NCBI GenBank assembly: GCA_021841865.1
Contig: JAKCDM010000001.1
Span: 1 to 64,000, forward strand
Length of the DNA: 64,000 nt
Direction: 5' to 3'
Source: Pseudomonadota bacterium
Lineage (GTDB): Bacteria; Pseudomonadota; Gammaproteobacteria; Burkholderiales; Burkholderiaceae_C
Shown one piece after another: positions 1-64,000 of this stretch; within the stretch, counting starts at the first letter, position 1, and every line of letters starts with the position of its first letter. The translations under genes were made by a program, and so were the position numbers. Under the pieces are notes generated by a model. It worked only from the letters and a program-made list of their open reading frames with translations. It had not been told where the DNA came from and ran no database searches.

Positions 1-2
1 AG

Positions 3-1271
3 GCCTACATCGTCGGCGGCGCGGTGCGCGACATGCTGCTGGGGCTCAAGCCCAAGGACTTCGACGTCGCCACCAACGCCACGCCCGAGCAGGTCAAGCC
101 GCTGTTCCGGCGCGCCCTGCTCATCGGCCGGCGCTTTCGCATCGTGCACGTGCTGTTCGGCCGCGAAGTCATCGAGGTGTCGACCTTTCGCGCCAACCCG
201 GACGCGCAAGGCGAGGCGGTCGACGGCGACGAACGCAGCCGCGACAAGCTCGCCGGACGCCAGCATGCGGTCGATGCGCATGGCCGCCTGCTGCGCGACA
301 ACGTCTGGGGCAGCCAGGAAGAGGACGCGGCGCGCCGGGACTTCACTGTCAACGCGTTGTATTACGACCCGAGCCGCGACGTGGTGGTCGACTACCACCA
401 CGGCCTGCGCGACCTCAAGGCGCGCACGCTGCGCATGATCGGCGAGCCCTCGCGGCGCTACCGCGAGGACCCGGTGCGACTGCTGCGCGTGGCGCGCTTC
501 GCCGCCAAGCTGGGTTTCGACATCGCCCCCGGCACGCTGCACCCGATCGCCACGCACTCGGAACTGCTGCACAACGTGCCGTCGGCGCGACTGTTCGACG
601 AAACCATCAAGCTGCTGCAGACCGGACATGCGCTGGCCTCGCTGGACAACCTGCGGCGCCTGGGGCTGCACAAGGGCCTGCTGCCGCTGATCGACCTGGC
701 GCTGAGCCAGCCGCGCGGCGAAGCCTTCGTGATGGCGGCGCTGGGCGACACCGACGCACGCATCGGCGCCGGCAAGACGGCCAGTCCGTCGTTCCTGTTC
801 GCCTGCCTGCTGTGGCCGCAGGTCGGGCAGCGCTGGGCCGAACTGCAGGAAGAGGGCGTGCCGCAGATCGCCGCGCTCGACCAGGCCGCCGATGAAGTGC
901 TGGCGGCGCAGGCCGAGCGCCTGGCCATCCAGCGGCGCATCAGCGTGGACATGCGCGAGATCTGGGCGCTGCAGCCGCGACTGGCGCGACGCACGTCCCG
1001 CTACGCCTTCGGCGCGCTGGAACACCCGCGCTTTCGTGCCGCCTTCGATTTCCTGCTGCTGCGCGCGCGCACCGGCGAAGCCGCCCAGGAACTGGCCCAG
1101 TGGTGGCAGGACTTCCAGGACGCCGACGAAGCCGGCCGCGCGGCCCTGCTCGAGCAGGCCGCGCGCAGCGGGCCAGCGGAGGCACCGAAGAAGCGGCGCC
1201 GCAGGCGCCGCAAGCCGGCAGCTGCCGAAGCCGGCGCCGTCGACACCGCGGCGGACTCCGGCCAGGACTGA
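3..1271 (+). CDS. pcnB: Poly(A) polymerase I (5' end truncated by window edge)
   Basis: Reading frame open from window start (AYIVGGAVRDMLLGLKPKDFDVATNATPEQVK), class II polyA polymerase/CCA-adding nucleotidyltransferase signature; basic C-terminal tail; followed by folK in overlapping TGATG arrangement. Confidence 0.93.
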   Translation, partial: AYIVGGAVRDMLLGLKPKDFDVATNATPEQVKPLFRRALLIGRRFRIVHVLFGREVIEVSTFRANPDAQGEAVDGDERSRDKLAGRQHAVDAHGRLLRDNVWGSQEEDAARRDFTVNALYYDPSRDVVVDYHHGLRDLKARTLRMIGEPSRRYREDPVRLLRVARFAAKLGFDIAPGTLHPIATHSELLHNVPSARLFDETIKLLQTGHALASLDNLRRLGLHKGLLPLIDLALSQPRGEAFVMAALGDTDARIGAGKTASPSFLFACLLWPQVGQRWAELQEEGVPQIAALDQAADEVLAAQAERLAIQRRISVDMREIWALQPRLARRTSRYAFGALEHPRFRAAFDFLLLRARTGEAAQELAQWWQDFQDADEAGRAALLEQAARSGPAEAPKKRRRRRRKPAAAEAGAVDTAADSGQD

Positions 1272-1789
1272 TGCCCTGCGCGGACCCGCGTTCGGCGCTC
1301 GTCGGCCTGGGCGCCAACCTGGGCGACGCGCGTGCCACGCTGCGCGCCGCGCTGCGAGACCTGGACCAGGTTCCCGGCTGCGCGCTGCTGCGCGTGTCGG
1401 CGCTGTGGGGCAGCGCCCCCGTCGACGCCGGCGGACCCGACTATTGCAACGCGGTGGCCGAGCTGCGCAGCACCCTGGCGCCGCATGCGCTGCTGCGCGC
1501 GCTGCAGGACATCGAGCAGCGGCACGGCCGCGTGCGCCCTGCGGGCATGCGCAACGCGCCGCGCACCCTCGACCTCGATCTGCTGTGGCTCGGCGACCTG
1601 CGCGTGGACGATGAGCAACTGAGCCTGCCCCACCCGCGCATGCACCTGCGCGCCTTCGTGCTGGCTCCGCTGGCCGAGCTTCACCCGCACTGGCGCCTGC
1701 CCGGCGGCGAGCCGATCGACGCGGCCGTGCGTCGCCTGCGCGCCGAAGGCCAGCAGCTGCACCGCATCGGCGCGCTCGACCCGGGCTGA
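1271..1789 (+). CDS. folK: 2-amino-4-hydroxy-6-hydroxymethyldihydropteridine pyrophosphokinase
   Basis: ALVGLGANLGDARATL..., RPAGMRNAPRTLDLDLLWLGDLR, LPHPRMHLRAFVLAPLAEL HPPK motifs; start overlaps pcnB stop. Confidence 0.93.
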   Translation: MPCADPRSALVGLGANLGDARATLRAALRDLDQVPGCALLRVSALWGSAPVDAGGPDYCNAVAELRSTLAPHALLRALQDIEQRHGRVRPAGMRNAPRTLDLDLLWLGDLRVDDEQLSLPHPRMHLRAFVLAPLAELHPHWRLPGGEPIDAAVRRLRAEGQQLHRIGALDPG

Positions 1790-2332
1790 TCAGTCACGCG
1801 GCGCCTGCGCGGCGCCGGGGCCGAGCGGGCGCTGCATCATCACCACGTCCAGCCAGCGCCCGAACTTCCAGCCGACCGACTGCAGCACCCCGCAATGCCG
1901 AAAACCGTTGCGTTCATGCAACGCAACCGAAGCGTGGTTGGCGGAATCGCCGATCACCGCGAGCATCTGGCGCGCCCCGGCCTGCTCGGCACGCCGCACC
2001 AGCTCGGCCAGCAGCCGCGAGCCCAGGCCGGCGCCGACGCGCTCGGGATGAATGTAGACCGAGTCCTCCAGCGTCCATGCGAAGGCAGCGCGCTCGCGAA
2101 ACCAGTTGGCATAGGCAAAGCCGGCGATCTCCCCGCCCATCTCGGCGACCAGCCAGGGCAGCGCGCGGGATTGCACCAGGCGCATGCGCTCGCCCATCTG
2201 CTGCTGGCCCGGCGCCTCGGTCTCGAAGCTGCCCGTGCCATGCTGGACATGGTGGGCGTAGATAGCGGTGATGGCAGGCAGGTCGGCGGCGCTGGCATCG
2301 CGCAGCAGCACGGCGGCGGATTCGGTGGGCAT
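1790..2332 (-). CDS. GNAT family N-acetyltransferase (phosphinothricin acetyltransferase-like)
   Basis: [41 protein letters not shown]...[24 protein letters not shown]; start chosen at internal Met within the longer ORF. Confidence 0.85.
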
Positions 2333-2371
2333 GTGCTTGGGGCAAACGAGGGTGTGGGGCCGGGGTGGGTC

Positions 2372-2377
2372 TATAAT
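2372..2377 (+). promoter_or_regulatory. Putative -10 box (TATAAT) about 250 bp upstream of rpsP
   Basis: Exact TATAAT in a GC-rich context; -35 is weak. Confidence 0.35.
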
Positions 2378-2623
2378 GAAGAGTTTACCGGTGGCTTGCG
2401 CGCCGTCTTGCAGGAAAGTCGGGCAGGAAACACGGGCAGGATCGGGGGATCGGGGCCGCTTCTCGGGGCGGCTTCGGCCCGGTCCGGCCGTTTCGGCCGA
2501 TGCCTGCGCGCGGACGCGCTCACCGGTGAAGACATGATGCGAAGGATGCTCGAACCGCCGACGGCGTCCGCCTTCCGACATTCGCGCATCCTCACACTCG
2601 CAATATTCGCAGGAATTCCGAAC

Positions 2624-2896
2624 ATGGTCGTCATTCGTCTGTCCCGCGCCGGCGCCAAGGGCCGCCCCTTCTACCACATCGTCGCCACCGACTCGCGCAA
2701 TCGCCGCGACGGCCGCTACATCGAGCGCCTGGGTTTCTACAACCCGGTGGCGCGCGGCCAGGAACAGGGCCTGCGCGTGTCGATGGAGCGACTGAACTAC
2801 TGGACCGGCGTGGGTGCCCAGCTGTCCGACACCGTGCAGCGCCTGGTCAAGCAGCAGGCCAAGCAGCCGGCCGTCGAAGCTCCCGCCGCGGCCTGA
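2624..2896 (+). CDS. rpsP: 30S ribosomal protein S16
   Basis: [41 protein letters not shown]. Confidence 0.97.
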
Positions 2897-2939
2897 TGTC
2901 CGCACGCGCGTCCCGCCCGGGTCGCGCCTGCGGCGCGCG

Positions 2940-3524
2940 ATGAAACCCACGCGCGACCCGGCACCGGCGCAAGGCGCCGAGCCGGACTGGCCCGCCGACC
3001 TGATCGAGGTCGGCTATGTGCTCGACGCCTGGGGAATCCGCGGCTGGGTGCGCGTCGCGCCCGACGCGGCCGAGCCGGCGGCACTGCTGGCGGCTCCCGT
3101 CTGGTGGCTGCAGGGCCCTGCATCGCGAGGCGTGGCGCCGCGGCGCTGCCTGGCGCGGCGCCTGGCTCGCCGCCACGGCTCCAGCGTGGTGGCCCTGCTC
3201 GACGGAGTCGACGACCGCAACTCCGCGGAGCAGCTCAAGGGCTGGACCATCCTGGTACGCCGGGAGGACTTTCCGCCTTCCAGCGGCGACGAGTTCTACT
3301 GGGTGGATCTGATCGGCTGCGAAGTCGTCGACCGCGACGGCCGCGAGCTCGGCCAGGTGATCGGCCTGCTCGACAGCGGCGCGCAATCGGTGTTGCGCCT
3401 GCGCCGCCCGCAGGCGGACGACGACCCCCCCGAGCGACTGATCCCCTTCGTCGACGCCTACATCGCCGACGTCGACCTGCCCGGACGGCGCATCGTCGCC
3501 GACTGGCAGCCCGACTACGACTGA
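2940..3524 (+). CDS. rimM: Ribosome maturation factor RimM
   Basis: [22 protein letters not shown]...[13 protein letters not shown]...[24 protein letters not shown]; operon context. Confidence 0.95.
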
Positions 3525-4303
3525 TGCTGCGCTTCGACGTCCTCACGCTGTTCGCGGGCTACTTCGAACCGCTGCGCACGCAAGGCATCTGCCGGCGCGC
3601 ATTCGACTCCGGCTTGCTGCAGCTGCACACCTGGAATCCACGGGACTACGCCAGCGGAGCTCACCGCAGCGTGGACGACCGGCCCTACGGCGGCGGCCCC
3701 GGCATGGTCATGCTGGCCGAGCCGCTGCTGGGCGCGCTGCAGGCAGCGCGCACGGCGCGCGCCGCAGCGGGCGCGGCGCCGGCACCCGTGCTGCTGTTCA
3801 GCCCGGCCGGACGCGTGCTGCGTCAGCCCGAGGTTCGCGAACTGGCCGAGTCGTCGGGCGCGGTACTGGTGTGCGGACGCTACGAAGGCGTCGACCAGCG
3901 CTTCATCGACCTGCACGTCGACGAGGAGATCAGCCTCGGCGATTTCGTTCTGTCGGGCGGGGAGATCCCGGCGATGGCGCTGATCGACGCGGTGGCCCGA
4001 TTGCAGCCCGGGGTCCTGGGCGACGAACTGTCGGCGCAGCAGGACAGCTTCTCCGACGGGCTGCTCGACTGTCCGCATTACACCCGGCCTCCCCGCTTCC
4101 AGGAGCGCGGCGTGCCCGAGGCGCTGATGAGCGGCGACCATGCTCGCATCGCGCGCTGGCGCCGCGACCGCATGCTGGAACTGAGCTGGCGCCGGCGCCC
4201 CGAACTGGTGCTCGAGCTCGAGCGCGAACAGCGCCTGGACCGCGACGACCTGCGCCTGCTCGAAACCTTGCGCGCGAACCGGAACCAGGGCGGCGAAGCC
4301 TGA
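3524..4303 (+). CDS. trmD: tRNA (guanine-N1)-methyltransferase
   Basis: [26 protein letters not shown]...[14 protein letters not shown]...[15 protein letters not shown]...[14 protein letters not shown]; overlaps rimM stop. Confidence 0.97.
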
Positions 4304-4489
4304 AACCCGGCGCTTTGCCGCGGCTGCGCTATACTTGAGCGTTTTTCGCGATCCTCTGCCCGGCACCGGGCGCCGCGAAGCGCGACCGTCAACGGGTTCG
4401 GCATGCCACGGGCATGCGCCCAGGGCGGCCGCGGCGGCGACCTCACTTCCCTACAACCAACGCGCGGCGCAAGATCCCAGGAGTCTTCG

Positions 4490-4855
4490 ATGAGCACCCA
4501 TCTGATTCAGCAACTCGAGCAGGAAGAAATCAAGCGCCTGACCGAGGGCAAGGCCATTCCCGATTTCGCCCCCGGCGACACCGTGGTGGTCAACGTCAAC
4601 GTGGTCGAGGGTTCGCGCAAGCGCGCCCAGGCCTACGAGGGCGTGGTCATCGCCCGCCGCAACCGCGGGCTGAACTCGAACTTCATCGTGCGCAAGATTT
4701 CGTCCGGCGAAGGCGTCGAGCGCACCTTCCAGCTGTACTCGCCGATGATCGCGTCGATCCAGGTCAAGCGCCGCGGCGACGTGCGTCGCGCCAAGCTGTA
4801 CTACCTGCGCGGCCGCACCGGCAAGTCGGCTCGCATCAAGGAAAAGCTGTCCTGA
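4490..4855 (+). CDS. rplS: 50S ribosomal protein L19
   Basis: [12 protein letters not shown]...[46 protein letters not shown]. Confidence 0.97.
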
Positions 4856-4916
4856 TGCGTTCCTGGTCCGCGGCCCCGCCGGCATCGATGATGCCCGCGA
4901 CCCGTTGCGTGATCCG

Positions 4917-4947
4917 CAGCCGACCCGAGGGTCGGCTGTTTGCTTTT
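4917..4947 (+). terminator. Intrinsic terminator downstream of rplS
   Basis: CAGCCGACC-CGAG-GGTCGGCTG perfect 9-bp stem followed by TTTGCTTTT. Confidence 0.85.
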
Positions 4948-4972
4948 GCGCGCCGCGTGCGCCTGCCGCTCC

Positions 4973-5746
4973 GTGTCCGCGTCTGACGCCCGCGGCGTGC
5001 CACCCCGATCGCTGCCGACGGTCGAGGCCGAGTCGGCACCGGTGCTCGAACGCCACGACCACCTGCCGGCGGTGCCGGCGCAGCGCCTGCAGCCGCAGGC
5101 GCTGCGCGAGCACTTCGCGCGCTGGCAACGCGGCGCAACCGACAGCTCGACGCTGTCGTGGCTGCCCGAGCGCCCCGGTGACCTGCCTGCTGCCGAGCGC
5201 GTGGCCGCGCGCCAGGCCTCGGTGCTGGTTCCGCTGGTCATGCGCGACAGCGGCGTGCGCATGCTGCTGACCCGGCGCGATGCGCGCCTGGCGGTGCACG
5301 CCGGGCAGATCAGCTTTCCCGGCGGAGGCCGCGACCCCGAGGATCGGGACGCAGTGCACACCGCGTTGCGCGAGGCCGAGGAGGAGATCGGGCTCGCCGC
5401 GGCACAGGTCGAGCCGCTGGCGTGCATGCCGCTGTACACCACGGTCACCGGATTCGCGGTCACGCCGGTGGTGGCGCTGGTGCACGCCCATTCCCGCTGG
5501 CACCCGCAGCCCACCGAAGTGGCCGAGGTGTTCGAGGTGCCGCTGGAATTCCTGATGAATCCGGCGCACCACGAGGTGCGCGCGTGGGATCCGCCGCAGC
5601 CACCCGCAGCGGCACCCGCCGGCGGTCCGGGACGGCGCATGTTCTACGCGATGCCGTGGACGGATCCCCACACCGGCAAGAGCTATTTCATCTGGGGAGC
5701 CACCGCGGGAATGATCCGCAACCTGTATCGCCTGCTCATCGCTTAG
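4973..5746 (+). CDS. NUDIX hydrolase, CoA pyrophosphatase-like
   Basis: GQISFPGGGRDPEDRDAVHTALREAEEEIGL Nudix box; GTG start chosen because the longer ORF start lies in the rplS terminator. Confidence 0.85.
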   Translation: MSASDARGVPPRSLPTVEAESAPVLERHDHLPAVPAQRLQPQALREHFARWQRGATDSSTLSWLPERPGDLPAAERVAARQASVLVPLVMRDSGVRMLLTRRDARLAVHAGQISFPGGGRDPEDRDAVHTALREAEEEIGLAAAQVEPLACMPLYTTVTGFAVTPVVALVHAHSRWHPQPTEVAEVFEVPLEFLMNPAHHEVRAWDPPQPPAAAPAGGPGRRMFYAMPWTDPHTGKSYFIWGATAGMIRNLYRLLIA

Positions 5747-5755
5747 CATGCGCAC

Positions 5756-6727
5756 ATGGCGTTTTTCTCGGTCCTGCTCTCCCTGCTGCTCGAACAGGTC
5801 AAGCCCCTGGGGCGCTTGAGCCTGGTGTACACCCTGCGAACCTGGGTGGCCGATTTCGCGTCGCGCAACTTCGACGCAGGCGAACGCCGCCACGGTCTGG
5901 CAGCCTGGTTCATCGCCGTGGTGCTGCCGGCACTGCTGACCCTCGGGGTCTATATCGCGGCCTTGCGGGTGAACGTTCTGCTGGCCTTCGCGTGGAACGT
6001 GGCGGTGCTGTACTTCACACTAGGTTTTCGTCAGTTTTCGCACTATTTCACTGATATCAGTGATGCGCTCAATCGCGGCGACATCCCGGGTGCGCGGGCC
6101 ATCCTGCGCCAATGGAAGTCCCTCGACACGGTCGAGATGTCGGCCGACGACGTGATCCAGCAGACCATCGAGCACGCGCTGGTCGCCGCGCAGCGCTATG
6201 TGCTGGGGGTGTTCTTCTGGTTCCTGCTTCCGCTGGGCCCGGCAGGCGCGGTGCTGTACCGCATGGCCGAGTTCACCGCGGGCAAGTGGAATTCCAGCGG
6301 CTCCGAGGCCAGCCCGTGGCTGCGGCGCTTCGCCAGCCGCGCCTTCTACCTGCTCGACTGGCTGCCGGCCAGGCTGACCGCGATCGGCTACGCGGTGGTC
6401 GGCAACTTCGAGGAAGCCGCCGACATGTGGCGCAACTACGCGCGCCTGTGGCCCGACGCCAATACCGGCGCGATGCTCGCTTCGGCCGCCGGCGCAGTCG
6501 GCATCCGCCTGGGCGCCACGGCCAGCGCGGCCCCCACGCAGGCCAGCGAACCCGGTGAGCAGACGTGGGGCCAGGCCATCGACGCCGAACCGCTGATGGC
6601 GCCGCAGATGCCCGGCGCCGTCCCCCAGGCGGGACACCTGCGCAGCGTGGTCGGCCTGGTGTGGCGTTCGGTGCTGTTGTGGATGCTGCTGCTGGCGGTG
6701 GTGACCATCACCATGTGGGTGTCCTGA
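5756..6727 (+). CDS. CobD/CbiB family membrane protein
   Basis: MAFFSVLLSLLLEQVKPLGRLSLVYTLRTWVADFASRNFDAGERRHG...; family typical of betaproteobacteria. Confidence 0.75.
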   Translation: MAFFSVLLSLLLEQVKPLGRLSLVYTLRTWVADFASRNFDAGERRHGLAAWFIAVVLPALLTLGVYIAALRVNVLLAFAWNVAVLYFTLGFRQFSHYFTDISDALNRGDIPGARAILRQWKSLDTVEMSADDVIQQTIEHALVAAQRYVLGVFFWFLLPLGPAGAVLYRMAEFTAGKWNSSGSEASPWLRRFASRAFYLLDWLPARLTAIGYAVVGNFEEAADMWRNYARLWPDANTGAMLASAAGAVGIRLGATASAAPTQASEPGEQTWGQAIDAEPLMAPQMPGAVPQAGHLRSVVGLVWRSVLLWMLLLAVVTITMWVS

Positions 6728-6790
6728 AACCGCTTCGGGCCGGGCAGCGCCCGGCCCTGCGGACTTCGCGGGCCGACGGCCCGCGCGGAT

Positions 6791-8758
6791 TCAGGCGGCG
6801 CGCAGCAGCCAGCGGTTGACCCGCTGCACGTAGGCCGCGGGATCCTCCGGCATGCCACCCTCGGCCAGCACGGCCTGGTCGAACAGGATGCGGCTGAGCT
6901 CGTCGAAGGCCTCGGCCTGCTCCGGCCCGGCGGCGACCTGCTGCTGCAGGCGCTTGACCAGCTCGTGCTCCGGGTTGATTTCCAGGATCGGCTCGGCGCG
7001 CGGCGCTTCCTGCCCCGCCTGACGAAGCAGGCGTTGCAGATGCGAGCTGAGCTCGCCCTCGTCGGCCACCAGGCAGGCGGGCGAGTCGACCAGGCGCGAG
7101 CTGATGCGCACATCCTTGGCCATGCCCGCCAGCGCCGTCTTCATGCGCTCGAGCAGGTCCTTGTGGGTCTGCGCCGCCTGCTCGGCCAGCTTCTTGTCCT
7201 GCTCGTCCTGCAACGCGCCCAGGTCGGCGCCGCCGCGGGCCACCGACTGCAGCGGCTTGCCGCCGAACTCGTGCAGCGCGCTGAGCATCCACTCGTCGAC
7301 GCGGTCGGTGAGCAGCAGCACCTCCACCCCCTTGCGCCGGAACATCTCGAGCTGCGGGCTCGAGCGCGCGGCGCGGGGATTGTCCGCGGTTACGTAGTAG
7401 ATCGCCGTCTGCTCGGGCTTCATGCGCTCGACATACGCGGCCAGCGACACGTCCTGCGCGTCGGAATCATTGTGCGTGGAGGCGAAGCGAAGCAGCCCGG
7501 CGAGACGCTCGCGATTGGCGAAGTCCTCGGCCACGCCTTCCTTCAGCACCTGCCCGAACTCGGCCCAGAATGTGGCGTACTTGTCCTTTTGCGCCTGCTC
7601 GTCGCTGCCTGCCAGGTCCTCCAGCATGGACAGCACGCGGCGCGTGCTGCCGTCGCGGATGGCCCGCATGTCGCGGCTTTCCTGCAGCAGCTCGCGCGAG
7701 ACGTTGAGCGGCAGGTCGGCGCTGTCGATCACGCCGCGCACGAAGCGCAGGTAGCCGGGCAGCAGGCTGCTGGCGTCGTCGAGAATGAACACGCGCTTGA
7801 CGTACAACTTCACGCCGCCGTGGGCATCGCGGTTGTACAGGTCGAACGGCGCCTTGGCCGGCACGTACAGCAGTTGCGTGTACTCGCTTCGCCCCTCGAC
7901 CCGGTTGTGGGTCCACGCCAGCGGTGCGTCGCCATCGTGGGCGATCTGCTTGTAGAAGTCGATGTACTGCTGATCGTCGAGCTCGGACTTCGGCCGCGCC
8001 CACAGCGCCGCCGCCTTGTTGACCTGCTCCCACTCGTCGCGCACCACTTCCTGCTTGCTCTCGGCATCCCATTCACGCTTGCGCATCTCGATGGGCAGCG
8101 AGATGTGATCCGAGTAGCGCGACACGATGGTCTTGAGCTTCCAGTTCTCCAGCAGGTCGGAGAACTGCTGGTCCTCGGCGTCGGCGCGCAGGTGCAGCAC
8201 CACGTCGGTGCCGCGAGCGGCGCGCTCGATGGGCTCGACGCTGAATTCGCCGGTGCCGTCGGACGACCAGCGAACGCCCTGCGCCGCCGGCAGCCCGGCG
8301 CGGCGGCTCTCGACGGTGATTCGATCGGCGACGATGAAACCCGAATAGAAGCCCACGCCGAACTGACCGATCAGGTTGGCGTCGCCCTTGTGCTGCTCGC
8401 CCATGCGCTGCATGAACTCGCGGGTGCCCGACTTGGCGATGGTGCCCAGATGCTCCACCGCGTCCTCCAGCGACAGGCCGATGCCGTTGTCGCTGACCGT
8501 CACGGTGCGTGCCACGGGATCGAAGTCGACGCGGATTCGCAGCTCGCTGGCGCCCTCCCACAGCGCGCTGTCGTCGATGGCCAGGTAGCGCAGCTTGTCG
8601 CAGGCGTCGGAAGCGTTCGACACCAGCTCGCGCAGGAAGATGTCCCGGTTGGAATACAGCGAGTGGGCGACCAGGTGCAGCAGTTGCCGCACCTCGGCCT
8701 GGAAAGCATGGGTATGGGGCGCCGAGGCCTCAACCGGGGTCGGATTTGGTGTACTCAT
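6791..8758 (-). CDS. htpG: Molecular chaperone HtpG (Hsp90)
   Basis: [42 protein letters not shown]...[26 protein letters not shown]...[15 protein letters not shown]. Confidence 0.97.
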
Positions 8759-8896
8759 GGTCAAAGGGTGCAGTTGACAGCGCCGCGCGAGGCGGCCGAT
8801 GGCTGCGGTCCGCGCCGGCAGCGCGACCGTCCGCAGGCAGTTTGGGGCGCGCGCGCCGATTTCAAGCCCCATCGCGCGCGCCGTGGGGCGCCGGGG

Positions 8897-9772
8897 CTAC
8901 GCCGCGCGCGCCGCCAGCAGCCGGCGCAGGCGCGGCAGCGCACGCAGTGCGTTGGCGCTGGTCACCGCTGCCGCATGCTGCGGGGTCCAGCCGCGCAGGC
9001 CGGCCAGCACGGCGCCCAGGCGCGGCAGTTCAGCCGGCTCGTTGGGCCTGGGCTGCCCGCCGTGGGCGATCCACTGCGGCGCCATGTCGGGCGCGTCGGT
9101 CTCCAGCACCAGCGCCTGCTCGTCGAGACCCTGGGCCAGGCGCCGGATGTTGCGCGATCGCTCGAAACTCAACATGCCGCCGAAGCCCAGGCACAGGCCC
9201 TGGGCGATGAACGCGCGGGCCTGCTGCTCGCTGCCGTTGAAGGCATGCGCGATGCCGCCCGGCCCGCGTGTGCCCCACTGGCGACGCCGCAGCGCCGCCG
9301 CCATCGGGTCCTGCGCACGGCGCAGATGCAGCAGCACCGGCAGCTCGAAGCGCGCGGCGAGGTCGAGCTGCTGCTCCCACCACCAGGCCTGCTCGGCACG
9401 CTCGTCGGCGGATGCCGGCACGAAGTGGTCGAGCCCGATCTCACCGACCGCGACCAGGCGCGGATCGTCGAGATGCGCTGCCAGCGCGTCGCGCACGCGC
9501 TCGAGCTGCTCGCGGCCCAGGCCGCGCACGTACAGCGGATGCACTCCCAGCGCGTAGGCGAAGCCATGCGCATGGGCCAGCTCGCGCACCACGTCGAAAC
9601 GATCCGGATGCACAGCCGGAATGACCACGCAGGCCACGCCGGCCTGGCGCGCGCGCTCCAGCATGGCCGGGCGCGAGGAGTCGAACTCCTGCGCGTCGAG
9701 ATGGGCATGCGTGTCGATCCACAGCGCACGCCCCGGCACGGAGTGCTCGGCGGGCGAATTGGGCGAGGACAT
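8897..9772 (-). CDS. TatD family hydrolase
   Basis: WIDTHAHLDAQEFD...VAVGEIGLDHF...LVLETDAPDMAP metal-binding motifs; start at internal Met (MSSPNSPAEHS). Confidence 0.92.
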   Translation of the reverse strand: MSSPNSPAEHSVPGRALWIDTHAHLDAQEFDSSRPAMLERARQAGVACVVIPAVHPDRFDVVRELAHAHGFAYALGVHPLYVRGLGREQLERVRDALAAHLDDPRLVAVGEIGLDHFVPASADERAEQAWWWEQQLDLAARFELPVLLHLRRAQDPMAAALRRRQWGTRGPGGIAHAFNGSEQQARAFIAQGLCLGFGGMLSFERSRNIRRLAQGLDEQALVLETDAPDMAPQWIAHGGQPRPNEPAELPRLGAVLAGLRGWTPQHAAAVTSANALRALPRLRRLLAARAA

Positions 9773-9854
9773 CGATGTGTGCAATAATGGACGGCTGTAT
9801 TGTGCGACAGGCAAGGCGAGCGCGGATGCGCTGCGTCGATGGCCCTGTCGCGCT

Positions 9855-9947
9855 GGAGACGTGACCGAGAGGCCGAAGGTGCTCCCCTGCTAAGGGAGTA
9901 TGCGGTGTAGAGCCGCATCGTGGGTTCGAATCCCACCGTCTCCGCCA
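9855..9947 (+). tRNA. tRNA-Ser (anticodon GCT), CCA encoded
   Basis: GGAGACG...CGTCTCC-G-CCA acceptor stem, CTCCC-CTGCTAA-GGGAG anticodon arm, long variable arm, GTGGGTTCGAATCCCAC T-arm. Confidence 0.97.
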
Positions 9948-10106
9948 GCACCCCCGAACTGCGCCGATACGGGCAAATCGCCAAGCCGCGATCGCTCGCC
10001 TGTTCACCTGCGCCCCATGCTGAGACAATAGCCTTCGCGCTGGATCCCCTGGATCCACGCGCCGACAGCACATGTCGGTGCCCTCAATGTCCCGCCAGGA
10101 GCGAAT

Positions 10107-10406
10107 GTGTTGCTGCGATGGTTCGACGCCCGCGAGGCGAAGGCTTTCGGCGAGGATCTCGCCAGATACTATGACGCCGAGCTGCGCTCGATCGGCCGCG
10201 CCAGCGCGTCGAAGCAGGACGAGAAGCAGCGCAAGCTGCTCGGGCGCGTGCTGCAGCGCTCACAGCAGTTCGCACGGCAGCACCGGCTGAACGTCTACCG
10301 CAAGGCCAAGCTCAGCAATCGGCTGAAGTGGACGCTGAAGGACCTTGGATACGACGACGAACTGATCGATCGCCTGGTCAAGGAAGTCCTGCTGGCCCTC
10401 GCCTGA
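10107..10406 (+). CDS. Conserved hypothetical protein, GTG start
   Basis: Complete 99-aa basic/helical ORF MLLRWFDAREAKAFGEDLARYYDAEL...DELIDRLVKEVLLALA. Confidence 0.7.
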   Translation: MLLRWFDAREAKAFGEDLARYYDAELRSIGRASASKQDEKQRKLLGRVLQRSQQFARQHRLNVYRKAKLSNRLKWTLKDLGYDDELIDRLVKEVLLALA

Positions 10407-10424
10407 CAAGGTGTGAACGAAGCC

Positions 10425-12503
10425 ATGCTCGCATCGATCCAGCGACTGTTTCGCCGCGGCCCGGCGGCCGCGAGCGGCGCCGCTCCCGAGCCGCAGGCCG
10501 GTGCACTCGCAGAGGCCGCCGAGCTTCGATCCCGGGCCAACCGCTGCATCGCCGAAGGCCGGATGCCGGACGCGATCGACACCTACCGGCGGGCCCTGGA
10601 GCTCGAGCCTGGGCACGCGACCGCCTGGTCGAACCTGGGTTTCGCGCTCAAGCAGCTCGATCGCCTGGACGAAGCCGAGCAGGCGCTGAAGCGCGCGGTG
10701 TCGCTGGACCCGGCGTTCGAGGAACCCCATCTGTTCCTGGGCCAGCTGGCCGAGGCGCGGGGCGACCTGCCTGGCGCGATTCGCCACCTCGGCGACGCCG
10801 TGCGCTGCAAGCCCGCTTTCGCGTTCGCGTGGCAGGAATTGTGCAGGCTGCAATTCCACGCCGGGCAAGCTGCGCTGGCGCGCGAATCGGCGCTGCGCGG
10901 GCTGGAAGCCGACCCCGGCTCGGTGCTGCTCAATTTCTACCTGGGCAACGTGCTGCACCACGACCGCGACCACCGCGGCGCGGTCATGCGCTACCAGCTG
11001 GTGCTGCGCCAGGCCGACGACTTCGCGCAGGCCCACTTGAACCTGGGCATCACCTTGCTCCAGCTGCACGATGCGCAGGCCGCGCTACGCAGCCTGGAAC
11101 GCGCGCTGACCGTCGACCCCGATCTGAAGGAAACACATTTCCACAGGGCGCGAGCGCTGCAGCGACTGGGCCTCTTCGACGAGGCCATGGCGGCCTACGA
11201 GCAGGCCCTCGAGGCCTTCCCAGAACATGTCGAGGCGCTGTACGCCTTCGGCGAACTGGCGGTCGATCGGCATGCCTTCAAGCGCGCCGAGGAGTGTTTT
11301 TCGCGTGCCCACGCGCTCACGCGAGACGAACCCCGGAACCTGCTGGTCCATGGCAACTTGCTCGCGGCGCGCGGGGAGCTGGCCGCTGCCGAGCAGTCCT
11401 ACCGGAAGGCGCTGCGACTGCGCCCGGATTTTTTCGATGCCCACAACAATCTCGGCGCGCTGCTGCTCGACATGCGGCGCTTCGACGAGGCAGAGCTGGC
11501 GTATCGCGATGCCATCGCACATGACCCCGAGAACGCCACTGCGCGCTGGAACCTGAGCCTGCTGCTGTTGCGCATCGGGAAACTCGAGCAGGCCTGGCCG
11601 TACTTCGAAGCTCGCTACGACCCGGCACTCCCGCGCCCCTATGCACACATTCCGGATCTTCCGTTCCCGCAGTGGCGTGGGCAACCGCTGGCCGGCCGGA
11701 CCATCCTGGTCATCGGCGAGCAGGGCTTCGGCGACGAAATCCAGATGGTGCGTTACGCGGCGCAGCTCAAGGAACGCGGGGCAAGCCGCGTAAGCCTGGT
11801 GTGCAAGGCCCCGCTCAAGGGACTCCTCGCGACAGCCAGCGGCGTTGATGCTGTGTTTTCCGACGAGCAACCCGTCACCGCGCACGATTTCTGGATTCTG
11901 GGCTTCAGCCTGCCATACCACCTCTCAACGGCCCTTAACACGATCCCTGCTGCCCTGCCCTACCTGCAGGCTGACGAGCGGCTAGTGGAGCGCTGGAAGC
12001 CCAGCCTTCCGCCGACCGGCAAGCGAGTCGCCCTGGTCTGGAAGGGAGCGGCGGCGCACGGCAACGACCTGAACCGCTCGCTGCCCGGGCTGGCCACGCT
12101 GGCCGCGCTGTGGAACTGCCCCGGGATCTCCTTCGTCAGCCTGCAAAAGGGACAAGGCGAGGACGAGGCCGCGCTGGCCGCGCAGCCCGGCCACCCGCAG
12201 GCGCTGACGGAACTCGGCTCGCGCATCACCAGTTTCGCCGACACCGCGGCGATCCTGGCGCAGATCGACCTGCTGATCTGCGTCGACACGTCGACCGCGC
12301 ACCTTGCCGGCGCGCTGGGCAGGCCCTGCTGGGTGCTGCTTCCCGCCATCGGCAGCGACTGGCGCTGGCTGCACGAACGCGACGACTCGCCGTGGTACCC
12401 CGGAGTGATGCGCCTGTTCCGCCAGACCCTCGGCGAGCCGTGGGAGCAAACCGTCGAGCGGGTCGCAGGCGCCTTGCGCGAATGGGCGCAGGCGCCGGGC
12501 TGA
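10425..12503 (+). CDS. TPR-repeat protein with C-terminal glycosyltransferase family 9/41-like domain
   Basis: Multiple TPR units (ATAWSNLGFALKQLDRLDEAEQALKRAVSLDP...), C-terminal LICVDTSTAHLAGALGRPCWVLLPAIGSDWRWLHERDDSPWYP. Confidence 0.85.
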   Translation: MLASIQRLFRRGPAAASGAAPEPQAGALAEAAELRSRANRCIAEGRMPDAIDTYRRALELEPGHATAWSNLGFALKQLDRLDEAEQALKRAVSLDPAFEEPHLFLGQLAEARGDLPGAIRHLGDAVRCKPAFAFAWQELCRLQFHAGQAALARESALRGLEADPGSVLLNFYLGNVLHHDRDHRGAVMRYQLVLRQADDFAQAHLNLGITLLQLHDAQAALRSLERALTVDPDLKETHFHRARALQRLGLFDEAMAAYEQALEAFPEHVEALYAFGELAVDRHAFKRAEECFSRAHALTRDEPRNLLVHGNLLAARGELAAAEQSYRKALRLRPDFFDAHNNLGALLLDMRRFDEAELAYRDAIAHDPENATARWNLSLLLLRIGKLEQAWPYFEARYDPALPRPYAHIPDLPFPQWRGQPLAGRTILVIGEQGFGDEIQMVRYAAQLKERGASRVSLVCKAPLKGLLATASGVDAVFSDEQPVTAHDFWILGFSLPYHLSTALNTIPAALPYLQADERLVERWKPSLPPTGKRVALVWKGAAAHGNDLNRSLPGLATLAALWNCPGISFVSLQKGQGEDEAALAAQPGHPQALTELGSRITSFADTAAILAQIDLLICVDTSTAHLAGALGRPCWVLLPAIGSDWRWLHERDDSPWYPGVMRLFRQTLGEPWEQTVERVAGALREWAQAPG

Positions 12504-12509
12504 GCGGGC

Positions 12510-12947
12510 TCAGGCCCCCTGGACCTCGATGCGCACGTCGACGTTGCCGCGCGTGGCGTGCGAATACGGGCAGACCTTCTCGTGCGCCTCGGTGGCGAGT
12601 TCGAGGAGTTCGCGTTGCGGCAGCGAGTGGTCCTCGACCTGCAGCTTCACGGCCAGGCCGAAACCACCGGCATCGCGCGGGCCGATGGATACCGAGCAGG
12701 TCACCGTGGCACCCGACGCGTTCTTCCTGTGCTGCTTGGCGACGAAATCCAGCGCGCCGCCGAAGCACGCCGCGTAGCCCGCGGCGAACAGGTCCTCGGG
12801 CGTGGTGGTGTTCGGCCGACCCGGGCCGCCCATGGCCTTGGGAACCGAAAGATCCACGCTGACCTGCCCGTCCTGCGAGCGGGTGTGGCCGTTGCGTCCG
12901 CCGGTGGCGGCTGCGCTGGTGGTGTAGACGACCTGGATGCTGTCCAT
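12510..12947 (-). CDS. ohr: Organic hydroperoxide resistance protein (Ohr/OsmC family)
   Basis: MDSIQVVYTTSAAATGGRNGHTRSQDG...GYAACFGGALDFVAKQ...KVCPYSHATRGNVDV; both redox Cys motifs present. Confidence 0.9.
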   Translation of the reverse strand: MDSIQVVYTTSAAATGGRNGHTRSQDGQVSVDLSVPKAMGGPGRPNTTTPEDLFAAGYAACFGGALDFVAKQHRKNASGATVTCSVSIGPRDAGGFGLAVKLQVEDHSLPQRELLELATEAHEKVCPYSHATRGNVDVRIEVQGA

Positions 12948-13096
12948 CGCTGACTCCTCCTGCTGCTGGATTGTGCTGGTCTCGAGTCTAGCCACACATC
13001 ACGTTTTCCGCAGGTCATGCGTGGATCGACAATGGCACTGTGGATATCATCAGGTATTCGACTCGTGAGCCGCGGTCCGGCTCGCCGGACGTTCGC

Positions 13097-14275
13097 ATGA
13101 GCATCGATTCCCCCGCGCGCGCTCCGCGGCGCATCGCGCATCTCGACATGGACGCGTTCTTCGCGTCCGTGGAGCTGCTGCGCTACCCGCAGCTGCGCGG
13201 CCAGCCGGTGGTGGTCGGCGGGCGTCACGACTGGCACCCGCGCCAGCTCGCCGACGGCTCGTGGCAGTTCGCGCGGCTGCGCGACTACAGCGGCCGAGGC
13301 GTGGTCACGACGTCGACCTACGAAGCGCGCGCGCTGGGCGTGTTCTCGGCCATGGGCATGATGAAGGCCGCGCGCCTGGCCCCCGACGCCGTGCTGCTGC
13401 CGGCACGCTTCGATGCCTACCGCGAGTATTCGCGCCTGTTCAAGTCGGCGGTGGCGAAGCTCGCGCCACGCATCGAGGACCGCGGCATCGACGAGATCTA
13501 CATCGACCTCAGCGAGCACGCGCAGCTCGACACCGAGGCACTGGCGCGCAGCATCCAGCAGGCGGTTCGGGACGCGACGGGGCTGAGCTGCTCGATCGGA
13601 GTTACGCCCAACAAGCTGCTGTCCAAGATCGCCTCCGACCTGCACAAGCCCGCCGGAATCACGGTGCTGGGCATGCACGACCTGCCGACCCGCATCTGGC
13701 CCCTTCCCGCCGCGCGCATCAACGGCATCGGCCCGAAGGCTGCGGCGCGCCTGCTGGAGCTGGGCATCCACACCATCGGTGAACTCGCCGCCACCCCGCC
13801 GGAGCTGCTGCAGGAGCATTTCGGACGCAGCTACGCAGCGTGGCTGCACGAGGTCTCCCACGGCCGCGACCAGCGTCCCGTGGTGACCGAATCGAGCCCC
13901 AAGTCGGTGAGCCGGGAGACCACCTTCGAGCGAGACCTGCACGCACGCCATGACCGCGCCGAACTCTCGGCCTGCTTCACCGAGCTGTGCGAACGCCTGG
14001 CCGAGGACCTGCGGCGCAAGGGCTGCGCCGCTCGCACCATCGGCATCAAGCTGCGCTTCGAGGACTTCCGCACGGTCACGCGGGATCTGTCGCTGGCACG
14101 CCCGGTGCGCTCGGCCGGCGACATCCGGCGCGCGGCCGGCGAGTGCCTGCGCCGTGTCGGGCTCGAGCGCCGGCTGCGCCTGCTGGGGGTGCGGGCCAGC
14201 GCGTTGCAGGAGGCAGGGTCCGGGCAGCCCGGCAGCGCCGGCGAGCAGCTCAGCCTGCTCGACCCGTCGGCTTGA
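13097..14275 (+). CDS. dinB: Y-family DNA polymerase IV
   Basis: IAHLDMDAFFASVELLRYPQLRGQPVVVGG...DRGIDEIYIDLSE...SIGVTPNKLLSKIASDLHKP; terminal QLSLLDP resembles a beta-clamp motif. Confidence 0.92.
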   Translation: MSIDSPARAPRRIAHLDMDAFFASVELLRYPQLRGQPVVVGGRHDWHPRQLADGSWQFARLRDYSGRGVVTTSTYEARALGVFSAMGMMKAARLAPDAVLLPARFDAYREYSRLFKSAVAKLAPRIEDRGIDEIYIDLSEHAQLDTEALARSIQQAVRDATGLSCSIGVTPNKLLSKIASDLHKPAGITVLGMHDLPTRIWPLPAARINGIGPKAAARLLELGIHTIGELAATPPELLQEHFGRSYAAWLHEVSHGRDQRPVVTESSPKSVSRETTFERDLHARHDRAELSACFTELCERLAEDLRRKGCAARTIGIKLRFEDFRTVTRDLSLARPVRSAGDIRRAAGECLRRVGLERRLRLLGVRASALQEAGSGQPGSAGEQLSLLDPSA

Positions 14276-14500
14276 TCAACGGCGGGAAGCGGCGTGGATG
14301 CAGATTTAGCCATTTTTCCAATGGATAAATAGGCTTATTAGCGATCTGGTTGATGGACCAATCCGCGCGGGTTAGCATCGGCTTCATTCGCTGCCTGAAT
14401 GCCGACAGCCCCGGGACCTGCCCGGGCCCGCCCGGATCGCGCAAGCCCTGGCTTTCGTGACTCCCGCTTTCGCGAGTCCCGCGGGGTCGTTGCGGGCAGC

Positions 14501-14542
14501 GCGCAACCCGCAGCGCGCGTCGTACCGGCGCGCGGGTTGCGC
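14501..14542. repeat. 11-bp perfect inverted repeat (GCGCAACCCGC/GCGGGTTGCGC)
   Basis: Arms 14501-14511 and 14532-14542 in the dinB-symporter intergenic region. Confidence 0.7.
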
Positions 14543-14813
14543 AAGCGGCAGCTGGTGCCTGGCCAAGCCCGGCTCGCCGGTCCGCCCGACCCGCCTGCCG
14601 GCCGCATGCCGGACGCGGCGCCGGTTCCCGACGAATCGCGCGGCCGCTCAGCGGCCCGCCACACACATCGTTCGCCATGCTGCCCACCGTCCCGACCCTC
14701 GGCGCTTCGCGCTCCAGCGCATTGCCTTGCTCCAACGGAATTCCCCGCTCCACTGCGTCGCAGCGCTGCGCCGTGTTTCCCGCGCAACGGCCCGGCACCG
14801 GAGGCCGGAAAGC

Positions 14814-16379
14814 ATGATCACGCCACGCCTTCTGACTCCCGACTGGCTCGCGCTGGGCGTCTATTTCGTGCTCACGCTGGTGGTCGGCGCGTGGGCCGCG
14901 CGGCGCCACACGGGCAGCGACGACCTGTTTCTCGCCGGGCGCTCGCTCGGGCCGCTGGCGGTGGGCTTCTCGCTGTTCGCCTCCAACGTGTCATCCGACA
15001 CCATCATCGGCCTTCCCGGCGCCGCCTACGCCACCGGCATCTCGGCGGCGAACTACGAATGGATGGCCAGCCTGGTGCTGCTGGTGTCGCTGGTCGCCGT
15101 GTATCCCGTTCTGGCCCGCGCGCGCGTGAGCACGATGCCCGAACTGATGGAGCGCCGCTTCGACCCGCGCATGCGCAGGTACCTGTCGGCCGTCACGCTG
15201 TTCCTGTCGGTGGTGCTCGACACGGCCGGCACGCTGTATGCCGGCGCGCTGGTGCTGACCACTTTCATCGGTCATTTCACGCTTTGGCAGGCGACGCTGG
15301 CGATCGCTCTGTTCACCGCGGCCTACACGGCCGCCGGAGGCCTGCGCGCGGTGGTCTACACCGACGTGCTGCAGGCGCTGGTGCTGCTGGCGGGCGCGAG
15401 CGTGCTGGCATGGATCGTGTTCGGCCAGTACGGCCATTCCTGGTCGGCGGTGCTGGCGCGGGTCCCGCACAGCCACCTGTCGCTGATCCGGCCACCGGGA
15501 GACCCCGGCGTGCCGTGGACCGGGCTGGTCACCGGCCTGCCGGTCGTCGGCTTCTACTACTGGACCATGAACCAGTACATCGCGCAGCGCGTGCTCGGTG
15601 CGCGCGACATCGCTGCGTCGAGCCGCGGAGCGCTGGTGGCCGCGCTGCTCAAGCTGACGCCGCTGTTCATCATGACCCTGCCCGGAGCGATGGCCATCGG
15701 CCTGCTGCCGCCGCTGCACCACCCCGACGAGGTATGGCCGCAGCTGGTGCTGCATTACGCTCCGCATGGCCTGATCGGCCTGATGCTCGCCGCCTTGCTG
15801 GCGGCGCTGATGTCCACTTGCTCGGCAACGCTCAATTCCGCCGCGACTTTGCTCGCGCTGGATTTCGTGCGGCCGCTGCGACCGCACTGGAGCAACCTGC
15901 AACTGGCCCGCTCCGGCCAGGTGTTCACGGTGCTGATCGCGGTTCTGGCGGCGGCCTGGGCGCCGCAGATCGTGCATTTCGAGGGCCTGTGGGCCTACCT
16001 GCAGCAGGTCATCGCCTACGTCGCGTCCCCGCTTGTCGCGACCTTCGTGCTCGGGCTGGCACTGCCGGCATTCGGGCCGTCGGCCGCACTGCGCGGCCTG
16101 GGCAGCGGCCACGTGCTCGCCGTGCTGGTGTTCGGCGCCGTGCAGTCCGGCTGGCTGCACATCCATTTCACGGTCGTCGGCGGAGTGCTGTTCGTCGGCA
16201 CGCTGCTGCTGAGCCTGGGATGGATGGCCTGGCTGGGCCCGCGCGACCGCGTGGCCGCCGACTCGCCACGCGCGCTGCTGGTCAGCCGCGCGGGGCTGCC
16301 GCGCCTGCCACGCGACGTCTGGCTGCTCGGCGCCTGCGTGCTCGCCGGCGTGGCCGTGTTGTTGTGGGCCTTCGCGTGA
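14814..16379 (+). CDS. Sodium:solute symporter (SSS) family transporter
   Basis: Many TM segments; SDDLFLAGRSLGPLAVGFSLFASNVSSDTIIGLPGAAYATGIS; AALLAALMSTCSATLNSAATL. Confidence 0.9.
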   Translation: MITPRLLTPDWLALGVYFVLTLVVGAWAARRHTGSDDLFLAGRSLGPLAVGFSLFASNVSSDTIIGLPGAAYATGISAANYEWMASLVLLVSLVAVYPVLARARVSTMPELMERRFDPRMRRYLSAVTLFLSVVLDTAGTLYAGALVLTTFIGHFTLWQATLAIALFTAAYTAAGGLRAVVYTDVLQALVLLAGASVLAWIVFGQYGHSWSAVLARVPHSHLSLIRPPGDPGVPWTGLVTGLPVVGFYYWTMNQYIAQRVLGARDIAASSRGALVAALLKLTPLFIMTLPGAMAIGLLPPLHHPDEVWPQLVLHYAPHGLIGLMLAALLAALMSTCSATLNSAATLLALDFVRPLRPHWSNLQLARSGQVFTVLIAVLAAAWAPQIVHFEGLWAYLQQVIAYVASPLVATFVLGLALPAFGPSAALRGLGSGHVLAVLVFGAVQSGWLHIHFTVVGGVLFVGTLLLSLGWMAWLGPRDRVAADSPRALLVSRAGLPRLPRDVWLLGACVLAGVAVLLWAFA

Positions 16380-16417
16380 ACGAGGGCCGGCGGAGCCGGC
16401 GTGGCGCGCGACGGGGT

Positions 16418-18814
16418 TCAGGCGCGATCGGAGACCGCGCCGTCCGATGACACCAGATGCAGCTGCGCCAGCGCGCGCGGCGCCGGGCTGCCCAGGCGAG
16501 CGCTGCTGGCCCCCGCGAGTTGCCACCAGCGCTCGCGGTCGCCCTTGTGCAGCTTGGCCTGGTACATCGCGGCATCGGCCTGGCGCACCAGCGCATCCGG
16601 ATCCTGGCCGTCCAGCGGGTACAGCGCCAGGCCCATGGTCATGCCGACACGGGCCTGGCAGCCGGGGGCGAGCTCGAACGGCGCCTGCACTGCCGCATGA
16701 AGACGCTGCAGCAAGTCGGTGAGCTGCGCGAGCACGTCCTCGGCATCGATCTGCTCGATGACCACGACGAATTCGTCGCCACCCAGGCGCGCCAGCAGAT
16801 CGAACTTGCGAACGGCTCCGCGCAGCCTTTGCCCCAGCTCGCGCAGCAGGCGATCGCCGGCGTCGTGGCCCCAGGTATCGTTGACCGGCTTGAAGTCGTC
16901 GAGATCGATCATGCCCACTGCCAGCACGCTGCCGTCCTGGCGCGCAGCGGCCAGTGCCTGGGGCAGGTACTGGGTCAGCGCGAAGCGGTTGGGCAGTCCC
17001 GTGAGCAGATCGTGCCGCGCGCGGTGCGATTCCTCCATCTGCAGGTCGTTGAGCCGGCGCTTCAGGTCGAGTTCATCGAGGCCATGGCCCAGCAACTCCG
17101 CCACGCGCTGGCACAGCTCGGTGGTCTGGCGGTCGAAGGAATTCGGCTGCGGCGAAACGAACACCAGCACGGCCCAGATCGCGCCGGCACGAAACACCGG
17201 CACGGCGAGCGCCGAACGCCAGTCGTAGGCGCTCATCGAACCGCGCCACGGCGCCATGCGGGGGTCGCCCAGCAGGTCGTTGGAACAGGCGTTGCGGTGA
17301 CTGCTCCAGACCCGTAGCACCAGCGGGGACTGATCCTCGTCGTGCAGGCTGATGCGCAGCGCATCGAGCTGATCGGCACCGCTGCCGGCGCGCGCGATGA
17401 CCTCGATGCGCCCATGTTCGTCGGGACGTGCCATCCACGCCGCGTGGAACTGGGTTCCCTCGGTCAGGGTCTGGCAGGTGCGAAGCAGCATGTCCGGCAC
17501 GTTGCGCGCCTGCAGCAGCACGTCGCCCTCGCTCATCAAGGCACGGTACAGGCTTTGCAGCCGTGCCATGCGCCGGTGCTGCTCCATCGCGAGCAGTCCG
17601 CGCTCGACGGCCAGGCCGATGTGCAGCAGCACCTCGGTGGTCAGGGAGTCGAACACGTCGGGCTCGGAGAAACACAGCACCAGCACGCCGCGCGGCGCAT
17701 CGCGCTCGGGCTCGCCCGGCTCGGCATGCAGCGCAAGTGCCGCGATGCAGGCCGCAGCAGCGCCATCGGCGCCGCAGGGCACGGTGCCGAAGCAGGCCCG
17801 GCCGTCGTCGCGAGCCTGTTCGGCCAGTTCGCGCCCGAGCAGCCCGGCGACAGGCGTCGTCGCCGAGGCCTCGGCAGTGACCCGCAGCGCTTGCGTGGCG
17901 GGGTCCACCTGGGCCACCCAGGCCTGCGCCAGGGCACCGCGCCGCACCGCGGCACGGCAGACCTCCTGTTCGAAGCCCTGGCGGTCATCCGCCTCGGAGC
18001 CGATGCGGCTGATCTCGGCCAGCACGCCGTCCAGGCGCGCCATGCGACGCATGCGCTGCATCTGCCGGTCGCGACGAGCGACTTCGCGAAGCGCGCGCGC
18101 ACGCCAGCCCAGGCCACGCGCGAAACGACGCTGCGAGCTGCGCACGGCCAGCGCCAGGAACAGCAGCCATGCCGCGGCCACCACGGCCTGCGCCTGCGCC
18201 GCGGTGGAGCCGCCCAGGCTCAGCCACGCGCTCAACGGCAACAACGCCGCCGATGCGAAGCCCAGCGCCGCGGCGGCGTCGAACCCGATGGCCACCGCAA
18301 CGCCGCCGCTCAGACACGCCACGACAAAAGCCACGAAGGCGTCGAGCCGAGGCTCGCGGGGCAGCAGCCACCAGGGCAGCAGGCCCCACAACAGGCCGTT
18401 GAGCACGCTGCCGGCGCGCAGCAGCCGATGCAGGGTCGTCGATCCGGCGTCTGCGCCGGGCTGCCTGCGTTGCCACAACAGCAGCGCCACCGACTGCGAC
18501 AGCCCCACCGCGGCCAGCCAGCCGACCAGCGCAGGCTGACGCACGCGACCCAGCAACAGCCAGGTGCAGGCCAGCGCGACTGCGAACTGGGCCAGCGCCA
18601 GCAACCCGACCGAGCGCAGCAGATGCTCGCATTGCGCCGCCGGCAGCACGCCCGGGGCGAGCGGCTGGCGCCAGGTCTTGCGCGAGGAGTTCTTGGCTTT
18701 CACCCTGTCTGCCGTCAAGGTCCGCGGGCTCGCCCGATGGGAACCCTGTTGTGCATTGTGCTTGGTACAGCGCGCCCATGCACGGATCTTGCGCGTCGGC
18801 GGCGAAATCGGCAC
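16418..18814 (-). CDS. Membrane-anchored GAF-GGDEF diguanylate cyclase
   Basis: N-terminal TM segments, GAF-like regions, HDLLTGLPNRFAL...RKFDLLARLGGDEFVVVIEQ (intact GGDEF, RxxD I-site 5 residues upstream). Confidence 0.9.
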   Translation of the reverse strand: MPISPPTRKIRAWARCTKHNAQQGSHRASPRTLTADRVKAKNSSRKTWRQPLAPGVLPAAQCEHLLRSVGLLALAQFAVALACTWLLLGRVRQPALVGWLAAVGLSQSVALLLWQRRQPGADAGSTTLHRLLRAGSVLNGLLWGLLPWWLLPREPRLDAFVAFVVACLSGGVAVAIGFDAAAALGFASAALLPLSAWLSLGGSTAAQAQAVVAAAWLLFLALAVRSSQRRFARGLGWRARALREVARRDRQMQRMRRMARLDGVLAEISRIGSEADDRQGFEQEVCRAAVRRGALAQAWVAQVDPATQALRVTAEASATTPVAGLLGRELAEQARDDGRACFGTVPCGADGAAAACIAALALHAEPGEPERDAPRGVLVLCFSEPDVFDSLTTEVLLHIGLAVERGLLAMEQHRRMARLQSLYRALMSEGDVLLQARNVPDMLLRTCQTLTEGTQFHAAWMARPDEHGRIEVIARAGSGADQLDALRISLHDEDQSPLVLRVWSSHRNACSNDLLGDPRMAPWRGSMSAYDWRSALAVPVFRAGAIWAVLVFVSPQPNSFDRQTTELCQRVAELLGHGLDELDLKRRLNDLQMEESHRARHDLLTGLPNRFALTQYLPQALAAARQDGSVLAVGMIDLDDFKPVNDTWGHDAGDRLLRELGQRLRGAVRKFDLLARLGGDEFVVVIEQIDAEDVLAQLTDLLQRLHAAVQAPFELAPGCQARVGMTMGLALYPLDGQDPDALVRQADAAMYQAKLHKGDRERWWQLAGASSARLGSPAPRALAQLHLVSSDGAVSDRA

Positions 18815-19052
18815 GCGGTTTCGTGATTTTGTTCACGCCGACAGCGACCTGGTGGACCGCCGGGCCGCGGCAACGGGGCCGGCGGGGCGCCGCGACGCTC
18901 CCGTTGCGCCTTGTCGGCGCAGTTCGGCCGCGGCGGTCACGCATCAGGCAAACGCATTTTGTATTACCCGCGGAATGCCACCGATTTAATAGGCCGCACG
19001 TAGAATCATCCTGAAACTCCGATCGAAGCATGAACGCCCGTTTTTCCCGAAA

Positions 19053-19075
19053 TTCCAGGCAGAAAAGGCCTGGAA
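19053..19075. repeat. Hairpin TTCCAGGC-agaaaag-GCCTGGAA
   Basis: 8-bp perfect inverted repeat in an AT-rich intergenic region. Confidence 0.6.
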
Positions 19076-19187
19076 ACTGGAATCCGATTTTTGTTTTCAT
19101 GATTATATAGAGGGCGCCATTGACAAATACCGGAAATATTTTCCAGAAACCAGCTTCACGGCGATTCGCGCAGGTTCCGCGCGAGTC

Positions 19188-19214
19188 GGAATCGCGGGAA
19201 TCGCGGGAATCGCG
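19188..19214 (+). repeat. 3x tandem 9-bp repeat GGAATCGCG
   Basis: Direct reading 19188-19196, 19197-19205, 19206-19214. Confidence 0.9.
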
Positions 19215-19246
19215 CGAAGCCGGGCAGCCGCGGGGCGCTTGCGCGC

Positions 19247-21631
19247 ATGCCTAGCGCGCGCCGGGAAGGGCTCGCGGGCAAGGCCGGCACATGGCTGCGC
19301 CGCGCGCTCGCCATCCCCGGCGAACAGGCCCTGGACGCGCTGACCGGAGTGGCCTCGCGCAACGCCTTCGAACACAGGCTCGCGGAGCTCGCGGCCGAGC
19401 TGCCCGGCGACGCGTCGATGGCGGTGCTCGTGCTCGACGTGTACCGGTTCTTCCGCATCAACCAGACCTGGGGCCGGGCCGCCGGCGACGCCGTGCTGGT
19501 CGAGCTGGCAAGGCGCCTGGGCGCGCTCGCCGACAGCAAGATGGTGGCCCGCGTCGGCGCCGACTCCTTCGGCCTGGTGCTGCACCATGACGGCGATGCC
19601 GACTGGCGCCGCGCCGTCGAGGCGATGATCAAGGCCCTGCGCGAGCCCTTTGCCGTGGCGCCCGGGCGCAGCCGCAAGCTGTCGGCATCGGTGGGCTGCG
19701 CACTGTACCCGCAGGACACGCGCAGTGTCTCGAGCCTGCTGGGGCTGGCAGAGGCGGCCGTGTTCAGCCGGGCCGAGCGCGAGCTGGCGCGCCAGACCGA
19801 ACACCTCGACCCTTACGGCGCCGAGGCGGCCGACAAGATGGCGTGGCTGCAGCGTTTCCTCGGCGGGCAGCTGCCACGCCTCAACATCGGTTTCCTGCAG
19901 CGACTGTGCGGCGATGGCGCGCCGGCGCACGGAAATTCGTCGGGCTTGCCGGTGCAGGCGGCCGTGCAGCTGCTTCCCGACCTGGCGCGCTACGCCGAGC
20001 TGCTGCTGGCGCCGGGCTTGCAGCAAGCCACGCACCGCGAACAGGCGGCTCGGCTGGGGCGCCTGCAGGCCGCGCTCGGCCTGCAGGCGCAGGTCGGCAT
20101 GCGTGCCATGAGCGCGCTGTACCAGGAGGTCGCCGGCCTGGCGCAGCGCATTCCGGCCCGCCTGAGCGAACGGCTTTTGTACTTCGGCACGCTGATGCGT
20201 CGCATGGAGGCGGACATCGTCTACCAGGACGAAGGCGCCGAGCAGCTGCGCCTCGAGCTTCTGCAAGGCCTGCATGAATCGACGCTGGCCATGCAGGCCA
20301 CGCGGCGACGCACCGACCTGCTCGATGCCGTGGTGCGCGCCGTGCAGGCGCTGCCCTTCATGGTGTCGTGCGCGGTCTACACGCAGGACGCCGAAGGCTG
20401 CTTCGTACTCGAAGCCCAGGCGCCCACCCACGTGGACTGGATGCACGCGGCCGCGCGCGCGCCGCAGGCTGCGGACGGGGTCGTGGTCGACGACTCGCTG
20501 CAGCGCTGCTGGCTGAGCGCGAAGGTCGAAATGGCCCCCGACGTGCTGCGCCATGCCCGGCATGAGCAGACCTGGGCCCGACTCCTGCTGGAACACGACA
20601 TTCGCAGCGCGGCGGCGGTTCCGGTGGTCGACGGCGCGGGCCACGTGCTGGTGGTACTCAAGTTGTACGGACGCCTGCCCGGGCAGTTCGCCACGCCACT
20701 GATGCGCCACGCGCTCGACTCGATGCGCTTCCTGATCGCCTCCGAGCTGGCTCGGGTCGGCGAGGACGTGGCGCTGCCGGCGGTGGCCGCCGACGAGCGC
20801 ACGCTGTGGCGCCAGCGCCTGTTCGGCGGCGGCCTGTGCATGCTGATGCAACCCATCGTCGACCTGCGGCAGGCGCGCTGCACCAGCGTCGAGGCCCTGG
20901 CCAGGCTGCAGCTCGATGCGCAGACCTTGGTGTCGCCGGCCCGCTTCCTGCCGATCCTCGGGCAGCAGGAACTCGACCGCCTGTTCCTGGAAGGCCTGCG
21001 CCTGTCGCTGCAGGCACTTCGCGCATGGGAACGCGAGGGCGTCTACCTGGACCTGTCGCTGAACCTGCCTCCGTCGTCGCTGCGCAACGCAGACTGCGCG
21101 TCATGGGTACGCACGGCCTTGCTGCGCCAGCAGGTCGACCCGCGGCGCCTGAGCCTGGAAATCCTCGAGGACCCGGACGTCGCCAGCCACGCGACCATGC
21201 GCGACACCACCGAACGCCTGCGCGAGATCGGCGTGCGTCTGGCGCTCGACGACCTGGGCGCCGGCTACAGCAGCCTGCTGCGGCTCAACAGCCTGCCGGT
21301 GGACATGGTCAAGGTGGACCAGGGCCTGGTGTATGGCATCGTCGCCAACAATCCGCGCGCGGTGCCGCTGGTGGCCGGGCTGGTGGACCTCGCTCGGCGC
21401 CTGGACCTGCGCATCACCATCGAGGGACTGGAAACACAGATCCTGCTCGAGTACGCGCAGTACCTGCGGGCCGACTACGCGCAGGGGCACGCCATCGCGC
21501 GGCCGATGGCGGCGCAGCGCATCCCGGGCTGGCTGCGAAGCTGGCGCATGCCGCCGCTTTCGGGCATCGCGCCATTCGCGTCGATGAGCATGCCGGCAGG
21601 CGCGGGACCAGGGCCTGATCATGTTTCATGA
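19247..21631 (+). CDS. Degenerate GGDEF - helical sensor-like - GAF - EAL protein
   Basis: LDALTGVASRNAFEHRL...ARVGADSFGLVL (GGDEF changed to GADSF); SVEALARL, LEILED, DDLGAGYSSL, VKVDQ, YAQGHAIARPM EAL motifs. Confidence 0.88.
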   Translation: MPSARREGLAGKAGTWLRRALAIPGEQALDALTGVASRNAFEHRLAELAAELPGDASMAVLVLDVYRFFRINQTWGRAAGDAVLVELARRLGALADSKMVARVGADSFGLVLHHDGDADWRRAVEAMIKALREPFAVAPGRSRKLSASVGCALYPQDTRSVSSLLGLAEAAVFSRAERELARQTEHLDPYGAEAADKMAWLQRFLGGQLPRLNIGFLQRLCGDGAPAHGNSSGLPVQAAVQLLPDLARYAELLLAPGLQQATHREQAARLGRLQAALGLQAQVGMRAMSALYQEVAGLAQRIPARLSERLLYFGTLMRRMEADIVYQDEGAEQLRLELLQGLHESTLAMQATRRRTDLLDAVVRAVQALPFMVSCAVYTQDAEGCFVLEAQAPTHVDWMHAAARAPQAADGVVVDDSLQRCWLSAKVEMAPDVLRHARHEQTWARLLLEHDIRSAAAVPVVDGAGHVLVVLKLYGRLPGQFATPLMRHALDSMRFLIASELARVGEDVALPAVAADERTLWRQRLFGGGLCMLMQPIVDLRQARCTSVEALARLQLDAQTLVSPARFLPILGQQELDRLFLEGLRLSLQALRAWEREGVYLDLSLNLPPSSLRNADCASWVRTALLRQQVDPRRLSLEILEDPDVASHATMRDTTERLREIGVRLALDDLGAGYSSLLRLNSLPVDMVKVDQGLVYGIVANNPRAVPLVAGLVDLARRLDLRITIEGLETQILLEYAQYLRADYAQGHAIARPMAAQRIPGWLRSWRMPPLSGIAPFASMSMPAGAGPGPDHVS

Positions 21632-21689
21632 TGTCATTTGCTGGTCACGCTTGTCGGGTAGAAACAGCGATTTCTGCCCCGCAGCTGCC

Positions 21690-23495
21690 ATGGCCGCACT
21701 TGCCCCACCCACTCCCGGATCCGCCACGGCCGAGGCCGATGCGTCGCGCCTGCTCGACGCCATGCTGCGCGAGCGGGGTCTGCATGCGGTGTTCCAGCCG
21801 CTGCTGGATCTGCGCAGCCGTGGCTTCCACGGCTTCGAGGCGCTGATCCGCGGCCCTGCCGGCAGCCCCCTCGAACGCCCCGACCACCTGTTCGCCTGCG
21901 CGCGCCGGGATGGCCGCCTGGGCGAGCTCGACCGGCTTTGCGCGCAGACCAGCATCGAGGAGTTCGCCCGTCAGGGCCTGCCGGGCAACCTGTTCATCAA
22001 CGTCAGCGAGGCGCTGTTCGAGTCGGGCTGGTTCGCGCAGGAGCCGACGTTGCGCTGGCTGCAGGAGCGCGGCCTGTCGCCGTCACGGCTGGTGCTCGAG
22101 CTTCTCGAGTCGGACGCGCTTGCCGAGCATACCCACGCGTTCCAGGCCGCCAGGTTCCTGCGCGAACTGGGCTACGGGCTGGCGCTGGACGACCTGGGTC
22201 AGGGCTTCGGGCGCTTCGCGCTCTGGAAGCGCCTGCGCCCGCGCTATCTCAAGATCGACCGCGCCTACACCGCGGACCTCGCCAGCGACCCGTTCAAGGC
22301 CGCCTTCGTGCGCTCGATGCTGGTACTGGCCGAGGCCAGCCAGTCGGTGGTGGTGGCCGAAGGCGTGGAGTCCGAGCGCGATCTGCTGACCCTGCGGGAA
22401 CTCGGGATCGGCATGGCGCAGGGCTACTTCATCGCGCGCCCGCACGCACGACCCGCGCGCGAACCCGCCGCGCACACGCGGGAAGTGCTCGGGCAGGCGC
22501 AACCCACGCTGCACGCGCTGGCCAGCCGCGGCAGCATCGAGCAATCGGTGCTGGGGCTGGCGCGTCGGATCGCTCCGGTGCAGCCCAGCACCAAGCTCGA
22601 CCAGGTGCTGCGCATGCTCGAGCAGGACCCCGACCTGACCTCGGTTCCGGTGGTCGACGACCAGGATCGCGCGCTGGGAATCATCAACCGCTATGTCGTC
22701 GCCGACCGGCTGTTCCGGCCGCATGTGCGCGACCTGTTCGGAAACAAGCCCTGCACCATGGTCATGAGCAGCGACGTGCTGCGCCTGGACGCCAAGAGCA
22801 GCCTGCAGCAGGCAAGCGCGCTGATCGCCGACTCCAGCTACCGCCACGCCACCGAGGGGGTGCTGGTCAGCGACGCCGGCGCGTACCGCGGGCTGCTGCT
22901 GGTGGGAGACCTGCTGCGCCTGGTCACCGAGTTCCAGGTGCAGGCGGCGCGCTACGCCAACCCGCTGACCCTGCTGCCGGGCAACGTGCCGATCAACGAC
23001 TGCCTCGACCGCTGGCTGCACGAGGAACGGGGCTTCGCCGCGGCCTATGCGGACATCGACCACTTCAAGCCCTTCAACGACAAGTTCGGCTACCGCATGG
23101 GCGACGAGATCATCCTGATGCTGGCCGACCTGCTGCGTGCCGGCCTGTCGCTGGGAGAGCATTTTCTCGGCCACATCGGAGGGGACGACTTCGTCGCGCT
23201 GTCCCGTGCCGACGACTGGGAGGGCGAGTTGCGCGCGGTGCTCGAAGGCTTCGAGAAGGGGATGGCGCAGTTCTTCGAGCCGGCCGTGCTCGCGCAGGGT
23301 GGCTACTGGTCCGAGAACCGTCGCGGCGAGGCCATGTTCTTCCCGGTTCCGACGCTGTCGATCGGCGCGTTCCGCGTCGACCCGCTGCAGTTCGATTCGC
23401 ACCGCGAGGTGGCCAACGTGCTGGCCGAGCTCAAGCGCGCCGCCAAGCGCCTGCCCGGCAACGCGCTGTTCGTGGATCGCAGGCGCCATGGCTGA
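21690..23495 (+). CDS. EAL - CBS pair - GGDEF protein
   Basis: HGFEALIRGP, LELLES, LALDDLGQGFG, LKIDRAY, VAEGVES, QGYFIARP; CBS-like LTSVPVVDDQDRALGIINRY; GHIGGDDFVALS. Confidence 0.9.
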   Translation: MAALAPPTPGSATAEADASRLLDAMLRERGLHAVFQPLLDLRSRGFHGFEALIRGPAGSPLERPDHLFACARRDGRLGELDRLCAQTSIEEFARQGLPGNLFINVSEALFESGWFAQEPTLRWLQERGLSPSRLVLELLESDALAEHTHAFQAARFLRELGYGLALDDLGQGFGRFALWKRLRPRYLKIDRAYTADLASDPFKAAFVRSMLVLAEASQSVVVAEGVESERDLLTLRELGIGMAQGYFIARPHARPAREPAAHTREVLGQAQPTLHALASRGSIEQSVLGLARRIAPVQPSTKLDQVLRMLEQDPDLTSVPVVDDQDRALGIINRYVVADRLFRPHVRDLFGNKPCTMVMSSDVLRLDAKSSLQQASALIADSSYRHATEGVLVSDAGAYRGLLLVGDLLRLVTEFQVQAARYANPLTLLPGNVPINDCLDRWLHEERGFAAAYADIDHFKPFNDKFGYRMGDEIILMLADLLRAGLSLGEHFLGHIGGDDFVALSRADDWEGELRAVLEGFEKGMAQFFEPAVLAQGGYWSENRRGEAMFFPVPTLSIGAFRVDPLQFDSHREVANVLAELKRAAKRLPGNALFVDRRRHG

Positions 23496-23774
23496 GCGCG
23501 CGCATGCCGGAGCCGCGCCGCGCTCGATGGACCGCGAGCCAGGGACCTGCTGCACGCGGCGCTGCGGGACATCGAGGTCGAGCCGCGGCACGCACGCCAT
23601 GCGCAATCCGCGCTGCGCCGCGAACAGGGCCGGCTGCGCGGACACGGAATGGACTACGTGCACCTGAACGCCGCTCGCGTGGCCTGCGCCCAGCTCGCCG
23701 CGGGACTGGCGCCGGGCCGACTCAAGCTGAGCGCCTGCCTGCAGATCCTGGCTTGCCACATGGGCCACGGCTGA
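23488..23774 (+). pseudogene. Possible frameshifted small ORF downstream of the EAL-CBS-GGDEF gene
   Basis: ATG overlaps preceding stop (ATGGCTGA); coding-like continuation LLHAALRDIEVEPRHARHAQSALRREQGRLRGHGMDYVHLNAARVACAQLAAGLAPGRLKLSACLQILACHMGHG lies in a different frame. Confidence 0.35.
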
Positions 23775-23783
23775 CGCCGCGAA

Positions 23784-24212
23784 TCACTGGCACGACGAGG
23801 GCAGGTAGGCCGTGGCCACGCTGTTGTGCTTGCAGGTCCACGTCAATACCGCCCCTGAGTTGCTGGCGCCCGACAGTTCGATCGACTGGCCCGAGATCGC
23901 GGTGTTGGCATGGTTGCCGTACAGGATGGTGATCACGCCGTTGGCGATGTTCACCGACTGCACGTAGTTGCCCTGTATGGATGCTGGCGAAGGCGCGTTG
24001 GCTGCGTGGTTGCTCGCCGGAAAACTGCCATGCTGTGCGTAGTAGTCCCACAGCACGGTTTTGTAGCCTTCGGCCAGCGACAGCCCCTCGGAAACCTGGG
24101 CGCGAATCGTGTACGTCATGTAGGCGGGAATCGCGATCGCCGCAAGGATGCCGATGATCGCCACCACGATCATCAATTCGATCAAGGTGAAGCCGCGTGA
24201 CCGGATGCGCAT
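23784..24212 (-). CDS. Type IV pilin (PilA-like)
   Basis: [49 protein letters not shown] prepilin leader; C-terminal Cys pair. Confidence 0.93.
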   Translation of the reverse strand: MRIRSRGFTLIELMIVVAIIGILAAIAIPAYMTYTIRAQVSEGLSLAEGYKTVLWDYYAQHGSFPASNHAANAPSPASIQGNYVQSVNIANGVITILYGNHANTAISGQSIELSGASNSGAVLTWTCKHNSVATAYLPSSCQ

Positions 24213-24251
24213 GATGGGCTCCGCTTACGAAAAATTAATGTCCTGGCCGAA

Positions 24252-24278
24252 GAAAAAACCCGCCTTGCGGCGGGCCTT
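24252..24278 (-). terminator. Intrinsic terminator for the upstream pilin gene
   Basis: Minus-strand reading CCCGCC-GCAA-GGCGGG followed by TTTTTTC. Confidence 0.85.
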
Positions 24279-24303
24279 CAAGATGCACAGACTCTGGAGA
24301 GGA

Positions 24304-24771
24304 TCAGGTGCAGGACGAGGGCAAGTAGTTGTTAGGGACGGCCGTGGTACCGCCACCTTTGCAGGTCCATTGGATCGAGCCACCGCCGGCCGTATTCGCG
24401 GACAGAACCAGCGAATCGCCACTGATGGCGCTGTTCGCCTTGGAGCCGTAATTACCGGTCCCCACCTTGCCATAGGTAATGGTGATGAACCCGCTCGTCT
24501 TTACGTCCACCGAACCGACATAGTTGCCACCGATCGAGCCGGCCGAGGCAAGACCCGCCACCGTATTGGATGACGGCCACTTGCCCGTATTGGCGTAATA
24601 CTCGGCGACCGCCGTCTTGGCGCCATCAGCCAGCGACAGACCTTCCGACACCTGCGCGCGGATGGTGTAGTTCTGGTAGGCCGGAATCGCGATCGCGGCC
24701 AGAATGCCGATGATGGCCACGACGATCATCAATTCGATCAGCGTGAAGCCTTGCTGCAGTTGCTTTTTCAT
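24304..24771 (-). CDS. Type IV pilin (PilA-like), tandem paralogue
   Basis: [52 protein letters not shown]... Confidence 0.95.
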
Positions 24772-24892
24772 GTGCGGATCCTTGGTTGGGTACGGAAGGT
24801 TCGGCTCGGCGGCAAGTCCCGTGTGCTTCACCGGTGTTCGAGACCGGCCGCTGCCGGGTCGACGTCAACCCCTGCCGGGGCACTCCCTATGA

Positions 24893-24908
24893 AGCAAGCC
24901 GCGTGCCA
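24893..24908 (-). promoter_or_regulatory. Sigma-54 promoter TGGCAC-N5-TTGCT upstream of the pilin gene
   Basis: Minus-strand TGGCACGCGGCTTGCT, exact match to sigma-54 -24/-12 consensus, about 120 bp upstream of the 24771 start. Confidence 0.85.
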
Positions 24909-25094
24909 GGGTGCAGAACCCCGGCGAACGGGGCCGAAAGACCCGCGCGACATGCCTTTGCCCCCCCTGTCCAGGGGTAGGCACGGCCATCGGCGTGGCG
25001 ATGTCCATCCTGGCGCCTGGCCATGGGCGGCCATGTCCGGGCAAAATACCTGGACACGGCGCCGAAGGCGGAGCCGACGGAGACGGGCTTGAGC

Positions 25095-25598
25095 ATGCAA
25101 GCGTGCAGCCGGCGCATGGCGTCGGTGGTGTTGGGCAGGAGCGAACGCACGGTTCGCCGCTGGTGCGACGACGGCACCTTGCGCCTGGTCGGCAGCGACG
25201 CCGCCGGGCGCGCGCTGGTGAGCCTGGATCAGGTGCTGGACATGCTCGACATGCTCGACCCCACGGCGGCGCGCGAGCGCTGGTCGCGCCTGGTGCTCGA
25301 TGCCGACTCCGGCGACGCCGACGCACTGGCCTGCCTGGGCACCGAGCTGCTGCAGCAGGGCCTCACGGCCGGGGCCGTCAGCCTGCTCACGGAGGCGGCG
25401 CAGCAGCAGCACGCCGACGCCATGCATTGGCTGAGCCATTGCCACCTGCACGGACTCGGCGTGGAGCGCGATGCCGACCTGGCGCTGATGTGGCTGCACC
25501 GCGCGGCGGCGCAGGGCCACGCGGTGGCTCGAGCGCAGTCGCGGGCGCTGCGCCAGCTGTCGATGCGCCAGCAGCCTGGCACCCCCGCGGCTCAGTGA
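25095..25598 (+). CDS. HTH (MerR/excisionase-like) plus Sel1-repeat protein
   Basis: SRRMASVVLGRSERTVRRWCDDGTLRLVGSDAAGRALVSLDQVLDM; ADAMHWLSHCHLHGLGVERDADLALMWLHRAAAQGHAVA. Confidence 0.75.
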   Translation: MQACSRRMASVVLGRSERTVRRWCDDGTLRLVGSDAAGRALVSLDQVLDMLDMLDPTAARERWSRLVLDADSGDADALACLGTELLQQGLTAGAVSLLTEAAQQQHADAMHWLSHCHLHGLGVERDADLALMWLHRAAAQGHAVARAQSRALRQLSMRQQPGTPAAQ

Positions 25599-26848
25599 AT
25601 CGCGTACAGCGGCCCGGTGCCGACCGGACTCGACATGCCGTGGATCACGTAGGCGATGCTGCGCCCGTAGAAGTACGGCATGCCGAGGTCGACCACCGTG
25701 CTGGCGGTCACGGGGGTCGGGTTTCCGTCGGTGGCACCGATGTCGTTGAACGCCACGTTGCGCGAGAAGTCCATGGTCGAGTAGTCGGCGAGCTCCATCT
25801 GGCTGTCCATCGACGCCGAGTAGGACGCGCCGGCGGACGATTTCAGCGTGATGGGCAGGGCGAGCAGGGTCGGCGGAGTGAAATTGCCCGCGGAATCGGT
25901 CGGCACCACGCCTGACAGCGGCGCGAAATAGAAGTTCGAGCCGCTGTCGATGAACGAGCCCGGGTAGTCGATTCCACGCAGGTTCACGGTCAGGTTGCCC
26001 CAAGGGTCGGCCGGCAGGACCTGGAAGCCGCTGACCGAGTTGTCGGGCTGCGTGCCGACGCCGAAGCTGAGCACGCCGTAGGTGGTCCCTGCGCCGGCGC
26101 TGGGTATGCCCGGCATCTGCACGACGACGCCGTTGTTGTCGGCGCTCTGCAGGTAGAAGACCGGGTTGGACACCATGGAATTCGCGGCCGGCTGCGGGTT
26201 GAGCTTGCTGCAGGCGCTTGACGTGCAGGAGTAGTAGACGCCGCCGTCGGAGACGAACTGCCCGACTCCCAGCAGGCCGTTGCCTTGCAGGCCGCGCAGC
26301 GAGCCGACGTCGCTGCCGGTGCTGGCGCAATCGGCGGGCACCGCTGGAAGGCCGCTGGCGCCGATGACCTGGATCGGCAGCGACGACGTCGTCTCGCCGC
26401 CCATGCGAAGCGTGGCATGGGCCACGCTGCCCCAGATGTAGCCGCTGAGAAAGCGCGCGCATTCGCCCAGTTGCTGGGTCCCCGAGACCGTGTCGGCCGG
26501 CAGGTTCAGGCCGCCGAGCGCGCCTTGCAGCACGCGCAGCCCGTACGAGCCGGTGTCGAGCACGATGTGGTCGATGGTCTTGCACTGGTTCGATGCATCG
26601 CACACGGTGACCGAGACATAGGGAATGTTCACCGTGGCCAGGCTCGGGTATTGCGCGGTGACGTCCGGATTGCTCGCCACGGTCACGAGCAGCTGGTTGC
26701 CCCCGACGGCGGGCGGCAGCGGCGTGCTGCCGCCGCCGGAACTCCCGCCTCCACCTCCGCCGCAGGCCGAGAGCCCGAGCACCGCGGCCAGCGCCAGCAG
26801 CGCTGCGAACCCGGCGCGACGCGCCACTCCCGCCAGGCCTGCCGTCAT
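25592..26848 (-). CDS. DUF3443-type lipoprotein with pepsin-like aspartic protease motifs
   Basis: Lipobox LSAC; IDHIVLDTGSYGLRV; GNGLLGVG; GVLSFGVGTQ; SFIDSGSNFYFAP; LGMPYFYGRSIAYVI. Confidence 0.85.
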   Translation of the reverse strand: MTAGLAGVARRAGFAALLALAAVLGLSACGGGGGGSSGGGSTPLPPAVGGNQLLVTVASNPDVTAQYPSLATVNIPYVSVTVCDASNQCKTIDHIVLDTGSYGLRVLQGALGGLNLPADTVSGTQQLGECARFLSGYIWGSVAHATLRMGGETTSSLPIQVIGASGLPAVPADCASTGSDVGSLRGLQGNGLLGVGQFVSDGGVYYSCTSSACSKLNPQPAANSMVSNPVFYLQSADNNGVVVQMPGIPSAGAGTTYGVLSFGVGTQPDNSVSGFQVLPADPWGNLTVNLRGIDYPGSFIDSGSNFYFAPLSGVVPTDSAGNFTPPTLLALPITLKSSAGASYSASMDSQMELADYSTMDFSRNVAFNDIGATDGNPTPVTASTVVDLGMPYFYGRSIAYVIHGMSSPVGTGPLYAIH

Positions 26849-27393
26849 GGCTGCACGCCCAGGCTGGCGAGGTCCACCCCGGCGGGCACCAGCGCGGGTG
26901 CGTAGGCGGAGCCGAAATACGCGCGCATGTGGCCCGCGGCATGCGCGACGATCTGCGGCGTGCGCAAACGCACCGCCGCACGATACGAAGCCGCCGGGCG
27001 GGCCCGCAGCCCGGCCTGGTAGCCGGGAAAGTAGCTGCCCAGCAGTTGCTGCAGGTCGGGGATCGTGGCGCCCGACCACGCGATGGCGAACACCACGCCG
27101 TCGGCGCCCGAGTATTCGTGCACCGTCACGCCCGACACGTCGACGACGGTGGTGTCGCTGACCTGCGCCGCGCCGGCGGCTCGCAGTGCGTGCGCCTGCG
27201 CCAGCGGCCGCCCGTCGGCCAGCGCGCCGGACGCCGGGCCGCCGAGCGCGGCATGCGCGCCCGGTGCGGCGACCAGCGCGGCGCAGCCCACGCACAGCCA
27301 GGCGCGCCAGACGCGGCAGGTGTGCCCAAGGTGCCAGAGGTGCCGAAGGCACCAAGCGGCCGGCCGCTGCCGACCTCCACCCGATTCATGCAT
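26845..27393 (-). CDS. DUF2844-type secreted protein
   Basis: Signal peptide-like N-terminus; VTVHEYSGADGVVFAIAWSGATIPDLQQLLGSYFPGYQ...AGHMRAYFGSAYAPALVPAGVD; ATGA overlap with the DUF3443 gene. Confidence 0.8.
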   Translation of the reverse strand: MHESGGGRQRPAAWCLRHLWHLGHTCRVWRAWLCVGCAALVAAPGAHAALGGPASGALADGRPLAQAHALRAAGAAQVSDTTVVDVSGVTVHEYSGADGVVFAIAWSGATIPDLQQLLGSYFPGYQAGLRARPAASYRAAVRLRTPQIVAHAAGHMRAYFGSAYAPALVPAGVDLASLGVQP

Positions 27394-27492
27394 GATCCGA
27401 CAGGTCCCGAAGCCTTCCCGAGGCCTCCTGGTGGGCGACTATAGCGGCCCGGCAAGGTCCACCGTCGGCCACGGGGGCGACAAGCCGCGCCG

Positions 27493-27957
27493 TCAGCTGA
27501 AGCGGATCTGCCCCTGCGGAAGCAGGTACAGCACCAGCGCGCGCCCCTGGCGCACCGTCGGACGATGGGCGCTGCCCGGACCGTACACCACCCAGCCCGC
27601 GCCATGACCGTCGAAACGGGCGTCGGCGTCCAGCGGCATCACCAGATCGATTTCCCCCAGCGGATGTTCGTGGTGCGGACCTGCAATGTCTTGCATGTTC
27701 ACGACGTCCACGGAAAAGCCTTGCAGGGCCTGTTCCGGCTTGAACACCCGACCGTAGCGAATGCCGCCGGCCTCGCGCGCGCACAGCGCGCCTTCGGCGA
27801 CACCCTGTTCGCAGGCTTCGCGCAGCCGCGCATACAGCGCGCTGGACGGCCCGAACTCGTCGTTGAGCCGCTGCTGAAGGCGTTCATCGAGAGGCGCTCC
27901 GGCAATCGCGGCGGTGATTTCGCATACGGCTTGATGCAAGGCAGGCACAGACGACAT
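27493..27957 (-). CDS. DUF4863 family protein (4-hydroxylaminobenzoate lyase-like)
   Basis: GGIRYGRVFKPEQALQGFSVDVVNMQDIAGPHHEHPLGEIDLVMPLDADARFDGHGAGWVVYGPGSAHRPTV; divergent from BoxR-like gene. Confidence 0.7.
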   Translation of the reverse strand: MSSVPALHQAVCEITAAIAGAPLDERLQQRLNDEFGPSSALYARLREACEQGVAEGALCAREAGGIRYGRVFKPEQALQGFSVDVVNMQDIAGPHHEHPLGEIDLVMPLDADARFDGHGAGWVVYGPGSAHRPTVRQGRALVLYLLPQGQIRFS

Positions 27958-27982
27958 GGGAATCATCCTGAGGTTGTGGTGT

Positions 27983-28005
27983 GGCGCAATATGCAGTATT
28001 GTGCG
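27983..28005. promoter_or_regulatory. Imperfect palindrome GGCGCAATA-TGCAG-TATTGTGCG, candidate BoxR/BzdR operator
   Basis: Inverted repeat in the divergent intergenic region; related GCAATATAGTG (minus strand) overlaps 28043-28053. Confidence 0.6.
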
Positions 28006-28034
28006 TTCCTTCAATGTAGGTTTCCGACCCCTCG

Positions 28035-29000
28035 ATGTCAAGCACTATATTGCATGCTTCAGCCGCCGCCAGCAGCCCACCGGCCGCCGGGCAGCCCGCG
28101 GGACCGAGCCGGGGGCCCCGCGCGGCACTGCCGTCGCGGCACCCGTTCCTGGTGGCCCTGGGCGAGCGCGTGCGCGCGCTGCGTGCGCGCCGGGGGCTCA
28201 CGCGCAAGGCCGTGGCGCTTGCCTCCGACGTTTCGGAACGCCATCTCGCGAACCTGGAAAGCGGCGTGGGCAACGCCTCGGTGCTGGTGCTGCTGCAGGT
28301 GGCGCAGGCGCTGCAATGCTCGCTGGCCGAGCTGCTGGGAGACGTCACCGCGTCGTCGCCCGAATGGGTGCTGATCCGCGAACTCCTCGAGCACCGCGAC
28401 GAGGCCACGCTGGGGCGCGTGCGAGCGGCCATCGGCGAGATGCTGGGCACCGGCGGAGACAACGCCGCGCGCAGTTCGCGCGTGGCGCTGATCGGGCTGC
28501 GCGGAGCCGGCAAGACCACGCTGGGCCGCATGCTGGCCGAGGACCTGGGCTTCCCCTTCGTCGAGCTCAGCCGCGAGATCGAGCAATTCGCCGGTTGCAG
28601 CGTGGCCGAGATCCAGTCGCTGTACGGCATGAACGCGTATCGCCGCTACGAGCGCCGCGCGCTGGAGGAAACCATCCAGCTCTACACCGAGGCGGTGATC
28701 GCCACGCCGGGCGGGCTGGTGTCCGAACCCGCGACCTTCAACCTGCTGCTGGCCCACTGCACCACCGTGTGGCTCAAGGCCACGCCGCAGGACCACATGC
28801 AGCGAGTGATCGCGCAGGGCGACATGCGCCCGATGGCCGCCAGCGCCGAGGCCATGGGGGACCTGCGCACCATCCTGGCCGGACGCGAACCCTTCTACAC
28901 CAAGGCCGAGTTCTCGCTGGACACCAGCGCCCAGGCGCTGCAGCCGACCTTCCTGGCGCTGCGCGCGCTGGTGCGCGAGACCCTGCGCATCGACGCCTGA
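28035..29000 (+). CDS. BoxR/BzdR-type regulator (XRE HTH plus shikimate kinase-like domain)
   Basis: VALGERVRALRARRGLTRKAVALASDVSERHLANLESGVGNASVLVLLQVAQAL; VALIGLRGAGKTTLGRMLAEDLGFPFVELSREIE. Confidence 0.9.
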   Translation: MSSTILHASAAASSPPAAGQPAGPSRGPRAALPSRHPFLVALGERVRALRARRGLTRKAVALASDVSERHLANLESGVGNASVLVLLQVAQALQCSLAELLGDVTASSPEWVLIRELLEHRDEATLGRVRAAIGEMLGTGGDNAARSSRVALIGLRGAGKTTLGRMLAEDLGFPFVELSREIEQFAGCSVAEIQSLYGMNAYRRYERRALEETIQLYTEAVIATPGGLVSEPATFNLLLAHCTTVWLKATPQDHMQRVIAQGDMRPMAASAEAMGDLRTILAGREPFYTKAEFSLDTSAQALQPTFLALRALVRETLRIDA

Positions 29001-29084
29001 TCCCCGGCAGCCGCCGGGCCCAGCGGCCGGCCGCGCCGTCGTTCCCTCCGGCGCCCCAGGCGCCGTCCTCTCCGGAGTCCGTCC

Positions 29085-29873
29085 ATGCCCGATACCCTTT
29101 CGATCCTGACCCGCCGCGCCGGCGTGGCCGAGGTGCGCATGTCGCGCCCGCAGGTTTTCAACGCATTCGACGAAGCGATGATCGGCGAACTCGACCAGGC
29201 CTTCGCCGCGTTGGCCGACGACGCCAGCGTGCGCGTGGTCGTGCTGTCGGGTGAAGGCCGGCATTTCAGCGCGGGCGCCGACCTGCAGTGGATGCAGCGC
29301 GCCAGCCAGGCCGATGAAGCGTGGAATCTGGCCGACGCGCGGCGCTTCGCAGCCATGCTGCGACGCATCGACACCTTCGCGAAGCCGACGGTGGCGCGCA
29401 TCCAGGGCGCGGCGCTGGGCGGCGGCGTCGGGCTGGCCTGCGTGTGCGATGTCGCGGTGGCCGCGGACTCGGCGAGCTTCGCGGTCAGCGAAGCCCGTTT
29501 CGGCATCCTGCCGGCGGTCATCGGACCCTATGTGACCAACGCCGTGGGACGCCGCCAGGCTCGCCGCCTGGCACTGAGCATGCACCGCATCGACGCCGCG
29601 CAGGCGCTGGCCATGGGCCTCGTGCACGAGGTCGTCGCGGCCGACGCGCTGGACGACGCGGTGGACCGCGCGACGCAGGAACTGCTGCAGGGTGGCCCGG
29701 CGGCCCAGCGCGAGATCAAGCAGTTGTTCGCGGCGCTGCAGGTGGGGCCGGTGAGCGACGACGTCGTGGAACTCACCGCGCGCACCATCAGCCGCGTGCG
29801 AGGCACCGACGAGGCGCGTCAGGGCTTCGCCGCGTTCCTGTCCAAGCAGCCGGCGCCCTGGGTTCCCCGCTGA
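29085..29873 (+). CDS. Enoyl-CoA hydratase/isomerase family protein
   Basis: VEVRMSRPQVFNAFDEAMI...GRHFSAGADLQWMQ...GAALGGGVGLACVCDVAVA crotonase motifs. Confidence 0.92.
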   Translation: MPDTLSILTRRAGVAEVRMSRPQVFNAFDEAMIGELDQAFAALADDASVRVVVLSGEGRHFSAGADLQWMQRASQADEAWNLADARRFAAMLRRIDTFAKPTVARIQGAALGGGVGLACVCDVAVAADSASFAVSEARFGILPAVIGPYVTNAVGRRQARRLALSMHRIDAAQALAMGLVHEVVAADALDDAVDRATQELLQGGPAAQREIKQLFAALQVGPVSDDVVELTARTISRVRGTDEARQGFAAFLSKQPAPWVPR

Positions 29874-29895
29874 GCCGCCCGCGCGGCGTGCCGGG

Positions 29896-30609
29896 TCAGT
29901 GGCATTGCGCGCCGGGAGTGCCGGGGTCGCTGGCCAGCGCTTCGCGCCACACGCGCATCGGCACGTAGGTGCGCAGGCGCTGCACCAGGCACTCGGCCAC
30001 CTCGGCGCCGGCTTCGTGCCCGACGAAGGGAAGCACGTCGGCGGTGACGTCGGCCCCCAGGCGCACCAGGTGCTCGGCGGCCTCGATGGTCAGCGCATAG
30101 GGCATCACCGTGTCGCGCTTGCCGTGCAGCAGGTGCAGCGTGGTGCCGGCGGTGGCCTGACGCGGCAGGCGCGCGAAACGCCCGCCGATGCTCGCCACGC
30201 GCCCGGCCAGCGCGTCGCGGTCGCGCGTGGACTCCAGCGCCATGATGCCCCCCTGGGAGAAGCCGACCAGCGCGGTCTGCGCCACGCTAGTCGACGTTTC
30301 GTGCTGCCAGTGGCGAACGGTGTCGACGAACTGCGGCAAGGCCTGCGCGACGCGCTCGGCCCGCCTGTGCTCGTCGATTCCCCGCACCGGGAACCACTGG
30401 TAACCGGCCCCGGCCTCGCAGGCCTGCGGCGAACGCACGCTGACCACGCAGGCGTTCTCGAACTCGGCGGCCAGGCGCCGGCCCAGCGGGGCCATGTCGT
30501 GCTCGTCGGCGCCGTAACCATGAAAAAGCAGCACGAGCTGCTGCGCCGGGCCGGCGGGACGTGCGATCACGAGACTGGGTGGCATGGGCAGCGGGTGGGC
30601 TGGTTGCAT
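29896..30609 (-). CDS. Alpha/beta hydrolase, phospholipase/carboxylesterase (YpfH-like)
   Basis: LVLLFHGYGADEHDMAPL...TALVGFSQGGIMALE...LHGKRDTVMPYAL. Confidence 0.85.
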   Translation of the reverse strand: MQPAHPLPMPPSLVIARPAGPAQQLVLLFHGYGADEHDMAPLGRRLAAEFENACVVSVRSPQACEAGAGYQWFPVRGIDEHRRAERVAQALPQFVDTVRHWQHETSTSVAQTALVGFSQGGIMALESTRDRDALAGRVASIGGRFARLPRQATAGTTLHLLHGKRDTVMPYALTIEAAEHLVRLGADVTADVLPFVGHEAGAEVAECLVQRLRTYVPMRVWREALASDPGTPGAQCH

Positions 30610-30715
30610 GGACTTTGCGTGGGCCTTGGCGGGCGCGACCTCGCCCGGGGCTTCGATTGTGCACCCCGCGCGCGAGCCCGCGCAGTTTCCACGGCCTGCT
30701 CGTGTGCCTCGAAGC

Positions 30716-31507
30716 TCAGTCGAAGGACCAGGCGTCCATCGCAAGCATGCCGTAGTGCACCCCGCCGTGCCAGCGCCGCGCCTGCGCGCCGTCACCGGCC
30801 GCGCCGAGCGCGAAGTGCAGCGGCAACAGGTGCTCGGGAGTGGGATGCGCGCGCAGCGCATGCGGGGCCCGCGTGTCCCATGCCAGCAGTTGCTGCAGGT
30901 CGCCGGCGCTGATCGCCGCGGCGACCCAATCGGTGAACTCCCGCACATAAGGCGCGGCGGCGGCGTCCACCGCCGCCGCCGCGCGGAATTCATGCAGGTT
31001 GTGGGTCAGGCTTCCGCTGCCCAGCAGCAGCACCCCCTGCTCGCGCAGGGGCCGCAGCGCCTGCCCGAGTTGCCAGGCGCCGACGGCGTCCAGCGGCCAC
31101 GGCATGGACAGCGCGACCACCGGCAGTTCGGCGCGCGGGAACATCAGCTGCAGCGGCACCCACATGCCGTGGTCGAGCCCGCGCAGCGAATCGAGCGAAG
31201 CCGTCATGCCCGCCGCCTGCAGCAGGCGCCGTGCCTCGGCAGCCACTTCCGGCGAACCCGGCACGTCGTAGCGCAGAGCCCGCAGCGCGGGGTCGAACCC
31301 GTGGAAATCGTGCAGCGTGGGTGGGCGCTCGTGGGCACCCAGCGCCACGCCACGGGTCATCCAGTGCGGAGACAGCGCCACGACCGCGCGCGGGCCGTGG
31401 CCGAGCAGTTCGCGCCCGAGCTCGCGCAGCATCCCTGCCGCGCTGCCCGGCTCCAGCGGGAGCATGGGCGAGCCATGCGAGACGAAGACCACCGGAGATG
31501 CTGGCAT
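30716..31507 (-). CDS. DODA-type extradiol aromatic ring-opening dioxygenase (LigB/YgiD family)
   Basis: PVVFVSHGSPMLPLEPG...ALSPHWMTRG...LDHGMWVPLQLMFP...LLGSGSLTHNLHEF. Confidence 0.93.
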   Translation of the reverse strand: MPASPVVFVSHGSPMLPLEPGSAAGMLRELGRELLGHGPRAVVALSPHWMTRGVALGAHERPPTLHDFHGFDPALRALRYDVPGSPEVAAEARRLLQAAGMTASLDSLRGLDHGMWVPLQLMFPRAELPVVALSMPWPLDAVGAWQLGQALRPLREQGVLLLGSGSLTHNLHEFRAAAAVDAAAAPYVREFTDWVAAAISAGDLQQLLAWDTRAPHALRAHPTPEHLLPLHFALGAAGDGAQARRWHGGVHYGMLAMDAWSFD

Positions 31508-31531
31508 GGCGAGCGAGCGACAGGCGCGGCC

Positions 31532-32146
31532 TCAGGACTTCTTCGCGTCGCGCTCGGCCTGCAGCGTGGCGGCCACCGCCGGGCGCTGCGACACGCGCTG
31601 CACGTAGGCCTGCAGCGCAGGCCACGCCGCCAGGTCCATGCCGACGTAGCCGGTCCAGCTCAGCACCGTGAACAGATAGGCATCGGCCACCGTGAAGCGC
31701 GCGCCCATCAGGTAGTCCTGACGCGACAGGGTCTCGGCAAGGTAGTCGAAGCGCGACTGCAGGCGCTGCTTTTGCAGGTCCTTGACGGAGTCAGGGAACT
31801 GGGGGTTGAACAGCGGGCTGAACTGCTTGTGCAGTTCGGTGGAGATGAAGTTCAACCACTCCTGCAGTCGATAGCGCTCGATGCTGCCGTTGGCTGGCGC
31901 CAGCCCGGCTTCGGGCTTGCGGTCGGCCAGGTACTGCACGATGGCCGGACCTTCGGTGAGCACGCTGCCGTCGTCGAGTTCGAGTACCGGCACGTAGCCC
32001 TTCGGGTTGATGGCGCGGAAGTCCCCGCCGCCATCAAGGGTCTTGGCGCCGAGGTCGACCTTGACCGTCTGCACGGGAAGGCCGAGTTCATGCAGCACGA
32101 TATGCGGGGAAAGCGAGCAGGCGCCGGGGGCGAAATACAGTTTCAT
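31532..32146 (-). CDS. Glutathione transferase (beta class-like)
   Basis: MKLYFAPGACSLSPHIVLHELGLPVQTVKVDL...NPKGYVPVLELDDGSVLTEGPAIVQYLAD. Confidence 0.95.
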   Translation of the reverse strand: MKLYFAPGACSLSPHIVLHELGLPVQTVKVDLGAKTLDGGGDFRAINPKGYVPVLELDDGSVLTEGPAIVQYLADRKPEAGLAPANGSIERYRLQEWLNFISTELHKQFSPLFNPQFPDSVKDLQKQRLQSRFDYLAETLSRQDYLMGARFTVADAYLFTVLSWTGYVGMDLAAWPALQAYVQRVSQRPAVAATLQAERDAKKS

Positions 32147-32182
32147 CGCAGATGCTTCCTTGGAAATGGGCAAGAGACCGGA

Positions 32183-32842
32183 TCACGAGGGATTGCGAAC
32201 GCCTTCGACTTCCACGCGCACGCGCACCTTGTGGCCGATTCCCGCGGCAAAGGCGTCGATGCCGAAATCGGTGCGATCGATCACGGTCGTGGCGACGAAG
32301 CCGCTGAGGAAACCGCCCCAGGGCTTGGGCAGGTACGAGACCTCGCCGGCACCCACCAGGTGCACGCGGAAGGCGACCGGGCGCGTCACGCCATGCAGCG
32401 TGAGTTCGCCGTGCAGCACTCCGGCGCGCGGCCCGTGGGGCACGTAGCGGGTGCTCACGAAATGCATGGTCGGGAACTTGGCCGCATCGAGGAACTCGTC
32501 ACCGAGCACGTGCTTGTCGCGCAGCGGCAGGAAGGTGGCGATGCTGTCGACCGGGATGGTGATGTCGGCCTTGTCGGCCTTCGGGTCGCGCGGATCGAAG
32601 GTGTAGGTGCCGGTGACCTTGCTGAACACGCCGGTGACCGAACCGACGCCGGCATGTCCGATGCTGAATTGCGCACCGGAATGATCCGGATCCACCGTGT
32701 AGCTGCCGGCAGGATCCGCGTGCAGATGGGCGTAGGCCTGGACCTTGGGCGCGGCATCGGCGGCGTGGGCGGGGGCCGCCAGCGCGGCCAGCGACAGCGC
32801 GCCTGCGCCCAGCGCGAGACGAATGCGGGAAAGGGTATGCAT
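32183..32842 (-). CDS. YceI family periplasmic protein
   Basis: Signal peptide; YTVDPDHSGAQFSIGHAGVGSVTGVFSKVTGTYTFDP. Confidence 0.93.
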   Translation of the reverse strand: MHTLSRIRLALGAGALSLAALAAPAHAADAAPKVQAYAHLHADPAGSYTVDPDHSGAQFSIGHAGVGSVTGVFSKVTGTYTFDPRDPKADKADITIPVDSIATFLPLRDKHVLGDEFLDAAKFPTMHFVSTRYVPHGPRAGVLHGELTLHGVTRPVAFRVHLVGAGEVSYLPKPWGGFLSGFVATTVIDRTDFGIDAFAAGIGHKVRVRVEVEGVRNPS

Positions 32843-32946
32843 GAACGACTTCCTTCAACGTACGAATGCAAGCCGGGCTTGCGGAAGGCGCGGCCGCACG
32901 GCGCGCGCCGGACAGGGTTCCCGGGCGACTGTCCGCCCGGGCGTGC

Positions 32947-33534
32947 TCAAGGCGCCACGAGCAGGTGCACGTGCACCGGGATCATCGCGGCGACCACGCT
33001 GGTATCCGCCCAGCTGCCGCCGCCGAGCCCGTAGGCGCTGCGGTCGAGCTGGAAGTCGGCATCCATGGCCAGCGCCGCGCCCACCGCATGGGTGGTCACC
33101 AGCACGCGCAGCGCTCGCGTCGCGCCGCGCACCGTGAAGTTGCCGCTGGCCCAGTAGCGCCCCGCTCCGGCCGGCACGAAGCCGGTGGAGACGAAGCGCG
33201 CCTGCGGGAAGGCCTTGGCATCGAGCCAGTCGGCGCCGCGCAGCAGGTCGTTGGTCTGCGAGCTGCCGGCATCGACACTGGCGGCCTGCACGGTCACCTC
33301 GACCCGGCTGTCCTTCAGGTCCTGCGGCGCGAAATGCACCTGCGCCTGCACGCTGGCGAAATGGCCCTTCATGGGCACTCCCATCTGCCTGGCCTGGAAG
33401 CTCACGTCGGCGCCCGGACGTACCTGGCTGTACACGTCGGCGGCATGCGCGCCGGCGCAGAACATCAGCGACGCGGCCAGCGCGCCCAGCGCATGGGCCA
33501 GGCGCCGCGGCGAAAACCATTTTGCACAAGACAT
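32947..33534 (-). CDS. YceI family periplasmic protein (second copy)
   Basis: VSFQARQMGVPMKGHFASVQAQVHFAPQDLKDSRVEVTVQAASVDAGSSQTNDLLRGADWLDAKAFPQARFVSTGF. Confidence 0.88.
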   Translation of the reverse strand: MSCAKWFSPRRLAHALGALAASLMFCAGAHAADVYSQVRPGADVSFQARQMGVPMKGHFASVQAQVHFAPQDLKDSRVEVTVQAASVDAGSSQTNDLLRGADWLDAKAFPQARFVSTGFVPAGAGRYWASGNFTVRGATRALRVLVTTHAVGAALAMDADFQLDRSAYGLGGGSWADTSVVAAMIPVHVHLLVAP

Positions 33535-33538
33535 CGAA

Positions 33539-34120
33539 TCACTCCTTGGAAAGGCGAGGCAGCATGCGCAGCAGCACGCCGTCGCGGTCGACGAACTGGT
33601 GCTTGAGCGCTGCGCCGACGTGGGCGACGACCAGCGCCGCCATGGTGAAATTGAGCCACTCGTGGACCTCGGCGAGCTGGCGCGCCAGCGCATGGTCGGG
33701 GGCCAGCAGGCTGGGCAGCGGGAGCACGCCCCACCACACCACCTGCACGCCGGCGGCCGAACTCAGTGCCCAGCCCGACAGCGGAATGGCCAGGATCAGC
33801 AGGTACAGCAGCTTGTGCAGCGCGTCGGCCACCAGCGCCTGCCAGCGCGGCACCGAGGCCGGCAGCGGCGGCGGCCGGTGACCGACGCGCCACAGCACGC
33901 GCAGCACCACCAGCAACAGCACCGTGAGGCCGAACCACTTGTGCCACGCGTACAACTCGATCTTGCGCGGCGAAAGCGCCAGCTCGCTCATGTACAGGCC
34001 CAGCGGAAACAGGCCGAAGATCAGCACGGCGATCATCCAGTGCAGCAGCATCGCCGGCCCGCTGTAGCGCGCGTCGGGAGCTGCGCCGGTGCCGGCGCGG
34101 GAGGAAGGACTCGAGGACAT
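33539..34120 (-). CDS. Cytochrome b561
   Basis: LHWMIAVLIFGLFPLGLYMSELALSPRKIELYAWHKWFGLTVLLLVVLRVLWR...HEWLNFTMAALVVAHVGAALKHQFVDRDGVLLRM. Confidence 0.93.
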   Translation of the reverse strand: MSSSPSSRAGTGAAPDARYSGPAMLLHWMIAVLIFGLFPLGLYMSELALSPRKIELYAWHKWFGLTVLLLVVLRVLWRVGHRPPPLPASVPRWQALVADALHKLLYLLILAIPLSGWALSSAAGVQVVWWGVLPLPSLLAPDHALARQLAEVHEWLNFTMAALVVAHVGAALKHQFVDRDGVLLRMLPRLSKE

Positions 34121-34135
34121 GCTTGGCAACTCCGG

Positions 34136-34603
34136 CTAGGCGCGCTCGGCGCGGGACTCGCTGGCTGCCTGCTCGAAGGCGCCGCGGATGGCACGCAGCG
34201 CCACCTCGGCCTGCGCGAGGTCGCTGGCAGCGATGCGATCGAACACCTGGCGCAGGTGCAGGCCGTGCGCCGGGAAGACCTGTTCGAACAGCGCCTGGCC
34301 GTCGTCGGTCAGGCGAACGATCTGGCCGCGGCCATCGCGCGGGTCGGGGTCGCGGCGCACCAGCCCCTTGGCCAGCAGGCGGTCGATCACGCCGGTCAGC
34401 GTGCCCTTGGTGATCAGCGTGCGCGCGCCCAGCATCTTGGGGTTCATGCCGGAGGTGTTGCCCAGCGTGGCCACGACGTCGAACTGCGCCGGCGTCAGCC
34501 CCATGGTGCCGACATGGGCCGCCGAATAGCGCTCGAAGGCCTGGTAGGCGCGCACGAGTTCGCGCAGCAGCGCAAGGTAGGGATTGGCGGATCTGGTGGC
34601 CAT
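34136..34603 (-). CDS. MarR family transcriptional regulator
   Basis: LTPAQFDVVATLGNTSGMNPKMLGARTLITKGTLTGVIDRLLAKGLVRRDPDPRDGRGQIVRLTDDG. Confidence 0.93.
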   Translation of the reverse strand: MATRSANPYLALLRELVRAYQAFERYSAAHVGTMGLTPAQFDVVATLGNTSGMNPKMLGARTLITKGTLTGVIDRLLAKGLVRRDPDPRDGRGQIVRLTDDGQALFEQVFPAHGLHLRQVFDRIAASDLAQAEVALRAIRGAFEQAASESRAERA

Positions 34604-34699
34604 CGTGGTTTCGGGTTCCGGCCCTGGAGCCATGACGCCAGGGCCGATCCGGTCGACGGGCAATCGCGCCCGAGCGGCAGGGAAAGCAGACGAATATTA

Positions 34700-34713
34700 G
34701 TTCGCATTAGAAC
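34700..34713. promoter_or_regulatory. Candidate MarR operator GTTC-N6-GAAC (ATTAGTTCGCATTAGAAC)
   Basis: Short inverted repeat in an AT-rich patch about 95 bp upstream of the MarR gene. Confidence 0.45.
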
Positions 34714-34816
34714 CATTATGACCAGTAGGGTCTTTTGCGTGCGCGGCGGCCACGCGACGGCCTGGCGCGAGCGGGCGGCGGCCGACGGCGGCAGCAAAGT
34801 GGCGCCCCGAAGACCG

Positions 34817-34843
34817 CAAAAAAATGGCGGCCCGAAGGCCGCC
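34817..34843 (-). terminator. Intrinsic terminator-like hairpin, minus strand, no annotated gene upstream
   Basis: Minus-strand TGGCGGC-CTTCGG-GCCGCCA followed by TTTTTTT. Confidence 0.7.
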
Positions 34844-35140
34844 AATCACCACGCCATTGCCGCAGCGCATCGGGTTCGCTGCTTGCGCGATGGCAGCGTG
34901 TGGCGCGCAATCCACGCCCACGCGGCGCCACCGCGCAACGACGCACCCGAGGGTATGTGGCGTGAACCCAGGGAGGGCGGATCGCGGCACATGCCCGGTT
35001 TCGTAGTATCAAGATGCATGCCAGCCGTCGAGCCCGCCGGCGCTGCAGAAAACTCCCTGGCGCATCAATGGCTTAGGCGGCAACAAAGGGTTTGCCCCGG
35101 CGTCGTGCGAGACGCCGTCGTGGACAACGGCCGACAGGGT

Positions 35141-35159
35141 CTGTCGCACGATGCGACAG
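35141..35159. promoter_or_regulatory. Palindrome CTGTCGCA-CGA-TGCGACAG upstream of AcoR-type gene
   Basis: Perfect 8-bp arms; related half-site GTGCGACAC at 35179-35187. Confidence 0.65.
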
Positions 35160-35242
35160 TCGACAAGCCATCGACCCGGTGCGACACTGGGTCTTGCACA
35201 AACCCGCCCTGGCACGACACGAAGCGGGCACGGAGACAAGCC

Positions 35243-37288
35243 ATGCAAGACCCTCGCCCCACCGATGCCGTCGCCGCGGCGCAAGCCCTGCCGCAGGCCC
35301 ATCAACTGCATCTGGCGCGCAGGCGCTTTTTCGACGAGGGCAGCGACCCCGGGGTGCTGGTGCCCGAGTCGATCGCACGCTCCTGGCGGCGTTGCTCGAC
35401 GATTCCGTCGCGAGGGGTCGGCAAGCCCGAGCCGCTGCCCAACGACGAGCTGTTCTCGCGGCGCGACGCGCAGGGGCGCCTGCGCCATCATGCGCTGCCC
35501 GAGCTCGAGGCGCTGGCGGAGGCGCTGGTGCCGTCGCGGGTGATCGTGCTGCTGGCGGACCCGGAAGGCATGATCCTCGACGCCGCCGGATCCGACACCT
35601 TCATGACCAAGGCGCAGCGCGTGGCGCTGATGCCCGGCGTCGACTGGTCCGAAGGCAGCCGAGGCACCAACGCCATCGGCACCGCGCTGACCGACGCGTC
35701 GCCGGTGACGGTGCTGGGGCTGCAGCATTACCTGGAGCAGAACTCGGCGCTGGGCTGCACCGCCACCCCGCTGTTGGCCCCCGACGGCCACGTCATGGGC
35801 GTGCTCGACGTGTCGGGCGATCCCCGATGCATCCAGGCGCAGACCTCGTCGCTGGTGCGCATGGCGGGACAGATGATCGAGCACCGGCTGGCGCTCGACA
35901 CCTGGCCGCCGGACACCGAGATCCTGCGTTTCGCGCACGATCCGGCGCTGATCGGCACGCACCGCGAGGCCCTGCTCTGGGTGCGCAACGGCATCGTCGT
36001 CGGCGCCAACCGCGCGTCGCTGCGCGTGCTGGGCATGCGCTTCGAGCAGCTCTACGAACGCTACGTCGAGGACCTGTTCACCACGCTGCCGGTTTCGGGT
36101 CCGGTGCCGACGCGGCTGCAATTGCAGCCGCACCTGATGCAGCCGGGACGCTTCTCGGTCTGGTCGGCCTGCTGGGTGCGCAGCGCGCAGCGCGCGCCGG
36201 CAAGGGTCCATGCGGTCGACGCGCCGCCGGCCATCGACGCACCGGCGATCCCCGCGCCACGGGCCTTCGCCCCGCAATGGGTATCGCCGCAGGCCACCAT
36301 CGAGCCCGGGGACGACGCACCGCCGGTGATCGACGACCCGGCGCGGCACTCGCAACTGTCTCGCGCCGTGCGCGTGATGGGCGCCGGCATCCCCGTGCTG
36401 GTGACCGGCGAGTCGGGGGTCGGCAAGGAAGTCTTCGCGCGCCAGCTGCACGCCGCGGGCACTCGCGCGAGCGGGCCTTTCGTCGCGGTCAACTGCGCCG
36501 CGGTGCCGGAATCGCTGATCGAGTCCGAGCTGTTCGGCTACGAGCCGGGCGCCTTCACCGGGGCGCGGCGCCGCGGCCAGGCCGGGCTGATCCGGGAAGC
36601 CGACGGCGGCGTGCTGTTCCTCGACGAGATCGGCGACATGCCGCTGCTGCTGCAGGCGCGCCTGCTGCGCGTGCTGCAGGACCGGGAGGTGCGACCGCTG
36701 GGCGGCGCGCAGGCCCAGTCCGTCGATTTCGCGCTGGTCTGCGCCACCCACCGTCGGCTCGCCGAGCTGGTGGACGAAGGCCGCTTCCGCGCCGACCTGT
36801 ACTACCGGCTGCAGCATTTCACGGTGGGGCTGCCCGCGCTGCGCGAACAGCCCGACCGCCGCGAGCGAATCGCCGAGCTGCTGCACCACATGCTCGAGCG
36901 CCATGGCCTGCGCCTGAGCGAGCAGGCTCGCGAGGCCATGCTGGGTTGCCAATGGCCCGGCAACTGGCGCGAGCTTGTCGGCGTGTGCCGGACCCTGCGC
37001 GCGCTGGGCGAGCCGGGCCAGCGCCTGGAGCTCGCCGACCTGCCGGCCAGCGTGCGCGACTGCCTGCGTCGTCAACGCGCGGCATCGCGGCCCGACGCGC
37101 CGATGGGTGTGGAGCCGGGGCCGGCCGTGGCCGACGAGTCCGCCGTGCAGGCCGACCTGCGCAGCCTGACGGCGGCCGCGATGCAGGCCGCGCTGGACGC
37201 CTGCGAAGGCAACGTCAGCCGCGCCGCGCGCATGCTGGGCGTGCATCGCAGCACGCTCTACCGACACGCCGCGCAGCGCGGCGCCTGA
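35243..37288 (+). CDS. Sigma-54-dependent AcoR-type activator (GAF-AAA+-Fis)
   Basis: VLVTGESGVGKEVFARQLH (Walker A), ELFGYEPGAFTGARRRG (GAFTGA loop), Fis-type C-terminal HTH; start chosen inside a longer ORF. Confidence 0.93.
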   Translation: MQDPRPTDAVAAAQALPQAHQLHLARRRFFDEGSDPGVLVPESIARSWRRCSTIPSRGVGKPEPLPNDELFSRRDAQGRLRHHALPELEALAEALVPSRVIVLLADPEGMILDAAGSDTFMTKAQRVALMPGVDWSEGSRGTNAIGTALTDASPVTVLGLQHYLEQNSALGCTATPLLAPDGHVMGVLDVSGDPRCIQAQTSSLVRMAGQMIEHRLALDTWPPDTEILRFAHDPALIGTHREALLWVRNGIVVGANRASLRVLGMRFEQLYERYVEDLFTTLPVSGPVPTRLQLQPHLMQPGRFSVWSACWVRSAQRAPARVHAVDAPPAIDAPAIPAPRAFAPQWVSPQATIEPGDDAPPVIDDPARHSQLSRAVRVMGAGIPVLVTGESGVGKEVFARQLHAAGTRASGPFVAVNCAAVPESLIESELFGYEPGAFTGARRRGQAGLIREADGGVLFLDEIGDMPLLLQARLLRVLQDREVRPLGGAQAQSVDFALVCATHRRLAELVDEGRFRADLYYRLQHFTVGLPALREQPDRRERIAELLHHMLERHGLRLSEQAREAMLGCQWPGNWRELVGVCRTLRALGEPGQRLELADLPASVRDCLRRQRAASRPDAPMGVEPGPAVADESAVQADLRSLTAAAMQAALDACEGNVSRAARMLGVHRSTLYRHAAQRGA

Positions 37289-37409
37289 GAAGGTGTGAAC
37301 GAATCCTCCATGCCCGCTGGACCGCCGCTGGACGCCGCCCTGTGCGTTGCAAATCCTCGCCGTAGCAGGCGCTACGACTGCGGTTTGCGCCTTTACATTC
37401 ACACCTTCT
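37288..37409. repeat. MITE/REP-like element with 12-bp terminal inverted repeats (AGAAGGTGTGAA/TTCACACCTTCT)
   Basis: TIRs at 37288-37299 and 37398-37409; internal imperfect hairpin GCAAATCCTCGCCGTAG...CTACGACTGCGGTTTGC. Confidence 0.65.
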
Positions 37410-37431
37410 GAGTCCTCCGGGGTTCAGCGCT

Positions 37432-38202
37432 TCAGGCCAGCAGGCGCACGCCGGCGACCAGCAGCGTCGCCGACAGCAGCGCGCGCGAGACGCGCTCGGG
37501 CAGCATGCGACTGGCCCGCGCGCCGAGCCAGATTCCCGGCACCGAACCCACCAGCAGCGCACCGAGCACCGGCCAGCGCACGTCGCCCAGCGCCGCGTGG
37601 CCGACCCCGGCGAGCAGCGTGAGCGGGACCGCGTGCGCGATGTCGGTGCCGACCAGCCTGCGCGCCGGCAGGCGCGGATGAAGCACGGCGATGCAGGTGG
37701 AGCCGATCGCGCCGGCGCCCACCGAACTCAACGTGACCAGCACCCCGAGCAGGCCACCCAGCGTCAGGTCCAGGCGCTCGCGCGACGCAGGCGAAATCCG
37801 TCGCTGCAGGCGCTGCGCGAGCGCCAGGCACAGGCCGCGGCAGGCCACCAGCAGCGCGGTCAGCAACAAGGCCACGCCGAGCGCCGTGCCGAGCACCCGC
37901 GGCGAGCTCCTGTCGAGTCCCAGCGCATGCATCGCCAGCAGGGTCAGGGCGCTCGCCGGCAGGCTGCCCGCGAGCATGCGCAGCACCACGCCGCGCTCGA
38001 CGTTGCCGCAGCGCCAGTGCGCCAGCGCGCCGCCTGCCTTGGTGACGGCGGCGAACCACAGATCGGTGCCGATGGCAGCCGGAAGCGGAAGCCGGAACAA
38101 CCCGATCAGCATCGGGGTCATGAGGGAACCAGCGCCCACTCCGGTGGCCCCGATCAGGACTCCGGCGAGCAGGCCGAGTGCGGCCAGCGTGGCGAACTGC
38201 AT
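37432..38202 (-). CDS. TSUP (TauE/SafE) family permease
   Basis: LAALGLLAGVLIGATGVGAGSLMTPMLIG...AAIGTDLWFAAVTKAGGA...LVGTDIAHAVPL. Confidence 0.9.
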   Translation of the reverse strand: MQFATLAALGLLAGVLIGATGVGAGSLMTPMLIGLFRLPLPAAIGTDLWFAAVTKAGGALAHWRCGNVERGVVLRMLAGSLPASALTLLAMHALGLDRSSPRVLGTALGVALLLTALLVACRGLCLALAQRLQRRISPASRERLDLTLGGLLGVLVTLSSVGAGAIGSTCIAVLHPRLPARRLVGTDIAHAVPLTLLAGVGHAALGDVRWPVLGALLVGSVPGIWLGARASRMLPERVSRALLSATLLVAGVRLLA

Positions 38203-38280
38203 GGTGGGCTCGGTTGGACGGACAAGCCGAGCATGCTAGGCAGCGGCCCAGCCGGCACCAACCAATGATTCCTCATGAGC

Positions 38281-40272
38281 TTATGCCGGCGGCTTCGCTG
38301 CCTGCGCATCGAGTTCGCCGGCCTGCAGGCGCCACAGCAACCCACCGCTGCGCCTGGTCAGTCGCCGCAGCCCCTGCTCGAGCAACTCGGGTTGCGCGCT
38401 CAGCAGGCTGAAGCGCGAGCGCGCGCGCGTGATGCCGGTGTAGAGCAATTCACGCGTGACGCCTGCGCCGGGGCCGAGCAACAACACCACATGCCCGAAT
38501 TCCGAGCCCTGCGACTTGTGCACGGTCATCGCGAACGCGGTCTCCACATGCGCCAGTCGTCCGGGGCTGACCCAGCGCACCCCGTCCGGGCGAGCGAATG
38601 CCACGCGCAGCGCATCACCCGCCGCGCGCAGCGCCACGCCGACGTCACCGTTGAACAAGCCCAGATCGGGATCGTTGCGCGTGACCATCACCACCCTGCC
38701 CTCGAACCAGGGCTCCCCGGAACCGATCAGTCCGCGCGCGCGCAGCGCGCGCTCCAGCGCGGCATTGGCCTGCTCGACGCCCCATGGGCCGCGACGCACG
38801 GCGCACAGCACGCGAAAGGCGTCGAGCCCGCGCAGCACGCGCAAGGCCCGCGCATCGCGCGCGGCCATGTCTTCGGCGCAGTCCTCGAGCGCCAGCCGCA
38901 GGCAGTCGCGCAGCGCCGGCTCGTCCAGCGCCAGCTCGCAGACCCGCGCCGCGTCGGCATGCTGCAGCCATCGCAGCTCCTCGTGCCCGGACAACGCCGC
39001 GCGCGCGGCGGCCGCGTCGCCGGCGTTCACCGCGTCGGCCAGGCGCGCGATGCCACCGCCGAAGCGGCGGCTGTGACGCAGCATGACCACCGACTGCGCC
39101 AGCAAGGGGCCGCCGGCGTCGATCAGGCCAGGGTCGATGCGCTGCCCGCTCAGGCGCCGCAGCTGCTCGGCCGTGCGCGGCGTGTAGTGGCCGTCTCGCG
39201 CGTGCGTGCACAGCTCGCCCAGCACCGCGCCCGCCTCGACGCTGGCAAGCTGGTCACGGTCGCCCAGCAGCACGAGGCGGGCATGGTCGGGCAACGCGTC
39301 GACCAGGTCGGCCATCATTTCCAGGTGCACCATCGACGCCTCGTCGACCAGCAGCACGTCCACGTCGAGCGGGTGGCCGCGGTGATGGCGCAGGCCGCGC
39401 GCGTCACCGCGCACCCCGAGCAGCGAATGCAAGGTGCGCGCCGGTTCGATGCGAGCGGCCAGGAGCAGCGCGGGGACCTGCTCGCCAAGGCTGCTGCCCA
39501 GCTGCGCGAGCGCGCCGTCGATCGACTCCTTGAGTCGCGCCGCCGCCTTGCCGGTCGGCGCGGCCAGCGCCACGCGCAGCGCCTGCGGCTGGGCGGAGGT
39601 GGCCAGCAGCAGCACCAGCAGGCGCGCCGCGGTGAAGGTCTTGCCGGTTCCCGGCCCGCCGGTGATCACGCTGACGCGGCTGCGCAGCGCCAGCGCGCAG
39701 GCCACGCGCTGCCAGTCGGTCTGCCCGTCGACCGCGGCGCCGAACAGGCGCTGCATCCACGCCGCGGCCAATGCCTCGTCGCACTCCAGCGGGCGGCTCG
39801 CGCGCGCCAGCCATTGCGCGGCCAGGCGTTGTTCGTAGTCGCGATAGCGGCGCAGGTACAGGCGCTGCTGCTCCAGCACCATCGGCTGGCCGGCATCCGC
39901 GCCGGGCTCGCGCTGCGGGCACCAGACCGCCTGGCTCGCCAGCAGCGCCTCGGTCCACGCGCGGGAACGCCCGCGCGCTCGCGGCCCACGCAGCTGCCGC
40001 GCCAGCTCGAGCAGCGCGCGCGACAACTCCGGCTGCATGCCCAGCTCGGCCGGATCGGCGTCATCGAGCTCCAGGCAGGCGTGACCCAGGCCCTCGACAT
40101 GCGCCAGCACCGCGGCGACCAGCAAGACCTGCGGATCGTCCGCCGGGCAGGACTCGGCGACAAAACACGCGAAGGCCAGGTCGAGCCGGCGCAGCCAGCC
40201 CTGCGCGGCCCATTCGCGCAGGCACTGCATGACGCGTTGCCGATCGGCGTGCTCGAACAACGGCAGGCTCAT
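38281..40272 (-). CDS. recD: Exodeoxyribonuclease V subunit alpha
   Basis: VSVITGGPGTGKTFTAARLL...VDVLLVDEASMVHLEMMADLVDALP...FAMTVHKSQGSEFGHVVLLL. Confidence 0.95.
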   Translation of the reverse strand: MSLPLFEHADRQRVMQCLREWAAQGWLRRLDLAFACFVAESCPADDPQVLLVAAVLAHVEGLGHACLELDDADPAELGMQPELSRALLELARQLRGPRARGRSRAWTEALLASQAVWCPQREPGADAGQPMVLEQQRLYLRRYRDYEQRLAAQWLARASRPLECDEALAAAWMQRLFGAAVDGQTDWQRVACALALRSRVSVITGGPGTGKTFTAARLLVLLLATSAQPQALRVALAAPTGKAAARLKESIDGALAQLGSSLGEQVPALLLAARIEPARTLHSLLGVRGDARGLRHHRGHPLDVDVLLVDEASMVHLEMMADLVDALPDHARLVLLGDRDQLASVEAGAVLGELCTHARDGHYTPRTAEQLRRLSGQRIDPGLIDAGGPLLAQSVVMLRHSRRFGGGIARLADAVNAGDAAAARAALSGHEELRWLQHADAARVCELALDEPALRDCLRLALEDCAEDMAARDARALRVLRGLDAFRVLCAVRRGPWGVEQANAALERALRARGLIGSGEPWFEGRVVMVTRNDPDLGLFNGDVGVALRAAGDALRVAFARPDGVRWVSPGRLAHVETAFAMTVHKSQGSEFGHVVLLLGPGAGVTRELLYTGITRARSRFSLLSAQPELLEQGLRRLTRRSGGLLWRLQAGELDAQAAKPPA

Positions 40273-43200
40273 GCGTCGGGCTCCGGCAGACGCTGCGACG
40301 CAGCAGGCGCGCCGAGCAGCTGGTCCAGGCGCTCGAGCCAGTCGACGTCGGCCGGCATGGCGAAGCAGCCATGCCGCGGTCCCTCGATGCCGCGCAGGAA
40401 CAGGCACAGCGCACCGCCGAGCTGACGCCGCGGCTCGTACGCCGCGCCCAGGCGCGAGCGCAGCAGGCGGTGCAGGGCCAGCATGTACAGCGTGGCCTGC
40501 ACGTCGTAGCGATGCTCGGCCATGGCTGCGACGAGCGCGTCGGCGTGATAGTCGGCGTCGCGCTCTCCCAGCGCATTGGACTTGTAGTCCAGCACCCAGT
40601 AGCGGCCCTGGTGTTCGAACACCAGATCGGCAAAGCCCATGACCAGTCCGTGCAGGCGCCTCGAATCCAGGCGCGGCGCGCGATGGGATCCGAGCCAGCG
40701 CGTCGCGCAGGCCTCGTCCAGCGCGGACGTCGCGGCCGCTTCGACCGGGAACCAGAACTCCATCTCCGGCAGCCTGGCGCGCAGATCGCGCAGGCACGCC
40801 CCGATCGGCGGCAACTGCGTGCGCGCGACCTGCTGCAGCCATTGCCAGGCCGCATCGGCCTCGTCCTGCCAGCCCTGGCGCACGCAGCGCTGCACGAAAC
40901 CCGCGCGCACCGGCGGCGCATCGTCGAATCCCTGTTCGGCAAGCCAGGCCAGCTGCTCGTGAAGGAAGCTGCCGGCACGCGCGCCGCGCGCGAAGCCATG
41001 GCGCGCCGGCAATTGCCCGGCAGCGCCGTCGGTCCGCGCCAGGTCCGCCTGCGCGGCGACTTCGTCGGTGTCGTGGCGGCGCACGCCGAAGGCGGCGCGC
41101 AGCGGTGCGAGATTGCGCGCCAGCGCGCTGAAGCTGGCGATCGACCAGTCGCGCTCGAACACCGCCTGGTAGCGTGGCGGCTCCCGCAGCGCGGGCGTCG
41201 CACCCGACGACGCCGGGTACATGGTCGTGCGCGGTAGCTGCCACGCACGCAGGCTTGCCTGCGCGAGCGGCTGCAGCGCCTGGCGCAGCAGCGACCCCAG
41301 CGCATCCGCGCCGGAGTCGGCGCTGGCCCCGAGCAGATTGCCCAGCGCACTCTGCCACAGCAGGCAGCTCGAGCTCCTGCCGCGCAACGCCGCCGCGCCG
41401 ACCCACAGCGCATGGCGCGCCCGCGTCAGCGCCACGTACAGCAGCCGCAGGTCCTCGCGCAGGCGCAGCGCGTCCGCGCCGGCATCGTCGCGCGCATCGC
41501 CGCAATCGCCGGCCGGCTCCTGCTCGTCGTCATCGGCGCTGCGAAAGTGCGTCGCGAAGGGCAGGCAGACCACGGGGTACTCCAGACCCTTGGACTTGTG
41601 GATGGTCACCACCTTGACCAGGTCGGATTCGCTTTCCAGGCGCAGCTGCTGCTCATCGGCGGCACCGGCACGCCCGGCCACCGCCGAATCGAGCCAGCGC
41701 ACCAGGGCCTGCTCGCCGTCGACCGTGGCACTGGCCTGCTGCAGCAGCTCGGCCAGGTGCAGCACGTTGGTCAGGCGGCGTTCGCCCCCGTCCCGTGCCA
41801 GCCAGCGTCGGGGCAGCTGCAATCGGTGCAAGGTCGTGCGCAGCATCGGCAGCACGCCCTGGCGCTGCCAGATTCCATGCAGCTCGAGCAGCATCTCGGC
41901 GTGGTGCTCGAACACCTGGTCGTCGTGCGCGAGCGCCTCCAGCTCGCGCAACTCCAGCCCCATCGTCGCGCTGGCCAGTCCGGCGCGCGCGAGCGCGGCG
42001 TCGCGCGGCGCGGCCACCGCTCGCAACCAGGCCAGCAGATCGCGCGCCTCGGCCGACGCGAACACCGATTCCTGCTCGCTGAGATACACGCTGGCCACGC
42101 CGCGACGACGCAGCTCGGCGCGCACGCATTCGGACTCGACGCGCGTGCGCACGAGCACGGCGATGTCGCGCGGCCGCAGGCGCCGCAGTCCGTCGCTGCC
42201 GAGCAGCCCGCAGGTGGGGTCGGCCAGCAGGCCGACGATGTGCTCGGCGCAGCACGCGGCGAATTCGGCCCGCGCCGCGCCCGCGCCGCGCAGCTCGGTG
42301 CCGTACTCGACGACCAGCGCGGGAAGCGGCACGCCGCCGCCACCCACCCATTGTTCGTCGCGCCCGCGCGCGCTCACCTCGATGAAGGGCAGCGGGTTGC
42401 CGCCGGCGTCGCGCCAGCCGAAGGCACCGGTGCCGGCACGCGCCTCGGCGCGCCCGAAAAGATGATTGACCACCTGCACCAGCTCCCGGCTGGAGCGGTA
42501 GTTCGTGTCGAGCGCGTAGTGGCGCCCGGCGGTGGCTTCACGCGCGCGGATGTAGCTGCCGATGTCGGCGCCCCGAAAGGCGTAGATCGACTGCTTGGGG
42601 TCGCCGATCAGCAGCAGCGCGCTGCCCGGGTCGTTGTCGCGCAAGCCGTACAGTGCTTCGAACAATCCGAGCTGCAACGCAGACGTGTCCTGGAATTCGT
42701 CGATCAGCGCAACCGGATACTGGGCTCGAATGCGCTCGCGCAGCTGCACGCCGTGCTCGCCGGCGAGAGCGTCCACCAGGCGCCTGGGCAAGTCGATGAA
42801 CCCGAAACTGCGGCTCTCGCGCTTGAGCTGCTGCAAGCGCTGCTCGACGGCGGCGCAGGCACGCTCGAGCAGTTGTTCGTCGGCGCCAGGCAGCGCCTGC
42901 AGCTCCTTCGCCAACTCCGCCAGTTGTTCGAAGCCTGGCGGGATCGGCACCGCCCTGCCCTTTTTCAGCGAGTCGCGCAGGCCTTGCGGCGCCAGGCGAT
43001 GCCACGCGGCTGCGTCGAGTTGCGGCACGCTTGCGTCCGCGGCCCGCGCCCATTGCTGCAAGGCATCGAACCACGGGGTCACGCGCGCGGCCGACACCAT
43101 GTTGGCCTTGAAGGGCGACTCGTGCTCGCACTGCGCGAGCAGCCACTCGCGCAGCTCGGCCAGCATCGGCTCCCAGCGCGCGCGCAAGGTACCGAGCAGC

Positions 43201-43913
43201 TCGCGGCGCCGCGCGTCGATGCGCAGCCAGGCCGCGCCGAGGTCGCCGGCCGCGGCGATGTCGCGCGCCAGCCCGCTCGCGCCGCGCCGGCGCACGCGCG
43301 CGCCGACCCGCTGCGCGAACACGTCGAGCTCGGGCCACAGCGCCAGCACGCCTTGCAGCTGGGCTCCGCGCAGCGTGTAGACCTCGCGACGCCAGACATC
43401 GCGCAGCGCGCGCTGCAGCAGCTCGGACTCGTCGATCAGCAACTGTTCGTCGAACAGGCTGCCGCTGTCGAAAGCATGCTCGCGCAGCATGCGCTGGCAC
43501 CAGGCATCGATGGTGAACACCGCGGCGTCGTCCATCGCGTCGGCCGCCTGGGCCAGGCGCCAGGCCGCCAGTTCGCGCATCCCGGCGTCGGGGTGGTCCT
43601 GCAGCAGGCGCGCCAGCAGCGGGTCGTCGGCCGGCACGCAGTGCTCGCCGCGAAAACACGCCGCCGCCAGCGCCAGGCGCCGGCGAATTCGCTCGCGCAG
43701 CTCCTGCGTGGCAGCGCGCGTGAAGGTCATGACCAGGATCTGCGCCGGCGCCAGCGGCTCGCGCCAGGCCTCGCCCGGCTCGCCGTGGCCCAGCACCAGG
43801 CGCAGGTACAGCGCGGCGATGGTCCAGGTCTTGCCGGTTCCGGCGCTGGCCTCGATCAGCCGGCTGCCCCACAGCGGCAGGCGCAGCGCATCCAGCACCG
43901 CGGAGTCAGTCAT
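40269..43913 (-). CDS. recB: Exodeoxyribonuclease V subunit beta
   Basis: LIEASAGTGKTWTIAALYLRLVLG...ALIDEFQDTSALQLGLFEALYG...VVTIHKSKGLEYPVVCLPF; C-terminal WVLDYKSN nuclease motif. Confidence 0.95.
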   Translation of the reverse strand: MTDSAVLDALRLPLWGSRLIEASAGTGKTWTIAALYLRLVLGHGEPGEAWREPLAPAQILVMTFTRAATQELRERIRRRLALAAACFRGEHCVPADDPLLARLLQDHPDAGMRELAAWRLAQAADAMDDAAVFTIDAWCQRMLREHAFDSGSLFDEQLLIDESELLQRALRDVWRREVYTLRGAQLQGVLALWPELDVFAQRVGARVRRRGASGLARDIAAAGDLGAAWLRIDARRRELLGTLRARWEPMLAELREWLLAQCEHESPFKANMVSAARVTPWFDALQQWARAADASVPQLDAAAWHRLAPQGLRDSLKKGRAVPIPPGFEQLAELAKELQALPGADEQLLERACAAVEQRLQQLKRESRSFGFIDLPRRLVDALAGEHGVQLRERIRAQYPVALIDEFQDTSALQLGLFEALYGLRDNDPGSALLLIGDPKQSIYAFRGADIGSYIRAREATAGRHYALDTNYRSSRELVQVVNHLFGRAEARAGTGAFGWRDAGGNPLPFIEVSARGRDEQWVGGGGVPLPALVVEYGTELRGAGAARAEFAACCAEHIVGLLADPTCGLLGSDGLRRLRPRDIAVLVRTRVESECVRAELRRRGVASVYLSEQESVFASAEARDLLAWLRAVAAPRDAALARAGLASATMGLELRELEALAHDDQVFEHHAEMLLELHGIWQRQGVLPMLRTTLHRLQLPRRWLARDGGERRLTNVLHLAELLQQASATVDGEQALVRWLDSAVAGRAGAADEQQLRLESESDLVKVVTIHKSKGLEYPVVCLPFATHFRSADDDEQEPAGDCGDARDDAGADALRLREDLRLLYVALTRARHALWVGAAALRGRSSSCLLWQSALGNLLGASADSGADALGSLLRQALQPLAQASLRAWQLPRTTMYPASSGATPALREPPRYQAVFERDWSIASFSALARNLAPLRAAFGVRRHDTDEVAAQADLARTDGAAGQLPARHGFARGARAGSFLHEQLAWLAEQGFDDAPPVRAGFVQRCVRQGWQDEADAAWQWLQQVARTQLPPIGACLRDLRARLPEMEFWFPVEAAATSALDEACATRWLGSHRAPRLDSRRLHGLVMGFADLVFEHQGRYWVLDYKSNALGERDADYHADALVAAMAEHRYDVQATLYMLALHRLLRSRLGAAYEPRRQLGGALCLFLRGIEGPRHGCFAMPADVDWLERLDQLLGAPAASQRLPEPDA

Positions 43914-46900
43914 CGGCCGACTCCCCGGGTTCGCACGGCGCCAGCTCGAGCAGGCGCACGCAGTCCTGCGCCCACGCGCACAGCGGCTCGAACAGCTCTC
44001 GCGCGAAGGCCTCGAAGGCCCCGCTGGCGCGAAGGCTGTCGAAATCGGGATACAGCCGGGCCAGGTAAGGATCGTCGACGTCGCCTCCGCCATGCCACGG
44101 CGTTCCCTCGTACGCGGCGCGCGCATCGCGCTGCCGCGCCTGCGCCAGCGCGCTGCGCAAACCCCACGGCAGCGGCTCGCTGCGGGCTCGCCGCCACGCG
44201 TGCAGCAATCTCGCCAGCTGCTCGCGCGCGGGCTGTGGCGCAAGGGCCTGCCAATGCAGCACGGCGTCGATGCCGACCAGATAGCCCTGGCAGGGCACGC
44301 CGCACGCGGCAGCCCCGAGCATGTGGATCCACGGTGCCAGCAGGCGCTCCAGGCGCGGCCGAGCCGAGTTGCCGTCGCGCAGCCTCGATGCGCCGAGTTC
44401 CAGCCATGTCGCCAGCTCGTGTCCGGGCTCCCGGCGCAGCCCCTGCAGCCAATCCTCGATGCGCAAGTCCCGCTGCTCGCTGTCGCCGTCGCTGCCCGCG
44501 CCGATGCGCAAGGCGCGGCGCGGCAGCTGCTCGGCATGGCGCGCGAGCAGCGTGTTCCAGGTCTGGAGCACCGCGCCGAGTTCGCGCTCGAGCTGCTGCG
44601 CCAACTGCTCGCCGGGGCCCGCCATCGGCAGCTGCCCGCTGGCGGCGGCGCGGCGCAGCCGGGCTTGCAGCCACGAGCGCGCGTGCGGCGGTGTTCCCGC
44701 GCGCGCCTGCTCCAGCAGCTGCTGCAGCAGCGCATGACGCGGCAACCCGTGAAGCGCGAACACCTCGTCGTCGTCGGGCTGCTGCTCCAGGGTCTCGAAC
44801 ACGACGTCCAGGCGCGCGCGGAAGTACAGCTTCACGGGGTTGCGCAGCAGCGCGACCAGGTCGCGCAGCGTGGCCGCCGGGTCAGGCTGGCCAGCCTGAG
44901 GCGCCAGCGCCGGCGCGCCGGAGCCCGCCGGCCGCGCCTGGTGCAGCGCGAACCATTCCCGCGCCCAGGTGCGCGGCCCTCCGGGCTCGAAATAGCGGCG
45001 GCTGAACGGCTGCAGCGCGTGCTCGGTGGTGCGCAGGCGCAGCAGCGCCTGCCCGGGCGTCTCGCCAGGGCGCGGGTCGGGCGCCGCGAAACCCGCGGCG
45101 AGGTAATCGCGCAGCTGGGACACCAGCACGGACGGCGCCAGTTCGGTGTTGTCGCGCGCGCTGCGTCCGCACCAGCTCAGGTACAGCACGCGGCGCGCCG
45201 ACAACAGCGCCTCGAGCATCAGGTAGCGATCGTCGTCGCGGCGTGAGCGGTCTCCCGGGCGGTACTGGCCGGGCAAGGCCATGAGGTCGAAGTCGCTGCG
45301 CTGTCCGCCGCGCGGATAGGCGTCGTCGTTCATGCCCAGCAGGCACACCACCTCGAAGGGGATCGCGCGCAGCGGCAACAGGCTGCAGAAGGTCACGCCC
45401 CCGGCCAGGAAGCGCCCCGATGCGCTGGTGTCGTCGATGCGCTCGAGCCAGGCCTGGGCGAACACCTCCGCCGCGACGGCCTGCTCGAAGCGTGCGCATT
45501 CACAGTCGTGCAGCCACTGCGCCAGGCCTTCGTGCATGGCCGCCAGCACCCGGCGCTCGGACTCGTCCACCGGCTGCATGCAGCGCTCCAGCAGCGCGCG
45601 CGCGCGCTGCGCCCACTGCTGCGGCGTGGCCGCCTCGAGACACTGTCGCCACCAGTCCTCCAGGGCCTCGAGCAGCGCGTGCAGCACGCCGACCAGCGCG
45701 GCGTCGAGCCCGCCGACCTCGCGCAGCGGTTCGATGCCGCGCCAGGCAGCGCCGTCGCCGCTGGCATACCCCAGCAGCATGCGCCTGAGGCCGAACAGCC
45801 AGCTGTTGGCTTCGCCGCAGGCCTGCAGGCCCAGGCTGGCGCGCTGCTGCGCGTGCAGGCCCCAGCGCGCACCGGCCTCGGCCATCCAGCGCGCCAGCAG
45901 CGCATGGTCGGCCGGCTCCAAGCCGAGGCGCGCGGCGATCGCCGGCACTTCCAGCAGGTCGCGCATCTCGCTGAGCGTGACGCGGCGACGACCGATGCCG
46001 AGCAGCCACTCCAGCGCCTGCAGCATCGAGCTCGCGCTGCGCTGGCGCAGGTCGGCGATGTCGAAGGGAACGTGTCGCGCATCGTCCGGCGCATATTGGC
46101 CGAACACCGCGCGCACGGCGGGAGCGAAGACCTCGATGTCCGGAACCATGACGACGATGTCGCGCGGGCGCAGCCGGCCGCGCTCGCCACCGTCGCGCGC
46201 CAGCAGATCGAGCAGCTGGTCGTGCAGCACCTCGACCTCGCGCTGCACGCCATGGGTGACGTGGAACTGGATCGAATCGTCGCCGTCGGGCAGCGGCGCG
46301 AAGGCGTGCTCGGCCAGCGGCAGCAGATCGCGGATCGCCGCCTGCACATGCTCGAGCAGCGTGCCGGGATCGCGCTCGTCGAACACGTCGGTGCGCGGCA
46401 ATTCGGCGCCGGCCGGCCCGTCGGACTCGCAGGCGTCGAGCTGGCGCATGAAATCGCGCCCCTGGCGGCCCCATGCCGCGAGCAGCGGGTGGGCGTGCGC
46501 GTGCATCGCCGGCAGCGGCACGGCGGCCGGATCGACACGGCCGCGCAACCCGTGGCGGCGTAGCGCCGGGCGCAGCAGCTCGCGGCCCTCGACGATGTCG
46601 GCCCAGTGGAAACGGCAGGGATTGGGCACGGCGACGATGACCTGGGCATGCCGCGACAAGGCCACCAGCAGGTCCAGCACGGCAGGCGCCACGGTGGCGG
46701 CGCCGAACAGGCAGACCCGCGGCGCAAGGTCGAAGCTCCCGGCGGCGCCGCGGCGCAGACGCTCCAGCGCGCGCCGGTGCACCTGCGGGCGCACCAGCGC
46801 GCGCTCGTGTTCGTCCAGCGTGTCGAGCAGCATGTTCCACAGCCGTGCCTGCCAGGCCTGCTCCGGCGCCAGCGCACGGGGCCGGCCGCCCGCGTCGGGC

Positions 46901-47433
46901 AGCACGCGCTCGCCGCGTTCCCAGGCCTCCAGCCAGTCGGCGCGGTAGACCTGGTACTGGTCGTACAGGTCGGCCAGGCGCTGCGCCAGCTGCAGCACCC
47001 GCAGCGGATCGTCGTCGCGCAGGAAGGCGGCGACGGACTCGAAGCCGGGGAGCGTGCGGCACGCGGGCAGCAGGCGAAGCAGGCGCCAGACCAGGGCGTG
47101 GCGATCCAGCGGCGAACGCGCGGACAGCTCGCCGGCTCCGAGCACGCGACGGTAGATATCCCAGACGAAGCGCGACGGCAACTCGACGCGTGCCGCCGCG
47201 CTGATTCCCTGCGCCCGGGCCTGCGCGGCCTTGAACCACTCGCCGGCCCCGTTGCTCTGCACCAGCACGACGTCGGGCTCCAGTGCCGGCAGGGGCCAGC
47301 GCTGCTGGCAGTACAGAACCAGTTGGTGCAGGTCCTCCAGGCGGTTGCCGTGCAGCACCAGCAGGCCCGGTGGCGGCGTGCGCGCGGGCTGCTGGACGGT
47401 GGCTGGAGACGGCGCGACGGGCAAGGCGGGCAA
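43906..47433 (-). CDS. recC: Exodeoxyribonuclease V subunit gamma
   Basis: LLVLHGNRLEDLHQLV...VLVQSNGAGEWFKAAQA...; position in recC-recB-recD operon. Confidence 0.94.
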   Translation of the reverse strand: MPALPVAPSPATVQQPARTPPPGLLVLHGNRLEDLHQLVLYCQQRWPLPALEPDVVLVQSNGAGEWFKAAQARAQGISAAARVELPSRFVWDIYRRVLGAGELSARSPLDRHALVWRLLRLLPACRTLPGFESVAAFLRDDDPLRVLQLAQRLADLYDQYQVYRADWLEAWERGERVLPDAGGRPRALAPEQAWQARLWNMLLDTLDEHERALVRPQVHRRALERLRRGAAGSFDLAPRVCLFGAATVAPAVLDLLVALSRHAQVIVAVPNPCRFHWADIVEGRELLRPALRRHGLRGRVDPAAVPLPAMHAHAHPLLAAWGRQGRDFMRQLDACESDGPAGAELPRTDVFDERDPGTLLEHVQAAIRDLLPLAEHAFAPLPDGDDSIQFHVTHGVQREVEVLHDQLLDLLARDGGERGRLRPRDIVVMVPDIEVFAPAVRAVFGQYAPDDARHVPFDIADLRQRSASSMLQALEWLLGIGRRRVTLSEMRDLLEVPAIAARLGLEPADHALLARWMAEAGARWGLHAQQRASLGLQACGEANSWLFGLRRMLLGYASGDGAAWRGIEPLREVGGLDAALVGVLHALLEALEDWWRQCLEAATPQQWAQRARALLERCMQPVDESERRVLAAMHEGLAQWLHDCECARFEQAVAAEVFAQAWLERIDDTSASGRFLAGGVTFCSLLPLRAIPFEVVCLLGMNDDAYPRGGQRSDFDLMALPGQYRPGDRSRRDDDRYLMLEALLSARRVLYLSWCGRSARDNTELAPSVLVSQLRDYLAAGFAAPDPRPGETPGQALLRLRTTEHALQPFSRRYFEPGGPRTWAREWFALHQARPAGSGAPALAPQAGQPDPAATLRDLVALLRNPVKLYFRARLDVVFETLEQQPDDDEVFALHGLPRHALLQQLLEQARAGTPPHARSWLQARLRRAAASGQLPMAGPGEQLAQQLERELGAVLQTWNTLLARHAEQLPRRALRIGAGSDGDSEQRDLRIEDWLQGLRREPGHELATWLELGASRLRDGNSARPRLERLLAPWIHMLGAAACGVPCQGYLVGIDAVLHWQALAPQPAREQLARLLHAWRRARSEPLPWGLRSALAQARQRDARAAYEGTPWHGGGDVDDPYLARLYPDFDSLRASGAFEAFARELFEPLCAWAQDCVRLLELAPCEPGESADD

Positions 47434-47525
47434 CGGATGGCGGCGACTGCGACGGGTATGCGCAGTGTAGGGGCTGTCATGCGCCAGGCCGCGCGGGGCG
47501 TCGCGGAGACCGGTTCAATCGAAAA

Positions 47526-47559
47526 ATTCGTTCGATCCTATGCAAACCATTCGTTTGAT
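47526..47559. promoter_or_regulatory. Direct repeat ATTCGTT(C/T)GAT, 23 bp apart, between recC and soeA
   Basis: 47526-47536 ATTCGTTCGAT and 47549-47559 ATTCGTTTGAT, AT-rich promoter-like patch. Confidence 0.5.
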
Positions 47560-47625
47560 TACGGTATGAAATGTTCCTAAATTCTGATGTAACGCCTTCC
47601 CGGCGACCTTTTCGAGCATCACGCC

Positions 47626-50600
47626 ATGATCCAAAAACTCTGGAACCGCGTTTTCTCGGTGGACCAGCCGCTGCACGACCCGCAGGCCCACCCCGCGGGC
47701 AGGACCGAGGTGCGCTCGACCACCTGCTACATGTGCGCCTGCCGCTGCGGCATCAACGTGCACGTGCGTGACGGCGAGGTGCGCTTCATCGAGGGCAACC
47801 CCAACCACCCGCTCAACCGCGGCGTGATCTGCGCCAAGGGCTCGGCCGGAATCATGAAACAGGTGTCGCCGGCGCGCCTGACCCAGCCGCTGCGCCGCAA
47901 GCTAGGCTCCGAGCGCGGCAGCGGCGAGTTCGAGCCCATCGGCTGGGACGAGGCCTACGCCATGCTGGAGCAGCGCCTGTCGCAGCTGCGGGCGACGGAT
48001 CCGAAGCGTTTCGCGCTGTTCACCGGGCGCGACCAGATGCAGGCGCTGACCGGGCTGTTCGCACGCGAGTTCGGTACGCCGAACTACGCCGCCCACGGCG
48101 GCTTCTGCTCGGTCAACATGGCCGCCGGCATGATCTACACGGTGGGCGGCAGCTTCTGGGAGTTCGGCGGCCCGGACCTGGAGCGCGCCCGGCTGTTCGT
48201 GATGATCGGCACCGCGGAAGACCATCACAGCAATCCGCTGAAGACCCAGATTTCGGAATTCAAGCGCCGCGGCGGACGCTTCATTTCCATCAACCCCGTG
48301 CGCACCGGCTATTCGGCCGTGGCCGACGAATGGATTCCCATCCGCCCCGGCACCGACGGCGCGCTGTTCATGGCGCTGCTGCACCTGCTGCTGCGCCGCG
48401 AGCGCTTCGACCGCGAGTTCGCGACGCGCTACACCAACGCCGCGCAGCTGGTGCGCGTGCAACCCGGCCACCCCGACGACGGCATGCTGCTGCGCGATCC
48501 GGATGCCGACGAGGGCTCGCCCGACGCGCCGTTGAACTTCTGGTGGTGGGACGCCGCCGCGCAGCGCCCGGTGCCGGCGTGGAGCGACGGCGTCGAGCCC
48601 GCGCTGTGGGGGCGCCACACCATGCCCGACGGCACGCCGGTGGCGACCGCGCTGCAGCTGCTGCTGGAACAGACCGAGACCTGCACGCCGGGCTGGGCGG
48701 CCGGCATCACCGCAATCCCGGCCGGGCGCATCGAGCGCCTGGCCGAGGAGATGGCGCACAGCGCGCTCGACGAGGCCTGGGACGAGCCGCAGCCATGGAC
48801 CGATTTCTGGGGTCGTGAACACCAGCACGTGCGCGCGCGCCCGCTCGCCTTCCACGCCATGCGAGGCCTGGCGGCGCACTCCAACGGCTTCCAGACCATC
48901 CGTGCCATGGCCGTGCTGATGAGCCTGCTGGGCACCATCGACGTGCCCGGGGGCTTTCGCCACAAGCCGCCGTACCCGAAGGAGATCCCGCCCAGCGTGC
49001 GCACCATCAACGACTGGAGCCAGGTGCGCCCGAACACCCCGCTGCCGGCGGCTCCGCTGGGCTGGCCCACTCGCCCCGAGGAGCTCATGGTCGACGACGA
49101 CGGCCGGCCGATGCGCATCGACAAGGCCTTTTCGTGGGAGCACCCGCTGGCGGTGCACGGGCTGATGCACAACGTGATCACCAACGCCTGGCGCGGCGAT
49201 CCCTATCCGATCGACACGCTGATGATCTTCATGTCGAACATGGCGTGGAATTCGTCGATGAACACCCAGCGTGTCCGGCGAATGCTCACCGACCGGGACG
49301 CCGCGGGCGAATACCGAATTCCCTTCCTCGTCGTGGCCGACGCGTTCCACAGCGAGATGACGGCCTTCGCCGACCTGGTGCTGCCCGACACCACGTACCT
49401 GGAGCGCCACGACGCGATGTCCATGCTGGACCGGCCGATCTCCGAGTACGACGGCGCGATGGATTCGGTGCGCGTGCCGGTGGTGCCTCCGCTGGGCGAA
49501 TGCCGGCCGTTCCAGGAGGTGCTGATCGAGCTCGCGTCGCGCCTGCGCTTTCCGTCCTTCACCGATGCCGACGGAAGCCGCAAGTTCGCCGACTACCCGG
49601 ATTTCATCGTGCGCTACGAAACGGCGCCGGGCTCGGGCATCGGCTTTCTCACCGGCTGGCGCGGCGCGGACGGCTCCAAGTCGCTCAAGGGCGAACCCAA
49701 TGCGCGACAGTGGGAGCAGTACGCGAGCAACGATTGCGTGCACCTGACCCACCTGCCCGAAGCGATGCGCTACATGCGCGGCGTGAACCGCGACTACCTC
49801 AAATACGCGCGCGAGCATGGCTGGCGCAAGCTCGAGCTGCCGGCGGTGATCGCCATCTACAGCGACATCCTGCAGTCCTTCCGCGTGGCGGCGCGCGCCG
49901 GGGACGCCGGCCGCCGGCCCCCCGAGCATCTGCGCGAGCGCGTGTTCGAGCACTTCGACCCGCTGCCCCACTGGAGCGCTCCGCTGGAGCAGCAGGTCGT
50001 CGACCTCGACGCCTTCCCGCTGGCCGCGGTGACCCAGCGCCCGATGGCCATGTACCACGCATGGGATTCGCAGAACGCCTGGCTGCGCCAGATCCACGGC
50101 CACAACCGGCTGCACGTGCACCCGGCGACTGCGCAGGCCGCCGGAATCGCCGACGGCGCCTGGATGTGGGTCGAGTCGCCATGGGGCAAGGTGCGCTGCC
50201 TCGCGCAGTATTCGGAAGCCGTCGAGCCGGGCACCGTGTGGACCTGGAACGCCATCGGCAAGGCCGCCGGCATGTGGGGCCTGGAGCCCGGCGCCGACGA
50301 GTCGCGCCGCGGCTTCCTGCTCAACCACGTGATCACCGACGAGTTGCCCGGAGCCACCGGAGCTCCGCTGTCGAACAGCGATCCGGTGACCGGGCAGGCC
50401 GGCTGGTACGACCTGCGCGTGCGAATTCATCCCGCCGGGCCCGATGAAACCCACGCCGACGCCGACCCCACGCGCTACGCCAGCGTGCACGGGCAGGGGC
50501 TGGACGGCGCGCGCGACGACCTGCGCGCGCTCGACGCCGGCAACACCTGGCCGGCCCACCAGGCGCCGCCGCCGGCGCCCGGCCAACTGCTGCGCCGACG

Positions 50601-50712
50601 CGGCGCCACGCGCCTGCTGCAATACATGGCGGGCACGCGACGGCACCGCGCCGAGACGCCGGCGGAGCAGGACACGGGCTCCGCCGGACTTTCCGAAAGG
50701 ACTTCGTCATGA
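47626..50712 (+). CDS. soeA: Sulfite dehydrogenase molybdopterin subunit SoeA-like
   Basis: STTCYMCACRCGINVHV...GNPNHPLNRGVICAKGSAG; MGD-binding regions; adjacent ferredoxin and DmsC-like subunits. Confidence 0.85.
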   Translation: MIQKLWNRVFSVDQPLHDPQAHPAGRTEVRSTTCYMCACRCGINVHVRDGEVRFIEGNPNHPLNRGVICAKGSAGIMKQVSPARLTQPLRRKLGSERGSGEFEPIGWDEAYAMLEQRLSQLRATDPKRFALFTGRDQMQALTGLFAREFGTPNYAAHGGFCSVNMAAGMIYTVGGSFWEFGGPDLERARLFVMIGTAEDHHSNPLKTQISEFKRRGGRFISINPVRTGYSAVADEWIPIRPGTDGALFMALLHLLLRRERFDREFATRYTNAAQLVRVQPGHPDDGMLLRDPDADEGSPDAPLNFWWWDAAAQRPVPAWSDGVEPALWGRHTMPDGTPVATALQLLLEQTETCTPGWAAGITAIPAGRIERLAEEMAHSALDEAWDEPQPWTDFWGREHQHVRARPLAFHAMRGLAAHSNGFQTIRAMAVLMSLLGTIDVPGGFRHKPPYPKEIPPSVRTINDWSQVRPNTPLPAAPLGWPTRPEELMVDDDGRPMRIDKAFSWEHPLAVHGLMHNVITNAWRGDPYPIDTLMIFMSNMAWNSSMNTQRVRRMLTDRDAAGEYRIPFLVVADAFHSEMTAFADLVLPDTTYLERHDAMSMLDRPISEYDGAMDSVRVPVVPPLGECRPFQEVLIELASRLRFPSFTDADGSRKFADYPDFIVRYETAPGSGIGFLTGWRGADGSKSLKGEPNARQWEQYASNDCVHLTHLPEAMRYMRGVNRDYLKYAREHGWRKLELPAVIAIYSDILQSFRVAARAGDAGRRPPEHLRERVFEHFDPLPHWSAPLEQQVVDLDAFPLAAVTQRPMAMYHAWDSQNAWLRQIHGHNRLHVHPATAQAAGIADGAWMWVESPWGKVRCLAQYSEAVEPGTVWTWNAIGKAAGMWGLEPGADESRRGFLLNHVITDELPGATGAPLSNSDPVTGQAGWYDLRVRIHPAGPDETHADADPTRYASVHGQGLDGARDDLRALDAGNTWPAHQAPPPAPGQLLRRRGATRLLQYMAGTRRHRAETPAEQDTGSAGLSERTSS

Positions 50713-51500
50713 GCCAACTCGCGCTGGTCATCGACCTCGATGTATGCGTGGGCTGCCACGCCTGCGTGACCTCTTGCAAGCAATGGAACACGTCGGGCGC
50801 GGCCGGGCCGCTGAGCGACGTCGACCCCTTCGGGCCCGACACCTCGGGGGTGTTCTTCAACCGCGTGCAGACCTTCGAGCTCGGCGCCTTCCCGGCCACC
50901 GAGGTGCTGCATTTCCCGAAGAGCTGCCTGCATTGCAAGGATGCGCCGTGCGTGCCGGTATGCCCGACGGGGGCCTCGTACAAGCGCGCCGAGGACGGCA
51001 TCGTGCTGGTCGACGCCGACAAGTGCATCGGCTGCAAGTACTGCTCGTGGGCCTGCCCGTACGGCGCCCGCGAATTCGACGAGCCGCGCGGAGTGATGAC
51101 CAAGTGCACGCTGTGCGTGGACCGCGTGTACGACACGTCGATCCCGGAAAGCCGGCGAAAGCCGGCCTGCGTCAACGCCTGCCCGACCAGCGCGCGGCTG
51201 TTCGGAGACGTCGACGACCCCGAGTCGGAAGTGTCCCGAGCCATCGCCGAGCGCGGCGGCTTCGCGCCGATGCCCGAACTGGGAACCCGCCCGGCCAACC
51301 ACTACCTGCCGCGACGCAGCATGCGCGAGGCCACGCCGCAGGCGCAGACGGCCGTGCCGGAGCCTGCGCGCGCGGCGCGGGGCGCCGGGGTGCTGGACTG
51401 GCTGGGCGCGCTGATCGGGCTGGCCGGCGACGCCGCCCGGCCGGCCGGCGTCGCGCCGACCCACGCGATTCGCGATGCCGCGCCGGCAGCGCGGCGCTGA
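50709..51500 (+). CDS. soeB: 4Fe-4S ferredoxin subunit SoeB-like
   Basis: CVGCHACVTSCKQWN, CLHCKDAPCVPVCPTGA, CIGCKYCSWACPYGA, CTLCVDRV...CVNACPT. Confidence 0.88.
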   Translation: MSQLALVIDLDVCVGCHACVTSCKQWNTSGAAGPLSDVDPFGPDTSGVFFNRVQTFELGAFPATEVLHFPKSCLHCKDAPCVPVCPTGASYKRAEDGIVLVDADKCIGCKYCSWACPYGAREFDEPRGVMTKCTLCVDRVYDTSIPESRRKPACVNACPTSARLFGDVDDPESEVSRAIAERGGFAPMPELGTRPANHYLPRRSMREATPQAQTAVPEPARAARGAGVLDWLGALIGLAGDAARPAGVAPTHAIRDAAPAARR

Positions 51501-51513
51501 ACGAGGAAAGTCC

Positions 51514-52437
51514 ATGCGTCCCGCCTGGTCCGTGATCTGGTTCACCACCCTGCTGGGCTGCGCCCAGGGCATGGTCGTCGCGCTCGCGCTGGCCGGCCTC
51601 GCCGGCCCGCTCGACCCCGCCGCACTGCGCGATGCGCTGTTCGCCGCGTTCGCGCTCGGCGCCATCGCGCTGGGCTGCTCCTTCGCCCACCTCGGGCAGC
51701 CGCTGCGCGCCTGGCGCGCGGCCGCGATGTGGCGCAGCTCCTGGTTGTCGCGCGAGGTCATCGCCGTGTCCGCCTTTCTCGCGTTGACCGCGGCGAGCGC
51801 GTTGAGCGTGGATCACCTGGGCGCCTGGCCGACATGGCTGCAAGGCCTGAGCGTGCTCGCCGCGCTCGTGCTGTGGCTGTGCACCGGCAAGGTGTACGCC
51901 GCCATCGACTTCATTCGCGAATGGGCCACGCCGCTGACTCCGCTGAACTTCGCCCTCATGGGCCTCGCCAGCGGCCACCTGGCGGTGGCCGCGCTGCTCG
52001 CCGCGCTGCACCAGCCGGCCGCGGCGACGCTCGCGCACCTGGCGCTGTCGTGGACCGTGCTGGCGTGGCTGTCGCGCGCCGCCGCGCTCGCGCGCCTGAA
52101 GCGGCTGCGCCGCGCCGGCTCGACCCACAGCGCCGTCGGCGCCGGCGCACGGCCGGTGCGCCAGGTCTCACGCGGCTTTACCGCCGGCAGCTTCAACCTG
52201 GAAGAGTTCGGCTTGCGCGCCCAGTCCGCGCTGCTGCGGCGCCTGCGCAGTCTGTACATGATCGCCGGGTTCGCGCTGCCCAGCGTTGCGCTGGCGCTGC
52301 TGGCCGGCTCCGCGCCGCGCCTGGACTGGCTCGGCTCGCTGGCCCTGCTGCAGTTCGCCGCGCTGCTCGGCGAGCGCTGGGACTTCTTCGCCCAGGTCGA
52401 CCACCCGCAGAATCACTACTACGCTGCGGCGCAATAA
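51514..52437 (+). CDS. soeC: DmsC-like membrane anchor subunit SoeC-like
   Basis: MRPAWSVIWFTTLLGCAQGMVVALAL...SFAHLGQPLRAWRAAAMWRSSWLSREV. Confidence 0.85.
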   Translation: MRPAWSVIWFTTLLGCAQGMVVALALAGLAGPLDPAALRDALFAAFALGAIALGCSFAHLGQPLRAWRAAAMWRSSWLSREVIAVSAFLALTAASALSVDHLGAWPTWLQGLSVLAALVLWLCTGKVYAAIDFIREWATPLTPLNFALMGLASGHLAVAALLAALHQPAAATLAHLALSWTVLAWLSRAAALARLKRLRRAGSTHSAVGAGARPVRQVSRGFTAGSFNLEEFGLRAQSALLRRLRSLYMIAGFALPSVALALLAGSAPRLDWLGSLALLQFAALLGERWDFFAQVDHPQNHYYAAAQ

Positions 52438-52517
52438 CAGCCTGATCAGGCCGTCCCGCAGCGTCGGCCCGAAAAACCCACTTGCCGAGGCAGCCCCGGC
52501 GCCGCGACAATCGGCGA

Positions 52518-53114
52518 ATGATCCAGGGGCTGTTGCTGGCGGCCGGGCGCTCCCGGCGCTTCGGCGCGGACAAACGACGCGCGAACGTCGACGGCGAGCC
52601 GTTGCTGCTGCGCACGGTGCGCCGCTGGCTGGAAGCACGCGACGAGGTGTTCGACCGCCTGCTGGTGGTGCTGCGCGAGCCGTCGGACAGCGAACGCGAA
52701 CTCGCGGCGCGCCTGCTCGAACTCGGCGTGCCCAGCACCTTCTGCGCCGAGGCCCAGCTCGGCATGGGCCATTCGCTGGCCTGGGGCGTGCTGCAGACCC
52801 CGCGCGTCGACGGCTGGCTGATCGGCCTGGCCGACATGCCCGCGCTGCAGGCGGCGAGCATCCGCGCCGTGGCCCACGACCTGCGCGCGGACAACATCGT
52901 CGTGCCCACGCACGGAGGGCTGCGCGGCCACCCGGTAGGCTTCGGCAGCGACTTCGGCAACGAGCTGCTCGCGGTGCGCGGAGACTCGGGCGCGCGAAGC
53001 GTGCTGCAGGCCCACCGCGATGCCCTGCACTGGCTCGAACTCGAAGATCCCGGGCTGCTGCTCGACATCGACGAGCCTTCGCAACTGGCCCAGTCGACGC
53101 TTCCGCGCGACTGA
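52518..53114 (+). CDS. MocA/MobA-like molybdenum cofactor nucleotidyltransferase
   Basis: IQGLLLAAGRSRRFGADKRRANVDGEPLL...LIGLADMPALQAASI...GLRGHPVGF. Confidence 0.85.
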   Translation: MIQGLLLAAGRSRRFGADKRRANVDGEPLLLRTVRRWLEARDEVFDRLLVVLREPSDSERELAARLLELGVPSTFCAEAQLGMGHSLAWGVLQTPRVDGWLIGLADMPALQAASIRAVAHDLRADNIVVPTHGGLRGHPVGFGSDFGNELLAVRGDSGARSVLQAHRDALHWLELEDPGLLLDIDEPSQLAQSTLPRD

Positions 53115-53124
53115 CCCGCACGCA

Positions 53125-54306
53125 TCAGCGCTGCCGCATCAACTCCGCCAGGCTGGCCGCCAGCTGCTCCAGGCTGGCCAGGTTGTGCACGGCCAGCATC
53201 GCGTCGCATCCGGCATGCAGCGCGGCGGCGCCGCGCGCGCTGGGCTGGTAGGCGGCGAAGCGCAGCAGCGGGTTGAGCCACAGCACGCGCCGGCTGCGCC
53301 TGCGCAGCCACGCCAGCTCCTGCTGCAGCTGCTGCGGCTCCCCGGTATCCAGGCCGTCGCTGATCAGCAAGACCAGGCTGCGACGCCCGACCAGGCGCCG
53401 GGAGTGCTCACGGCGCAGCGAGGCCAGGCATTCGCCCAGGCGCGTTCCCCCCGCGAAGTCGTGCACGGCAGCCGACGCCGCCGCCAGCATGTCGTCGCTG
53501 TCGGGCAGCGCGAAGGCCGGGGTCAGGTCGGTCAGGCTGGTGCCCACGGCGAACACGTCGCGGCGCCGCATGCCCCGGGTGGCCGCGTGCAGGAAGGCCA
53601 GCAGCAGGCGCGTGTAGCGCTCCATCGAGCCCGACACGTCGACCAGCACCAGCAGCGGCGGTGCCTCGCGCCTGCGCTGCAGACGCGGCAGCTCCATGCA
53701 CTCGCCACCGCAACGCGCCGCCTGGCGCAGCACGCGAGGCCAGTCGGCGCGCGCTCCGCGCGCGCCCGAACGCACTCGTCTCGAAGGCAGGCGAGGCACA
53801 GGCAGCGGAATTTCCCGCGCCAGGCGCTCGAGCAGCCGGTACTCGGAGGCGCCCAGCGCGTTGAAGTCGGCATGGCGCAACTGGCGCCTGGCGCTGGCCG
53901 ACATGCAGGCGTCGAACTCGACGGCCTGCTCCGGCTGGGGGCGCTGGTCGCGCGCGCTGCGCGGCGCCGCCAGCGCCTCGCGCACGCGGGGGCGCTGGCG
54001 CGGCGGATCAGCCTTGCCCTCGGCGCTGGGCAGCATCTGCGCCAGCAGCTTGGAGGCCACCGCCGGATCGCGGAAAAAGGTGTCGAACAACTCGCGGAAC
54101 ACTCCGCGGTCGCGCTCGTTTCCCACCAGCACGGCTTCCAGCGCCGCCTCCAGGTCGTCGCGGCGCCGCAGTCCCACGGCCTGCATCGCGCTGGCGGCCA
54201 GCGCGATGCGCGAGGCATCGACCGACAGCCCGGCACGGCGCAGCGCGCGCGCAAAACCTGAGACGTTGCCCAGCAGCTTGCCCTGACGCGCGTCACCCAG
54301 CAGCAT
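53125..54306 (-). CDS. VWA domain-containing CoxE-like protein
   Basis: PPLLVLVDVSGSMERYTRLLLAFLHAATRGMRRRDVFAVGTSLTDLTPAF (MIDAS DxSGS); after MoxR-type ATPase. Confidence 0.88.
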   Translation of the reverse strand: MLLGDARQGKLLGNVSGFARALRRAGLSVDASRIALAASAMQAVGLRRRDDLEAALEAVLVGNERDRGVFRELFDTFFRDPAVASKLLAQMLPSAEGKADPPRQRPRVREALAAPRSARDQRPQPEQAVEFDACMSASARRQLRHADFNALGASEYRLLERLAREIPLPVPRLPSRRVRSGARGARADWPRVLRQAARCGGECMELPRLQRRREAPPLLVLVDVSGSMERYTRLLLAFLHAATRGMRRRDVFAVGTSLTDLTPAFALPDSDDMLAAASAAVHDFAGGTRLGECLASLRREHSRRLVGRRSLVLLISDGLDTGEPQQLQQELAWLRRRSRRVLWLNPLLRFAAYQPSARGAAALHAGCDAMLAVHNLASLEQLAASLAELMRQR

Positions 54307-54329
54307 GCGTCGGCTCCCGCGCCGGGGCC

Positions 54330-55235
<906 letters not shown>

Positions 55236-55255
55236 CGTGAATCCACGAGACGAGA

Positions 55256-55294
55256 CGGCGCGCCGGCCCGGATGCCTCCGGAGCCGGCGCGCCG
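55256..55294. repeat. Very stable intercistronic hairpin between coxM- and coxD-like genes
   Basis: CGGCGCGCCGGC-CCGGA-TGCC-TCCGG-a-GCCGGCGCGCCG: 12-bp outer plus 5-bp inner stem. Confidence 0.85.
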
Positions 55295-55311
55295 CGTGCG
55301 TGACGCCGCTG

Positions 55312-56103
55312 CTACGCGAGCGCCTTGGCCACCGCGCGCTGGGCCATCACGCCGATCAGGTTGGCACGGTATTCGGCGCTGGCATGCAGGTCGCTGGCCA
55401 GGCCGTCCGGATCGATGGCCACCGAGGCCGCCGCCTGCGGCGTGAAGCTGGCCGACAGGGCCTTTTCCAGCCCGGCGTGGCGGAACACCCCGCTGCCGCC
55501 ACCGGTCACCGCCACGCGCACTCCATCGTCGCGCTGCGCCACGAACACTCCGATCAGCGCGAAACGCGACGCGGGCTGGCGGAACTTCATGTAGGCCGCG
55601 CGGCGCGGGATCGGAAAGTCGATGGCGGTGATCAGTTCGCCCTCGTCCAGCGCAGTGGTGAACACGCCGACGAAGAAATCGTCGGCCGGGATCGCGCGCT
55701 TGGTGGTGTGCACGGTGGCGCCCAGCCCGAGCACGGCGCTGGGATAGCACGCGGCGGGATCGTTGTTGGCCACCGAGCCGCCCAGCGTTCCCATCGCGCG
55801 CACCTGGCGGTCGCCGATCTGCGACGCCAGGTCGGCCAGCGCGGGAATCGCCTGGCGCACGTCGGCGCTGGCCGCCACCTCGGCGTGCCGGGTCATGGCC
55901 CCGATGCGCAGGCTGTTGCCCTGGCGACTGATGCCGCGCAGGTCGGCGGCGCCGCCCAGATCGACGAGCGCGTCGGGTTGCGCGATGCGCAGCTTCATCG
56001 CGGCCAGCAGGGTCTGGCCGCCGGCCAGCGGCCGTGCGCCAGCGGCCGCGTGGCGCGCCGCGTCGGCGGCGTTGCTGGCGCGTTCCAGTTGGAAGGCATA
56101 CAT
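55312..56103 (-). CDS. FAD-binding medium subunit, xanthine dehydrogenase family (CoxM-like)
   Basis: ARPLAGGQTLLAAMKLRIAQPDALVDLG...IGDRQVRAMGTLGGSVANNDPAACYPSAVLGL. Confidence 0.92.
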   Translation of the reverse strand: MYAFQLERASNAADAARHAAAGARPLAGGQTLLAAMKLRIAQPDALVDLGGAADLRGISRQGNSLRIGAMTRHAEVAASADVRQAIPALADLASQIGDRQVRAMGTLGGSVANNDPAACYPSAVLGLGATVHTTKRAIPADDFFVGVFTTALDEGELITAIDFPIPRRAAYMKFRQPASRFALIGVFVAQRDDGVRVAVTGGGSGVFRHAGLEKALSASFTPQAAASVAIDPDGLASDLHASAEYRANLIGVMAQRAVAKALA

Positions 56104-56116
56104 GGTGTCGGTCTCC

Positions 56117-58501
<2,385 letters not shown>

Positions 58502-58546
58502 GTCGAGTCTCCTCAGGTATTTGGGGTTTGCGAGTGCGGCCCGGGT

Positions 58547-59017
58547 TCAGGAACCGGCCATCGACTCACGGCCCTTTTGCACGGCCTTGACGATGTTGTG
58601 ATAACCCGTGCAGCGGCACAGGTTGCCTTCGAGCAGTTCGCGGATCTCGGCCTCGCTGGCCTTGGGATGCTTGTTGCACAGGTCGACGGAACTCATCACC
58701 ATGCCGGGAGTGCAGAAGCCGCACTGCAGCCCGTGGCATTCCTTGAACGCCGCCTGCATCGGATGCAGCGTGCCATCGGCGGCGGCCAGGCCCTCGATGG
58801 TCGTGATCTCGGCGCCTTCGGCCTGTGCCGCCAGCATGTTGCAGGACTTCACGGCGTTGCCGTTCATCAGCACGGTGCACGCACCGCATTGCGCGGTGTC
58901 GCAGCCGACATGGGTTCCGGTCAGTCGCAGGTGCTCGCGCAGCGCCTGCACCAGCAGGGTGTTGGGGGCAACGTCGACCGACGCCCGGCGCCCGTTGACG
59001 GTGAACGTGACTTGCAT
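58547..59017 (-). CDS. 2Fe-2S small subunit (CoxS-like)
   Basis: [33 protein letters not shown]. Confidence 0.95.
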
Positions 59018-59161
59018 CGCGGGTCTCCTCTTTCGTGTGGGTCGCCGGGCACGCACCCGACGCGCAAGCTGTGATGCTGCTGCCCGGCCATTGTTGGAGC
59101 CGCCGCCGCGCACCTCAATACGTGCCGTTCAGGGAAAACACCGAGTTTGAACACGCACCCC

Positions 59162-59173
59162 GAGAAATTTCTC
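59162..59173. promoter_or_regulatory. Perfect palindrome GAGAAATTTCTC between coxS-like gene and its divergent regulator
   Basis: 12-bp perfect palindrome in divergent intergenic region. Confidence 0.5.
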
Positions 59174-59291
59174 AAAATAGAACAATGGCACTTCGACGCA
59201 TGGCGGAGGATGCCGCCTGTAACACGCCATGCGGCAGGCACGCCGCCCAGCCGAGAACTCGGATACCCTGTCCGTTCCAGGAGAACGCCCC

Positions 59292-60461
59292 ATGCCCGCT
59301 GCGCCCGCACTGCCCCCGGAAAACCGGCTGCAAAGCATCGCCCACGCGCGGCGCATGGTCATTGGCGAAGGCCTGGAACTTCCGCCCGCCGTGCTGGGCG
59401 CGCAGCGCGACTGGATCGAGCGCTCGTGGCGCCGCTGCCTGCAGCGCGGCCGGCGCCCGGAGGAACGCGTGGAGTTCGACTCGGTTCCGCTGGGGGCCAA
59501 GCGGGCCAGCCAGGAGCGCAACCACGAACTGCTCAGCGTGGCCGCCCCGCTGCTCGATGAACTGGCGCGGGCGATCGCGCGCACTCGCTACTTCGCCATC
59601 CTCACCGACGCCCAGGGCATGGTGATCGACGTGCGTGGCGCGATGGACCCGTCGGACCGTCGCGTGCGCTGCATCGCGCGCGTCGGTGTCGACCTGTCCG
59701 AGGCCAGCATCGGCACCAGCGCGATCAGCGCCGCGCTCAGCGAGCTGCACCCGGTCTGGCTGCACCGGGGCGAGCATTTCTACCGCGACACATCGATCTA
59801 CAGCTGCGCGGGCGCCCCGCTGTTCGGCCCCGACGGCCACTGCCTGGGCATGCTCGACCTCACCGGCATCGAGACGGTCGAGCGCCCCGAGCTGACCGAC
59901 CTCGCGGCGCAGGCGGCGCGGCGCATCGAGAACGCGCTGGTGCTGCGCGGCCGGCACGCGCTGGTGCTGCGCATGAACTGGCCCGGACACGAGCTCGGCG
60001 GCGACTCCGACGCCCTGCTCGGCCTCGATGCCGACGCCTGGATCTGCGCCGCCAACCGCGCCGCGCGCGCGCTGGTGCCCCAGCTCGCCAGCGTCGGCTC
60101 GCGGGTGCACGCCAGCGAGGTGTTCGCGGTGGCGCCGCAGCGCCTGTTCGAACATGCGCGCGCCTCCGAGCTGCTCGACACGGGGCCGATGGAGCTGCCG
60201 CTGTGGTCGGGCCTGCTCATGCAGCTGCGCTGCCGACGCGCCGGCAGCGACGGCCGCGCGCCGCTGGCCGCGGCGCGCAACCGCATGTCGCTGCAGCAGC
60301 TCGAGGACGCGCTGGTGCGACAGGCGGTTGACGCCGCCCGCGGCAACGTGGCCGAGGCCGCGCGCGCGCTGGGGGTGAGCCGCGCCACCGTGTACCGCAA
60401 GCTGGGCGGCACCCAGGCTCGCCGCGGCCGGCCAAGCAAGGCCGCGCAAGACCCGTCCTGA
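59292..60461 (+). CDS. AcoR-like GAF-Fis regulator lacking an AAA+ domain
   Basis: RSWRRCLQRG, GAF region (VGVDLSEASIGTSAISAAL...GAPLFGPDGHCLGMLDLTG), C-terminal RQAVDAARGNVAEAARALGVSRATVYRKL; no Walker A or GAFTGA. Confidence 0.85.
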   Translation: MPAAPALPPENRLQSIAHARRMVIGEGLELPPAVLGAQRDWIERSWRRCLQRGRRPEERVEFDSVPLGAKRASQERNHELLSVAAPLLDELARAIARTRYFAILTDAQGMVIDVRGAMDPSDRRVRCIARVGVDLSEASIGTSAISAALSELHPVWLHRGEHFYRDTSIYSCAGAPLFGPDGHCLGMLDLTGIETVERPELTDLAAQAARRIENALVLRGRHALVLRMNWPGHELGGDSDALLGLDADAWICAANRAARALVPQLASVGSRVHASEVFAVAPQRLFEHARASELLDTGPMELPLWSGLLMQLRCRRAGSDGRAPLAAARNRMSLQQLEDALVRQAVDAARGNVAEAARALGVSRATVYRKLGGTQARRGRPSKAAQDPS

Positions 60462-60479
60462 GGCCTGCTGGCGGCGCGC

Positions 60480-62843
60480 TCACCCGATGCGCGCGAACAC
60501 CAGCAGCTTGGCCTGGTCCAGCAGCATCGCGAACAGCAGCACGACCCCGATCAGCGTGACCACGAGTTGCCACGGCACCGCGGCCATCAACGTGCCGCTC
60601 AGCGCGAGCAGGCACACCACCAGCACGTCGGCCAGGCTCGCCGCGACCAGCAGGCGGCCGGGGGCGAAGCGCCCGAGGCGCCCATCGTCGCGCAGCACGT
60701 ACACGTTGGCCTGCGTGCCCAGCACCAGCAGCAGGAACACCATGGTCTGCATCTGCGCGGCGTCCAGCGCGAAGTGCGCGCGGCTCCAGAAATACAGCAG
60801 CAGCGACATGCCCAGCGACAGCACGGACAGCATCGCGCAGGCTCCCACCAGCTGAGCAGCCCGCCAGCGCTGCGGGCGCCCGACCGGGCGCACGCGGTCG
60901 ACGGCGATGCTCATGGTGACGAAGTCGTTGGCGAACAGCAGCAGCACGATCAGGCGCGCGGAGATCACGAAGCCCCCGGTCAGCCAAAGCCCGACAGTGA
61001 GGAACACGACGATCTCGAGGGTCTTCACGACCTTGTTCAGCAGGTAGGTCAGCATGCGGCGATGCACCTCGCGCCCGACCCCGACCACCGTCAGCACCCC
61101 GGCCAGGCCGGGATCGGTCAACACGACGCCGGCCGCCGCCTTGGCGACGTCGGTGGCGCTGGCCACCGCGATTCCCAGCTCGGCCTGACGCAGCGCCGGC
61201 GCGTCGTTGACGCCGTCGCCGGTCATCCCGGTGACGTGGCCGGCGTCCTGCAGCGCGCGCACGATGGCGTGCTTGTCCTGCGGCAGCACGCGGGCGTAGA
61301 TGTCGCAACGCTCCGGGTGCCGCAGCTCGGCCTCGGAGGCCGCGCATACGCGCGAACCCAGGCCCAGGCGCGCACCGATGGCGCGCGCCGTCTCCAGCGC
61401 GTCGCCCGTGGCCATGCACACGCGCACCCCCAGCTCGCGCAGCCGGCCGATCAACTCGGCGGCGTCGTCGCGCGGCGGGTCGGCCAGCCCGAGCAGGCCG
61501 ACCAGGCGCATGGCGCCCGACGCACCTGCGGCCACGGCGAGCACGCGAGCACCGTCGGCGGCGAGCTCGCGCTCGACGCGTGCCACCAGCTCGCGCTGCA
61601 CGGCGTCGGCGCCGCAGCGCTGCAGCACGGCGCCGCTGGCGCCTTTCATGGCGTGCCAGTCGATGCCGTCGACCTGGTAGACACCCTCGCTGAACCGGGT
61701 TGCCGGATCGAAGGCCTGGAAGGCGCCGCGCACCGGAGGCGGCGCCGCGTCACGCGCGCGCCAGGCCTCGAGGATGGCCAGGTCCAGCGGATCCTGCGAT
61801 GCGTCGTCGCTGGCCAGCGCGGCAGCGCGCAGCAACGCGGCCTCGTCGGCATCTCCCAGCGGGCGCAGCGCGGCCAGGCTCAGCGCATTGCGGGTCAGGG
61901 TTCCCGTCTTGTCCGACACCAGCGTATCCATCGCCGCTGCCTCCTCCACCGCCGGCAGGTGCGTCACCAGGACCCCGCGGCGTGCCAGCTGCACGGCGGC
62001 GATCGCGGTGGCCAGCGTGTAGGTCGCCGGCAGCGCCACCGGCACCGACGCGACCAGGAGCAGCAGCGCGAACACCGCGGTATCGGCCAGCGAAAGCCCG
62101 TGCACCAGCGCATACAGCACCACCAGCAGCACCAGCAGCAGGTCGAAGACGACCAGGCGCTCGACGATGGACAGGATGGTGCGCTGCATGTGGCTGGGCG
62201 CGCTGGCGCTGCGCACCAGCTCCGCGGTACGCCCGAAGCGGGTCGCCGCCCCGGTCGCGCCGACCTCGCCGCTGGCTTCGCCCTGGCGCACCACGGAGCC
62301 CGTGTACGCGAGCGCTCCCGGGCCAGCCTCGACCGGCAGGGATTCGCCCGTCAGCGCCGACTGGTCCAGCGCAAGCAGTCCGTCGAACAACAGCAGGTCG
62401 GCGGGGACGAGATCGCCCGCGCGCACATGCACGATGTCGCCGGGAACCAGTTGCACCGCCGGCAGGCGCGACCAGCGACCGTCGCGCAGCACCCGCGCCT
62501 GCACCTGCAACTGGCGGCGCAACAGCGCCAGCGCGTCCTGCGCCCGCCCCTCCTGCAGGAAGGCGACGACGGCGTTGAATCCCAGCAGGAACAGGATCAC
62601 CAGGGCTTCCTGCTCCCGGTGCAGCAGCAGTTGCAGCGCGATCACCGCCTCGAGCATCCACGGCACGGGCCCCCACAGCTTGAGCAGCAGGCGGCGCCAC
62701 CAGGCCGGCGGCCGGTCCTCGATGGCATTGGCGCCGAAGCGCTGCGCGCGCCGCGCGGCCTCGGCCATGGAAAGCCCGCGCAGGCGGTCGGTTGCTGGCG
62801 GCGCAGGCGAGTCGGCTGGTGCACCCGGCGGGGTCGGGGACAT
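60480..62843 (-). CDS. Plasma-membrane proton-efflux type P-type ATPase (P3-like)
   Basis: DQSALTGESLPVEAG, TLVSDKTGTLTRNALS, GMTGDGVNDAPALRQAELGIAV; heavy-metal N-terminal motifs absent. Confidence 0.9.
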   Translation of the reverse strand: MSPTPPGAPADSPAPPATDRLRGLSMAEAARRAQRFGANAIEDRPPAWWRRLLLKLWGPVPWMLEAVIALQLLLHREQEALVILFLLGFNAVVAFLQEGRAQDALALLRRQLQVQARVLRDGRWSRLPAVQLVPGDIVHVRAGDLVPADLLLFDGLLALDQSALTGESLPVEAGPGALAYTGSVVRQGEASGEVGATGAATRFGRTAELVRSASAPSHMQRTILSIVERLVVFDLLLVLLVVLYALVHGLSLADTAVFALLLLVASVPVALPATYTLATAIAAVQLARRGVLVTHLPAVEEAAAMDTLVSDKTGTLTRNALSLAALRPLGDADEAALLRAAALASDDASQDPLDLAILEAWRARDAAPPPVRGAFQAFDPATRFSEGVYQVDGIDWHAMKGASGAVLQRCGADAVQRELVARVERELAADGARVLAVAAGASGAMRLVGLLGLADPPRDDAAELIGRLRELGVRVCMATGDALETARAIGARLGLGSRVCAASEAELRHPERCDIYARVLPQDKHAIVRALQDAGHVTGMTGDGVNDAPALRQAELGIAVASATDVAKAAAGVVLTDPGLAGVLTVVGVGREVHRRMLTYLLNKVVKTLEIVVFLTVGLWLTGGFVISARLIVLLLFANDFVTMSIAVDRVRPVGRPQRWRAAQLVGACAMLSVLSLGMSLLLYFWSRAHFALDAAQMQTMVFLLLVLGTQANVYVLRDDGRLGRFAPGRLLVAASLADVLVVCLLALSGTLMAAVPWQLVVTLIGVVLLFAMLLDQAKLLVFARIG

Positions 62844-62892
62844 GGCTACGATACGAGGCAGGATCCGGCCCATTGTTCCACGCCAGACGACC

Positions 62893-63042
62893 ATGAACCC
62901 GCACCTGCACGCCGCGCTGCAAGCCTGGGGGCGCAACGACTTCACCCAGGTGCTGTGCGCCGAGCTGCCCGAATTCGCCACCCTGCGCATTCGCATCCGC
63001 CGGGACACCGCCGAGGCGACGCTGCGCGTGCTCGAAAGCTGA
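62893..63042 (+). CDS. Small hypothetical protein (49 aa)
   Basis: MNPHLHAALQAWGRNDFTQVLCAELPEFATLRIRIRRDTAEATLRVLES; divergent from the P-type ATPase. Confidence 0.35.
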   Translation: MNPHLHAALQAWGRNDFTQVLCAELPEFATLRIRIRRDTAEATLRVLES

Positions 63043-63059
63043 GCCCGCGCCGGCGGGAA

Positions 63060-63887
63060 CTACCCCCCCAGCGCGGCGCCGAACACCTTGCGGATCAACG
63101 ACGAACCGGCAGCCGCCGGATCGGCGCGGATGGCCTGCTCCTCGTCGCCGATGGCCTGGTACAGGCGGTCCAGCGCCTGCTGCGTGACATATTGGTCCAC
63201 GCTGCCCTGATCCTGCCGCACGAGACCGAAGCGCGCCGCCTGGGAGGCGTAGCGGTCGTAGGTCTGCGCCAGCGCCAGGCGCTGGGTCTGCTGGTGCACG
63301 ATGGGCTCGAAGCTGCGCTGCAACGGCGCCTGCGTCTTCGCCCGGAAATAATCGGTGGCCGCGTGCGGGCCGCCGGTGAGGATGGCCTTGGCATCGGCGA
63401 TGCTCATCTGGCGCACCGCGCCCACCAGCAGATCGCGCGCCTGGGGCACCGCCGCCTCGGCGGCCCGGTTGATCGCCAGCTCCAGCGCATCGGCCTGCGC
63501 GCCCAGGCCCGCCATGCGCATCAGCCCCGAGACCTGCTGCAGCGCCGGCGGCAGCGGGATGCGCCATTTCGGGCTGCCCCAGAATCCGTCGCGACGACCC
63601 AGCGTGGACACCGCCACGTCCACGCCGCGGCCCAGCGCCGCCTTCAGTCCCTGGTCGACCTGGGTGTTGCTCAGCGCAGCCAGCGCCGAGCCGCCGCCGG
63701 CTGCCGGGCCTGGCGCGGCCGCCGGTGCGCCAGGCAGCGAGCCCGCGCCGAGCCCCGGCAACGCAGCTCCGAGCTGGCGCTGCAGCTGGCCCAGGTCGAG
63801 GCTCCAGGCGCGCGCCGCGGGCCAGGCGCAGGCCAGGCCGACGCAGGCGGCGTCCCGCAGCAGTCGGCGCCTCGTCGATTCAGGCAT
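63060..63887 (-). CDS. DUF4197 domain-containing protein
   Basis: ALSNTQVDQGLKAALGRGVDVAVSTLGRRDGFWGSPKWRIPLPPALQQVSGLMRMAGLGAQADALELAINRAAEAAVPQARDLLVGAVRQMSIADAKAILTGG. Confidence 0.9.
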   Translation of the reverse strand: MPESTRRRLLRDAACVGLACAWPAARAWSLDLGQLQRQLGAALPGLGAGSLPGAPAAAPGPAAGGGSALAALSNTQVDQGLKAALGRGVDVAVSTLGRRDGFWGSPKWRIPLPPALQQVSGLMRMAGLGAQADALELAINRAAEAAVPQARDLLVGAVRQMSIADAKAILTGGPHAATDYFRAKTQAPLQRSFEPIVHQQTQRLALAQTYDRYASQAARFGLVRQDQGSVDQYVTQQALDRLYQAIGDEEQAIRADPAAAGSSLIRKVFGAALGG

Positions 63888-64000
63888 CGCCATCCCCCTC
63901 GTGGAACTCCAGCGCCGAGCGTTCGCCAGGCTCGCGCGCGAGCTCGCGCTGGCGCAGTTCGACGCGCCGGATCTTGCCCGACAGGGTCTTGGGCAGATCG
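63880..64000 (-). CDS. C-terminus of AMP-binding acyl-CoA synthetase (truncated by window edge)
   Basis: Minus-strand translation DLPKTLSGKIRRVELRQRELAREPGERSALEFHEGDGDA*, the LPKTxSGKIxRxxLR motif. Confidence 0.85.
   Translation of the reverse strand, partial: DLPKTLSGKIRRVELRQRELAREPGERSALEFHEGDGDA

Follow-up and report, generated by a model that had tools for sequence, protein, structure and literature searches.

Pepsin homologues have been reported to be rare in bacteria. Among those described, shewasins A and D are bilobal proteins with two catalytic Asp residues that do not have a classical prosegment; neither has a signal peptide, and the cytoplasm is the main location of shewasin D (PMC2761423; PMC4814920), whose activity is highest at acid pH (PMC4814920). 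Pepsin position 218 is Asp in bacterial A1 members, a residue that in renin is tied to activity at neutral pH (PMC2761423). Mycobacterial PecA, located at the cell surface, is an active protease that the D293G mutation inactivates (PMC6819658), and an aspartic-protease structure has been solved for PE_PGRS16 (PDB 4EHC). RloA of Pseudomonas is an exported Gram-negative aspartic protease, which is retropepsin-like (PMC12239564).

The DUF3443 locus and its comparison with described aspartic proteases

We analysed a gene of the DUF3443 family (PF11925) in the window, that is, the whole stretch of 64,000 nucleotides under study. Pfam assigned residues 70-416 of its 418-aa product to PF11925 (E 5e-86; 289 bits, above the gathering cut-off of 25 bits). 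The gene, the elements discussed below and the adjoining partner gene are located as follows (all on the reverse strand):

26845..27393, reverse strand: DUF2844 (PF11005; Pfam E 2.6e-34), secreted partner gene; the signal peptide ends in AHA, directly before ALGG
25592..26848, reverse strand: DUF3443 (PF11925) lipoprotein, 418 aa, predicted bilobal pepsin-type aspartic protease (Pfam, AlphaFold2, Foldseek); start codon ATG at 26848 and stop codon at 25592-25594 (sequence)
26762..26848, reverse strand: signal peptide (residues 1-28) and predicted lipidated Cys29 (lipobox LSAC; residue +2 is Gly) (sequence)
26531..26575, reverse strand: IDHIVLDTGSYGLRV, putative lobe 1 catalytic motif, residues 92-106, with D98 (codon 26555-26557)
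26402..26473, reverse strand: beta-hairpin 126-133/136-149, proposed active-site flap (DSSP of the AlphaFold2 model)
26261..26284, reverse strand: GNGLLGVG, residues 189-196, lobe 1 hydrophobic-hydrophobic-Gly psi-loop with G194
26048..26077, reverse strand: GVLSFGVGTQ, residues 258-267, opening strand of lobe 2 (pepsin counterpart GSVVLLGGID)
25919..25957, reverse strand: SFIDSGSNFYFAP, putative lobe 2 catalytic motif, residues 298-310, with D301 (codon 25946-25948)
25664..25687, reverse strand: LGMPYFYG, from residue 388, lobe 2 psi-loop with G389 and the helix after it (pepsin ILGDVFIRQYY)

The initial annotation had read this protein, from its motifs and lipobox, as a pepsin-type aspartic protease. 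The motifs and residue numbers that it quoted were all found, including the spacing of 203 residues between D98 and D301, and so was the LSAC lipobox, whose Cys29 is present in 63 of 65 homologues.

Compared with the MEROPS A1 enzymes pepsin, BACE1, plasmepsin II and rhizopuspepsin, DUF3443 shares the predicted fold, the order and spacing of the motifs and the proposed flap hairpin, but differs in having a lipid anchor and its own conserved cysteines and in having no prosegment. The likeness to the shewasins extends to their bilobal form, the two catalytic Asp and the missing classical prosegment; however, DUF3443 is predicted to be exported, it has Ser/Thr at pepsin position 218, and it gives no significant direct sequence match. 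With the PecA/PE_PGRS16 type it would have in common a bacterial origin, export to the surface, an aspartic protease fold and DTG and DSG motifs; PecA is exported by ESX-5 and carries a PE domain and PGRS repeats, whereas DUF3443, a predicted Sec lipoprotein, has conserved cysteines and is paired with DUF2844. Like RloA, DUF3443 would be an exported Gram-negative aspartic protease, but RloA belongs to another operon (PMC12239564) and DUF3443 is predicted to be bilobal.

Conservation, predicted fold and sequence relatives

DUF3443 genes were taken from named contigs and from whole genomes at three levels, phylum, order and family, and we built two alignments with them: a first one of 65 sequences, and a second one (A1) of 60 sequences with a median pairwise identity of 38%. 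Both putative catalytic residues, whose conservation the initial annotation had proposed to check, are Asp in 65 out of 65 sequences, as are S101, G103, R105, G194, G258, G263 and G303 invariant; A1 contains 20 invariant positions. The twin Asp motifs exceed chance, since D98 and D301 are the only invariant residues among the 20 Asp of the window protein, at a median identity of 38%. Around them, T99 is found in 63 and G100 in 64 of the 65 sequences of the first alignment, and residue 304, directly after G303, is Ser in 59 and Thr in six, as in many acid pepsins. The lobe 1 psi-loop (residues 192-194) is conserved in 60/60 sequences, with G191 and G194 invariant and hydrophobic residues at 192 and 193; its lobe 2 equivalent G389 is kept in 64/65 (first alignment) and 59/60 (A1), and the pair preceding it is mostly D-W or D-L in A1, versus I-L in pepsin. 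The hairpin turn carries an aromatic residue, at position 133, throughout A1 (57 Phe and three Tyr), which may be the counterpart of the flap residue Tyr75 of pepsin. The strict lipobox pattern is found in 51 of 60 members, several of the misses being variants of the LFAC/LYAC type, and a few members are fusions or do not have Cys29. A cysteine pair at 318/324 is present in 56 of 65 members; the window copy does not have it.

The nearest relatives of the window protein (L016, L017 and L018, sharing 93, 68 and 94% identity) come from metagenome bins SKS3, ZJ1 and LL3, whose habitat bears on how plausible an acid optimum is for DUF3443. Some DUF3443 genes look broken: two are split over two reading frames (L059/L065 and L060/L066), each piece having one catalytic Asp region, and another (L063) aligns as two overlapping pieces; these look like frameshifts, rearrangement or assembly errors.

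The AlphaFold2 model of DUF3443, computed from alignment A1 (mean pLDDT 90.7, pTM 0.87), is a two-lobed all-beta protein with a pepsin fold, the fold that the initial annotation had anticipated. Foldseek matched the model to 516 PDB chains at E<=0.001. Every one of the best 50 of these 516 is a bilobal protease of family A1; the top match has E 6e-11 and probability 1.00, and the alignments run over about 400 columns, covering both lobes, with identities of 9-14%. For the same best 50 matches, TM-scores were ∼0.41-0.50 (normalised by the query) and 0.45-0.63 (by the target), with an rmsd of ∼6-10 Å over both lobes; these low TM-scores, together with the high rmsd, suggest that the modelled DUF3443 shares a fold with eukaryotic A1 proteases and differs in lobe orientation or by sizeable insertions. 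A library of viral structures gave only weak matches, some of them to half-size aspartic proteases. Taken as a prediction of fold and active site, from the model, its Foldseek matches and the invariant D98 and D301, the assignment of this lipoprotein as an aspartic protease is supported.

Links to known aspartic proteases at the level of sequence were far fainter. Searches of PDB sequences, by phmmer with the protein and separately with a profile of 60 sequences, returned no relevant chain and no significant aspartic protease match. We also compared profiles by hhalign, the pepsin profile consisting of porcine pepsin (identical to 3pep), human pepsin and three bacterial A1 proteins. The mature DUF3443 profile aligned with this small profile weakly (∼10% probability) and collinearly over all motifs, pairing D98 with D32, D301 with D215, GLLGVG with GILGLA, LSFGVGTQ with LLGGID, and LGMPYFYG with ILGDVFIRQYY; single lobes compared with pepsin lobes gave short motif matches only. 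Thus, none of phmmer, the profile search and hhalign revealed significant sequence homology of DUF3443 to an A1 type member.

PF20729 (PE-PGRS_C, aspartyl-peptidase-like) matched DUF3443 members with E-values of 6.6e-6 in Pfam scans and of 4.4e-6 and 7.9e-5 in genome searches; the best members scored 26-27 bits, below the curated cut-off of 33 bits, and the window protein had no match. In addition, a second lipoprotein family from related bacteria (L067, L076, L070, and L071) reached hhalign probabilities of 94.6% (mature part) to 97% with DUF3443, and two of its members (L067 and L076) also match PF20729. Because of these PF20729 matches and the hhalign link to a second PF20729-matching family, the mycobacterial PE-PGRS_C domains appear to be the nearest known sequence relatives of DUF3443, with pepsin more distant. 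PecA belongs to PF20729, judging from the name and description of the model. Two reading frames of the second family, each of ∼670-680 aa (L070:1336-3378 and L071:390-2399), contain two tandem pepsin-like units, and each unit has its own pair of D-T/S-G motifs. We also observed aspartic-protease-like stretches in two long reading frames, of 3894 aa (L083; G030:C77) and 4118 aa (L074; G137:C33), the former of which carries PD40 beta-propeller repeats as well.

DUF2844, the probable partner

DUF2844 lies directly upstream of DUF3443, and the two genes overlap by ATGA, the stop codon of the former running into the start codon of the latter, so that they are probably translationally coupled. DUF2844 was found at most DUF3443 loci, and the two genes occur together in 25 of 25 extended neighbourhoods. 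Paraburkholderia ginsengisoli has two tandem DUF2844-DUF3443 pairs, and one genome (G322) has five DUF3443 and six DUF2844 matches. No DUF2844 was recognised upstream of DUF3443 at two loci (L046 and L047). Among the 349 genomes sampled from the order, all 39 carriers of DUF2844 have DUF3443, and 39 of the 43 carriers of DUF3443 have DUF2844 (Fisher p ∼1.5e-47, a value that ignores kinship among the genomes). This near-obligate partner is the strongest addition to the earlier pepsin reading.

No other neighbour was conserved beyond close relatives in the 25 extended neighbourhoods, and for this reason the two type IV pilin genes that lie side by side downstream of the operon (23784-24212 and 24304-24831, reverse strand) probably have no functional link with DUF3443. 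On the other side of the operon, a fusion of HTH_3 and shikimate-kinase domains (28035-29000, forward strand) adjoins an enoyl-CoA hydratase gene, an arrangement reminiscent of the BzdR/BoxR regulators of benzoate catabolism.

Most likely, DUF2844 is a dedicated partner of DUF3443, serving either as a pro-region or inhibitor in trans or as its main substrate. The DUF2844 model (pLDDT 81) gave no significant Foldseek match in the PDB (best E 0.06). A more far-reaching reading, less likely than not, is a two-component exported protease, in which a pepsin anchored in the outer membrane would have its pro-region or inhibitor as a separate secreted protein; as far as we found, no regulated envelope protease of this kind has been described for Gram-negative bacteria. 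It is also less likely than not that DUF2844 is a substrate processed by DUF3443 rather than its regulator, a possibility that is compatible with the protease reading: the one-to-one linkage and co-occurrence of the genes, the export signals on both proteins and the conserved ALGG at the start of mature DUF2844 are all consistent with it, but sequence and structure fail to separate a substrate from an inhibitor, a pro-region or a chaperone.

Proposed mechanism, alternatives and distribution

We propose, with good though not full confidence, that DUF3443 is a pepsin-like aspartic endopeptidase with two lobes, exported and fixed by a lipid anchor, with DUF2844 as its dedicated secreted partner. 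Guided by its Sec signal peptide and lipobox, DUF3443 would cross the inner membrane and then be anchored, probably in the outer membrane according to the Lol rule, since residue +2 is not Asp, where it may face either the cell surface or the periplasm; the conserved cysteines would suit an oxidising compartment. Each predicted lobe would contribute one catalytic Asp (D98 and D301) for the activation of water, and a peptide lying in the interlobe cleft, beneath the flap with F/Y133, may be cut by general acid-base catalysis, as the fold suggests. Unlike pepsins, the lipoprotein has no recognisable prosegment.

The pepsin fold serves non-enzymatic inhibitors in plants. DUF3443 could likewise be a catalytically dead pepsin fold with a binding or inhibitor role, like the TAXi-type xylanase inhibitors, and its tight partner gene could then encode the binding target; we consider this unlikely, because the catalytic Asp pair, S101, G303 and S/T304 are kept in all aligned members, which would be needless without catalysis. 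The suggestion that DUF3443 is a single-lobe, retropepsin-type (A2-like) protein, or a non-pepsin beta protein with DTGS motifs arisen by chance, is very improbable and largely refuted by the Foldseek comparison of the model: Asp_protease_2 brushes three DUF3443 members and gag-asp_proteas one, in weak Pfam matches, but the protein has 418 residues, two motifs 203 residues apart and two psi-loop glycines, and its best 50 of 516 structural matches are all bilobal. The two predicted lobes with their two motifs argue against a single-lobe domain of the A2 type that acts as a dimer.

Above the cut-off, DUF3443 occurs in 43 of the 349 genomes sampled from the order and in 10 of 399 from the phylum; PF00026 is rare, exceeding its cut-off in five of 249 sampled genomes of the phylum. 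Relatives of DUF3443 are carried by five plasmids, of Burkholderia, Paraburkholderia and Caballeronia, and none was found in phage records. We found no paper naming DUF3443, PF11925 or DUF2844 in the open-access literature.

If the proposed reading holds, DUF3443, present in about one in eight of the sampled genomes of the order and with relatives that include Burkholderia and Paraburkholderia, would give bacteria exported, lipid-anchored and cysteine-rich pepsins, and would link the A1 enzymes with the PecA type. DUF2844 in turn gains a testable role, and two families of unknown function are brought together in a single hypothesis of an enzyme and its partner.
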